Positions 1 to 38,311 of a stretch of DNA of 38,311 bases are shown in pieces. The position numbers and the translations under genes are program-made. The notes beneath the pieces are model-generated. The model ran no database searches, was not told the origin of the DNA, and saw nothing but the letters and a program-made list of their open reading frames with translations. The first letter of the stretch is position 1; the number at the start of each line of letters is the position of its first letter. The stretch comes from a virus, in IMG/VR virus record IMGVR_UViG_3300024261_000081, positions 1 through 38,311 of that record. One strand, 5' to 3'.

Positions 1-143
1 TGCCACCCGCCAACATCAAAGACTTCATCAAGTCTGTTCATTACCTGACGCGCATCAATGTAAACCAACTCTTTACCACCCGCACCTTTACGCCAGTGAT
101 GACTTGCAAAAGGTTTCTTTAACTCTATCTGTATATGTTTCAT
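1..143 (-). CDS. Rad52-family annealing protein, 5' fragment cut by the window edge
   Basis: This is the first 47 codons of the gene seen complete at 37852-38304, starting at ATG 141-143 and running off the left end. On the circular genome it continues at 38161. The start overlaps the stop of the upstream 69-aa gene as ATGA (140-143), so translation is probably coupled. It is the same gene as the right-hand copy, not a second gene. Confidence 0.9.
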   Translation of the reverse strand, partial: MKHIQIELKKPFASHHWRKGAGGKELVYIDARQVMNRLDEVFDVGGW

Positions 144-150
144 TCTTTTT
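1..150. repeat. Left copy of 150-bp terminal redundancy
   Basis: Positions 1-150 match 38162-38311 at 149 of 150 bases; the only difference is T at 24 versus C at 38185. The copies lie inside coding sequence (5' end of the Rad52-like gene), and the difference is silent (GAA versus GAG at Glu40). This shows a circular genome assembled with overlapping ends, or a short direct terminal repeat. Being inside a gene favours circular closure, while the mismatch argues against a trivial k-mer overlap and suggests population variation or an error. Confidence 0.93.
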
Positions 151-349
151 CCTTTACTGGTGTTTCGTGATATGAACCATCGTCATCATACCACCCATGA
201 TACGTAGTGTCAACAACTTTTCGCCTTGTAATTACGAAAGGATTATCTTTTGTTCCTTGACCCTCAACATTTCCGTAAGAATATTTTACTGGTGAAAAGA
301 ATTCATCCATAAAACTTCGGGGAGTCCAATCGCTATAGTTTGTTTTCAT
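140..349 (-). CDS. Hypothetical acidic 69-aa early protein
   Basis: A 69-residue soluble protein rich in Asp, Tyr and Thr, with no membrane segment and no motif I recognise. Its stop overlaps the start of the Rad52-like gene (ATGA), and its start lies inside the 3' end of the upstream PD-(D/E)XK gene (overlap 333-349). The tight coupling to two recombination genes supports a real gene in the leftward replication block. Function unknown. Confidence 0.7.
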   Translation of the reverse strand: MKTNYSDWTPRSFMDEFFSPVKYSYGNVEGQGTKDNPFVITRRKVVDTTYHGWYDDDGSYHETPVKEKE

Positions 350-674
350 TTTGTTTCCTTATAAAGTGTTTAGCATCTACGACTGCTAACGGTTCTTGCC
401 TGTTACGTTTAATGATAAGCAAGGGTTCGTAGCCCCCTGCATTTGATTGCGCTTGTTTCCAAGCGTCCCACAAATTAAGTCGCTCGACGTTCTTGCACTC
501 GACAGAGTATGGGAATAACTCTCTTGCTTTAGGCGACAGCATAACATCTTCACCTTGTGCGCCCATGCTCCTCGAATGAACATCGTCATCATCCAGTTTG
601 AATATCTCAATTAGCGAGTCCCTTACCCACTGCTGTAACCTTCTCCCTTTTGCTTTTCCTGATGATGTTTTCAT
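333..674 (-). CDS. Putative PD-(D/E)XK nuclease (small phage endonuclease)
   Basis: A 113-aa protein. The basic start with K-G-R-R-L-Q-Q-W-V is followed by G-E-D (around residue 42), then L-S-P-K-A-R, then F-P-Y-S-V-E-C-K-N and a later W-K-Q-A-Q. The acidic D, the E-x-K strand and the trailing Gln match the PD-(D/E)XK core and small phage nucleases of the PDDEXK_15 type. Such proteins may act on recombination or replication intermediates. I chose ATG 674 rather than ATG 680 because relatives usually begin close to the basic segment. Both starts lie inside the 3' end of the helicase gene, an overlap of 68 nt or more. Confidence 0.72.
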   Translation of the reverse strand: MKTSSGKAKGRRLQQWVRDSLIEIFKLDDDDVHSRSMGAQGEDVMLSPKARELFPYSVECKNVERLNLWDAWKQAQSNAGGYEPLLIIKRNRQEPLAVVDAKHFIRKQNENKL

Positions 675-1596
675 TTGCAAATTCTTTTAACCCACCTGTT
701 TCTAGTTTACCCGCAGGGCCACCCTTTGCGGGAGTTGGTAATATGCCTTTAGGATGTAAGCCCTGATTGTAGTAATTCAGTGACGCCATGTCAAGTTTTA
801 AATCCAAGTCCAGTTCCGCACCATCAAAGTGTCTTGCTTTACATAGGCTCATGTAAGCATCCGCATGAGGATCATCATACAGTCTACCCAAGATGATTAC
901 GTTATCGGCCCTGTTAGTTATGTCGGCGCTACCTGCTACACTCCATTTGTCTAACTTATCCTTGACGCTACCGCCCTTGCGAGCGTGGGCAACCAAGATA
1001 ATATGGATGCCTAAGTGTCTGGCTGTATTTGCGATAGACTGAACAACTTGTTTCTGACCATTCCAATCATCACTGTTCAGGCTCATTGTCATCAGCGAAT
1101 CAATCAAGACTATATCAATATCAAGATTGTCTTTTGCATACCGCATGACTGACAGCAATGCTTTAGGCGTGATAGTCCCATGCTGATCATAGAACCATAA
1201 CTTATCCTTTGCCCATTTGGTAAACTCAAGACCCGCATCTATATCGGGTTTGTTCTGGAGCGATGCCTGTCTCCACATTCTAGCCAGTTGAGACTTGGGT
1301 GACATTTCCAGTGAGATTGACAGACATTTCTTTCCCTGATCCATAGCGGATAAGAGTATCTGACTAGCGAATAAAGATTTACCTGCACCATTAATCCCTG
1401 CTAATACTGTAACCTCCTCATCGCGCAGTCTAAACTTGTCATCAAACTGGGACAGCGGTAGTTTGGTTCCCGACATTGCCTCATCGAGATTAAAAAAGTC
1501 AAGAGTTTCCTGAGTAAAATCATTTGATGGTCTTATCTTGCGCTCAACGGCAGTTAAGTTTTCGTATTTTTTGAGGTCATCGTTCGTGATTTCCAT
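607..1596 (-). CDS. DnaB/RepA-type RecA-fold replicative helicase or ATPase
   Basis: A 329-aa protein. Walker A is G-I-N-G-A-G-K-S (67-74), followed by S-L-E-M (95-98) typical of DnaB-like ATPases. Walker B is D-I-V-L-I-D-S-L (161-168), followed by L-V-A-H-A-R-K (201-207) and a D-x-x-N-R-A-D-N sensor segment (225-232). It is shorter than host DnaB (about 470 aa) and lacks the N-terminal primase-interaction domain, like many phage RepA/DnaB-C helicases. It probably unwinds DNA for host polymerase, since no phage polymerase is present. Its start overlaps the 3' end of the upstream 142-aa ORF by 43 nt. Confidence 0.88.
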   Translation of the reverse strand: MEITNDDLKKYENLTAVERKIRPSNDFTQETLDFFNLDEAMSGTKLPLSQFDDKFRLRDEEVTVLAGINGAGKSLFASQILLSAMDQGKKCLSISLEMSPKSQLARMWRQASLQNKPDIDAGLEFTKWAKDKLWFYDQHGTITPKALLSVMRYAKDNLDIDIVLIDSLMTMSLNSDDWNGQKQVVQSIANTARHLGIHIILVAHARKGGSVKDKLDKWSVAGSADITNRADNVIILGRLYDDPHADAYMSLCKARHFDGAELDLDLKLDMASLNYYNQGLHPKGILPTPAKGGPAGKLETGGLKEFANENIIRKSKREKVTAVGKGLAN

Positions 1597-1982
1597 ATTC
1601 TAGTTCCGTATCTCCAGTTTCCACCATGACGGTAGTATTGATCGAAAGGTTTACCACCTGCATTATAGAACTGATCCCAGTTCTGCCCCTGTACATGAGG
1701 TCTAATGGATGCAGACTCTACCCTTAATGGTTTGTTATGGTCATTATCCATAAATTTTGTAGCAACCTTCCCTGACAACCGCTGTAGTCTACCATAAATT
1801 CCCCATGCTTCCAATAGTATTTTGTTAGAAACATCCCTTGATCTTGATAAAATGTTAAGGCATTTAACAGCACTGTTTAGCAGGGTATCTGAGTTTACCT
1901 CAGACTGATGGCGAAGATTCGCCACCAATCTTTTAGGCACATTCCTCAGAATCTTTATTGCTCTTTCTTCTACTCTTCCCAT
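1554..1982 (-). CDS. Hypothetical 142-aa basic protein upstream of the helicase
   Basis: The N-terminal two thirds is basic and probably helical, with many Arg, Lys and Leu. The C-terminal third is rich in Gly, Trp, Tyr and Asn. I do not recognise the family. It sits directly before the helicase and overlaps both neighbours (13 nt at its start, 43 nt at its end), a place where phages often carry a helicase loader or primase-like protein. That role is only positional inference. No strong ribosome-binding site is visible, so expression would depend on coupling. Confidence 0.6.
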   Translation of the reverse strand: MGRVEERAIKILRNVPKRLVANLRHQSEVNSDTLLNSAVKCLNILSRSRDVSNKILLEAWGIYGRLQRLSGKVATKFMDNDHNKPLRVESASIRPHVQGQNWDQFYNAGGKPFDQYYRHGGNWRYGTRIWKSRTMTSKNTKT

Positions 1983-2251
1983 TGCCGTCTAGTGTCCTGA
2001 TCTTCTGCTTTAGCCATGTCTCTTTCCTGAAGTATGAATACCCCATGCGTCACGATAGCATCCAACTGAGTCTCGCTAATGGGTATGCCATTGCCGTTGA
2101 TCTCAAGGCATATAGAGTCATCGCCCGCCTCATAAAGATCAATTCGATTGACGGTTTCGACAGTTAAGTATTCATCTAAGAGTTTGTTGGCCTCGACCCT
2201 GATATCACGCAGGTATTCATCATGGTCAATCTGATCATCGCATAAATTCAT
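1970..2251 (-). CDS. Hypothetical 93-aa acidic early protein
   Basis: Start placed at ATG 2249-2251, preceded on the minus strand by GGTGA with good spacing. A longer reading from 2293 would run into the upstream gene. The protein is acidic and mostly helical, with no recognised domain or membrane segment. It lies between the 65-aa gene (ending at 2253) and the 142-aa gene in a tightly packed early operon. Function unknown. Confidence 0.65.
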   Translation of the reverse strand: MNLCDDQIDHDEYLRDIRVEANKLLDEYLTVETVNRIDLYEAGDDSICLEINGNGIPISETQLDAIVTHGVFILQERDMAKAEDQDTRRQWEE

Positions 2252-2252
2252 T

Positions 2253-2450
2253 TTATTCACCGTAGTTTGTGTAGTAGTAATCTTCCAATTCATCCTGACT
2301 AATGCTATCAGATATCAATTCTTCGATCAAGTCAATCTTTGCCTGATCCAGATATTTATACATGGGACTTGATAACTCATTGACCATTTCCCATTTGATA
2401 TCATCGTGATTGTCTTTATTCAAATTTAAATTGTACGTTGCTAAACTCAT
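2253..2450 (-). CDS. Hypothetical 65-aa acidic early protein
   Basis: Start chosen at ATG 2448-2450 because GAGGAGAT lies just upstream on the minus strand at ideal Shine-Dalgarno spacing. Extending to 2615 would overprint two other small genes. The protein is Asp/Glu-rich and ends in a Tyr-rich acidic tail. No recognised domain. The stop is almost adjacent to the next start (2251). Confidence 0.65.
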   Translation of the reverse strand: MSLATYNLNLNKDNHDDIKWEMVNELSSPMYKYLDQAKIDLIEELISDSISQDELEDYYYTNYGE

Positions 2451-2461
2451 TTTATCTCCTC

Positions 2462-2545
2462 TCATTTTGTTTTGCTCCATAGTATTACAACTACACCAGA
2501 TAGTATCATACATATTACCCAAAGCCAAGCAATAATTGTTTCCAT
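2462..2545 (-). CDS. Tiny single-span membrane peptide (27 aa)
   Basis: The frame starts at ATG 2543-2545 and encodes 27 residues: a short polar start, then a hydrophobic stretch (residues 4-22, with W-L-W-V-I-C-M-I-L), and a basic tail ending S-K-T-K. That is one transmembrane helix with a Lys-rich C-terminus. Its ATG overlaps the upstream stop as TAATG, which supports real translation. Function unknown; a small early membrane effector is possible. Confidence is limited by size. Confidence 0.45.
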   Translation of the reverse strand: METIIAWLWVICMILSGVVVILWSKTK

Positions 2546-2706
2546 TACTTACACCATTCCTCTCTTTTGCATAGTTTAATACGCTCTTCCTCCCAGAAGA
2601 TTGTCTCTTCTGCAAGCCTATCTAACTTTGTCTCAACAAATCGTTTAAGTTCTACTATCACCCCCAGTTCTGCTTCATTAACTGGGTATCGTTTTAACTC
2701 AGTCAT
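2545..2706 (-). CDS. Hypothetical 53-aa charged helical protein
   Basis: Starts at ATG 2704-2706 and encodes 53 residues rich in Glu, Lys and Arg, probably one or two amphipathic helices. It has no transmembrane segment. Its stop overlaps the start of the 27-aa membrane peptide (TAATG), and it begins 3 nt after the zinc-ribbon gene stop. No family recognised. Confidence 0.5.
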   Translation of the reverse strand: MTELKRYPVNEAELGVIVELKRFVETKLDRLAEETIFWEEERIKLCKREEWCK

Positions 2707-2708
2707 TA

Positions 2709-2867
2709 TCATTCCTCACTGTGATCGAACTCAAACATCTGTTCATTAATATCGTGTACAGCAATGTACTTCTCATCATAGCATTCTTCACAGATAACTT
2801 CACCAGACATTTTAGTACACTCATAGTCATGCCTCTCTACTTGGCAACTTTGACATAGCATCTTCAT
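2709..2867 (-). CDS. Small zinc-ribbon-like protein (52 aa)
   Basis: Starts at ATG 2865-2867, preceded by AGGAG at good spacing. Two knuckles are visible, C-Q-S-C (residues 5-8) and C-E-E-C (26-29), with a further Cys at 17, the layout of a small zinc ribbon. The C-terminal half is acidic. It could be a nucleic-acid-binding or protein-interaction module in the early operon. The pattern is clear but the role is unknown. Confidence 0.6.
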   Translation of the reverse strand: MKMLCQSCQVERHDYECTKMSGEVICEECYDEKYIAVHDINEQMFEFDHSEE

Positions 2868-2878
2868 TAAATTATCTC

Positions 2879-3073
2879 CTAACCGTTGAATTGTTTGCTA
2901 CCAAACTGATGCTCAAGAGCAGATCGTATTGGCCCTGACAAATCATCATAAAGTTTGTCGTACTCTTCATCGCCTACCTCTGGGTTGATATCGTAGGAAT
3001 GAATAGCAATATAGTCTACGATCTTTTGCATCAACAGGTACTGTCTTTCTTCGTTCATGTTTACGTATGACAT
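2879..3073 (-). CDS. Hypothetical 64-aa early protein
   Basis: Preceded on the minus strand by AAAGGAGAT, a good ribosome-binding site. The product is acidic and helical with several Tyr residues and no recognised motif. It belongs to a run of small leftward genes that share GGAGATAA-type ribosome-binding sites. Function unknown. Confidence 0.65.
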   Translation of the reverse strand: MSYVNMNEERQYLLMQKIVDYIAIHSYDINPEVGDEEYDKLYDDLSGPIRSALEHQFGSKQFNG

Positions 3074-3089
3074 TAACTTATCTCCTTTA

Positions 3090-3416
3090 TTAATCTAATC
3101 TTGACTGTGCGTAACATTTTACACCATTAGACTCTAAGTGTCTAGCGTATGCAACCGCACCTGCTTCTTTTGAGGATATGTTTTGAGTCGGATGGCCTGA
3201 TGGATTCCAAATATCGTATCCCCCATTCCAAGACGCTAAATTAACAACCCCTGCCTTTTTTAATTGTCTAGCAAAAGACTGGGTAGCGGGTCTTATTTTG
3301 ACCCATGCAAAACCGCAAGCGCCCCATTCCCCTTGTTTTTCATGGTGATCCTGAGTAGCCTTTTGTGCAAGTGCTACCGCTTCATTGTGAATTCTGATTG
3401 CTTCTGATTGTTTCAT
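3090..3416 (-). CDS. Conserved-type phage hypothetical protein (108 aa)
   Basis: A 108-aa soluble protein with a distinctive centre, G-E-W-G-A-C-G-F-A-W-V-K-I-R-P (around residues 28-42), and a later S-W-N-G-G-Y-D-I-W-N-P. I have an impression of the G-A-C-G-F-A-W-V segment from other phage early proteins of unknown function. No catalytic signature can be assigned. It is the second gene after the leftward promoter. Confidence 0.65.
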   Translation of the reverse strand: MKQSEAIRIHNEAVALAQKATQDHHEKQGEWGACGFAWVKIRPATQSFARQLKKAGVVNLASWNGGYDIWNPSGHPTQNISSKEAGAVAYARHLESNGVKCYAQSRLD

Positions 3417-3432
3417 TGCCTTATCCCTTTGG

Positions 3433-3615
3433 TTAAAATTTTGCTAATGGTGAGACCAAACCAACATTTAATTTTTCTCTGATTTCGGCATAACTTTTAA
3501 TTTCTTTTTCAAAATCCCAGTTATGTTTTTCTTTCATTTCTGCGACGCGCTTACCCATTTCTTTTACAGCAATTAACAGATAATTAATTTCGTCTTTATC
3601 TAAATCAATTTGCAT
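3433..3615 (-). CDS. Hypothetical 60-aa first gene of the leftward early operon
   Basis: A 60-aa charged, probably helical protein. It is the first gene after the near-consensus sigma70 promoter (3646-3674), with a predicted leader of only about 25 nt. The ribosome-binding site is weak. First-position genes after strong phage promoters often act on host functions, but nothing in this sequence points to a particular activity. Confidence 0.6.
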   Translation of the reverse strand: MQIDLDKDEINYLLIAVKEMGKRVAEMKEKHNWDFEKEIKSYAEIREKLNVGLVSPLAKF

Positions 3616-3645
3616 TTTTCTGTCTCGTTTGTTTCAGTGATTGCG

Positions 3646-3674
3646 ACTATAAAACAGGTAAATTTGATTGTCAA
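3646..3674 (-). promoter_or_regulatory. Leftward sigma70 promoter for the early operon
   Basis: On the minus strand TTGACA (3669-3674) is followed after exactly 17 nt by TATAGT (3646-3651), a perfect -35 and a five-of-six -10. Transcription should start near 3639, about 25 nt before the first early gene (3615), and could run through position 1/38161 towards 32190. Confidence 0.8.
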
Positions 3675-3793
3675 CAATTATTTTCAGAAACTTAGCAATT
3701 AATTATCTTTTCCCTGGCTTTCCCTTTATTATCAATGACTTACCTTAAAAGATAATATTACTAGGAAGTTTTTTCTTTTTTTCATTTTAACTG

Positions 3794-3802
3794 TGTTATA
3801 CT
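3794..3802 (+). promoter_or_regulatory. Rightward extended -10 promoter candidate
   Basis: TGTTATACT carries the TGn extension and a five-of-six -10 hexamer (3797-3802). The -35 region is only T-rich. A start near 3809 would lead directly into the hairpin-rich region and then the small gene at 4196, giving a leader of about 390 nt. Confidence 0.4.
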
Positions 3803-3808
3803 CTCAGT

Positions 3809-4065
3809 CGAGCGGGTTAGGACTCACTAAATTATCGGGCTGATCATCCCGAAATCCTACCGAAAGTGATTACTTATATGGGCGCTAAAGACGGCGTTGG
3901 AAACAGGCATAACTGACATTCTTTGAATGGGGTCGGTGCTTTCGTAGGCACTAAAAATAACTACACCTGACAAGCCATATATTTTAAACCTTCGGGGGTT
4001 CACAATAACCCATACCGAATAAAGACTGGGGTCAGTTCGGTCTAAATGACAATTATAAATTGAAC
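3809..4065 (+). ncRNA. Candidate structured RNA or long structured leader
   Basis: Several complementary segments follow the extended -10. An outer stem pairs CGGGTTAGGA (3813-3822) with TCCTACCG (3855-3862), with bulges, around an inner stem TCGGG (3835-3839)/CCCGA (3848-3852). Further stems are GTGC/GCAC (3936-3951), AACC/GGTT (3987-4000) and ACCGAA (4014-4019)/TTCGGT (4036-4041). No open frame of note is present. It may be a phage small RNA, the 5' leader of the gene at 4196, or origin secondary structure. No known RNA family is recognised. Confidence 0.35.
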
Positions 4066-4136
4066 GATAGGCAAAACCTATCAATAAAAATCTCCGTAAA
4101 AATCTCAATAAAAATCTCCGTATCAGACAGCCTATC
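4066..4136. repeat. Iteron cluster inside an inverted repeat
   Basis: TAAAAATCTC occurs three times at an exact 12-bp period (4085-4094, 4097-4106, 4109-4118). The first and third copies are part of an 18-bp direct repeat (4081-4098 and 4105-4122). The cluster is bracketed by GATAGGC (4066-4072) and its complement GCCTATC (4130-4136). GATAGG also forms a perfect 6-bp hairpin with CCTATC (4077-4082) around a CAAAA loop. This is typical of an initiator-binding array. Confidence 0.75.
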
Positions 4137-4195
4137 AAACAATAGCTTGTATCAATCACTAAATTAGATGACCTATAAAGTAATAGGCTAAGGCT

Positions 4196-4363
4196 ATGAG
4201 TAGCGACAAAGAAACAAAATTAAAAAGGCGCAATCTAGTTGCCAAACATTCCCACAAATTTAATAAGGGATATACGCATAAAACAAAGGTCGCTTATAAT
4301 CGCAAATCTAAGGCCCTACAGCGCGACCTAAACGATACCCTAGGGGATAACCCTACAGATTGA
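4196..4363 (+). CDS. Small basic 55-aa phage protein (DUF7230-like)
   Basis: ATG at 4196, with TAAGG just upstream, opens a 55-codon frame. The product is strongly basic. Its core, R-R-N-L-V-A-K-H-S-H-K-F-N-K (residues 11-24) followed by K-V-A-Y-N-R-K, resembles a class of very small phage and bacterial proteins with an R-N-x-V-A-K-H-x-x-K-F-N-K signature (I believe DUF7230). Function is unknown; nucleic-acid binding would fit the charge. It stands alone on the plus strand between leftward genes, immediately beyond the iterons. Confidence 0.6.
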   Translation: MSSDKETKLKRRNLVAKHSHKFNKGYTHKTKVAYNRKSKALQRDLNDTLGDNPTD

Positions 4364-4427
4364 TAATCACGCTGTACGGCGCGAATAGGGGCCTTGTGGC
4401 GCGTTTAAATGGCGTTATCAGTAGGCA

Positions 4428-4452
4428 TAAAAAAAGCGGGAATTAACCCGCT
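4428..4452 (-). terminator. Intrinsic terminator of the 6033-4486 operon
   Basis: On the minus strand a 6-bp G+C-rich stem (arms 4447-4452 and 4435-4440, 6-nt loop) is followed by seven T residues. It lies 34 nt past the stop of the Cys-rich gene. It ends the leftward operon before the control region, so the genes from 3615 need their own promoter. Confidence 0.85.
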
Positions 4453-4485
4453 AAAAAAACCCTTTAAAGTTTTTATTCTACGTTA

Positions 4486-5070
4486 CTATTTTACCGCCTC
4501 GATTATGACGTTGGTTCCATTGTGCTTGTAACACATGAGGCAATCTATACATTTTCTACCAGTGCAGTTTTGTTTAATCCCTGAATCCTTATTTACGTTA
4601 TTGAATACCTTGTCAAATCCCCTTGGTACGCCAATTACTTTATCAATTCGAGGATTAGAAAAGATCAAAATCAGATTAACTGGAACGTCTGATATTTGAC
4701 GCACAATTGACGCGCGTTTAGTCCAAAGGGTAAAAGTACAATGCGGGTTTTTCTTCGCAATATTAATGATGTTCTTGTAATGATTTAGGTTTATCAATTC
4801 CCCATGGCCATTAAATCTAAAAAATGCCTGATTAATTATTGGCAACAAATCCCAGTCGATTAAATCTTTCATTAATTTGCTGTTATGCTGAAAGGCGGGG
4901 ACACATGATTTTCTAAACGTGGTTAACATCTTGTGAGAATAACATTTTCCGCAAATGGTATCGGTAGACTTTTGCCGAATGCAAAAATCATTCGTGGTGG
5001 TATCGGTATTGATAGCGCCAATTCCCTGAAGTTTACCGCTCATTTTGCTTATTTTAATCTGTTGGATCAT
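4486..5070 (-). CDS. Cysteine-rich GP88-like phage protein
   Basis: A 194-aa protein with nine cysteines (30, 40, 43, 56, 111, 169, 174, 177, 180), including C-G-K-C-Y-S (40-45) and a C-terminal C-x4-C-x2-C-x2-C-Y cluster. The centre, F-R-F-N-G-H-G-E-L-I-N (84-94) followed by T-L-W-T-K-R (114-119), matches the layout of phage GP88-like proteins, which may have a radical-SAM-like barrel. The cysteines probably bind an Fe-S cluster or zinc. Reaction unknown. It is the last gene of its operon and is preceded by a duplicated hairpin leader and an AAAGGAATAAAACA ribosome-binding site. Confidence 0.6.
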   Translation of the reverse strand: MIQQIKISKMSGKLQGIGAINTDTTTNDFCIRQKSTDTICGKCYSHKMLTTFRKSCVPAFQHNSKLMKDLIDWDLLPIINQAFFRFNGHGELINLNHYKNIINIAKKNPHCTFTLWTKRASIVRQISDVPVNLILIFSNPRIDKVIGVPRGFDKVFNNVNKDSGIKQNCTGRKCIDCLMCYKHNGTNVIIEAVK

Positions 5071-5142
5071 TGTTTTATTCCTTTGTTGTTGTTACCTCAA
5101 AGGCCCGCATATAGCGGGCCATAAAGGTTAATTTAAAAAGGT
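5071..5142 (-). repeat. Duplicated hairpin leader cassette, copy A
   Basis: This intergenic sequence is nearly the same as 5637-5709. On the minus strand it has a perfect 7-bp stem (arms 5102-5108 and 5114-5120), a short T run, GGTAACAACAACAA, and then GGAATAAAACA before the ATG. It forms the 5' leader of the Cys-rich gene. The hairpin with few T residues could be an attenuator, a weak terminator or an RNA-processing site. Confidence 0.8.
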
Positions 5143-5367
5143 TTAGTCTGGCATAACCACGAGCCAGTAATTGCAACGATTGGCATACTCTTTTGCTTTC
5201 GCCAGTTTATCAAAATATTTGTATTCCTCGAATGCGCCATATTGATATTCGCGCAATTCCCAATCCCCCGTTGGATTACGCAAAATAATGAACTCCAATT
5301 CAAAATCTTTGTTTTCGGCGTAGTGATTAAGTCCGCCAGTCGTTTTATAAGTGCTGAATTTAAGCAT
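5143..5367 (-). CDS. Hypothetical 74-aa protein
   Basis: A 74-aa protein rich in Tyr, Glu and Asn, with no membrane segment and no recognised motif. The ribosome-binding site is GAGGAATAAAAAC before the ATG, the same short leader form as its neighbours. It is separated from the Cys-rich gene by hairpin cassette A and lies 5 nt after the upstream gene's stop. Confidence 0.65.
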   Translation of the reverse strand: MLKFSTYKTTGGLNHYAENKDFELEFIILRNPTGDWELREYQYGAFEEYKYFDKLAKAKEYANRCNYWLVVMPD

Positions 5368-5372
5368 TGTTT

Positions 5373-5636
5373 TTATTCCTCGCTAATTCTTTTTCTAATG
5401 GGGTCGGATAATTGCGAATCGGGATGATAATGGCAAATGCGCCATTTGTGATTCAGCAAATCTTTTTTGCTTTCATAATTGTCATAATCCTTTAATTGCT
5501 TTTCAGACAGTGTTTTTTCTAACCACGAATCACTGCAAAGCGGATAACCTTCAATATCTACCTGAATCCCCGCATCAATTAGCAATTGCGTTTGTGCGTT
5601 ATGCGCTTTCAAATATTGACCTTTAAATGAACCCAT
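5373..5636 (-). CDS. Hypothetical 87-aa protein
   Basis: A charged 87-aa protein with two cysteines and no recognised domain. It is translated from an ATG behind hairpin cassette B and GGAATAAAACA. It sits close to the next gene (5 nt), so the two probably share a transcript. Function unknown. Confidence 0.65.
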   Translation of the reverse strand: MGSFKGQYLKAHNAQTQLLIDAGIQVDIEGYPLCSDSWLEKTLSEKQLKDYDNYESKKDLLNHKWRICHYHPDSQLSDPIRKRISEE

Positions 5637-5709
5637 TGTTTTATTCCATTGTTGTTGTTACCCCAAAAGCCCGCAAAAGCGGGCTACATGGGTTGATTGA
5701 AAGGTTTGT
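5637..5709 (-). repeat. Duplicated hairpin leader cassette, copy B
   Basis: The second copy of the cassette at 5071-5142. It has a perfect 7-bp stem with a 4-nt loop (arms 5668-5674 and 5679-5685), four T residues, GGTAACAACAACAA and GGAATAAAACA before ATG 5636. Substitutions relative to copy A occur together on both arms at the outer pair (G-C versus A-T), so base pairing is preserved. This favours selection on the RNA structure. Confidence 0.8.
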
Positions 5710-6033
5710 TTATGGCGCGTAATCCATTGTGACGGTTTCGACTATTCGGGTTGTAAACTCATTCCCGCTGTAATCACAAACAACATATTCAGGCTCGTTA
5801 CCGTAGACAAAATATATTCTGCCCTCTGAATGGTCTCCGTCGAATATGGTTAATGTATCCCCTTCATCGGTTTGGCACATTTCGTCTAGTATTCTTTTTA
5901 TATCGTCTGACTTGCTAAGAACGGTTTCCTCGCCGTCAAAAACTGATATTTTATATCCCTTACCGCTAGGGGATTTCTCACTCAATACCGCATTAATGAT
6001 GTTTGATGCTATTTCTTTTTCGATTGGATGCAT
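5710..6033 (-). CDS. Hypothetical 107-aa acidic protein, first of its operon
   Basis: An acidic 107-aa protein with a helical N-terminus and a strand-rich second half. No domain recognised. An AAAGGAAATAAAG ribosome-binding site precedes the ATG. It is the first leftward gene after the divergent control region 6034-6487 and so the one most directly exposed to that region's regulation. Confidence 0.65.
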   Translation of the reverse strand: MHPIEKEIASNIINAVLSEKSPSGKGYKISVFDGEETVLSKSDDIKRILDEMCQTDEGDTLTIFDGDHSEGRIYFVYGNEPEYVVCDYSGNEFTTRIVETVTMDYAP

Positions 6034-6195
6034 TTTCTTTATTTCCTTTTGTTTAGGTATTCCGATTAGATCAGATAACTATCAGACAGTAAATCATAAA
6101 GATTTTATAGGGGCATAAACTAAGTTAATGGGTAGGTGTCTTGTGTTCTGCACATTGTTGACACGCGCACGCACATTGCCCCAAGCAATCAGATT

Positions 6196-6215
6196 TATTT
6201 ATACCCCCATAAATA
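6196..6215. promoter_or_regulatory. Operator-like palindrome
   Basis: TATTTAT (6196-6202) and its exact complement ATAAATA (6209-6215) are separated by ACCCCC. The arms are AT-only around a C-run, and no T-run follows in either direction, so it looks like a dimeric-regulator site more than a terminator. The binding protein is unknown. Confidence 0.45.
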
Positions 6216-6262
6216 GATTCTATTAGACATCGGGTAACGGATATGCTAGCCAGTTCAAATGC

Positions 6263-6285
6263 AAATGATAATGATTCGCATTTAG
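6263..6285. promoter_or_regulatory. Fur-box-like site 1
   Basis: GATAATGATTCGCATT lies within an almost perfect 21-bp palindrome (6263-6283). Against the 19-bp Fur consensus GATAATGATAATCATTATC, positions 6267-6285 match at 13 of 19. In the 7-1-7 description 12 of 14 positions match. It lies upstream of the virion genes and 36 bp from a second copy. Confidence 0.6.
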
Positions 6286-6298
6286 CCAGGGGCAATCT

Positions 6299-6321
6299 TA
6301 ATGAGAATGATTCGTATTCGC
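6299..6321. promoter_or_regulatory. Fur-box-like site 2
   Basis: GAGAATGATTCGTATT repeats the core of site 1, with AATGATTCG unchanged, exactly 36 bp downstream. It matches the 19-bp Fur consensus at 12 of 19 positions and the 7-1-7 form at 10 of 14. It lies about 40 bp upstream of the AT-rich candidate -10 at 6359. Confidence 0.52.
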
Positions 6322-6412
6322 ACCCCCCCGACCCCTTTTTTTTGTATTGATGTTAATATATATTCTCTCCACTCACCATCGGGGTAAAATACCCTCTATA
6401 AGCGCATTCTAA

Positions 6413-6418
6413 TATAAT
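6413..6418 (+). promoter_or_regulatory. Candidate -10 for the virion operon
   Basis: A perfect TATAAT, 70 nt before the first virion gene. No -35 resembling TTGACA occurs at 16-18 nt upstream, so it is only a candidate. TATATT at 6359-6364 is an alternative. Confidence 0.3.
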
Positions 6419-6487
6419 TAGTACCCTAGCATACCTTAACCCCTTAACGACCCGCTACGAGCCTTACAGAGAGCCTGATAAAGAATT

Positions 6488-7474
6488 ATGTCATTACCAT
6501 ACTTAATTAAACATATACTCTCAAATCCTATAAACCCGCATAAGAATGTAGATGATGAGGTTCAAAGAATAGGAAATGAATACCCTTATAAGTTAACAGA
6601 GCAAGGGCAAATTGGTGCTTTGGGACACGCCTATGGTACGGCGTTAGTGGGCGAAGGGTTTATGAATCTTAAAGAAGATAGGGATAAATATCCAAGCAAT
6701 TACGATAGACATAATAATTCTGTTTCAGATAGATTTTTTAGGGATTTAAAAAAATCAAACCCTCCCAGTTTTATGGGGTTTGGATTAACTTTTCCCGATA
6801 AAATAAATAAAGCAAAAAGAAGCATATTTGGTATGCAGGATACAAAAAATCCGCATCCCTTACCTTATCATTGGGATGTTAAATACAACAACGATATATC
6901 ACCACCCCCTATACCTAATTTTCTTAAAGAGGAAGACCCTGTAAATTGGTATGATAACATACACTCATTTCTTTCTCCTCAAACAAGTTCTGGAATTATT
7001 GATTACCAACCAGATAATCAACAACAAAACCAACAACAAAGCCAACAGCCAATTGCACCACAAATACCTAATACACCTGTTAGCCCCAATCCTCACATAG
7101 ACCCTCCATTAGTTCCTGACGAAATTATTATTCCAGTACCAGATACAAAAGAAACATCTGGGCCTTGGTATGGGGGAGGTGGTGGTTACTTTGTTAGGTC
7201 AAATGCGGCTTACAATGATGCGGGAGAGCGCGTATATCATCCACTAGGAGGTTACTGGCAGTATGATGGTAATCACCCAAATATAAAAGCCGCAAATGAA
7301 GAGGCAAGAAATTGGACTAATACAGGTGTATACAGAACACAAGAATATACTTATGATGGGATTCCATTAACTTTAGACCCTGAAGCAAATTCTGGTCAAG
7401 GAGCATATGTGCAACCAGAGGGTTCTTACAATGGTTATTCTAATTATGATGCGTATCTAGCAAACACAAAATGA
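6488..7474 (+). CDS. Orphan Pro/Gln-rich protein before the terminase
   Basis: A 328-aa protein of unknown function. The N-terminal half is globular-looking. A low-complexity Gln/Pro linker follows (about residues 175-220), and then a Gly/Tyr-rich C-terminal part ending G-Y-S-N-Y-D-A-Y-L-A. It has no membrane segment. Only a weak ribosome-binding site is visible. The stop overlaps the small terminase ATG (ATGA). It could be a minor virion or packaging accessory protein. The C-terminal style recurs in the 152-aa protein at 11234. Confidence 0.7.
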   Translation: MSLPYLIKHILSNPINPHKNVDDEVQRIGNEYPYKLTEQGQIGALGHAYGTALVGEGFMNLKEDRDKYPSNYDRHNNSVSDRFFRDLKKSNPPSFMGFGLTFPDKINKAKRSIFGMQDTKNPHPLPYHWDVKYNNDISPPPIPNFLKEEDPVNWYDNIHSFLSPQTSSGIIDYQPDNQQQNQQQSQQPIAPQIPNTPVSPNPHIDPPLVPDEIIIPVPDTKETSGPWYGGGGGYFVRSNAAYNDAGERVYHPLGGYWQYDGNHPNIKAANEEARNWTNTGVYRTQEYTYDGIPLTLDPEANSGQGAYVQPEGSYNGYSNYDAYLANTK

Positions 7475-7845
7475 AAACAGATAAACAAGAAATATTTATA
7501 GACCAATACTGTATGCATGGTAATGCGGCTAAAGCCGCTGAGATGGCAGGTTATTCGCATCCCAAGCAAAGGGGCTATGAATTAAAGAACCAGTTTACCT
7601 CAGAGATTGAGGCCAGAACCAGAAAATTAATTAAGGATGCTGTCCCTGCCGCACTGCTTGTCCTACAAAATCTAGCACAAAACGCAGAAAGTGAGTCTGT
7701 AAAATTGGGGGCGGTAAAAGATATCCTTGACAGGGCAGGGCTTAAGCCTACAGACAAAATAGAGCAGACCGTCACCAGTGTAGAGGGTAAGTCCACAGAA
7801 GAGTTACAGCAGGAACTGGAGTCCCTTATAGGGCCATTAAATTAG
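7471..7845 (+). CDS. terS: Terminase small subunit
   Basis: A 124-aa protein. The N-terminus (Q-E-I-F-I-D-Q-Y, then G-N-A-A-K-A-A-E-M-A-G-Y-S) has the helix-turn-helix pattern of phage small terminases, followed by helices and an acidic C-terminus. It recognises phage DNA and hands it to the large subunit. The start overlaps the upstream stop (ATGA), and the stop overlaps the GTG of the large subunit (TAGTG). Confidence 0.85.
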   Translation: MKTDKQEIFIDQYCMHGNAAKAAEMAGYSHPKQRGYELKNQFTSEIEARTRKLIKDAVPAALLVLQNLAQNAESESVKLGAVKDILDRAGLKPTDKIEQTVTSVEGKSTEELQQELESLIGPLN

Positions 7846-9290
7846 TGGATGTAGAAAAAGCAGTAGAACTAGCAAAGGAGTTAAAGAAACGACAGAGATT
7901 TGAGAAGATATCCTTCTATGATCCCTATCCGTATCAACTAGACTTCCACGCCACAGGGTTTGAACATAACCAACGCTTATTGATGGCGGCTAACCGAATA
8001 GGTAAATCTTATTGTGGTGCGGCTGAGATGTCCTATCACCTAACAGGATTGTACCCTGAGTGGTGGAAAGGTAAAAAGTTTTACAAGCCTATTACGGCTT
8101 GGGCAGGTGGTGTCTCTAACGAAACCACTAGAGACATTGTACAAGCAGAACTATTGGGTTCCCCCGATGACCCTGAAGCCTTTGGCTCTGGCGCGATTCC
8201 TAAAGAAACTATAATAAAAACGGAACGCAAACCCGGAGTGCCAAACGCCAAGTCCGTAGCATTAATACGGCATACCTCTGGGGAGAACTCTTCTTTACAC
8301 TTCAAAGCCTACGAGATGGGTGTAGACAAATGGCAGGGACGCTCTGTTGACGTTGTATGGCTAGACGAGGAACCCTCAAGGGAACTCTACTCACAGGCCG
8401 TTACACGAACTCTAGATAGGAAAGGGATGGTCTACATGACATTTACCCCAGAACAGGGAATGACAGAGACTGTAGCCGCCTTTATGAACGACATAAAGAA
8501 AGGGCAAAGTCTTAGCAACGCCACATGGGATGACGCTAGTGAACACGTTAAGAGCCTAAAAGGCAAAGAAGGGCATCTTAACGATGACGTTATGGAACAG
8601 ATTCTGTCTGCTTATTCGCCGCATGAACGAGAAATGCGCCGCTTTGGTAGACCTTCTATTGGGTCAGGTCTTATATTTCCAATACCAGAAGAAAAATTAA
8701 TGATTGATCCTATAACTATTGAGGATCATTGGCCTAGAATAGCTGCTATAGATTTTGGTTGGGATCACCCAACCGCAGTAGTTTGGTGTGCCGTAGATAA
8801 TGAAAGTGAGACCTTTTACATTTACGATTGCTACAGGGCATCCAAAGCAAGCCCCGCTGTACACTCTGAGGTTATACGGCAACGACCGTATTTTATTCCC
8901 ATAGCCTACCCACATGACGGAAATCGCAGGGATAGCATGGGAAACCCCGGACTTGCAGAGCAGTACAGGTCTCATGGTTGTAACTTTAGGCTTGAACACT
9001 TTACTAACCCTCCGGGATTAGGGCAGAACAAAGGCTCTAACTCAGTAGAAGAAGGGCTTATGGCTATGCTACAAAGCATGGAAGCAGACAAGTTTAAAGT
9101 ATTTAATACACTACCACATTGGTTTGAAGAGTTTAGAATGTACCATAGAAAGGAAGGTAAAGTGGTCGCCCTTCGTGATGACTTAATGTCAGCAACGCGA
9201 TACGCTTTTCAATCACAAAGATACGCTATTGCAGGGACTGACCCTGAATGGACTAGCGATTTAACTTATAGGAATTACGGAATTGTCTGA
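7845..9290 (+). CDS. terL: Terminase large subunit
   Basis: A 481-aa packaging motor ATPase and nuclease. Walker A is A-A-N-R-I-G-K-S (48-55). Walker B with the catalytic acid is V-D-V-V-W-L-D-E-E-P (168-177). The C-terminal RNase H-like nuclease begins A-A-I-D-F-G-W-D-H-P (300-309), with a later acidic D-D-L-M-S-A. The length is normal for the family. The start is GTG 7845, in overlap with the small subunit stop. The next ATG (7849) is out of frame. Confidence 0.95.
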   Translation: MDVEKAVELAKELKKRQRFEKISFYDPYPYQLDFHATGFEHNQRLLMAANRIGKSYCGAAEMSYHLTGLYPEWWKGKKFYKPITAWAGGVSNETTRDIVQAELLGSPDDPEAFGSGAIPKETIIKTERKPGVPNAKSVALIRHTSGENSSLHFKAYEMGVDKWQGRSVDVVWLDEEPSRELYSQAVTRTLDRKGMVYMTFTPEQGMTETVAAFMNDIKKGQSLSNATWDDASEHVKSLKGKEGHLNDDVMEQILSAYSPHEREMRRFGRPSIGSGLIFPIPEEKLMIDPITIEDHWPRIAAIDFGWDHPTAVVWCAVDNESETFYIYDCYRASKASPAVHSEVIRQRPYFIPIAYPHDGNRRDSMGNPGLAEQYRSHGCNFRLEHFTNPPGLGQNKGSNSVEEGLMAMLQSMEADKFKVFNTLPHWFEEFRMYHRKEGKVVALRDDLMSATRYAFQSQRYAIAGTDPEWTSDLTYRNYGIV

Positions 9291-11229
9291 TATAGAACAA
9301 GAATTAATGTCACGAATTCATCAAGAGATATCTGACTCTCTTGGGTATGATGGCGAAATTTCGTTACAAAGAGAAGAGGCTATTAAGTATTACTATGCTC
9401 TTCCCTTTGGTAATGAGGTTGATGGTCGTAGTCAATACGTTGATTCTACGGTACAAGACACTATAGAGTGGATTAAACCCTCCCTGATGAGGGTGTTTGC
9501 ATCTGGCGATGAAATGGTTAAGTTTACACCGCATGGCCCAGAAGATGTGAGTGCCGCCGCACAAGCAACAGACTATGTTAATTATGTTTTTACTAAAGAT
9601 AATAAAGGTTGGGAGATTCTTTACTCATGGTTCCACGATGCACTTCTTCAAAAGAATGGTATTGTAAAAGTTTGGTGGGATGAATACCCAGAAGAAAAAA
9701 GAGAAGAGTATAGAAATTTGGGAGAGGTTGAATTTGAATATTTAATCTCAGATGATGAGGTAGAAGTTTTAGAGCATACAGAGTATGAAGATAATGGTGT
9801 AATATATCATGATCTTGTAATTAAAAGGTCTAGTTATAACGGTAAAATAAAAATTGAAAACGTACCGCCTGATGAGTTTTTAATATCTAGGGAAGCAAAA
9901 AGTATTCAAGACGCAAGGTTTGTTTGCCACAGAGTAAAGAAAACTGTATCAGAACTTAGACAGATGTATCCTGATGATGATTTTGATGTTGGTGAACTAG
10001 GCGCAGGATATAACGAAGAAGTTTACAATGCAGAACGTCAAGCCAGATATGAGATAGATAACTCATTTGCTTGGGGTAATGGCATGAATGAGTCTGGTGA
10101 AGAAGCGTTAAGAGAATACTGGCTTCACGAATCATTTATACAAACAGACTATGACGATGACGGTATTGCAGAACTAAGAAAAGTTTGCAGTGTAGGCGAC
10201 TATATATTTTCTAACGAAGAAATTGACAAGGTTCCTTTTGTTTCCATTACTCCTTTAAAAATTCCTCATAAATTCTTTGGTATGTCTGTTGCTGATCTTG
10301 TTATGGACTTGCAGTTAATTAAGAGTACGTTAATGCGTAACTTAATGGACAATGCTTATAACCAAAACTTTGGTAGATACGCTGTAATGGAAGGTCAAGC
10401 AAACCTTGATGATTTGCTAACCCAACGTCCGGGCGGTATCGTTAGGGTTAAATCACCCAATGCAGTTATGCCCTTGGCTACTCCTCCTTTACAGCCAGAA
10501 TCATTTCAGATGCTTGGTTATCTTGACGAAGTAAGGGAAGCAAGAACTGGTGTAAATAAAAATACTCAAGGCATTAACGCAGACGCCCTTACAAGTCACA
10601 CAACGGCAACAGCAGTAAATGCAGTAATGACTAACGCTCAGAGCAGGGTTGAGTTGATTGCTCGTCAGTTTGCAGAAACAGGCGTTAAAGAACTTATGTA
10701 CTGTATCTACGAACTTTTAGTTAAGTACCAAGATAAAGAAAGAGTTGTTATGTTAAGAAACGAGTGGGTTCCTATTAGACCAGATATGTGGTCAGATAAA
10801 ATGGACTGCACTGTGTCTGTCGCTCTTGGTAATGGATCAAAGAATGAGCAAATGCAACATCTTTCCCAGATGTTACAGTTTGCTTCAGAATCCATGCGTG
10901 GTGGATTACCTATCGTAACCGTAGACAATATGTACAATTTAGGAGCGGCTTTAATTAAAGCAATGGGTTATCAGAATGTTGATGACTACTTAACTAAACC
11001 ACCGCCTCAACAACCAGAACAACAAAATCCTGAAGCGCAAATGAAAGCGCAACAAGATCAAATGGAAATGCAACTTAAACAAAAAGAGTTAGAAATAAAA
11101 GCCGCTGACGTGCAAGTTAAAATGGCTAAGATTCAACAAGACGCACAAGAAGCGGCAGTTGACGCTCAGTTAAAAGCGGCAGAACTTGCTCTTGAAAGAG
11201 ATCAAGAAAGATCAGTATTAATAGGATAA
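9283..11229 (+). CDS. Portal protein (P22-like head-tail connector)
   Basis: A 648-aa protein following the large terminase, with an 8-nt overlap and a TTG start at 9283. The N-terminal Y-V-D-S-T-V-Q-D-T-I-E-W-I-K-P segment, the D-D-D-G-I-A-E-L repeat-like region, and a long Gln/Lys/Ala-rich helical C-terminal tail (from about residue 570) are typical of P22-type portals. It forms the dodecameric ring through which DNA enters and leaves the head. Confidence 0.9.
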   Translation: MSDIEQELMSRIHQEISDSLGYDGEISLQREEAIKYYYALPFGNEVDGRSQYVDSTVQDTIEWIKPSLMRVFASGDEMVKFTPHGPEDVSAAAQATDYVNYVFTKDNKGWEILYSWFHDALLQKNGIVKVWWDEYPEEKREEYRNLGEVEFEYLISDDEVEVLEHTEYEDNGVIYHDLVIKRSSYNGKIKIENVPPDEFLISREAKSIQDARFVCHRVKKTVSELRQMYPDDDFDVGELGAGYNEEVYNAERQARYEIDNSFAWGNGMNESGEEALREYWLHESFIQTDYDDDGIAELRKVCSVGDYIFSNEEIDKVPFVSITPLKIPHKFFGMSVADLVMDLQLIKSTLMRNLMDNAYNQNFGRYAVMEGQANLDDLLTQRPGGIVRVKSPNAVMPLATPPLQPESFQMLGYLDEVREARTGVNKNTQGINADALTSHTTATAVNAVMTNAQSRVELIARQFAETGVKELMYCIYELLVKYQDKERVVMLRNEWVPIRPDMWSDKMDCTVSVALGNGSKNEQMQHLSQMLQFASESMRGGLPIVTVDNMYNLGAALIKAMGYQNVDDYLTKPPPQQPEQQNPEAQMKAQQDQMEMQLKQKELEIKAADVQVKMAKIQQDAQEAAVDAQLKAAELALERDQERSVLIG

Positions 11230-11233
11230 TACA

Positions 11234-11692
11234 ATGATTAATTTTACAGATAAAGAAGATTTAATGAAATGGTATTACAATACTCATTCACCTGCACCAC
11301 CGCAAAATGGGTCAAGTTTTTTGAATGACTATATTCCTCCTAATCCAAGTAACTACCCATCGAGCATGACATATCCTCCGATTACAGAATATGTTGATGA
11401 ACGTGGTCTTATTCCAGATATTAGCAAACTCCCCGCAGGTGTTGTTCCTGATGCTGATCCGGGGCCATTCTACGGCATAGATGATCCTACTTATCTTGAA
11501 GAGACTGGAGGATTTGATATGAAAACAGCAGAAGGTTACGAAGCATATCTTGCAAGTTTACCATCAGTACCAGAACCTGCACCATCAACTATAACTTATG
11601 ACTCTTATACAGGAGCGCCTATTGTAAGAGATGCAGATGGCGTTGGAGATGGTTCTAGTTTTGGATTAATAGATTCAGCATATATAGGATAG
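11234..11692 (+). CDS. Hypothetical Pro/Tyr-rich 152-aa protein
   Basis: A 152-aa acidic, Pro-, Ser- and Tyr-rich protein, probably largely extended. It ends with an E-G-Y-E-A-Y-L-A segment and a short tail, similar in style to the C-terminus of the protein at 6488. It starts 4 nt after the portal stop. Its place between portal and scaffold suggests a minor head component or decoration; no family recognised. Confidence 0.65.
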   Translation: MINFTDKEDLMKWYYNTHSPAPPQNGSSFLNDYIPPNPSNYPSSMTYPPITEYVDERGLIPDISKLPAGVVPDADPGPFYGIDDPTYLEETGGFDMKTAEGYEAYLASLPSVPEPAPSTITYDSYTGAPIVRDADGVGDGSSFGLIDSAYIG

Positions 11693-11694
11693 TA

Positions 11695-11937
11695 ATGACA
11701 GAAAAACAACGAGAGGAACAAGCAAAACGCCTCCTCAATGACCCGATGTTTAACGAAGCATTTGAACAATTAGCAGAACATATACATACCACTTGGATAC
11801 AAACAAGTGTGAAAGATGTCGAAACTCGTGAGCAATCATGGCTTTCTTTACGGCTCCTTGAGCGAATACGCTTACACTTAACCAGTATTGTAGAGTCTGG
11901 AGAGTTAGCGAGGAAGATCAAGGACATCCACATATAG
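11695..11937 (+). CDS. Hypothetical 80-aa helical head-module protein
   Basis: An 80-aa charged helical protein containing D-P-M-F-N-E-A-F, then W-I-Q-T and a later E-Q-S-W-L-S-L-R-L-L-E. Similar small ORFs lie between portal and scaffold in other marine podoviruses; function unknown. It begins 2 nt after the previous stop and is followed by a good GGAGAATTT ribosome-binding site for the scaffold. Confidence 0.65.
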   Translation: MTEKQREEQAKRLLNDPMFNEAFEQLAEHIHTTWIQTSVKDVETREQSWLSLRLLERIRLHLTSIVESGELARKIKDIHI

Positions 11938-11948
11938 GAGAATTTGTA

Positions 11949-12989
11949 ATGGCGGACAAGCAATCAGCCCCGCTCCCAGTTGAGTCTGGAAGTATAGTAG
12001 AAGCACAATCAGCATTCCTTGGTTTATTGGAACCTGAAGAGGTCAAACCAGAAACACAGGAAAGCGAACCTACCGAAAATGTTGAAGAGTCCATTGAGGA
12101 AACTCAAGACGAACCATTGGAAGAGGATGCCTTAGAAGAGGAAACCGAAGTTGAGGAAGAATCTGAAGAGGAACAGTTAGATGAAAATGAGGAAGTAGAG
12201 ACTGAAGAAGTTTATTCCGTTAAAGTTGACGGAGAAGAAATGGAAGTTAGTCTTGACGAACTTGTTAATGGGTACTCCCGACAATCTGACTATACTCGTA
12301 AAACGCAAGAACTTGCAAGCCAACGAGATCAAATGGCCCAAATGCAACAGCAATGGGCTACTGAAATTTCACAGGCACAAGCGGAGCGTCAGCAATACAT
12401 GGAAGCACTAGGACAATTTGTTCAGAATTCTATGGCAGGTCTAGAACAGTATGCAAATGTAGATTGGGAAAGTCTTAAAGAAGAAGACCCCATTGGATTT
12501 GTAACTAAGAAAGAAGAGTTTCGTGACGCTCAAGAACGTGTTAGGCAAGCGCAAGCACAGCAAGGAGTTGAGCAACAGAAACAACAAGCAGAATTTGCTA
12601 AAGTCAAGCAGATGGCCCTTCAGGAAGAACACAAACGCTTAGTAGAAGCAGTGCCTGAATGGAATGATCCAGATAAGCGTGGCGAAATGGCAAAGGAACT
12701 TTCTTCTTACGCTCTAAATCAGGGATTCAAAAAAGAAGAACTGGAAGAGTTAATAGACCATAGATCGTTAATTGTACTAATGAAGGCGGCTAAGTATGAC
12801 GCTCTTCAGAAGTCTGACGTTAAAGCCAAAAAGATTAAGAATAAACCTAAAGTTATTAGGTCTGGTAAAGGCACTAACAAAAAAGCCGATAGCCAAAAAT
12901 CCAAACGTATTGCCTCAATGAAGCGTCTTAAAGAGAGCGGTCATGTTGATGACTCTGTATCTCTCTTTGAAGATTTCGTAGAACTTTAA
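11949..12989 (+). CDS. Capsid scaffolding protein
   Basis: A 346-aa protein directly before the capsid gene. The N-terminal third is extremely acidic (Glu runs, residues about 30-90). Next comes V-D-G-E-E-M-E-V-S-L-D-E-L-V-N-G-Y (about 92-108), seen in many scaffold proteins, then a Gln-rich coiled coil (about 115-225) and a basic C-terminal tail. The acidic body and basic tail fit a scaffold that binds the coat protein and leaves before packaging. Confidence 0.85.
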   Translation: MADKQSAPLPVESGSIVEAQSAFLGLLEPEEVKPETQESEPTENVEESIEETQDEPLEEDALEEETEVEEESEEEQLDENEEVETEEVYSVKVDGEEMEVSLDELVNGYSRQSDYTRKTQELASQRDQMAQMQQQWATEISQAQAERQQYMEALGQFVQNSMAGLEQYANVDWESLKEEDPIGFVTKKEEFRDAQERVRQAQAQQGVEQQKQQAEFAKVKQMALQEEHKRLVEAVPEWNDPDKRGEMAKELSSYALNQGFKKEELEELIDHRSLIVLMKAAKYDALQKSDVKAKKIKNKPKVIRSGKGTNKKADSQKSKRIASMKRLKESGHVDDSVSLFEDFVEL

Positions 12990-12992
12990 CTA

Positions 12993-13000
12993 AGGAGGTA
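12993..13000 (+). promoter_or_regulatory. Very strong ribosome-binding site of the capsid gene
   Basis: AAGGAGGT stands about 8 nt before the capsid ATG. It is one of the strongest Shine-Dalgarno sequences here and fits the need for hundreds of coat subunits; most other virion genes rely on stop/start overlap. Confidence 0.75.
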
Positions 13001-13007
13001 TATTGCT

Positions 13008-13991
13008 ATGGCAATCCCTACTAATACTCGAGAGACTTACGGTGGTGTACAAATTCGTGAGGACTTGAGCAATATCATTTATAACATCAGTCCAATGGAC
13101 ACGCCGTTTGTTTCAGGCGCAGGTCGAGGCTCATGCTCTAACACTCTGTTTGAGTGGCAGAAAGATGAACTCGCCGCCGCCGCCGCTAACCAGAAAATTG
13201 AGGGCGATAATCCAACATCGCTGGCAATCTCTGAGCCTACCAAGTTGCAGAACTACACTCAGATTTCTGAGAAAGCAGTTCAGACTTCTGGCACTGCGGA
13301 AGCAGTAGACTGGGCAGGTCGAAAGTCAAGTCAGGCTTATCAACTCGCAAAGCGCGCAAAAGAAATTAAGCGTGATATGGAATTGATGCTGACGGGTAAT
13401 GATGTTGCCACTGTTGGCGCATCTGGAACGGCTCGTAAAACTGCCGCTCTTAACTCATGGCTTGGTGACGCAACGGCAGGTGACTCTAACATCATTGACG
13501 GCCCAACAGCCGCCGCTGTTGCTAACCCCGGCGACGGGTCAGCGGCAAAAGCCGCTAGTGGTGCGGCAGTTGTTTTGACAATGGCTATGCTTAATACCTG
13601 TGTCGAGCAGATTTGGAAGGCCGGTGGATCGCCTGACGTAATCATGTGCGACTCGTCATTGAAGGTTAAGTTGTCTGCTCTGGCAGGTTCAGTCATTGCC
13701 GATATCGTGACTAACCATGACAAAGCAACACCTGCTCATGCTGTCAACTCTGTTGATGTTATCGTGACGGACTTTGGTACGTTTAAGATTGTACCTAATC
13801 GTTTCTGTCAGTCAAACCAGTTGTATGTCTTGGATTACGATTTCTGGTGCGTAGATTATCTGCGTCCTTTCCAGACGGAAACCCTTGCTAAAACTGGCGA
13901 CTCTGTTAAACAGATGATGATTGCTGAATATGGCCTTCGTGGTAAGAATGGTCAGGCTTCAGGCTCTGTTATCGGCGTCAAAGCGGCGTAA
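13008..13991 (+). CDS. Major capsid protein (SU10/DUF5309-type, HK97 fold)
   Basis: A 327-aa protein. The N-terminus (T-Y-G-G-V-Q-I-R-E-D-L-S-N-I-I-Y-N-I-S-P), the following M-D-T-P-F-V-S-G, the Q-I-S-E-K-A-V-Q-T-S-G-T segment and the C-terminal A-E-Y-G-L are typical of the DUF5309 / SU10-like capsid family. It follows the scaffold and precedes a strong terminator. The central segment is Ala/Gly-rich (about 150-190), probably an insertion or loop. Confidence 0.92.
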   Translation: MAIPTNTRETYGGVQIREDLSNIIYNISPMDTPFVSGAGRGSCSNTLFEWQKDELAAAAANQKIEGDNPTSLAISEPTKLQNYTQISEKAVQTSGTAEAVDWAGRKSSQAYQLAKRAKEIKRDMELMLTGNDVATVGASGTARKTAALNSWLGDATAGDSNIIDGPTAAAVANPGDGSAAKAASGAAVVLTMAMLNTCVEQIWKAGGSPDVIMCDSSLKVKLSALAGSVIADIVTNHDKATPAHAVNSVDVIVTDFGTFKIVPNRFCQSNQLYVLDYDFWCVDYLRPFQTETLAKTGDSVKQMMIAEYGLRGKNGQASGSVIGVKAA

Positions 13992-13998
13992 TGAGTTT

Positions 13999-14027
13999 GG
14001 CTCCCCTTCGGGGGAGCCTTTCTTTCT
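13999..14027 (+). terminator. Intrinsic terminator after the capsid gene
   Basis: GGCTCCCC and GGGGAGCC form a perfect 8-bp stem with a TTCG tetraloop, followed by TTTCTTTCT. It lies 7 nt after the capsid stop. Partial termination here would keep head proteins in excess of the downstream tail proteins. Confidence 0.92.
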
Positions 14028-14039
14028 GAGAATACGCTA

Positions 14040-14393
14040 ATGGGTTTAATTGAATATTTAATGGGCGAGGAAGAACCCTTTTGGATGCAAAGGGCTAAAG
14101 GTAAAACTAATTCTCCTTTAGTAAATGAAATGTATTTAGAAGATAAAAGAGGAAACCCTCAAACAATTTACAGTGCAACTGCACCTCTTGGACTCTTGCC
14201 TAGTGCGGAAGGTGCTATGTATCCTACTATTAGATGGCGTTCTCCCGGTTTAGAAAGATTAAGTCCTGAACAAGCGTATCGGGAAGCGATGCAGAAACAA
14301 GACTATCTTAAATTTCCGACACTGTGGGATGCGAGTAATTTTGCTAGAAACTTTAGCCCAACTATAAAAAGGAAAAAAAGGAATTCAAATTAA
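14040..14393 (+). CDS. Hypothetical 117-aa protein after the capsid
   Basis: A 117-aa basic-tailed protein. The C-terminal part (S-P-E-Q-A-Y-R-E-A-M, then Y-L-K-F-P-T-L-W-D-A-S-N-F-A-R-N-F-S) resembles a segment shared by small proteins near the head-tail genes of marine phages. No function known. It is the first gene after the capsid terminator, without a strong ribosome-binding site. Confidence 0.6.
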   Translation: MGLIEYLMGEEEPFWMQRAKGKTNSPLVNEMYLEDKRGNPQTIYSATAPLGLLPSAEGAMYPTIRWRSPGLERLSPEQAYREAMQKQDYLKFPTLWDASNFARNFSPTIKRKKRNSN

Positions 14394-14395
14394 AC

Positions 14396-14542
14396 ATGAG
14401 TAAAAAACTACTTAAAGAAGGTTTAAAGCCTCAAAAAGAAAATGTGGTTAAGGCTAAACCTTATACTGAGAAAGAGTCTGTAAAGAAAGCGGTATCAACA
14501 TTAAAGAAGATGTCAGAAACTCCCGGTGCATTACCATTATGA
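14396..14542 (+). CDS. Small Lys-rich 48-aa protein
   Basis: ATG 14396 opens a 48-codon frame with about a quarter Lys and no membrane segment. Its stop overlaps the next ATG (ATGA at 14539-14542), which supports translation. Probably a small virion-associated or assembly protein; no family recognised. Confidence 0.5.
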   Translation: MSKKLLKEGLKPQKENVVKAKPYTEKESVKKAVSTLKKMSETPGALPL

Positions 14543-14838
14543 AACATCTAAGACCCACCACTGTAGAAGAAAACTCTGATGGAACAACAAGTTTTGTAAC
14601 CCATCAGGACGCAGAAGGTATCCTAAACAATAATAAAGAATTACTAAACGACTATGGTGATAAACTTACCTTTGGCAAGCAACAGCATGGCATGAGAGTG
14701 GCATCTATTCCTGTAGGTATATGGGAAAAGTGGATGAAAGAAACTAACGGCGCGATAGAGAAAGACAGTAAGTTGATGAAGAAGTATCTCAATGATCCTG
14801 ATAACGCTTTCCTACGCACCACACCAACGAGGCTATAA
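14539..14838 (+). CDS. Hypothetical 99-aa protein of the head-tail region
   Basis: A 99-aa soluble protein with a middle segment G-K-Q-Q-H-G-M-R-V-A-S-I-P-V and a helical C-terminus. I recognise no domain. The position between capsid and adaptor suggests a head-completion or minor structural role. It is coupled to the preceding 48-aa gene. Confidence 0.65.
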   Translation: MKHLRPTTVEENSDGTTSFVTHQDAEGILNNNKELLNDYGDKLTFGKQQHGMRVASIPVGIWEKWMKETNGAIEKDSKLMKKYLNDPDNAFLRTTPTRL

Positions 14839-14840
14839 CT

Positions 14841-14930
14841 ATGTGGCTATACAACCCCGGACAACCGGGAGCAACACAAACAAACTATGCTCCAATTAAC
14901 GATAAAGTATATTACATTTCTCGTAGATAA
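14841..14930 (+). CDS. Tiny 29-aa protein coupled to the adaptor gene
   Basis: ATG 14841 opens a 29-codon frame two nt after the previous stop, and its own stop overlaps the adaptor ATG (TAATG). The peptide is Tyr-, Pro- and Gly-rich. Exact packing on both sides supports a real small gene or a coupling leader; nothing can be said of its function. Confidence 0.4.
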   Translation: MWLYNPGQPGATQTNYAPINDKVYYISRR

Positions 14931-15559
14931 TGGCTATATCAAACTATACAGAACTACAGACTGCTGTTGCTAACTGGTTAGATAGAGATGATTTAACCGC
15001 AAGGATTCCAGAGTTTATTTCTTTGTGTGAGGCTCGATTTAATCGAACCTTGCGCCTTCGTGCTATGGAAACTTTAGACACTTCTGTATCTACTGTAGCA
15101 GGAACTAGTACAATAGCATTACCATCTGGATATGTTCAAATGAGGGAGTTTCATTTAACAACATCTCCTTTAACTCAATTGCAATATTTAACCCCAGAAA
15201 TGATGGTTAGATTAAATGCAGGAAGTCAGCAAGGCAAACCTTTAACTTATACAATTATTGGCGATAATATACGTCTTGGCCCAACGCCTGATGTAGCGTA
15301 TACAACAAGTATGCTGTATTACAAAACATTTGACCCATTAACTGATGTTGCCCCTACTAATTGGGTAATTGAAAATGCACCAGATGTGTATTTGTACGGC
15401 ACTTTACTTGAAGCAGAGCCTTTTTTAATGAACGATGCTAGAACTCAATTATGGGCGCAAGCATTACAAGAATCTATAAACACTCTACAAGAACAAGATA
15501 ACAAAGACAGGCATTCAGGTTCTATTCTTAGAGTAATGAATACAGGTGGATATTACTAA
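14930..15559 (+). CDS. Head-to-tail adaptor protein
   Basis: A 209-aa protein. The N-terminal helix (Y-T-E-L-Q-T-A-V-A-N-W-L-D-R-D-D-L) followed by I-P-E-F-I-S-L-C-E-A-R-F-N-R is characteristic of the adaptor family in short-tailed phages (P22 gp4/T7 gp11-like position). It binds the portal and connects it to the tail nozzle. The start overlaps the 29-aa gene and the stop overlaps the fibre gene (TAATG). Confidence 0.8.
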   Translation: MAISNYTELQTAVANWLDRDDLTARIPEFISLCEARFNRTLRLRAMETLDTSVSTVAGTSTIALPSGYVQMREFHLTTSPLTQLQYLTPEMMVRLNAGSQQGKPLTYTIIGDNIRLGPTPDVAYTTSMLYYKTFDPLTDVAPTNWVIENAPDVYLYGTLLEAEPFLMNDARTQLWAQALQESINTLQEQDNKDRHSGSILRVMNTGGYY

Positions 15560-17166
15560 TGGCATTAGAAAGCGCATCATATCTTAACGGATTGGTAGAT
15601 ACAAATCCTGCCGCAACAGATCAAGTTTCTCAAGGGGACGATCATTTACGTTTAATTAAAAAAGTATTAAAGGATTCTTTTCCTTCCGTAGATGCCGCTG
15701 TTAACGCAATTCATGCGTCAGCATCGGCACCTGCTACTTCTATATCAGCAGGTCTTGTTTGGTTTGACACGACAAACGACTTACTAAAGATTAGAAATGA
15801 AGCAAATGATGCTTGGATAACTTTAGCGGTATCACCACTAACATCTAACAGTGTAGACATTGATGCAGGTTCTATTGATGGAACTCCTATCGGTGCTACT
15901 ACCGCATCTACTGGTAAGTTTAGTAGCGTTAACGTAGCGGGTGATGGAGCAACGGTTACAGGAATTAAAGATGAAGATGACATGGCCTCCGATTCGGCTG
16001 TTAAACTTGCTACACAACAGTCAATCAAGGCGTATGTTGATTCACAAGTTACAGCACAAGATTTGGATGTTATATCTGATAGCGGCACTATTGACGTTGA
16101 TCTTGATTCAGAAAGCCTAACGGTTACTGGCGGTGAAGGAATTGACACTTCAGCAACAGGGACAACGCTTACAATATCAGGAGAAGACGCATCTACATCT
16201 AACAAGGGTGTAGCGTCATTTAACTCTGCTAACTTTGCGGCATCTTCTGGTGACATTACAATTAAAGATGGCGGTGTAGCCAACGCTGAACTAGCAGACA
16301 TGGCGGCTAACACAGTAAAGGTTAGAGATGCTAACTCAAGCGGTGTGCCTTCTGATAAAGCAGTAGCAGACACTCAAGTCCTTATTGGTGACGGCACTGG
16401 ATTTACAGCCGCCGCATTGTCTGGCGACTCTACAATGACTAACACTGGTGCAGTTACTGTAACAGGCATACAGGGTGAATCCGTATCCTCTACCGCACCT
16501 ACTAACGATCAATACATGAAGTATTCGTCTACCGCTTCTGAGTGGCAGATGGTATCAATTGTAGGTACAGACAAACTAACCACTAAAGGTGATCTACTTG
16601 TATACAATACAGTAGACTCTGAAACAAGACTTCCAGTTGGGACTACTGACTACGCTGTACTTGCCGATCCTTCGGCTACTAATGGTTTAGCATGGAAACA
16701 GGTTGCTACTGCAACTATTGCTGATGACGCTGTTACTGCGGATAAACTAGCAGACACAGCGGTTACCCCCGGAAGTTATACTGCATCATCTATTACGGTA
16801 GATCAGCAAGGTCGTGTTACAGCGGCAAGCAGTGGTACATTAAACTTTGTAGATAAAACATCTGCTACAGGTTCAGCCGTATTACCTGCGGGTACTACCG
16901 CACAACGAGATGGATCACCATCAGCAGGGTACATTAGATACAACAGCACTACAGGAAGTTTTGAGGGGTATGGGGCCGCTTGGGGTAGCATAGGTGGTGG
17001 GGCTACTGGAGCAGGTGGAGATGAAATATTTTATGAAAACGAGCAAAACGTGACAACAAGTTATAGTATAACAACAAACGAAAACGCTGTCAGTGCAGGG
17101 CCAATTACTATTGATGCAAGTGCTACTGTTACTGTTCCTAGCGGATCAACGTGGGTGATCGTATGA
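15559..17166 (+). CDS. Tail fibre / trimeric adhesin-like protein
   Basis: A 535-aa Ser/Thr/Ala/Asp-rich protein. The N-terminus (S-A-S-Y-L-N-G-L-V-D-T-N-P, then D-Q-V-S-Q-G-D-D-H-L-R-L-I-K-K-V-L) is the usual start of podoviral fibres that anchor to the tail. The body has repeating beta-rich segments such as G-G-V-A-N-A-E-L-A-D and D-D-A-V-T-A-D-K-L-A-D, as in trimeric shafts. It likely mediates host attachment. The stop overlaps the start of the next fibre (ATGA). Confidence 0.82.
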   Translation: MALESASYLNGLVDTNPAATDQVSQGDDHLRLIKKVLKDSFPSVDAAVNAIHASASAPATSISAGLVWFDTTNDLLKIRNEANDAWITLAVSPLTSNSVDIDAGSIDGTPIGATTASTGKFSSVNVAGDGATVTGIKDEDDMASDSAVKLATQQSIKAYVDSQVTAQDLDVISDSGTIDVDLDSESLTVTGGEGIDTSATGTTLTISGEDASTSNKGVASFNSANFAASSGDITIKDGGVANAELADMAANTVKVRDANSSGVPSDKAVADTQVLIGDGTGFTAAALSGDSTMTNTGAVTVTGIQGESVSSTAPTNDQYMKYSSTASEWQMVSIVGTDKLTTKGDLLVYNTVDSETRLPVGTTDYAVLADPSATNGLAWKQVATATIADDAVTADKLADTAVTPGSYTASSITVDQQGRVTAASSGTLNFVDKTSATGSAVLPAGTTAQRDGSPSAGYIRYNSTTGSFEGYGAAWGSIGGGATGAGGDEIFYENEQNVTTSYSITTNENAVSAGPITIDASATVTVPSGSTWVIV

Positions 17167-18152
17167 GCACTATAAACGTAAACGCAATCGACAAAGAATC
17201 TGGCTCAACGCTTACGTTGGGTGGATCTGGGACAAAAATAAGTCTTAGCGGTACTTCAGTTGGAATACCGACCGCTTCTAGCGCTCCTAGTTCTCCTTCA
17301 ACGGGAGATATGTATTACAACACTACGGACGATAAATTGTATGTTCGTACAAGCGCGAGTTGGGCAGTATCAGCCTCACAGCCAATTGTTGCTACTGGAG
17401 GAACAATTACAACTTCTGGTGCTTATAAAATTCACACATTTACTTCTTCTGGAACATTTCAAATTACTGCGGGAACAGGAGATGTTGACTATCTTGTAGT
17501 CGCAGGTGGTGGAGCAGGAGGTTCTTATAGTAGTTCATCTGCCTATGCCGATGGTGGTGACGGTTCTAATTCTGTTTTTTCTACTATTACTTCTATTGGT
17601 GGAGGAGGTGGTGGTGCATGGCCTAGTCGCGCCGGACACTCTGGCGGTTCTGGTGGCGGCGGCGGTAGTTATACAGGAGCAGGTGGAGCGGGTACATCAG
17701 GTCAAGGGAGCAATGGTGGATCAGGAGCCGGATCAGGCTCTTCCCACATAGCGGGTGGTGGCGGTGGTGCAGGTGAAGCAGGTAACACTGACGGACAAAT
17801 GCTTGGAGGGGACGGATTATCCAGTGATATTTCTGGTTCAACTGTTTTTTATGCAGGTGGAGGAGGAGGTGGTGGTGCATCGCATAAAGGAGCAGGTGGA
17901 ACAGGAGGTGGTGGTTCAGGAACTGTTGCGGGAGCAGGTGTGTCTGGAACAGCAAACACTGGAGGTGGTGGCGGCGCAGGAGATACAGGTGGAGGTGCAG
18001 GTGCCGGAGGAGGAGGTGCAGGTGGTATGCGAACGGGTACTCTTTCGGGGACAGTAGCGTCATACACCGTAACAATTGGAGCGGGAGCGTCAGCCCTTGC
18101 CAACCAAGGTGCAGGTGGTTCTGGGATTGTAATTGTCAGATACGAGGTATAG
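17163..18152 (+). CDS. Glycine-rich tail fibre protein
   Basis: A 329-aa protein starting at ATG 17163 (ATGA overlap). The N-terminus (I-N-V-N-A-I-D-K-E-S-G-S-T-L-T-L-G) is paralogous to the fibres at 18475 and 19388. A middle segment typical of phage fibres, T-G-D-M-Y-Y-N-T-T-D-D-K-L-Y-V, is followed by a long Gly-rich domain (about residues 110-310) that may form polyglycine-type helices exposing receptor-binding loops, and a C-terminal I-V-I-V-R-Y-E. Confidence 0.82.
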   Translation: MSTINVNAIDKESGSTLTLGGSGTKISLSGTSVGIPTASSAPSSPSTGDMYYNTTDDKLYVRTSASWAVSASQPIVATGGTITTSGAYKIHTFTSSGTFQITAGTGDVDYLVVAGGGAGGSYSSSSAYADGGDGSNSVFSTITSIGGGGGGAWPSRAGHSGGSGGGGGSYTGAGGAGTSGQGSNGGSGAGSGSSHIAGGGGGAGEAGNTDGQMLGGDGLSSDISGSTVFYAGGGGGGGASHKGAGGTGGGGSGTVAGAGVSGTANTGGGGGAGDTGGGAGAGGGGAGGMRTGTLSGTVASYTVTIGAGASALANQGAGGSGIVIVRYEV

Positions 18153-18161
18153 GAAATAACC

Positions 18162-18485
18162 ATGACACATTATGCAAAAATACAAGACGGTACTGTGACT
18201 CAGGTCATCGTTGCCGAACCAGAGTTTTTTAATACGTTTGTTGATTCATCTGCGGGTGAATGGATACAAACTTCTTACACTGGATCAATCAGAAAAAACT
18301 TTGCAGGTATTGGATTTATCTACGATAAAGATCTTGACGCATTCATCCAACCCAAGCCTTTCGCAAGTTGGATTCTTAATGAAGATACTTGTAAATGGGA
18401 AGCGCCAGTTCCTTATCCCACTGATAGCAATCAATACAAGTGGAACGAAGAAACTCAATTATGGGAGTTGAATGATGTCCAGTGA
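18162..18485 (+). CDS. Small fibre-associated protein (107 aa)
   Basis: A 107-aa protein rich in Trp, Tyr and Asp. Its end (Y-P-T-D-S-N-Q-Y-K-W-N-E-E-T-Q-L-W-E-L) is typical of small tail proteins that follow fibre genes in cyanophages and other marine phages. It may be a fibre tip or assembly protein paired with the Gly-rich fibre just upstream. Confidence 0.65.
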   Translation: MTHYAKIQDGTVTQVIVAEPEFFNTFVDSSAGEWIQTSYTGSIRKNFAGIGFIYDKDLDAFIQPKPFASWILNEDTCKWEAPVPYPTDSNQYKWNEETQLWELNDVQ

Positions 18486-19107
18486 AATCAAAGCAAACAA
18501 GATAAGCCCCGCTACAGGTACGGCTTTCACATTAGGTGATTCGGGGGATACGTTTACAGTCCCATCAGGAACGACTCTCGACATTGCATCGGGTGCGACT
18601 CTTGATACGACAGGCGCAACTGTTTCGGGACTAACGACTGGCAAGGTGTTGCAAGTTGTTCAGACGGTTAAGTCAGATACATTTACCGGAACGTCAAACG
18701 GTTCAGAAATTTCAGTTACTGGAATGAGTGCGACTATTACCCCGACATCATCGTCTAGCAAAATTATGATTAGTGTAGTGTTAAATTATTCTTGCCAAGC
18801 CACAACTTGGGGCGCTTACTTAAAACGTGGAACAACAATAATTGGAGTCGGTGCGACAGCAGGTAGTAGGCAAAGCGTGGCGTCAGGTTTAGGCTCTACT
18901 GTTGATTACAATCAACAATTGAATGGCAAAATTGAATATCTTGATTCTCCCGCTACAACGTCAGCAACAACGTACCAACTTTTTGCAATTAATGATAACA
19001 CTGTTCAAATCGCAATTAATCGTGGGGCAGTCGGCAGTGGTGACGGTGATGGCTCTGCGTCAAAAAGAAGCATTAGCACTATAACTTTAATGGAGATAGG
19101 CGCATGA
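18475..19107 (+). CDS. Tail fibre protein, second module
   Basis: About 210 aa. The N-terminus (E-I-K-A-N-K-I-S-P-A-T-G-T-A-F-T-L-G, then S-G-D-T-F-T-V-P-S-G) aligns with the fibres at 17163 and 19388. The C-terminal domain (V-V-Q-T-V-K-S-D-T-F-T-G-T) is strand-rich and unlike the Gly-rich domains. ATG 18472 is an equally possible start; I chose 18475 because it aligns with the paralogue. Confidence 0.78.
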   Translation: MSSEIKANKISPATGTAFTLGDSGDTFTVPSGTTLDIASGATLDTTGATVSGLTTGKVLQVVQTVKSDTFTGTSNGSEISVTGMSATITPTSSSSKIMISVVLNYSCQATTWGAYLKRGTTIIGVGATAGSRQSVASGLGSTVDYNQQLNGKIEYLDSPATTSATTYQLFAINDNTVQIAINRGAVGSGDGDGSASKRSISTITLMEIGA

Positions 19108-19391
19108 ATCACCAAGCAATTTACAACCTATATCCTAATGTTGTTTCTATTGATGACACTGCGGGAGCAATGGACAAAGACGGCAACCAAGTTCCTGTTG
19201 TTCAATCAGATTACGAAACAGAGGTCGCACGACTGCAAGCCGAATACGACAGCAAGGCATACGCCAGAGCAAGAGCCGAAGCATACCCATCTTGGCAAGA
19301 ACAAATGGACATGATGTTTCACGATCAAACAGAAGGCTCACGCACTTGGCTTGATGCTATCGAAGCCGTCAAGGAGGCACATCCAAAATGA
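19104..19391 (+). CDS. Small fibre-associated / assembly protein (95 aa)
   Basis: A 95-aa protein. The C-terminal half (Y-P-S-W-Q-E-Q-M-D-M-M-F, then W-L-D-A-I-E-A-V-K-E-A-H-P-K) is the domain found in phage tail-fibre assembly proteins of the XkdW type, and resembles the C-terminus of the protein at 20150. Both ends overlap adjacent genes (ATGA). Confidence 0.7.
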   Translation: MNHQAIYNLYPNVVSIDDTAGAMDKDGNQVPVVQSDYETEVARLQAEYDSKAYARARAEAYPSWQEQMDMMFHDQTEGSRTWLDAIEAVKEAHPK

Positions 19392-20149
19392 GCGAAGTAA
19401 AAACGGACAAACTTTCTCCCCGCACCGCTTCGGGAACAGTAACGCTTGGAACGTCAGGCGATACTTTTACAATTCCTTCTGGTGTAACGATAACAAATAA
19501 CGGTAGCAGTTCTGGCTTTGATAGCGGTCTTGCAAACAGACAAGTTTTTACTTCATCAGGAACTTACACAAAAACTTCTGGCGTAACAAAAATTATTGTT
19601 GAGGTTCAAGGGGCAGGAGGCGGTAGCGGTGCTAGTGAATGGCCTTACATGGTAGGTGGGCCGGGAGGAGGCGGAGGTTACGCAAACAAGTTTATTGATG
19701 TTTCTTCTATATCTTCTTCGACTATTACTGTTGGAGCAGGAGGCGCAGGTGGATCGTCAACTGGAGCGGGATCAAACGGAGGAAATTCTATTTATGCCGA
19801 TGGGACAAACACTGTAACTGGAAACGGCGGTGGCGGTGGTGGAAAGGCATCAAATAACAGTTCTAACGGAAATCCGGGTTCAGGAAATACAGGAGTTGGC
19901 GGTGATTTTAATATTGAAGGACAAAGAGGTTCGATGACGTCCCCTGTAAACCCTGCCAACACAATAAACCCAAGTGCTGATGGTGGAAGTTCTTTTTATG
20001 GTTTAGGGGCTGTTCAGAAAAAATATAACACTCCTGTGGCAAGAAGTGGGACAGGTTATGGTGCGGGTGCTTCTGCAAACTGGAGCAACGTCTCCCAAGA
20101 AGGCGCTGATGGAACAGATGGCATTGTGATTATAACGGAGTACAAGTAA
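19388..20149 (+). CDS. Glycine-rich tail fibre protein, third module
   Basis: A 253-aa paralogue of the other two fibres. The N-terminus has T-D-K-L-S-P-R-T-A-S-G-T-V-T-L-G and S-G-D-T-F-T-I-P-S-G. It continues with a strand segment (F-T-S-S-G-T-Y-T-K-T-S-G-V) and a Gly-rich domain (about residues 75-170), ending in G-I-V-I-I-T-E-Y-K like the first Gly-rich fibre. It may provide an alternative or additional receptor specificity. Confidence 0.8.
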   Translation: MSEVKTDKLSPRTASGTVTLGTSGDTFTIPSGVTITNNGSSSGFDSGLANRQVFTSSGTYTKTSGVTKIIVEVQGAGGGSGASEWPYMVGGPGGGGGYANKFIDVSSISSSTITVGAGGAGGSSTGAGSNGGNSIYADGTNTVTGNGGGGGGKASNNSSNGNPGSGNTGVGGDFNIEGQRGSMTSPVNPANTINPSADGGSSFYGLGAVQKKYNTPVARSGTGYGAGASANWSNVSQEGADGTDGIVIITEYK

Positions 20150-20476
20150 ATGAAATACGCAATTATTAACTCTGGAATTGTTGAAAACATTGTCGAATGG
20201 GATGGTAGTTCTGAATTCAACGTAGACGGTGAACTAATCCAAGCAGACGCTAACGCAAAGATCGGTAGTTCATGGGATGGCAATGTGTTTTCTTTTGTTG
20301 AGCCAGAGCCAGAACCAGACACACGAACTTATGCTGAAAAACGACAGGCTGAGTATCCATCCATTGACGAACTGATCGTCGCTTTATGGGAAGGAGTAGT
20401 CGAAGAACGCATGGCATCTGTCACTGCGTTGGAAGGATTACGACAGGCGGTTAAGACAAAGTATCCTAAACCATAA
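20150..20476 (+). CDS. Small fibre-associated / assembly protein (108 aa)
   Basis: A 108-aa protein. The N-terminal half is strand-rich with an E-P-E-P-E-P linker (about residues 52-57). The C-terminal half (K-R-Q-A-E-Y-P-S-I-D-E-L-I-V-A-L-W) matches the domain in the 95-aa protein at 19104 and in phage tail assembly proteins. It lies immediately after the third fibre. Confidence 0.7.
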   Translation: MKYAIINSGIVENIVEWDGSSEFNVDGELIQADANAKIGSSWDGNVFSFVEPEPEPDTRTYAEKRQAEYPSIDELIVALWEGVVEERMASVTALEGLRQAVKTKYPKP

Positions 20477-22071
20477 TGGCATTAATACCAGTAGATACAT
20501 CTGGGCAATTAGGAATAATAAAAGATACTGCTCCTTTTCAATTGCCACCTAATGCTTGGTCTGACGGTAATAACGTCAGGTTAGAGCATGGTGCTGTTTT
20601 AAAGTCTCCGGGATATGATTCTGTTATTGAAACTTGCCCTATTGTTCCTTATTACATTACCCAACTAAAAGCGGGTACAGCAGAGTATTGGGTTGTAGCG
20701 GGTCTTACTAAAATATACGTACATAATGGAACATCATGGACGGATATAACTAGATCAAGCGGAGACTACAACGCAACAGCCGCTGAAAATTGGACTCATA
20801 CCGTTGTTGGTGGAGTTCTTGTAATGACTAATTTTGTTGATGATCCTCAAGAGTGGCCTCTTACATCTGGCGTACCTTCGGTATCTAACAGAATGATAGA
20901 CCTTTCTAACTGGCCCGCAAGTACAGAATGTAAATCATTACGATCTTTTAGGTCTTTTTTGATTGCTCTTAATATAAATAAATCCTCAGTCCCTAATTCA
21001 AGAGTAGTTAAATGGTCTACTGAAGCCCCTGTAAATGCAGTTCCTGCTTCATGGGATGAAACCAATGCAACTTTTGATGCGGGTGAGTATTCTTTAGAAG
21101 ATACAAAAGGCGCTATCCTTGACGGTCTTCCATTGCAAGACACATTTATGATATATAAAGAAGATTCTGTATACGCAATGACGTATGTAGGAACTCCCTT
21201 TATATTTGCGTTTAGACAAATATCTCCTACAGTTGGATTACTGGCTAAAAACTGTGTAACAGAATTTGATGGCGGTCATTTTATATTTGGTAATGGTGAT
21301 ATTTATGTTAACGATGGTCAAAGATTAAAAAGTATTTTACCTCATAAAATGCGTGATTATTTATTTGGGTACATAGATGGAGATCAATACAAAAAATCAT
21401 TTTGTGTTACTGACTACAATAGGTCTGAAGTCCTTGCTTGCTTCCCTTCTGCTGATAACACAAGCGGTCAAGTAGATAAAGCCTTGGTTTGGAATTGGCA
21501 TGAAAATACTTTTTCTCTTAGGGATTTGCCTGATCTTGGGCATATTGCTTACGGCACAATAGAAGATGAAACTGCTTTAACAACATGGGCGGCAACAACT
21601 ACAACGTGGTCTACGGTGTCTGGAACTTGGGTAACAAGTTGGGACACTGTTGGTAATGTTCTTGTGTTTGCTTCACCTACAAATACTAAAGTTTACAGAG
21701 ATAGGGTTGGATATTCGGCTGATGGTGCTAGTATGAAATCATACATAGAACGCACTGGATATACAATGGATGAGCAAAATAATCCAGACCAATCTGTAGT
21801 TAAACACATTAAGGCTATCTGGCCTAAAATGAGAGTAGATAAAAATAATAGTGTAGATATTTATATTGGAACTCAGATGTCTACAGAAGAAGCGGTAAGT
21901 TGGGAGGGGCCAATAGCATTTAATCCAGACACTCAATCTAAAGTATCTTGTAGGGCTTCTGGAAAACTGTACGGTATCCGTATTGAGTCAGACAATGATT
22001 CAGAGTGGAGGTTAGAAGGTTTGTCTTTTGAGGTGCAAAACTCTGGACAAAGGGGCAGTAGGGCTTACTAA
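20476..22071 (+). CDS. Tail nozzle / stabilisation-type protein
   Basis: A 531-aa strand-rich protein. The start (P-V-D-T-S-G-Q-L-G-I-I-K-D, then L-P-P-N-A-W-S-D-G-N-N-V-R-L) is typical of podoviral proteins annotated as tail stabilisation or P22 gp10/nozzle-like proteins. The body has repeated beta-propeller-like Trp/Gly strands. It would extend the portal-adaptor channel to form the short tail. Both ends overlap neighbours as TAATG. Confidence 0.75.
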   Translation: MALIPVDTSGQLGIIKDTAPFQLPPNAWSDGNNVRLEHGAVLKSPGYDSVIETCPIVPYYITQLKAGTAEYWVVAGLTKIYVHNGTSWTDITRSSGDYNATAAENWTHTVVGGVLVMTNFVDDPQEWPLTSGVPSVSNRMIDLSNWPASTECKSLRSFRSFLIALNINKSSVPNSRVVKWSTEAPVNAVPASWDETNATFDAGEYSLEDTKGAILDGLPLQDTFMIYKEDSVYAMTYVGTPFIFAFRQISPTVGLLAKNCVTEFDGGHFIFGNGDIYVNDGQRLKSILPHKMRDYLFGYIDGDQYKKSFCVTDYNRSEVLACFPSADNTSGQVDKALVWNWHENTFSLRDLPDLGHIAYGTIEDETALTTWAATTTTWSTVSGTWVTSWDTVGNVLVFASPTNTKVYRDRVGYSADGASMKSYIERTGYTMDEQNNPDQSVVKHIKAIWPKMRVDKNNSVDIYIGTQMSTEEAVSWEGPIAFNPDTQSKVSCRASGKLYGIRIESDNDSEWRLEGLSFEVQNSGQRGSRAY

Positions 22072-22349
22072 TGTCTATACCTTCAAAAACTGTTAAGAGC
22101 GTAACTTACTATCAGCCCGGATCAATACCAGAAAATCCAGAATACTTGGGTGAGTTTGTTATTAGAGAGTTAAATAAACTGGGTGACATTATATATAACG
22201 TGGCTCAACTAAGACTAGAGCAAACTAATGTTGCTCCAGAAAAACCTAGAGATGGTGATATAAGATATGCGGATGGTACGAATTGGAACCCCGGTAGCGG
22301 TGTTGGTATTTATGCTTACATTGGCACTGCTTGGACAAAACTTTCCTAA
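22071..22349 (+). CDS. Small tail protein (92 aa)
   Basis: A 92-aa protein with a helical middle (F-V-I-R-E-L-N-K-L-G-D-I-I-Y) and an end typical of phage fibre/base proteins (D-G-D-I-R-Y-A-D-G-T-N-W-N-P-G-S-G-V-G). It lies between the nozzle-like gene and the TIM-barrel gene, with a TAATG start overlap. Its 3' part is overprinted by the next gene in another frame. Confidence 0.7.
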   Translation: MSIPSKTVKSVTYYQPGSIPENPEYLGEFVIRELNKLGDIIYNVAQLRLEQTNVAPEKPRDGDIRYADGTNWNPGSGVGIYAYIGTAWTKLS

Positions 22350-23343
22350 TGTATATGCAGACTACAAGTCTACATTTTTAATAGAAAGAAATAAGTACAG
22401 TACATTAAACTGGCTGTCAGATGAAAGCAGTAATCACTGGCGTGATTTAGTTATAGAAAAGTTAAACGCTAACGGTGATACACACGCTGATGTAATGGCT
22501 AGAAGTTATGACTCTTCGTTTAAAGAGGTAAGCAGTGTTAATAGAGTTGCTTGGCGTGATCGTCTTACTAGGTTGCGTAATAAAAATCTGGCTCCTGTAA
22601 TGTGGCTTATATCTGATGACAGTCCTCAAGCCTACAAGCAGGGACTACAGAATCAGATAAACTATCAGAACCAAGTAGTAGATGCAGTAGATGATCTTGT
22701 TAGCCATTACGTTGTATGCCTTGAGTGCGATGAGTATTACTCAGCACAAGAAGTAAACGTACTAATACAGAACCTTAGAAGCAAAGGTGTTAACAAACCT
22801 ATTGGTGTACACCTAACCCCCGGAGTCAAACCTGAATACTATGCTCAAGCAGACGTTATCTATTTGCAAACTGGTTTTAACCTGAGTGAGTCACAGTTCA
22901 GAAAAAGTATCGAAGAAGCACTTAGGCTTGGTAAGCCAGTTGTCGTATCTGAGTACAACCTCAATGGAACAAGCGCACTGGCAAAAAGGTATGGAGACAT
23001 TGCTTGCTCGTACAAGGGAGTTGTGGGAACTGGAAACGGTAGAGGATCAGCAACCTGCGAAACAATGCAGTGGGATCAAGGACAAACAACTAAGTCCGAA
23101 TGGGACAGATGGGAAGACTTCGTAAAGAAAAACGATCAAGAGTTATATGTATTTGCATTAGCACTGGTTACAGTTAGTGCGGCTAATTTGATTAACCTGC
23201 CATTTATGGCTACGTTTAACTACGCTACAGAAAACTATTATGAGTTGATGATGGTTAGACCCATTACAGAAACCATAGATACTGGTGTAACAGTGCGTAA
23301 TGATGGAAAGGTAATGGTCTTTGGTAACTGGAGATTTAAGTGA
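22312..23343 (+). CDS. TIM-barrel glycoside-hydrolase-like tail protein
   Basis: About 343 aa from ATG 22312, or 358 aa from ATG 22267; neither start has a strong ribosome-binding site. The pattern is a TIM-barrel hydrolase: N-W-L-S-D-E-S-S-N-H-W-R-D near the start, strands P-V-M-W-L-I-S-D-D and V-V-C-L-E-C-D-E with candidate acid Glu, then K-P-V-V-V-S-E-Y-N-L with a candidate nucleophile Glu (E229 in the long form). The end is strand-rich. It may cut cell-surface or capsule polysaccharide during entry. The longer start would add a signal-peptide-like N-terminus. Confidence 0.65.
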   Translation: MLTLALLGQNFPNVYADYKSTFLIERNKYSTLNWLSDESSNHWRDLVIEKLNANGDTHADVMARSYDSSFKEVSSVNRVAWRDRLTRLRNKNLAPVMWLISDDSPQAYKQGLQNQINYQNQVVDAVDDLVSHYVVCLECDEYYSAQEVNVLIQNLRSKGVNKPIGVHLTPGVKPEYYAQADVIYLQTGFNLSESQFRKSIEEALRLGKPVVVSEYNLNGTSALAKRYGDIACSYKGVVGTGNGRGSATCETMQWDQGQTTKSEWDRWEDFVKKNDQELYVFALALVTVSAANLINLPFMATFNYATENYYELMMVRPITETIDTGVTVRNDGKVMVFGNWRFK

Positions 23344-23759
23344 AAGCACTTTTAATTAATCCAGAAAATATTCCTGTAATATGGAATGATGTAGCGCCTT
23401 TATTAGATAGAGTTACAGAGCATAACGAAGGTCAATTTGAAGCAAATGATTACTTAGAACCTTTAACATCAAAAATTATGCAGTTGTGGATAGCGGTAGA
23501 AGAAGATTATCTACATACTGTTATGATTACAAAGATAATAGAATACCCTAACAAAAGAGTTTTAAGAGTAATTGCTATAGCAGGGTCAGAATTTAAAACA
23601 TTGCATAGCAAGTTTAACGATATGATTGAGTCATTCGCTCTTAGAGAAGGTTGTTCTTCTATGGAGTTATGGGGAAGAAAAGGATGGAAAAAAATGTTAC
23701 CAGATTGGAAGGATAGTTATACTGTGTTTACAAAAGAATTAAAAGAGAGGATGCACTAA
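23340..23759 (+). CDS. GNAT-like virion-module protein (139 aa)
   Basis: A 139-aa protein that reads like the acyltransferase-like small proteins found near the tail and internal-protein genes of podoviruses (V-I-A-I-A-G-S-E-F, then S-M-E-L-W-G-R-K-G-W-K-K-M-L-P). The acetyl-CoA loop is not clearly preserved, so enzyme activity is doubtful; it may be a structural relative. It starts at GTG 23340, overlapping the previous TGA (GTGA). Confidence 0.6.
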   Translation: MKALLINPENIPVIWNDVAPLLDRVTEHNEGQFEANDYLEPLTSKIMQLWIAVEEDYLHTVMITKIIEYPNKRVLRVIAIAGSEFKTLHSKFNDMIESFALREGCSSMELWGRKGWKKMLPDWKDSYTVFTKELKERMH

Positions 23760-24328
23760 TGGCAAATAACGTAGGTTGTAATTCTAGTGGGGGTAATTGT
23801 AGATATGACCACGATGCTTTAGTTGCGGGAGGAGTTTATCCTTTTGCACCAACTGATCCTATAGCGGGAAAAAAAGTAATTCTTGTAGGCGTTTCTCCTG
23901 CTTATCAAATTTATGAATGGTTTGGTGGTGGTGACGGTGGTAGTTGGGAATTACGATACTCTTACAACATGGCTGATGCAGATACTATTACTGATGGTGG
24001 GGGAGACTCTGGCGGAGAAGAAGGTGGAGAAGAAGATGGAGGCGGTGGTATTCCTGACTTTAAACCTACAGGCCCAGTGTACACTCCACTAGACCCTGCG
24101 GGAATAGCCCAAAGAGATTACAGCGCATACTATCCACAATCATATATGCCTACTGATCCTGCTTACCCTACGATGGGGTTACTATCTACACCTGCTTTTG
24201 GTGGCACAGATTTATATCAGCCTTGGTCTGCTCAGTACGGAGCAAATGTAGCGCCATCAAGTTTGTGGAACTATACACCACCTTCGTCCCTAGATGTTTC
24301 GGCGGGGCCAAAAGTTACCTTTGAATAA
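23759..24328 (+). CDS. Hypothetical Gly/Pro/Tyr-rich virion protein
   Basis: A 189-aa protein. The first part has four Cys/His-type residues (C-N-S-S-G-G-N-C-R-Y-D-H), then a Gly/Glu/Asp linker (about residues 78-98) and a Pro/Tyr-rich C-terminus. The low complexity hints at a virion component. No family recognised. TAATG start; a GAGGAT ribosome-binding site for the next gene follows. Confidence 0.6.
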   Translation: MANNVGCNSSGGNCRYDHDALVAGGVYPFAPTDPIAGKKVILVGVSPAYQIYEWFGGGDGGSWELRYSYNMADADTITDGGGDSGGEEGGEEDGGGGIPDFKPTGPVYTPLDPAGIAQRDYSAYYPQSYMPTDPAYPTMGLLSTPAFGGTDLYQPWSAQYGANVAPSSLWNYTPPSSLDVSAGPKVTFE

Positions 24329-24343
24329 TAAGAGGATAAGAAT

Positions 24344-25420
24344 ATGAGTTCAGGAGGAGGCGGCACGACCGTTCAAACAGCGTCAACAGAACCTTGGGAA
24401 GCGCAAAGAGGATACCTAGAAAGAGGTTTTTCTAATGCAAGTAATTTATACAGTGCGGGTGCCCCATCTTATTACTCAGGCCCAACTGTAGCATCTTTTG
24501 ACCCTACAGAAACTGCGGCTCAAAGGGCTACTATAGGTTATGCTACTGGCCCAAGAACAGCGGCTCAACAGGCGGCGGCAGAAAATGCTCTTATTGGCTC
24601 ATTAGGTGGGCAAACAGGATTTGACCCTAGTCAAACGTCTGACCTTCTTGCAGGTAATGTAAGAACAGGTACTGGCACTCCGTACACTGCAATGGAAGAT
24701 GCTTTAACTACAGGCGTTATAGATAATCTTACTGGAACAATACTGCCTAAAGTTAGGGAAGCACAGGTTAGGTATCAACCGGGCGGTGGAACAAGAACAG
24801 ATTTAGAAACTAACAAAGCAATTACCAATGCTGTACAAGCAGGTCTTATTAAACCTCTGGCTGAGATGTATGGCAGTGCTTACAATCAAGCGCAAGGTAT
24901 GCGTATGCCAACGGCTGAAATGGGAATACAGCAACGACAGTTTGGACAGTCTGCTTATCCTTCAATAATGAATGCTCCTCTTGGAATGTATGATTCTATG
25001 GGTACAGTAGGAGAGCAACGTAGAGCCATGTCACAGCGTGGTATAGATCAGGATATGGCTAGGTATCAATACGAGTCTAATGCAGGTCAGAACGCTCTTA
25101 GAAACTATATGGCTATGGTTACAGGAGATTATGGTTCTACTACGACACAGACAACTCCTAGACCTACTGACAATACAGCGGCACAACTTATAGGTACGTT
25201 AGGGTCTGCCGCTATTATGGCTTCAGGTTCTGATATCCATATCAAAGAAAACATAGTTCCAGAAGGTGCTAAGTGGAAAGGTCTTAATGTCTACACCTAC
25301 AATTATATTGGTGACTCTAGACCCCGCAGAGGTGTAATGGCACAACAGGTTGAGGGTATGTATCCTCATGCTGTTACTACCATTGACGGCGTTAAACACG
25401 TTTATTACGGTGCTATATAA
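24344..25420 (+). CDS. Virion protein with C-terminal S74 chaperone domain
   Basis: A 358-aa protein. The N-terminal 290 residues are Ala/Gln/Gly-rich, as in DNA-ejection or fibre-base proteins. The last ~63 residues form an intramolecular chaperone (S74) domain: S-D-I-H-I-K-E-N-I (from 296), then Y-T-Y-N-Y-I-G and R-G-V-M-A-Q-Q-V-E. The family catalyses trimer folding and cuts itself off at the Ser-Asp start; Ser296 and the Lys at 301 are present. The body could be a trimeric ejection protein or spike. Confidence 0.72.
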   Translation: MSSGGGGTTVQTASTEPWEAQRGYLERGFSNASNLYSAGAPSYYSGPTVASFDPTETAAQRATIGYATGPRTAAQQAAAENALIGSLGGQTGFDPSQTSDLLAGNVRTGTGTPYTAMEDALTTGVIDNLTGTILPKVREAQVRYQPGGGTRTDLETNKAITNAVQAGLIKPLAEMYGSAYNQAQGMRMPTAEMGIQQRQFGQSAYPSIMNAPLGMYDSMGTVGEQRRAMSQRGIDQDMARYQYESNAGQNALRNYMAMVTGDYGSTTTQTTPRPTDNTAAQLIGTLGSAAIMASGSDIHIKENIVPEGAKWKGLNVYTYNYIGDSRPRRGVMAQQVEGMYPHAVTTIDGVKHVYYGAI

Positions 25421-26043
25421 TGTCACAATCTTTTAACCCATATGCTTTTCAAAACTCTTATCAGGCTAATAATATATTTAATATGTATGACCCTGAGAAA
25501 TGGAAAAAAAATAGATTTATGGAAACGCCTATAACTGCGGCTGAAGCAGGGTCAATGTCTAATCCATTTATGCAGGTTAATGAAACTTATTTAGGAGGGC
25601 CCGGAAAAATTCCAGTTGCGGATGATGGAAGCGGTATGCACCCCGGAATGGAATCTGGATATCAGCCTAATTATGGAGTGCAAAATCCAATTCCTTCTCA
25701 AATTACAGTGCCTAATTCTGGAGTTCCACAACTAGGTATTCCAGATAAAAAAATTTACAGAACTCCACAAGGTACACCTGCGGTAGCATCTGGCCCAAAA
25801 CTTACGCCAGAGGCAAGACAAACTTATACTGGATATAGCAAATCTATGGATAAAACTTTTGCAATGGCGGCTTTGCAATCTGCAATACCTGAGAATCAAC
25901 CTGCCCCTGAAGGTGTAACAGGTGCAGGTAGAAAAGTAGGTGGTGGAGATAGGAGCAGTCAAATGACACCTTTTAGTTCTGCACTAAAACCTAAAGAAGA
26001 AGAGTATCCCTCTTTGTGGAGATACGGAATGGGAGGTCGATAA
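25420..26043 (+). CDS. Hypothetical virion-module protein (207 aa)
   Basis: A 207-aa Pro/Gly/Gln-rich protein, probably extended, with no domain recognised. The start (S-F-N-P-Y-A-F-Q-N-S-Y-Q-A-N) is aromatic-rich. It lies between the S74 protein and the ejection-type proteins. Both ends overlap neighbours (TAATG). Likely a minor virion component. Confidence 0.6.
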   Translation: MSQSFNPYAFQNSYQANNIFNMYDPEKWKKNRFMETPITAAEAGSMSNPFMQVNETYLGGPGKIPVADDGSGMHPGMESGYQPNYGVQNPIPSQITVPNSGVPQLGIPDKKIYRTPQGTPAVASGPKLTPEARQTYTGYSKSMDKTFAMAALQSAIPENQPAPEGVTGAGRKVGGGDRSSQMTPFSSALKPKEEEYPSLWRYGMGGR

Positions 26044-27734
26044 TGACAGAAGAAGAAAGGTTAGCATTATGGATGCAATCTCAAATAAATGCGGGAGTAG
26101 AAAATCCCCAAGCATTCCCTCAATACAGTGGGCTTCCTGATCCTGCACTTGAAAATGTAAACCCAGAATTATATTTAGGTGGCGCAGGATCGCTTGCCGC
26201 AAAAGCCGTTAAACCTTTGTGGAGCGCAGGTAAAAAAGCATTAACAACTATATCTCCTGTTACTAATACCAGAATTTTAAGGCCCACAATTAGCAAGGCA
26301 TTAAGTAAAGCAAAAACTTCTGTAGTTAGACCCGGATATGGAGGTGCCCCTAAAAAAGGCGCTATAGTTAGAGGGCCGCAAGGTCAAATTTTAAAAGCAA
26401 AATTTGCAGGAGAAGGAGCATACGCTCCAAGACTAGGCCCAACTGGTTATATTGCAGGAGGATTAGGTCTAGGGTATCTTGCAAATAAAGAAAACGAAGA
26501 TAATATAATTCCTAATGCAGAATTAGATCAAGCAATCGCAACAGATAACAATGTGCCAATACCTATTGGCTCTGGAATAACGCAAGCAAGAGTTGGCTCT
26601 GATATCGTAGATGGTGTTACTCCTATAGGTCTTCAAGAAAGAACATCTGAGCAAGCGGCATTTCAAACTGATGAATCTAAATTGTATTCTGGAATGCCTA
26701 TGGATGACAATCCTCCAGTTCCGTATATAAATGCTACCCCTCAAGAAACACCTAAAAATACAGAACAAGAAACTCCTAAAAATACTCCTAACCTATGGGA
26801 AACTTGGGGTTCGCTTGCTGACGATCCAAAGAAAAGAAGGGAAGCATATCTTGGTTCTATAAAAAATATCTTTATGAAAAAGATGTTGCTTGATAGTATC
26901 GCCACATTAACAGGTGGCAAATCCCAAGGGGATCAATGGGCTACTATGGCTATAGCAGAACTAGATGCTGTAGAAAAGTTTAATTCAGAAGAAAGACTTC
27001 ATAACCAATGGAAGGCTTTATTTTTTAATGAAGACGGAACATATAACCCACCCGCTAATAGAAAAGAAGCAATGGAGCGTGGTCAGCAATTAGGTTACAA
27101 TGCGGATCAAATGAAAGATATAATGTCAGTGTTTCCCAAGGAAACAGATGATAGACCCGCTCTTCAAAAGAATATATCTTTTATATTAGATATGGAAGAT
27201 AGCCCAACTAAAAGGGCTTTAATGAAAAAGCATGGCTTAATTGAAACAGATGATCTAACTGCCGCAGAAAAAGCGGCTAACAGGGCTGTTAAAAATGGAA
27301 TAATTAGCGAAGAAGAAAAAGATGCTTATATAAGAAGCATTTATGTTCCTAAAGATACCTCTACAGAAACAGCCGCAATGAAGAATTTTAAATGGTATCA
27401 GGAGGCAGAGGGAGAAGATAAGAGATTAATTGGAGAGTTACTTAGTATTGACACAAAAGGCGGCACAGTTGATTTGTTCTCACCTTCTAATATTGCTAGC
27501 CTATTAAATAATGATTACATAATGGGCGCTTTCTCTGAAGGTGAACAAGCCAGACTTATTGGAATTGTTAAACAAATGATACCGGGGTTTAATCCCCCCG
27601 CTAATACAACTAAAACTTCCGCCACTACTGGGGGTGGCGAAACAAGAGAGGAGTATGAGCAAGAGGTCAGGAAAAGGCATCCAAACGCATCTGAGGCTGA
27701 CATACAAGCAACGGTAAAAGCAAAATATGGCTAA
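26043..27734 (+). CDS. Internal virion / DNA-ejection-type protein 1
   Basis: A 563-aa protein. The start is set at ATG 26043 (TAATG with the preceding stop) instead of an upstream in-frame ATG at 26016 inside that gene. An Ala/Gly-rich segment (about 45-160) contains a short glycine-rich hydrophobic stretch, followed by helical acidic regions. The size and position before the very large protein fit the ejected internal proteins of podoviruses. No enzyme motif recognised. Confidence 0.6.
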   Translation: MTEEERLALWMQSQINAGVENPQAFPQYSGLPDPALENVNPELYLGGAGSLAAKAVKPLWSAGKKALTTISPVTNTRILRPTISKALSKAKTSVVRPGYGGAPKKGAIVRGPQGQILKAKFAGEGAYAPRLGPTGYIAGGLGLGYLANKENEDNIIPNAELDQAIATDNNVPIPIGSGITQARVGSDIVDGVTPIGLQERTSEQAAFQTDESKLYSGMPMDDNPPVPYINATPQETPKNTEQETPKNTPNLWETWGSLADDPKKRREAYLGSIKNIFMKKMLLDSIATLTGGKSQGDQWATMAIAELDAVEKFNSEERLHNQWKALFFNEDGTYNPPANRKEAMERGQQLGYNADQMKDIMSVFPKETDDRPALQKNISFILDMEDSPTKRALMKKHGLIETDDLTAAEKAANRAVKNGIISEEEKDAYIRSIYVPKDTSTETAAMKNFKWYQEAEGEDKRLIGELLSIDTKGGTVDLFSPSNIASLLNNDYIMGAFSEGEQARLIGIVKQMIPGFNPPANTTKTSATTGGGETREEYEQEVRKRHPNASEADIQATVKAKYG

Positions 27735-30663
27735 TATTTTAGACATGAGCGAAAACAATAATGTTTTGGATATGTCCAACGCATCTTCTGGGTCAGTTCT
27801 TTCGATGGAGGAGGAAAAGAAAAAGACTTGGCTTGACGCTATGTGGTCTGGCGCTAAGATTGGATTCATGGATACCGCTAGAGGCGTACAGCAGATAGCG
27901 GGAATCAATGAGGAAGAACTGGCGCAGGAACAACGAGAACTCAACGCCCTTATGGAAGATGAGGAGATTGGTTGGGCGGCTAAGACTGGATACTTTGGTG
28001 GCTTGATTGCTGACCCTGTAGGATGGATGCTACCTGTGTCCAGACTTAAGCATGGAGCAAAAGCGCTTGATTTAATTTTACCCGGAGCAATAGGCGGCGC
28101 TACCGCAGGTGCGCTTGGTTATGTTGATGAGGATGGTGGATTAAACAGGGGTGAAATGGCCCTTGCGGGAACTGCTTTAGGTGCGGCGGCAGGCCCAGTT
28201 GCAAAAGGAATACAGAAAGCATACGAACCTGTGGGGGAAATGGCTTGGACTGCTCTTAAAACTCCAGAGATAGGCGGCAGTCTTGCGGGTGCAGGTGTTG
28301 GTTACAACATGGATCAGGATGCTACTACTCCTGAGAAAATGCAGAATGCATTAATGGGCGCTTTAACAGGTGCCACATTAGGACTTACAGGCAGGGGGAT
28401 TAACAGGGCAACAGATGGCAATTTGGCTAGGGCTTTAGTTCCTGATAAAGATTTAACAGAAGAATGGATTGCAGGTCGATCCAGAATGATGGGTGGCAAA
28501 AAAATAATTAAGGAAGATTTTGAAACCTTGTTAAAAGAAGTTAGCAGATTAGACGAAAAAGAACGAAAAGTTCTGTATGGTATGCTGACAAATAAAAACT
28601 ACACAAAACTTTTTCCCGCTATTTCAGACAGTATGAAAAAGTTAAGCGCTAAATCTAGGGAAACTGTAAATAAGTACGCTAAAGAACTTGTAGACTTGGG
28701 TGTTATTAGAAACGATACGTTTGAGGATGGTATGGAAACATACCTCCATAGAACTTATGATGCTCCAGATGCTGTTGCTAAGTCTGATATACCTAGTAAC
28801 ATAAACAATATTGGGGATGCCGCTTTATTAAGAGGTAATGTAGTAACCTTAACAGGAAAAGAAAGAAAAGGTTTTCTCGAGGGAACTTTTAGACCTGATG
28901 AAATTCAAGGTTGGGATAAAGTAGGAGACATTACTGAAATAAGATATAAAGGTGATAAAGAATATTCTTCTCCAGAAAAATTAAAAGTCCGTAGAGACTG
29001 GACTAAAGAAGAAAGAGTTCAAATGAAAGAAGTTACTGACGCTCATAAGGCTATATTGAGAACTGGTAATATGCTTGCTGAAGATGTGTCTAGGTTTAGG
29101 TTCTTTAAGGAGATGGCTGAGACTGAGGGCATTTCTTCGGCAAAGATTGCGGGATTGCTGACAGAAAAACTTCCAGATGATATTCAGTTTGGTGCGCTTA
29201 AAGGTCGTTATGTAAGTAAGGCTGTAAAGTCAGACCTAGAGCAGATCAGAGAAATCAATGCTATCTCTAAATACAGAAACAACAAGTGGGTAAAACAATA
29301 CAGAAAGTTAAACTCATATTGGAAGGGTTCTAAAACCATTGCAAACCCTGCTGTGCATTTTAATAACGTAATGTCTAACGTAATTCATTATGATAATGGA
29401 AACGGAACTGCAAAAAATTTCTTTGTAGGACTTCGTGATATTAAAAAAAGAAATGAGATATATCGTGAAGCGGAAGAGCGTGGAGTATTTGGCGGGTTCT
29501 TTTCTTCAGAGATAGGAAACGAATCTAAATTAGCAGATTTATTTTCACCGTCTTCTGGGGTTATGAAAACAAACTTAGCCCTGATTGACTCTGGCCTTAA
29601 CTACTCAAACAAAGTAGCGCAGAAGGCTAAGAATTTAACATGGGATCAAGCCGCTAAACTTTACAATTACGAAGATCAAATCTTTCGCATGGGTTTGTAC
29701 CGCACAGAAAAAGAAAGATTAATTAAGTCTGGCTTAAATGAAAAGCAGGCAATGGACAGGGCCGCTAGAAAAGCAAGGGAATGGTTTGTAGATTACAGTA
29801 GAAGTTCCCCTGTTCTTGATGTGTTAAGGGAAGGCCCATTACCTTTTGTTTCTTATATGTATGGAGTTATTCCTAAACTGGCTGAAACTGCGGCTAAACG
29901 TCCTATTAAGTTTGCTAAGTGGGGACTATTAATGGGAGCGTTAAATGAGACAGGTGAAATACTATCTGACGCTGACTCAGAAAAACAACAGCGTAGGTTA
30001 CAGGATTCCCCGATGTACGGTATTCCGGGGATGCCTAAGACCAAGATTAAATTACCTGACGCAATCTCCCCTGACACTAAAGACGATTGGTACTTTGATA
30101 TAGAGCGTATGTTACCGGGTGGCAATTTATTTGAAGGCTCTGATGGATCAGGTTTAGGTAGGATTCCGGGGCTACCTCAATCATTACAACCATCTCTAGG
30201 TGCGGCAGGTTCTTTGATTTATGCGGGAATGGGTGTTGATCCTTTCAGACAGCAACCCATTGATGATAGATCTGAATATCTTACCAGACAGTTTGTCCCT
30301 AACCTGCCTGTACCTATACAGGGTTTCCCATCATTCTCTAGCGATAAAATTAACAGAGCAATGAGCGGGGAATACAGCCCTTCTAAAGATGTGTTTACTA
30401 CAGGGTCTGCAATTGCATCTACTCTTGGCGCTAAACTTACCCCTGTGTCTGATACAAAACTAAGAAAAAGGCTAGGATATAAATATGACAGGCTAAAAAG
30501 AGATTTGGATACCGATAAAAGAAAGGTTATAAATGATTATAACTCTGGTGTTTATGGTGCTAAATCATCAGAAGAAGCAAAAAGGAAAAAGAAAGAAAAA
30601 CTAGATAGAATTAGAAATGAAAAAAAAGAACTTTCTAAAAGAAGAAGAAGGGCGATGCAATGA
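27727..30663 (+). CDS. Large internal virion / DNA-ejection protein (978 aa)
   Basis: The largest protein in the window. The start repeats short L-D-M-S motifs (I-L-D-M-S, V-L-D-M-S, V-L-S-M), followed by an Ala/Gly-rich segment with membrane-compatible stretches (about 95-230) and long helical regions. The C-terminus is strongly basic and coiled coil-like (about 915-978). It resembles the giant internal proteins of T7-like and marine podoviruses that cross the cell envelope at infection. No lysozyme or transglycosylase motif is evident. Confidence 0.75.
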   Translation: MANILDMSENNNVLDMSNASSGSVLSMEEEKKKTWLDAMWSGAKIGFMDTARGVQQIAGINEEELAQEQRELNALMEDEEIGWAAKTGYFGGLIADPVGWMLPVSRLKHGAKALDLILPGAIGGATAGALGYVDEDGGLNRGEMALAGTALGAAAGPVAKGIQKAYEPVGEMAWTALKTPEIGGSLAGAGVGYNMDQDATTPEKMQNALMGALTGATLGLTGRGINRATDGNLARALVPDKDLTEEWIAGRSRMMGGKKIIKEDFETLLKEVSRLDEKERKVLYGMLTNKNYTKLFPAISDSMKKLSAKSRETVNKYAKELVDLGVIRNDTFEDGMETYLHRTYDAPDAVAKSDIPSNINNIGDAALLRGNVVTLTGKERKGFLEGTFRPDEIQGWDKVGDITEIRYKGDKEYSSPEKLKVRRDWTKEERVQMKEVTDAHKAILRTGNMLAEDVSRFRFFKEMAETEGISSAKIAGLLTEKLPDDIQFGALKGRYVSKAVKSDLEQIREINAISKYRNNKWVKQYRKLNSYWKGSKTIANPAVHFNNVMSNVIHYDNGNGTAKNFFVGLRDIKKRNEIYREAEERGVFGGFFSSEIGNESKLADLFSPSSGVMKTNLALIDSGLNYSNKVAQKAKNLTWDQAAKLYNYEDQIFRMGLYRTEKERLIKSGLNEKQAMDRAARKAREWFVDYSRSSPVLDVLREGPLPFVSYMYGVIPKLAETAAKRPIKFAKWGLLMGALNETGEILSDADSEKQQRRLQDSPMYGIPGMPKTKIKLPDAISPDTKDDWYFDIERMLPGGNLFEGSDGSGLGRIPGLPQSLQPSLGAAGSLIYAGMGVDPFRQQPIDDRSEYLTRQFVPNLPVPIQGFPSFSSDKINRAMSGEYSPSKDVFTTGSAIASTLGAKLTPVSDTKLRKRLGYKYDRLKRDLDTDKRKVINDYNSGVYGAKSSEEAKRKKKEKLDRIRNEKKELSKRRRRAMQ

Positions 30664-31025
30664 TTAGGTATATTTTATTAACATTAGTTTCGTTTTTAAT
30701 AACTCCTGTATTAGTCAAGGCTCAAGAAACTATGCCAGATGATATGTATGAGTTTGCTGTTCCAATGAACTTTATGTGTGTTGATTCTTTTGTTAGGATG
30801 ATGGAAATTTTAGAAAGGGATCATCAAGAGATACCCATGCTAATGTCTCACCTTACTCCTAACATGAGTGTAATTCTATTTGTAAACTCTACATCTACCA
30901 CAAGTACATTGGTAGTAACCAAGCGAACAAAAGAAAAAGAACAGGCTTGTATTGTTTTTGGTGGCGCCTCTAATGGTACATCGTTTTCTTTAAACCCTAA
31001 CCCTAAATTTCCAGTGGAGATATAA
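30660..31025 (+). CDS. Exported protein with signal peptide (121 aa)
   Basis: A 121-aa protein with a clear signal peptide: I-R-Y then the hydrophobic stretch L-L-T-L-V-S-F-L-I-T-P-V-L, with probable cleavage after V-K-A (about residue 21). The mature part has two Cys and a strand-rich end. It starts inside the stop of the large ejection gene (ATGA) and leads the terminal small-protein cluster. A periplasmic role during lysis or envelope modification is possible. Confidence 0.7.
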   Translation: MIRYILLTLVSFLITPVLVKAQETMPDDMYEFAVPMNFMCVDSFVRMMEILERDHQEIPMLMSHLTPNMSVILFVNSTSTTSTLVVTKRTKEKEQACIVFGGASNGTSFSLNPNPKFPVEI

Positions 31026-31243
31026 TGACAGTACCACCATACTTAATAAGTGCAATTATATTTTTAATCGTTCAAACAACTACCGCAGTGTGGTGGGCTA
31101 GTAGTATATCAAGCGATGTTGATATGCTTAAACGTGACAGGGATGACATGGCTATGATTATAGATAACTTAGATGTTTTATCCTATAGATTAGAAGCACT
31201 AGAAACAATGTTAGAGCGGGTGCTAGGCCCAGAGGCTAGATAA
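31025..31243 (+). CDS. Membrane-anchored coiled-coil protein (72 aa), spanin- or holin-like
   Basis: A 72-aa protein with one N-terminal transmembrane helix (about residues 5-27) and a charged coiled coil (about 33-68). This matches the shape of an inner-membrane spanin or antiholin-type protein. TAATG overlap with the exported protein gene. It probably belongs to the lysis set, but the match is by architecture only. Confidence 0.6.
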   Translation: MTVPPYLISAIIFLIVQTTTAVWWASSISSDVDMLKRDRDDMAMIIDNLDVLSYRLEALETMLERVLGPEAR

Positions 31244-31265
31244 ATTTAAAAAACAGGAGAATTTT

Positions 31266-31415
31266 ATGCCGAAAGTAGGAAACAAACATTACGCTTATAC
31301 ACCTAAAGGAATGGCTGAAGCAGAAAAAGCAAGAAAGAAAAAGAGAGCCGCATCTTTAAAAAAATCTGCCGCTAGTAAAGCAAGAAGCAAAAAGATGGAT
31401 AATAGAAATAAGTGA
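31266..31415 (+). CDS. Small Lys-rich protein (49 aa)
   Basis: ATG 31266 follows a CAGGAGAATTTT ribosome-binding site and encodes 49 residues, more than a third Lys or Arg. The opening M-P-K-V-G-N-K-H-Y-A-Y-T-P-K-G resembles the M-P-K-V-G-K-K-x-F-P-Y-T start of tiny basic proteins seen near the end of structural operons in marine podoviruses. Possibly nucleic-acid binding. Its stop overlaps the next start (GTGA). Confidence 0.65.
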   Translation: MPKVGNKHYAYTPKGMAEAEKARKKKRAASLKKSAASKARSKKMDNRNK

Positions 31416-31615
31416 AACACTTAAAGGAAAACAATGAAACGTATCTGCAACACTTACGAAAGGCAATGTCTATATCTGGCCTTATGTTGGTTGGGAGCGT
31501 TGGTGCTTTCGCTCACAGCATCGCACCATTTATGGCAGTAAACACAGCCACTAAAGTATGCAGTAAAGTAAGAGATAAACTAGAACATAGGAGGTGTGTA
31601 TGTGGGAAAACATAA
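31412..31615 (+). CDS. DUF6356-like membrane protein (67 aa)
   Basis: A 67-aa protein starting at GTG 31412. The core Y-L-Q-H-L-R-K-A-M, then G-A-F-A-H-S-I-A-P-F and a later V-N-T-A-T-K-V, fits the DUF6356 pattern (Y-x-x-H, x-H-x-x-x-P-F, x-T-x-S), a small membrane-associated family of unknown function found in phages and bacteria. One hydrophobic stretch at residues 20-43. Its 3' end contains the AGGAGG that serves the next genes. Confidence 0.65.
   Translation: MKHLKENNETYLQHLRKAMSISGLMLVGSVGAFAHSIAPFMAVNTATKVCSKVRDKLEHRRCVCGKT
31589..31594 (+). promoter_or_regulatory. Shine-Dalgarno shared by two frames
   Basis: AGGAGG lies 5 nt before ATG 31600 and 7 nt before GTG 31602, which open two different frames. 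Both spacings are acceptable, so one site could load ribosomes on two overlapping genes. Confidence 0.6.
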
Positions 31616-31731
31616 CAAAGACTTGGAATGCATTAGATCGAAGGATCAAAATAGTAATCGTAATCGTAGCAGGATTGGCTATCTTATCCGCAATCTTTGG
31701 ATCGCCATCGCCATCAGTGCCAGTGCAGTAG
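31600..31731 (+). CDS. Small single-span membrane protein (43 aa), holin-like candidate
   Basis: ATG 31600 opens a 43-codon frame. A short polar, Trp-containing start and R-R-I-K precede one hydrophobic helix (about residues 17-34: I-V-I-V-I-V-A-G-L-A-I-L-S-A-I) and a Pro/Ser tail. Its strong Shine-Dalgarno supports translation. It overprints the N-terminal part of the lipoprotein-like gene in another frame. It could be a small holin or membrane anchor. Confidence 0.6.
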   Translation: MWENITKTWNALDRRIKIVIVIVAGLAILSAIFGSPSPSVPVQ

Positions 31732-32048
31732 GTTGTCAGAGTCTAAAGGAATCGTCAGTAGTAGCAACAGGGTCAGCAATAGGTGCGGGTGTTGGGACTG
31801 CGATCAGTGGGGGTGTAGGTGCGCCGATACTGGGAGCCATGACGGGTGCCTTTGTGACCGATGTAGCGACGGAGGTTTTGACAACAAGCAAAGAGACTCA
31901 GACTATTATCAAGGCGCCTGATAACTTCTTTACATTACTACACAAAATAGTGGAGATAGGTGGATGGACTTTAATGTTAATCTTCGTAGCACCAATGATT
32001 CTGGGGTGGATAATACCAAGCCCAACGAAACTGAACAGAAAGAATTAG
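31602..32048 (+). CDS. Lipoprotein-like glycine-zipper membrane protein (148 aa)
   Basis: Start tentatively GTG 31602 (GTG 31596 and TTG 31623 are alternatives). A basic N-region is followed by L-W-I-A-I-A-I-S-A-S-A-V-G-C, a signal ending in a lipobox-like A-V-G-C (Cys45). A Gly/Ala zipper follows (about 55-85), then K-A-P-D-N-F-F-T-L-L and a C-terminal transmembrane helix (about 122-141). The end resembles lipoproteins in lysis regions of marine podoviruses. The envelope location is likely. Confidence 0.65.
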   Translation: MGKHNKDLECIRSKDQNSNRNRSRIGYLIRNLWIAIAISASAVGCQSLKESSVVATGSAIGAGVGTAISGGVGAPILGAMTGAFVTDVATEVLTTSKETQTIIKAPDNFFTLLHKIVEIGGWTLMLIFVAPMILGWIIPSPTKLNRKN

Positions 32049-32284
32049 TAATAGTAGAGTGGCGTGACATTATAGCAACATCAGGGTGGGAGCAAGAACC
32101 AACTTGCCCCACCTTTTTTAATGTTGGTTGGTTGGTCAGAGAGGATAAGGATGTTATTGTCCTAGCAACCACAAAAGACCTTGATGAATTTACAGGAGAG
32201 TCATCTGATCCTCCTCCTGTTTACTATGGGTTTCATTCTTTTCCTCGTGGAGCCGTTGTTTCTGTTCGGCCTGTTTCATCTTAG
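31964..32284 (+). CDS. Hypothetical 106-aa protein, last gene of the virion operon
   Basis: A soluble 106-aa protein with V-E-W-R-D-I-I-A-T-S-G-W, then V-G-W-L-V-R-E-D-K-D-V-I-V-L-A and H-S-F-P-R-G-A-V, a pattern I recognise from small phage proteins of unknown function. The start overlaps the lipoprotein-like gene by 85 nt, with AGGTGG just upstream. Its 3' end overlaps the oppositely oriented gene ending at 32190 by 95 nt. Confidence 0.65.
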   Translation: MDFNVNLRSTNDSGVDNTKPNETEQKELVIVEWRDIIATSGWEQEPTCPTFFNVGWLVREDKDVIVLATTKDLDEFTGESSDPPPVYYGFHSFPRGAVVSVRPVSS

Positions 32285-32456
32285 CGTAAGTGTCTAGGTT
32301 CATACCTTCTTTACGCAAGAACACTTGCTCCCAAGTTCTCCATATGTTATCACTGCACTGAACTGTTTCGTGTTGGTGAACCCAACACCATCTGGCAAAG
32401 TAATATCTTCTATCCTCTGCCCATTTTTCTTCTTGCTCTTTAGATGGGTTTAACAT
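32190..32456 (-). CDS. Hypothetical 88-aa protein, last gene of the leftward block
   Basis: An 88-aa charged protein with a Trp-rich centre (R-R-Y-Y-F-A-R-W-C-W-V-H) and a Gln/Lys/Glu-rich helical C-terminus. The start overlaps the end of the Mom-like gene by 17 nt. Its final 95 nt are antisense to the last virion gene. No domain recognised. Confidence 0.6.
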   Translation of the reverse strand: MLNPSKEQEEKWAEDRRYYFARWCWVHQHETVQCSDNIWRTWEQVFLRKEGMNLDTYAKMKQAEQKQRLHEEKNETHSKQEEDQMTLL

Positions 32457-33057
32457 TCTTAGGGTACGGTGAAACTTTATATCTTAATGCTTTTCTTGCT
32501 AACTTTTTAAATCTTTTGTCGCCGACAAAATGTACATAGCGATGCTTGATTGATCTAAGTCTATAGCCAACATCGTCACCATGCTCCTCCTCCATTTGTT
32601 TGTAAGTCTTACCTCTGAATGTAGTGTGATGCAGGTGCGGTCTTGACTTTAAATATATTTCTTTTATAGGTTTTGTTTGACCAGTATAGGTAAAGTTAGT
32701 TGCTTGATAGACTATGCCTAAGTGATCCTGCGCTCCGTCTGCATAACTTACTACAATTTTATTGCCTAACTTCTTAAGGGTTTGTCCTACTAACTGGGAT
32801 GCCTCGTTTTTTCTATTGTACTTTAGAACTAATCTATTTAATTCTATAACATCTTTTTTAAACTCTTCGCCGCATACACCCTTGAGCAATGTATGTGATG
32901 GCGGTATACCGTAAGTACATACTCCAACTAACTCTCCATCCTTAAACATACCAAAAGACTTTTGTATTGACGGCATCCTATGAGCATAATGAACGTCAAG
33001 TATTAAAGGCTTAGTGTCTTGATAGTTAATCTGTTCAATTGTGTAGCCTGATTCCAT
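32440..33057 (-). CDS. mom: Mom-like DNA modification protein (GNAT-fold)
   Basis: 205 aa from ATG 33057. A further in-frame ATG at 33165 would lie deep inside the upstream nuclease gene. Conserved stretches of the phage Mom family are visible: H-Y-A-H-R-M-P-S-I-Q-K-S-F-G-M-F-K-D-G-E (about 18-37), C-T-Y-G-I-P-P-S (about 42-49), V-I-E-L-N-R-L-V-L (about 65-73), V-V-S-Y-A-D (about 97-102) and a basic end. The family converts adenine in phage DNA to a bulky N6 derivative that blocks restriction enzymes. Mu's Com activator is not seen. The neighbouring gene is a PD-(D/E)XK nuclease. Confidence 0.82.
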   Translation of the reverse strand: MESGYTIEQINYQDTKPLILDVHYAHRMPSIQKSFGMFKDGELVGVCTYGIPPSHTLLKGVCGEEFKKDVIELNRLVLKYNRKNEASQLVGQTLKKLGNKIVVSYADGAQDHLGIVYQATNFTYTGQTKPIKEIYLKSRPHLHHTTFRGKTYKQMEEEHGDDVGYRLRSIKHRYVHFVGDKRFKKLARKALRYKVSPYPKNVKPI

Positions 33058-33523
33058 CAGTGTTGACTGTTCCGCAGGAATAATCTCGAAGATATTGTGT
33101 TGGTATTTTTGCAAACAAATCATCTCTTCCATTCCTTGTTTTAAGTTTAAAGAAGTCATCCTCATCTACACTGCATTTTAACTTAAGATCATTGTAAATG
33201 TCAACTGGATTTACTAAAATAAAATCATCGTCAGTTTCAAATGCAATCATCCTGTCAACCTTTGTTGGAACACCCCACCCAATATTACCTGCTACATTTT
33301 TAAACTCGTAATAGTGTATTGTAGAATCAACATTTGCATCTTTTCTGTTATTTTTTTTCTTACCTTTTACGTCAATCTTTCCTTCCTTGCAGAGTATATC
33401 CCAGTGTTCATTCCTATCTTCTGATCTTGTTGCTCGTCTGATAAAAGAATCCCCAATCATTTCTATGAATTTGTCTTCAGTAATAAGACCTTTCTCATAA
33501 AAACTTTGCCATTTATTTTTCAT
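33035..33523 (-). CDS. PD-(D/E)XK nuclease-like protein next to the Mom-like gene
   Basis: A 162-aa protein. E39-H-W-D42 followed by K-I-D51-V-K53-G-K-K-K matches the D-x(n)-(D/E)-x-K core of PD-(D/E)XK enzymes; a Tyr/Glu/Phe strand and an N-x-G-W-G-V-P-T segment follow. It could be a Holliday-junction resolvase-like enzyme or a nuclease against host DNA. It overlaps the Mom-like gene by 23 nt, so the two are probably co-translated. Confidence 0.65.
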   Translation of the reverse strand: MKNKWQSFYEKGLITEDKFIEMIGDSFIRRATRSEDRNEHWDILCKEGKIDVKGKKKNNRKDANVDSTIHYYEFKNVAGNIGWGVPTKVDRMIAFETDDDFILVNPVDIYNDLKLKCSVDEDDFFKLKTRNGRDDLFAKIPTQYLRDYSCGTVNTDGIRLHN

Positions 33524-33716
33524 TTATCCAATCCTGTATCCTATCATTTAACTCCTCCTTAGTTTTAACGAACACATTATCAACGTGCATATAAGTTTGC
33601 TCATCAGTGCTTGCTAGAAAGTGCCACCCTTGTGCGGTGTTTGATCTTTCCACCCTGTACTTTCCTACCCTACCCAAGTTAAATGCACTACCCCTACCCC
33701 ATTCAATGCTTGACAT
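33513..33716 (-). CDS. Hypothetical 67-aa protein
   Basis: A 67-aa strand-rich protein (G-K-Y-R-V-E-R, W-H-F-L-A-S-T-D) with a helical C-terminus. It overlaps both neighbours (11-14 nt). No family recognised. Confidence 0.6.
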   Translation of the reverse strand: MSSIEWGRGSAFNLGRVGKYRVERSNTAQGWHFLASTDEQTYMHVDNVFVKTKEELNDRIQDWINEK

Positions 33717-33948
33717 CTGGCCCTCTTGATTCTGGTGTAAACCCTACAACATTATCACCATCATGCTGTCTCAGCATACGCTTTAAAGCCCTCCACATAT
33801 ACTCATGCCCTGCATACTCTGACTGTTGAGCGCAACCCTCAAGTAAAGATTCCATCTCCTCAACGTCAAACAGTTCGTGATCCATGCCGTCTTGGGTTAA
33901 CTCTAGTGCAGAATCAAAATGAAATACAATCATTGCAGGTATACTCAT
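33703..33948 (-). CDS. Hypothetical 81-aa acidic protein
   Basis: An 81-aa acidic, mostly helical protein with a hydrophobic start (I-P-A-M-I-V-F-H-F). It begins inside the stop of the exonuclease gene (4-nt overlap) and overlaps the 67-aa gene. No recognised domain. Confidence 0.6.
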   Translation of the reverse strand: MSIPAMIVFHFDSALELTQDGMDHELFDVEEMESLLEGCAQQSEYAGHEYMWRALKRMLRQHDGDNVVGFTPESRGPDVKH

Positions 33949-34712
33949 TTTATATTTTTTAACCTCTGCTTTAAAGTTTTAGCCGCTAAAAAGGCTTGAA
34001 AGTTTTCTTCGATTTCTGTTGACCTGACCGCTTCAAATTTTCCTGTAGCCTTGTCGCATCTAAGTATGTATGTAGCATCCACTGGAATTCCATGTATATC
34101 TTCGATGGCTTTGGCATATGCCGCAACCTGTAAATAATATTCTGGATAAATTCTTTTACTCGTTTTCCAGTCGATAACACAATATTCCCCATTAATAATA
34201 GCCCTAGCATCAACTGTTCCCGCATATTTATATTTCCTATGATAGATTTTTTCTTCTGATGATTTCCATTCAACTACATTTTCTCCAACCCAATCTTGAA
34301 AAGCATGAATAGCGTTAACAGACTCTTCTTGCTTTGGCATTTCAGGTATGTCACCCTCTGCTATCTTCCAATTAATTGCGGCTTCTACCCACTCATGTGT
34401 AAGGCTACCTATGTTTAAGGCATCTCTTGACACCCCCCTGTAAGCGCCCTTCATTCCTTTTAACAATGGCTCTAAAGCCATTCTAGACTTGTACACGTTA
34501 GTCTTTTTAGATGATGCTTCTTGGTCGAAGAAGAAGTTCTTCTCCAACCAATCACCACCCACCTTTAAAGCCCAAGGTACAAGAGCAGGTTTGGAGATGA
34601 TGTCTAATATTTTAGTAGCATTAGGCACCACCTCTTTACCAACCTTGTATGAATGAAGTTTGCTATCGAATAACATCTCAACAACCTCTCCATCATGGTA
34701 CTCTATCTTCAT
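33945..34712 (-). CDS. RecB/Cas4-like PD-(D/E)XK exonuclease
   Basis: A 255-aa protein with the full RecB-family pattern: G-S-L-T-H106-E-W-V-E, then Y-A-G-T-V-D168-A-R, V-I-D181-W-K183-T-S and L-Q195-V-A-A-Y. These are the His, the two Asp, the Lys and the Q-x3-Y of 5'-3' exonucleases of this family. It probably resects DNA ends so that the Rad52-type protein can anneal them, which gives a phage recombination pair. It overlaps the SSB-like gene by one base. Confidence 0.85.
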   Translation of the reverse strand: MKIEYHDGEVVEMLFDSKLHSYKVGKEVVPNATKILDIISKPALVPWALKVGGDWLEKNFFFDQEASSKKTNVYKSRMALEPLLKGMKGAYRGVSRDALNIGSLTHEWVEAAINWKIAEGDIPEMPKQEESVNAIHAFQDWVGENVVEWKSSEEKIYHRKYKYAGTVDARAIINGEYCVIDWKTSKRIYPEYYLQVAAYAKAIEDIHGIPVDATYILRCDKATGKFEAVRSTEIEENFQAFLAAKTLKQRLKNIK

Positions 34713-34948
34713 TAGAAAGGAACTTCTGTTGAAGAAGATTTACTGGCGTTAGATTTACCAGACCCATTCATGGGTGGTTCCATCCTACCAGAGAAACGAA
34801 GTTTACCAGACTCTTTAGCCCACAAAGATACACGCATCTTGGTTCCGTCAATAAGAGCATACCCTGTAATATCTGGGCGGTTCTCATTACCTTCCTTATC
34901 GTTTATAAACAGCGATACATCTCCATCTTTTTCTTGATAATCACTCAT
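34712..34948 (-). CDS. Small SSB-like protein (78 aa)
   Basis: A 78-aa protein. A strand-rich core (Y-A-L-I-D-G-T-K-M-R-V-S-L-W-A-K, then L-R-F-S-G-R-M-E-P-P) is followed by a Ser-rich tail ending E-V-P-F, similar to the acidic x-I-P-F tip by which single-stranded DNA-binding proteins recruit partners. Position between recombination genes supports a single-strand-binding role. The core is too short for a full OB fold, so this remains tentative. Confidence 0.5.
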   Translation of the reverse strand: MSDYQEKDGDVSLFINDKEGNENRPDITGYALIDGTKMRVSLWAKESGKLRFSGRMEPPMNGSGKSNASKSSSTEVPF

Positions 34949-34957
34949 AAGAGTTTC

Positions 34958-35290
34958 CTATATTAAGTTATTGTTAAATCTTCGATTGGCTTGCTCAGTT
35001 CTCCAGACTTCAATACGAAGTTCCAGTGACTTGAGTTCCCATCTTAGACGCTCTTCGTTTTCAATCGCAACCGCTACACCTTCAATTGTTTTTGCAACCT
35101 GCGGTTGTATTGAAACCCAATTCTCTTTGTCGGCTACCGTTTTTCCTACTGCTGTAGCATACAACAAAGACCTTTGAGTCTTTTTAAATTCTGTTAACTG
35201 ATATGTTTCGGCTTTAGCCTTTGCATATTTAGGAGAAGTTTCTTCTATTTTTTCTAGGTAGCCCTCTACTACCTGCTCAATTGTTTTCAT
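34958..35290 (-). CDS. Hypothetical 110-aa helical recombination-module protein
   Basis: A 110-aa, almost entirely helical, charged protein with probable coiled coils (about residues 15-40 and 75-100). It overlaps the HNH gene by 4 nt. It could be a partner of the exonuclease or annealing protein, but no family is recognised. Confidence 0.6.
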   Translation of the reverse strand: MKTIEQVVEGYLEKIEETSPKYAKAKAETYQLTEFKKTQRSLLYATAVGKTVADKENWVSIQPQVAKTIEGVAVAIENEERLRWELKSLELRIEVWRTEQANRRFNNNLI

Positions 35291-35574
35291 AGTTCTATTA
35301 TACCTTGATTAAATGCTGTGTCAAGTGTTCTAAGAATAAAATATCCCTGCCAATCCATAAACTCTGCGTCACCTGAGTGCATCTTATTGTGACAAGTGAA
35401 ACACATTGGCATTGTCAACCAGTCACTAGCCTTGTAGCCCATGCCCCCTGACAGCGGGGACATCCTACCTTTCAAATGATGAGCGACTACCGTACCATCT
35501 CTTGCTTCACAACCACTACAAGGTAGGGTAGCCACCCATTCTGTATACGCTTTACTCTTGATTCGTTTTGCCAT
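35287..35574 (-). CDS. HNH nuclease (Ref / RecA-dependent-nuclease-like)
   Basis: A 95-aa protein. C19-x2-C22, A-H32-H33-L-K-G, then K-A-S-D-W-L, P-M-C58-x2-C61-H62 and M-H66 form an HNH zinc-finger nuclease. The spacing and the K-A-S-D segment resemble phage P1 Ref and related RecA-dependent nucleases, which cut DNA at RecA-bound sites. It likely acts in recombination or replication. Confidence 0.75.
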   Translation of the reverse strand: MAKRIKSKAYTEWVATLPCSGCEARDGTVVAHHLKGRMSPLSGGMGYKASDWLTMPMCFTCHNKMHSGDAEFMDWQGYFILRTLDTAFNQGIIEL

Positions 35575-35761
35575 TGTTTTTCTTTTGTTCTTCGATTAAT
35601 ATGTTAGCATACTCAATGATCTTTGCCAAGTCTGACAAAGGTTCACCTTTCTTATCCCATCTACTAGCGTATTTTACTATGTTAGCAGAACAAAAGTCAA
35701 GCCTATTTGCAATAATATATTCAATAGGTTGAATCCTCATTATGTAATGCGAAGGTTTCAT
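35552..35761 (-). CDS. DUF3310 protein (T7 gp1.7-like)
   Basis: A 69-aa protein with H5-Y then I-Q-P-I-E-Y (10-15), A-N-I-V-K-Y-A-S-R-W (26-35), D-L-A-K-I-I-E-Y-A. This is the complete DUF3310 signature. In T7 gp1.7 the domain is part of a nucleotide kinase, but here only the short domain is present. It overlaps the HNH gene by 23 nt. Confidence 0.82.
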   Translation of the reverse strand: MKPSHYIMRIQPIEYIIANRLDFCSANIVKYASRWDKKGEPLSDLAKIIEYANILIEEQKKNNGKTNQE

Positions 35762-35763
35762 TT

Positions 35764-35940
35764 TTATTTTCCGTCAGTTACTACCTTGTCAATCAATTGA
35801 TACGTTATATCTTGAAGGTCTCTAACTCTTTCTTGAAGTTCTCCAACCTTTTCATTAAGAGAATCAATTCGTTTTTGCATTTCTAACTTGTGTATTCCAT
35901 CTCTTGGGTAAGAGTATCCATCTAAGTTTGCTCCGCTCAT
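35764..35940 (-). CDS. Small coiled-coil protein (58 aa)
   Basis: Starts at ATG 35938-35940, overlapping the upstream stop as TGATG, and encodes 58 residues. Residues about 18-50 form a clear coiled coil with heptad hydrophobics (L-E-M-Q-K-R-I-D-S-L-N-E-K-V). A G-Y-S-Y-P-R-D segment precedes it. Its stop lies just before the DUF3310 gene. Function unknown. Confidence 0.6.
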   Translation of the reverse strand: MSGANLDGYSYPRDGIHKLEMQKRIDSLNEKVGELQERVRDLQDITYQLIDKVVTDGK

Positions 35941-36230
35941 CATCTAAACCCTACTGGATTAGAATCCCAATCATGGTTAGGTGCAAGTTCAGGGCATATC
36001 CCACCCATTTCTTCCCAATCATCATCGTCGTCATCGTCGTCATCGTCGTCATCCTCTATACTTTCCCACCTGTCTTTTTGCATCTCATCACGTTCATCTT
36101 CTATATCTTTTTTAAAATCTTCTAACCTTTTCAAGGTTATGTTTTGTTTATCAATGCGAAAGGAATCAATAATATCATTAATTTCATTTGCATAATAATC
36201 AAGCGTCTCTTCAAACCCTTTAGTATTCAT
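35940..36230 (-). CDS. Hypothetical protein with 12-Asp tract (96 aa)
   Basis: Start set at ATG 36230, which overlaps the ribonucleotide reductase stop (ATGA); a longer frame to 36254 lies inside that gene. The N-terminal part is helical and charged, and a run of 12 Asp (codons 36018-36053, a GAT/GAC repeat) lies near residue 70, followed by W-E-E-M-G-G-I. The acidic tract could mimic DNA or bind basic proteins. No family recognised. Confidence 0.6.
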   Translation of the reverse strand: MNTKGFEETLDYYANEINDIIDSFRIDKQNITLKRLEDFKKDIEDERDEMQKDRWESIEDDDDDDDDDDDDWEEMGGICPELAPNHDWDSNPVGFR

Positions 36231-37855
36231 ATTCCACACACTCCTGATAAGCATTGCTCTTCTGAATTATCCTCGTAGATCACACCACGTTTAGCGTTAG
36301 CCTCCTCATAAGGTACAGATGTTATAGGTTGCCCACCCCTAGCGCTATCTGGGTACACTGTTAAACCTCTTAACCCACTGGCGTAATCACTAATGATTTT
36401 GGCAAACGACTTTATCTTATCCTCATTGTTAAGATCACTTCCCCATGCGGGAAGGTTTAGCGTGGAACTAATAGCGTGGTCTACATACTTCTGCAACCCA
36501 TGTTGAAATTTAATTCTACGTTCTGGATCAGCGGCAAGATCAACAGCAGATTCAATTTTATCTGGGTCAATACCAGAATCAATTAATCCTTGCGCTGTAC
36601 CGTCAACGACAAACTGATGTTTCCATTTTGTTCCATCCGAAAGGTAACGTCTGCGGTATGCGACTGCGTATATTGGTTCCACCCCAGAAGTAGTCCCTGC
36701 GAGGATAGAGATTGTTCCTGTTGGAGCAATTGCTCTGTAGCCTTTAGGACGGTTGAGAAAAAGTCTGTCGCAGTGTTCGTCTGCCGCTTTTTTACTTTCT
36801 GTTTCATAAACTTTCATCCATTGTTTCAGTTCATCTACCATCTCATATTTGTATCCACGTTTCAGCAACCACTCGTGCATACCCATCAACCCTAAACCAA
36901 TACGACTATTCTTCTGCCTTGTCTCGCTTACTTTTTCGTAGGGAACTTGCGCCCTGATAAGCCCACAAACAAGGAACTTACTAGCAACAGTAACAACATC
37001 CCGAAACTCATCAATGCTGTCAATGTTAGCCATATTAATAGACCCAAGATTACAAACGTCGCTATCATCTTCGCTAGTAATTTCTGTGCAAGCGTTACGA
37101 AGAGTTTCATTTTGTTTGTCTCCAAAATTAAATGAGAATCCGGGCTCTCCTGTCATCAATGCCTGAGTTACATTCTTTAAAAACGTAGGATCAAGGTGTC
37201 GTTTGTCAGCGTTTAGCCATGCGTCATCGTAATTCAAACTGATGTTCATCATATCCAGAGGAGCATGAGCATTGAAGTCTTTTTCTTTTGCCGATTTTAC
37301 TTCATCACTCCAGTTCTTGATGGTCAAAAAGTCGTGAGAATCTTCATGCTTCCAGTTCATGCAACCATACATAGCACTGCGTCTGCTACCACCCTGCATT
37401 ACGTTGCGTCCAATCTCATTGGTTGCAAGTAAGAAAGGAATCGGCCCACTACTAACGCCACCTGTCTTGGATAGCGTTCTACCTTTAGGTCTAAAGTTTG
37501 TAACATCCATTCCAATACCGCCACCTGTCATCAAACATGACCCTGCACGTTTCCAAAGGTCTGCCCATTCTTCCCTGCTATCTTCCTCTGCTTTAAGCAG
37601 GTAACAATTATTATAGAACCTTGCCTCTCTACCTGCATACCACAAGTAGCGACCTCCGGGCAAGAATTTAAAGTTCGCAATGTCTTGGGCAAGTTTATCC
37701 TGATCTGATTTATCCATCAGATTATTTTTCTTACCATCCATAGTGCCACATACACTGTTGACTACATTGTGCGCCTTGTCACTCCAAGTTTCATACGCAT
37801 TGCTTGCATACTTCTGTTTAAAAATTGTCTCGCCTAGTTCGGTTCTAAATTTCAT
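36227..37855 (-). CDS. nrdJ: Class II (B12-dependent) ribonucleotide reductase
   Basis: A 542-aa single-chain enzyme that makes deoxynucleotides for phage replication. The active-site strand is N254-A-C256-T-E258, with redox cysteines C84 and C268 (C-N-L-G-S-I-N) and a C-terminal C535-x4-C540 that recharges them. P-T-G-T-I-S and T-S-G-V-E-P-I are present. No ATP-cone or small-subunit gene is seen, which fits adenosylcobalamin-dependent class II enzymes. It requires host cobalamin. It is coupled to its downstream neighbour by ATGA and overlaps the Rad52-like gene stop by 4 nt. Confidence 0.93.
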   Translation of the reverse strand: MKFRTELGETIFKQKYASNAYETWSDKAHNVVNSVCGTMDGKKNNLMDKSDQDKLAQDIANFKFLPGGRYLWYAGREARFYNNCYLLKAEEDSREEWADLWKRAGSCLMTGGGIGMDVTNFRPKGRTLSKTGGVSSGPIPFLLATNEIGRNVMQGGSRRSAMYGCMNWKHEDSHDFLTIKNWSDEVKSAKEKDFNAHAPLDMMNISLNYDDAWLNADKRHLDPTFLKNVTQALMTGEPGFSFNFGDKQNETLRNACTEITSEDDSDVCNLGSINMANIDSIDEFRDVVTVASKFLVCGLIRAQVPYEKVSETRQKNSRIGLGLMGMHEWLLKRGYKYEMVDELKQWMKVYETESKKAADEHCDRLFLNRPKGYRAIAPTGTISILAGTTSGVEPIYAVAYRRRYLSDGTKWKHQFVVDGTAQGLIDSGIDPDKIESAVDLAADPERRIKFQHGLQKYVDHAISSTLNLPAWGSDLNNEDKIKSFAKIISDYASGLRGLTVYPDSARGGQPITSVPYEEANAKRGVIYEDNSEEQCLSGVCGI

Positions 37856-38304
37856 AGTGATGCCTCATATTCTTTACGCCATTTCTCAATCTCTTTACCA
37901 TGCCTTTCTTCCATAAGTTTGTCATAACCTTCTGGCGTAGCCCATGATGCAGGGTTTCTGTTTGAATCAAACGCTGAAGGGTAGTACAAGTACCGCCCGA
38001 TACCCCACAATACACCCGCTCGTTTGAGTGCATCACTGATACCGCCCTTGTCACCCTCGATATTAGTGTCACCCGCCCCATCAGATTTAGTAACCCATTT
38101 GTCACCTATAAGGCAAGACAGTTTACAAATCATCCTGCCTCCGATATGCTCGTAGTGCGCCTGCCACCCGCCAACATCAAAGACCTCATCAAGTCTGTTC
38201 ATTACCTGACGCGCATCAATGTAAACCAACTCTTTACCACCCGCACCTTTACGCCAGTGATGACTTGCAAAAGGTTTCTTTAACTCTATCTGTATATGTT
38301 TCAT
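37852..38304 (-). CDS. Rad52-family single-strand annealing protein
   Basis: A 150-aa protein. Y-I-D-A-R-Q-V-M-N-R-L-D-E-V-F (28-42), G-G-W (45-47), K-S-D-G-A-G-D-T (73-80) and G-G-I-S-D-A-L-K-R-A-G-V-L-W-G-I-G-R-Y (87-105) are the core of Rad52/Sak-type annealing proteins. It would anneal single strands exposed by the RecB-like exonuclease. The complete gene ends at 38304; the first 143 nt recur at the left end of the window. It overlaps the ribonucleotide reductase start. Confidence 0.9.
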   Translation of the reverse strand: MKHIQIELKKPFASHHWRKGAGGKELVYIDARQVMNRLDEVFDVGGWQAHYEHIGGRMICKLSCLIGDKWVTKSDGAGDTNIEGDKGGISDALKRAGVLWGIGRYLYYPSAFDSNRNPASWATPEGYDKLMEERHGKEIEKWRKEYEASL

Positions 38305-38311
38305 TCTTTTT
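38162..38311. repeat. Right copy of the terminal redundancy
   Basis: The 150 bases match positions 1-150 apart from C at 38185 (T at 24). The first 143 bases lie in the Rad52-like gene, and the last 7 are upstream of its ATG and inside the 3' end of the 69-aa gene. Confidence 0.93.

Follow-up and report, generated by a model that had tools for sequence, protein, structure and literature searches.

A virus record of 38,311 bases (the window, by which we mean the whole stretch of DNA analysed) carries two tandem sites that are, judged from sequence, very likely sites for the Fur protein of the host. They lie in the gap from which the two gene blocks of the phage diverge, and we tentatively propose, at a little short of even confidence, that they form an upstream hub operator for host Fur. 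The likeness of the sites to bacterial iron operators, their hub position and their all-or-none presence among relatives are established, and binding by Fur is what we infer.

The divergent hub and its two sites

The first and last 150 bases of the window (1-150 and 38162-38311) are 99.3% identical and the gene set recurs, permuted, in a relative of 38,350 bases. The genome is therefore probably closed and complete, though the record is classed as linear. On the circular reading, the leftward block, which encodes a helicase, a Rad52-like protein, ribonucleotide reductase and an exonuclease, extends from 6033 across the record ends to about 32.2 kb; the virion block, read rightward, occupies 6488 to about 32.3 kb. 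This layout makes the 454-bp gap at 6034-6487 the main divergence point, and the sites do lie within it, as the earlier note had stated. The cumulative GC skew has its minimum at 6001-7000, in the hub region. ORFs are mechanical calls, 24 of which were compared with the family library. The features of the region are as follows.

6034-6487, no strand: intergenic hub from which the leftward block and the virion block diverge (ORF list, families, GC skew)
5710-6033, minus strand: first leftward gene, function not assigned (ORF list, family search)
6041-6130, no strand: left promoter-like block kept in close relatives, a putative promoter
6247-6282, plus strand: tandem repeat unit 1, 36 nt (repeat comparison)
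6258-6276, plus strand: overlapping Fur register at a 6-bp offset, 17.7 bits
6264-6282, plus strand: predicted Fur box 1, AATGATAATGATTCGCATT, at the 3' end of unit 1, 23.2 bits
6283-6318, plus strand: tandem repeat unit 2, 36 nt, 75% like unit 1 (repeat comparison)
6300-6318, plus strand: predicted Fur box 2, AATGAGAATGATTCGTATT, at the 3' end of unit 2, 18.8 bits
6359-6420, no strand: right promoter-like block kept in relatives, a putative promoter
6488-7474, plus strand: first rightward gene, no PHROG match (ORF list, family search)
7471-7845, plus strand: terminase small subunit (family search)
7845-9290, plus strand: terminase large subunit (family search)

The earlier note had described two sites sharing a core 36 bp apart. 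The core AATGATTCG indeed recurs at exactly 36 bp, because the sites belong to two head-to-tail 36-nt units. Its counts of 13 and 12 consensus matches were too low: the best match to the consensus GATAATGATAATCATTATC is 14/19 for the first site (6261-6279, and 6267-6285 on the other strand) and 13/19 for the second (6303-6321). The 21-bp palindrome it reported is present, though with 8 of 10 arm pairs "near-perfect" is generous.

The sites were scored with a palindromic Fur matrix of 19 positions, built from 13 Fur-controlled promoters of E. coli K-12 and seeded with a Vibrio consensus given in a passage of PMC7536154. Positions 6264, 6300 and 6258 rank highest in the window, and the next reaches 12.9 bits. 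K-12 sites score 14.6-23.2 bits on this matrix (12.9-22.0 when left out in turn), so that both boxes fall within the range of known sites and the score of box 1 equals that of the best. Fur boxes of the fhuF, fecI, sodA and cirA promoters of E. coli share both site sequence and matrix score with the window. Shuffled sequence, the check proposed in the earlier note, seldom reaches such values: among best scores of dinucleotide shuffles of the whole window, the level of box 1 is attained in 1/500 and that of box 2 in 14/500, and among shuffles of 6034-6487 in 0/2000 and 3/2000, respectively. A strict pattern, AATGANAATNATTNNNATT, has two matches in the window and none in any of 100 dinucleotide-shuffled versions.

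No consensus-type sigma70-like promoter is found at 6000-6500, where 1.8 are expected, in agreement with the earlier note. LexA, DnaA, CRP and FNR boxes are absent from the hub. The DnaA box (TTATNCACA) is absent from the entire window, which speaks against a DnaA-type origin there and sets it apart from the T5-type stop signal discussed below. A T7-promoter-like word in the right block is unsupported, with 1 window match against 1.8 expected at two mismatches, and a PF00940 profile search for a phage RNA polymerase gave no match, its control being equally silent. The leftward block also encodes a Mom-like DNA modification protein and the ribonucleotide reductase large subunit (32440-33165 and 36227-37855, minus strand).

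The window contains no FUR-family gene (the control search was positive in 13 of 14 genomes), as an operator for host Fur would lead one to expect, and any such switch would therefore depend on the host. Because the boxes lie between two conserved promoter-like blocks, an upstream operator is the most likely mode. The metal-loaded host repressor would bind both repeats and, after entry of the phage DNA, Fur docked there would hold back or shape one or both hub promoters. This brake would lift when iron falls, or when replicated genomes outnumber free Fur. Against an operator, no recognisable promoter of the consensus type overlaps the boxes.

The same sequence in bacteria and in related phages

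The 19-mer AATGAKAATGATTCGYATT, which covers both window sites, occurs in at least 119 stretches of bacterial genome contigs. Of the 119 stretches listed, 113 have a next gene of 90 aa or more that starts no farther than 260 bp away. In the best 25 of 46 Pfam families among these matches, the next genes encode TonB plug (40) and TonB receptor barrel (37) domains, followed by PepSY_TM (6), FeoB (4), FeoA (2), TonB (2), HemS (1) and imelysin (1). Among control genes more than 2.2 kb away (92 of 116 listed genes, best 25 of 102 families), the plug and the barrel each occur in 3/92. FecCD (3) and PepSY_TM (2) are also found among the controls, which are thus drawn from iron neighbourhoods and make a strict comparison. 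That the 19-mer precedes TonB receptor, Feo and haem genes far more often than it does control genes indicates that in bacteria it is largely an iron-gene operator, and supports the operator reading of the phage sites.

The placement differs between the two settings. In bacteria this 19-mer lies close to gene starts and is mostly single. The tandem pair of the window stands some 200 bp from the genes on either side: 170-224 bp separate it from the start of the virion block (6488), and the leftward start (6033) is about 230 bp off. No iron gene was recognised adjoining the pair. For the same 19-mer, the median distance to the next start is 198 bp in phages and 43.5 bp in bacteria (Mann-Whitney p 2e-6; computed from loci flanked by called ORFs on both sides, 18 viral and 95 bacterial, minus 5 and 9 convergent ones), which counts against an operator. 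A second box within 100 bp is present in 5/20 viral clusters and 2/111 bacterial loci (Fisher p 9e-4), and convergent gaps make up 5/18 in phages against 9/95 in bacteria (p 0.046). The viral set comprises at least 120 stretches reduced to 117 loci and 25 clusters, 20 of them with enough flank; the bacterial set is the 111 of 119 listed loci with enough flank, unclustered.

Relatives of the phage were taken from IMG/VR as the best 80 of 229 terminase matches. Queries for the right block came from the window, L008 and L025; 29 of the 80 relatives have this block together with 200 bp or more of upstream sequence. A box of 17-23 bits lies upstream of it in eight of the 29 (L011, L012, L014, L015, L025, L026, L048 and L049), which speaks for an operator; the other 21 have nothing above 10 bits there, which tells against one. 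A box is also present in the locus of seven further relatives in which the right block was not matched. Conservation among close relatives, which the earlier note had made a check, is likewise divided: L015 matches the window in having both boxes, L014 has site 1 only, and L011 and L012 have a single box at the site-2 position beneath a different upstream sequence, whereas L008, L016, L017 and L018 have a different, GC-rich sequence in place of the boxes. L008, with no boxes, has a large terminase 98% identical to that of the window; L015, with boxes, has one 96% identical. Box presence is all-or-none, and the Fur module comes and goes in a phage group that can live without it. Among close relatives, the GC-rich stretch takes the place of the Fur boxes within the hub as a swappable module.

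That the sites are not for Fur, and reflect chance, a small coding frame, or some other regulator (of phage or host) that recognises a similar sequence, is very unlikely. The same bases do stay open for about 35 codons from 6243, as the earlier note had warned, and the case for Fur binding is one from sequence. Set against this, the shuffles exclude chance, the bacterial copies lie largely before iron genes, and the frame is not favoured as coding, the sequence upstream of the single box being different in L011 and L012. The matrix and the bacterial iron-gene context lend strong support to the identification of both sites as Fur boxes. The accompanying suggestion, that host iron might control the virion operon, has against it the distance to the gene starts, the lack of an overlapping recognisable sigma70 promoter and the 21 box-free relatives that keep the right block.

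Arrays of similar boxes in other phages

A 111-bp query matches 660 phage records (E at most 10), in many cases through one box. The best matches (E 9e-8) are to two Klebsiella T5-like phages. In T5 itself, the match falls within the stretch annotated as injection stop signal (AY692264 9140-10144), between convergent genes. Whole records were scanned at one mismatch with a reversed-pattern control, and both strands were counted, so that a palindrome counts twice. T5 has 14 matches (control 2), confined to 9552-9709 and the second terminal repeat. Phage phAPEC8 has 8 (control 0), and an array there ends 27 bp before a gene, in keeping with an operator. PcCB7V has 8 (control 0), with five positions of at least 17 bits in the stretch examined, between convergent genes 1.7 kb apart; this placement and that in T5 count against an operator. 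The jumbo phage RCIP0023 has 17 (control 3), several in a 1.8-kb gene-free stretch, vB_Kpn13-P1 has 6 (control 0) and BB1 has 9 (control 2). Plasmids gave four weak matches (E 3).

At least 120 stretches of IMG/VR contain paired boxes, against 12 for a complement-pattern control, which is a further point against a site unrelated to Fur. Similar arrays are found at no fewer than 136 IMG/VR loci in 61 nucleotide clusters. Among 123 loci with distinct flanks, 109 have 2-6 boxes, 12 have one and in 2 the matrix detects none; 116 of the 123 fall outside any ORF of 120 aa or more. Flanking ORFs of at least 100 aa were compared (137 of 205): the genes beside the arrays include terminases, and no iron family appears among the best 25 of 28 Pfam families there, a second family table holding the best 25 of 122. 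Common descent with the T5 array is not favoured, since the stretches between the boxes differ.

These arrays bring in a different possibility, that no phage promoter is controlled and the replicated sites instead titrate host Fur, derepressing the iron regulon to the benefit of infection. We regard such a pure Fur decoy as possible but doubtful for the window. It would fit the two or more boxes at 109 of the 123 distinct loci, the excess of close second boxes in viral over bacterial loci, and the large gaps that hold the arrays (median 541 bp), of which 9/29 are convergent against 25/171 other gaps (raw counts). It would also fit the T5-like loci, where a perfect LexA box (TACTGT-N8-ACAGTA) stands beside the Fur array in 4/4 and DnaA boxes in 3/4. 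Outside these loci, however, LexA sites are not notable (1 near arrays, in L208, and 5 elsewhere), and several relatives have a single box while the window has two at a divergent hub. In Campylobacter, Fur-repressed genes rise during phage infection in iron-replete medium, a rise that a passage of PMC6024767 calls unexplained and for which a decoy, if real, would offer a testable cause in some infections. PAK_P4, cited in the same paper as raising iron-scavenging genes, has no site in a whole-record scan, and neither has PAK_P3 (0 each, controls 0), so that this test of a decoy is negative.

A further proposal is that host Fur bound to the array serves another purpose, helping or stalling DNA entry, replication or genome organisation. 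The position of the T5 array inside the injection stop signal agrees with this, as does a passage of PMC13250531 describing a supposed block by a host component together with repeats, palindromes and DnaA boxes in that signal. The density of DnaA boxes across the 61 cluster representatives is 4.4-fold higher close to arrays, a figure that comes from only 7 loci, while CRP (1.2) and FNR (1.1) boxes are not denser. The GC skew minimum at the window hub is also in line with docking. Since the window has no DnaA box and its close relatives live without the Fur module, we consider a docking role there quite improbable.

The divergent hub favours an operator, and placement across phages favours a decoy or docking role. 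A possible combined scheme, in which an early operator gives way to self-titration after replication, would fit both sets of facts. A broader generalisation would be that phages from T5 to the podovirus-like group of the window, and a jumbo phage, keep arrays for host factors (Fur above all; LexA and DnaA in T5) in gene-free hubs as replication-multiplied decoys. These would reset the host iron programme and, for T5, SOS and replication as well, and the classical injection stop signal of T5 would itself be an array of this kind. We think this somewhat unlikely as a whole.

Precedents, consequences and further repeats

Multicopy plasmids titrate Fur, which is the basis of the Fur titration assay. 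A decoy would act on the same principle, with phage DNA in place of the artificial plasmids. The closest precedent in phage DNA is the Fur box before sitABCD in temperate lambda-type coliphages, described in a passage of PMC6969025; it serves a carried metal-transport operon, whereas the window boxes stand where the phage's own gene blocks diverge. Like the window, the injection stop signal of T5 has Fur-like boxes at a spacing of about 35 bp, several of them, in DNA free of genes. It differs in lying between convergent genes and in its DnaA and LexA boxes; the window has a divergent hub that lacks both kinds of box. PMC13250531 names repeats, palindromes and DnaA boxes in the T5 signal, and the word Fur does not occur in its main text. 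Fur repression of fhuA is linked to T5 resistance in a passage of PMC7553319. None of the literature matches listed describes Fur arrays in virulent phages or in the stop signal of T5, a result that does not extend to the original T5 sequence papers.

If host Fur does bind the arrays, iron status would be a direct input to infection, or the phage would be a titrant of a global regulator; host iron control, or the soaking up of Fur, may then be part of phage biology. For T5, Fur would be a concrete candidate host factor in second-step transfer, a process that a passage of PMC13250531 calls poorly understood.

Two of the arrays are large. Four boxes follow one another at exact 28-bp steps in L347 (14062-14133), and six fall within about 190 bp in L229 (270-463). 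In the stop-signal region of the T5-like loci, the LexA boxes lie at L004:2672-2691, L001:3189, L005:3304 and L007:3267. The T5-like gene-free regions contain numerous copies of a unit like TCGGATTTGCACA (L001:2730-2950, L005:2750-3000, L007:2740-2970), and RCIP0023 (L369:1200-2000) repeats ACAGTACTG near its Fur boxes.

Follow-up and report, generated by a model that had tools for sequence, protein, structure and literature searches.

The window analysed here, all 38,311 bp of IMG/VR virus record IMGVR_UViG_3300024261_000081, carries a gene of the Mom family that overlaps a gene for a predicted 162-aa PD-(D/E)XK nuclease (hereafter NUC), and the pair lies at a junction where related phages exchange nuclease genes. 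The best explanation, which we hold with moderate confidence, is that Mom is an acquired anti-restriction gene, that NUC is a nuclease independent of Mom, and that the two are neighbours in a swap slot. On the same reading, the phages concerned are a group of uncultured marine tailed phages whose nuclease slot is hypervariable, and the window shows that slot in one of its states.

Results

Gene layout

The features needed for the argument are listed below.

32190–32456, minus strand: gene for an 88-aa protein (MLNPSKEQ), the slot's downstream flank; homologues flank the slot in sister phages
32440–33123, minus strand: Mom-like gene, putatively for DNA adenine modification; translation probably starts at 33123 (227 aa), reading frame open to 33165
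33035–33523, minus strand: NUC, predicted 162-aa PD-(D/E)XK nuclease whose family is absent from Pfam and PHROG
33035–33123, minus strand: probable 89-nt overlap of the NUC 3' end and the Mom 5' end, dual coding, as indicated by polymorphism
33133–33137, minus strand: AAGGA, a ribosome-binding-like site for Mom, within NUC; relative L025 has GGGAGG before the same ATG
33513–33948, minus strand: genes for 67-aa and 81-aa proteins, the slot's upstream flank; order kept in sister phages
33945–34712, minus strand: PD-(D/E)XK exonuclease (phrog_298) that serves the phage's own recombination (PHROG 298, 1.9e-33)
34712–34948, minus strand: SSB-like protein (phrog_18154, 1.9e-5)
36227–37855, minus strand: ribonucleotide reductase (Pfam PF02867, 9.8e-51)
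37852–38304, minus strand: ERF/Rad52-type annealing protein (Pfam, 7e-18; PHROG 1097, 2.9e-35)

The Mom gene and its overlap with NUC

The gene had been called Mom-like from its sequence, and database searches confirm it. The protein matches Pfam PF25680 along profile positions 2–202 of 202 (E = 2.7e-36; 125.6 bits against a cut-off of 27.1), PHROG 1384 (3.2e-52) and the crystal structure of phage Mu Mom (PDB 8bv8, 7.6e-8), and it keeps all invariant columns of a 16-member Mom alignment. It is ~27% identical to Mu Mom. Among the invariant columns are its residues H59, Y60, E108, S123 and Y153, which correspond to H48, Y49, E98, S114 and Y149 of the Mu protein. By sequence comparison, then, the product of 32440–33123 is a real member of the Mom family. 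Another match, to PHROG 3339 (annotated as homing endonuclease), covers profile positions 365–502 of 536 and suggests that an association of Mom with a nuclease recurs with different nucleases. Separately, we noted a Mom-like protein at L027:3419–4312 with an insertion of ~80–100 aa between the core and a C-terminal KHRY motif.

In phage Mu, Mom modifies phage adenines and protects against host restriction enzymes. By analogy, the Mom of the window may modify adenines of the phage DNA and thereby confer resistance to host restriction. Its regulation probably differs from that in Mu, in that Com is lacking and translation probably begins inside NUC; unlike in Mu, the gene follows a nuclease in a replication operon. 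The sequence-only reading had seen neither Com nor Dam, and our searches agree: Com (PF10122) was not detected in the window by a search that finds it in phage Mu, and the three methyltransferase families searched (Dam, N6/N4 and C5) have no member in the window. Since Dam is a host function in the Mu system, its absence from the phage says little. A candidate promoter for Mom inside NUC (33204–33175, minus strand; TTGACA-18-TAAAAT, 11 of 12 matches) is not claimed, because the scan total equalled chance and the hexamers, compared by eye, are not kept in L025.

That the two genes overlap on the same strand stood up to scrutiny; the length of 23 nt given earlier probably did not. It presupposes a Mom start at 33057, and L025, the nearest separate relative (Mom 85–87% and NUC ~61% identical to the window), has no ATG there. 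An ATG at 33123, by contrast, is common to both, preceded by AAGGA 9 nt upstream in the window and by GGGAGG 6 nt upstream in L025. Among 12 near-identical contigs, 2 of 89 sites were polymorphic in the interval 33035–33123, compared with 33 of 358 in the part that codes for NUC alone. For NUC, no third position varied in the overlap (0/30, against 22/119 outside; Fisher P = 0.008), and for Mom one did (1/29, against 42/199; P = 0.02). Such a lowering of polymorphism through the overlap is as dual coding predicts, and the overlap is thus probably 33035–33123, that is, 89 nt.

The same contigs show that both genes are maintained. Polymorphism was concentrated at third positions in the Mom-only part (42/199 versus 8/396 at other positions) and in the NUC-only part (22/119 versus 11/239), and each gene is under purifying selection.

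NUC as a PD-(D/E)XK nuclease

The NUC sequence itself found no match in Pfam, PHROG, PDB or PADLOC, nor by tblastn in 50,697 phage records. A profile search recovered 121 relatives in viral contigs, and 88 of a second subfamily were found, for more than 200 viral matches altogether; the family is widespread in marine phages and has no Pfam or PHROGs entry. Across 48 relatives, E16, H40, D42, D51-V-K53, K56, R60, E73, W83, R130 and R133 are invariant, and E16, D42 and D51-V-K53, which are also aligned in the bacterial members, make up the PD-(D/E)XK residues. An AlphaFold model built from the 48 sequences is confident (pLDDT 91.8, pTM 0.87). Its best PDB matches, at weak E-values (0.045–1, the best 0.045), are mostly PD-(D/E)XK proteins: SPARDA nuclease complexes, RecU, I-Ssp6803I and Hjc, and also MepB. 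The earlier description of the neighbour as nuclease-like is therefore upheld, and its assignment as a PD-(D/E)XK nuclease is strong by motif, with some support from the predicted fold.

The usual neighbourhood of NUC

Neighbour scans, whose family counts are lower bounds, placed a ribonucleotide reductase near at least 40 of 47 distinct NUC loci, DUF3310 near at least 38, MazG near at least 26 and a homologue of T7 endonuclease I near at least 22. Members of the second subfamily are flanked by DNA polymerase A and an SSB, or are followed by a PD-(D/E)XK exonuclease. This company points to DNA metabolism, for example breakdown of host DNA or processing of replication intermediates; for host-DNA breakdown, the gene neighbourhood is the evidence. 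NUC resembles T7 endonuclease I (gp3) in being a small PD-(D/E)XK endonuclease of the polymerase/SSB region, and a similar job is plausible for it, but the two have no detectable sequence relation and co-occur instead of replacing each other.

NUC might instead be the phage's Holliday-junction resolvase, placed beside Mom by chance. The weak fold matches to RecU and Hjc and the nearby recombination module (ERF, exonuclease, SSB) would fit such a role. Yet none of the 48 NUC members has a sequence match to a resolvase in Pfam, PHROG or PDB, sister phages replace NUC by nucleases with no detectable sequence relation to it, and the co-occurrence with T7 endonuclease I argues against NUC as the resolvase in those phages. 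No T7 endonuclease I was found in the window; it does encode a separate 115-aa protein with a nuclease-like D...ExK motif. The resolvase alternative raised by the sequence-only reading is weakened accordingly, and we regard it as very improbable.

The 115-aa protein (333–680, minus strand; motif SVECKN) is itself a possible resolvase. A PDB sequence search with it gave no match, and it is 62% identical to a protein of L039 placed in the same module.

How often NUC and Mom go together

Outside the window species, Mom lies near NUC at 1 of 68 NUC loci whose flanks were examined, L025 alone; many of these contigs are short fragments, and absence from flanks of ≤5 kb is weaker than absence from whole records. 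In whole NUC-bearing records of 18–46 kb, Mom was absent from 20 of 20. For the second subfamily (66 distinct members among those kept), Mom occurs solely in L308 and L309, which represent one phage type. The reverse check agreed: NUC is present at 1 of 78 Mom loci (L155) and in 1 of 16 whole Mom records outside the window lineage, again of the L155 type. Among the NUC loci examined, the genes are thus linked in the window lineage and in L025 alone, and they are unlinked in one other phage type. In most phages NUC is retained in the absence of Mom, which it does not generally need.

The unlinked case is L155, whose contig is L309. This different phage type has a NUC-family nuclease between its DNA polymerase and SSB, plus a Mom (732–1262 and 4998–5555); the two lie 3.7 kb apart on opposite strands.

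A general enrichment of nucleases beside Mom was considered and rejected, the neighbours of Mom being mixed across 78 viral loci. PD-(D/E)XK-type proteins made up at least 6 of 149 adjacent genes and at least 2 of 148 genes four to five positions off (Fisher P = 0.28), and all nucleases together at least 10 of 149 versus at least 4 of 148, again not significant. One adjacent case is Roseobacter phage CRP-902 (L108), where, as in the window, Mom directly follows a nuclease gene with an overlap (4 nt); that nuclease, unlike NUC, is annotated as belonging to another family (VRR) and lies downstream of a DNA helicase.

A nuclease-swap slot in sister phages

Sister phages, recovered by searching with the neighbouring exonuclease, keep the gene order exonuclease, 81 aa, 67 aa, slot, 88 aa, and the contents of the slot vary. 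It holds NUC and Mom in 12 contigs of the window's own lineage and in L025; NUC and a 55-aa gene, with no trace of Mom, in L038, L039 and L040; HNH, NUC and the 55-aa gene in L269; and HNH and/or other small E...D...(D/E)xK proteins in 36 others. Slot protein c0 is HNH_2 (1.5e-5), and models of c1 and c2 match the type II restriction enzymes Eco15I (8.3e-5), NhoI, EcoRV and DpnI. Homology between NUC and the slot nucleases c1, c2 and c4 was rejected, as profile comparison was not significant. The long sister records lack Mom, and a search of the longest for Dam, N6/N4 and C5 methyltransferases gave no match. A different Mom occurs in one sister, close to the start of the contig and away from the slot; there HNH occupies the slot, and the stretch examined has no NUC. 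The junction is a hypervariable nuclease-swap slot. Across L200–L272, nucleases (HNH and several of the small PD-(D/E)XK-like kind) were seen to replace one another between the 67/81-aa and 88-aa genes on near-identical backbones.

In a tree of the flanking exonuclease, NUC with Mom appears in two places kept apart by strongly supported branches, which forces two changes: the window species falls beside L207/L209, and L025 beside L221/L232. The exonucleases of L025 and L221 are 98% identical, and their slots differ (NUC and Mom versus HNH and c2). The presence of the pair on two separate backbones implies that the two genes were transferred, or lost, together. A lineage-specific functional pair would fit such behaviour, though overlapping neighbours would co-transfer anyway.

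The slot could also reflect nuclease-driven exchange, in which free-standing homing-type HNH or PD-(D/E)XK enzymes cut co-infecting relatives at the matching site and propagate the block that carries them, with Mom as a hitchhiker. In its favour, a single junction with constant flanking genes accommodates many different nuclease blocks, near-identical backbones such as those of L025 and L221 carry different ones, and the PD-(D/E)XK homing enzyme I-Ssp6803I is among the weak fold matches of NUC. Phage homing nucleases are known to cause interference (PMC11620839). Outside this group, however, the neighbours of NUC are stable (ribonucleotide reductase, DUF3310, polymerase, SSB), unlike those of scattered homing genes, and we consider exchange by homing distinctly improbable.

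NUC in bacteria

NUC is rare in bacteria, being found in 1 of 369 Gammaproteobacteria genomes sampled. In L283 (Thiotrichaceae; L283:4920–8700), the NUC gene is followed, after 8 bp, by one that encodes an adenine methyltransferase of Eco57I type (1,088 aa; Pfam 2.4e-40; PADLOC type IIG 6e-143). This single case gives a hint that NUC may serve as the cutting half of a small restriction-modification pair. The likeness to Type II and IIG systems extends to the slot alternatives that fold like Eco15I, NhoI and EcoRV. Unlike such systems, the window has none of the three methyltransferase families, Mom is not a methyltransferase, and NUC usually has no modification gene with it.

NUC homologues also occur on Vibrio replicons of 0.88–0.94 Mb (L284:8001–9219, L285:7986–9201 and L286:8001–9219), each overlapping a gene of 236–238 aa, in a region that also has exonuclease, GIY-YIG, ERCC4 and thymidylate synthase genes. 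The 238-aa partner was considered as a Mom and rejected: it is not Mom and has no Pfam family.

Discussion

The sequence-only reading had suggested that Mom and NUC form a self-protecting pair, and the idea that Mom and a linked restriction-fold nuclease act in this way is already in print. Iyer et al. (2021) predicted fusions of Mom to REase-fold nucleases in jumbo phages, with Mom protecting the phage DNA and the linked nuclease attacking (PMC7824862). The window shares with those fusions the link between Mom and a nuclease predicted to have a restriction fold, to which the same logic could apply; it differs in having two separate genes, a nuclease of an unnamed family that mostly occurs without Mom, and a phage record of 38 kb.

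Under a restriction-modification-like arrangement, Mom would mark phage adenines and NUC would cut host or competing-phage DNA that lacks the mark, while sparing phage DNA. In favour of this, the genes overlap and were transferred or lost together, both are under selection, the slot elsewhere holds nucleases of restriction-enzyme fold, the bacterial NUC adjoins an adenine methyltransferase, fusions of Mom to REase-fold nucleases are predicted in jumbo phages, and L155 has both NUC and Mom. Against it, nearly all NUC relatives persist without Mom, sisters keep restriction-fold nucleases in the slot without Mom and, in the longest records, without a detected methyltransferase, and the sister with a Mom outside the slot has no NUC in the stretch examined. 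We find such an arrangement unlikely. A related form, a mobile marine-phage cassette in which Mom hypermodification replaces the methyltransferase and NUC does the cutting, and which would be exchanged in a slot used by sister phages to swap nucleases of restriction-enzyme fold against hosts or rival phages, we also judge unlikely. Of the proposed pair, the parts are real and occur together on two backbones; an obligate pairing did not hold. The earlier reading had called for a survey of co-occurrence and named freely varying nuclease neighbours as evidence against its idea, and such variation is largely what we saw, the sister slots holding other nucleases and no Mom.

The reading we prefer, independence of the two genes, would work as follows. 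NUC would be a PD-(D/E)XK endonuclease of a replication and nucleotide-supply module, cutting host DNA, or recombination or replication intermediates, and so feeding phage DNA synthesis without help from Mom. Mom would be an anti-restriction gene, independent of NUC, that arrived next to it in the slot, at the position taken by the 55-aa gene in other relatives with NUC. The overlap and the joint transfer would then result from close packing of genes and recombination of whole blocks. Three observations count against independence: NUC and Mom are kept together on two backbones, NUC neighbours a methyltransferase in L283, and the L155/L308 type has both genes.

The window offers a testable case of phages that combine DNA masking with nucleases, and it exposes a slot in which close relatives trade different endonucleases, one of them accompanied by Mom. 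Should Mom-modified DNA be spared by NUC, the prediction made for jumbo phages would also apply to small ones, in the form of a transferable cassette.
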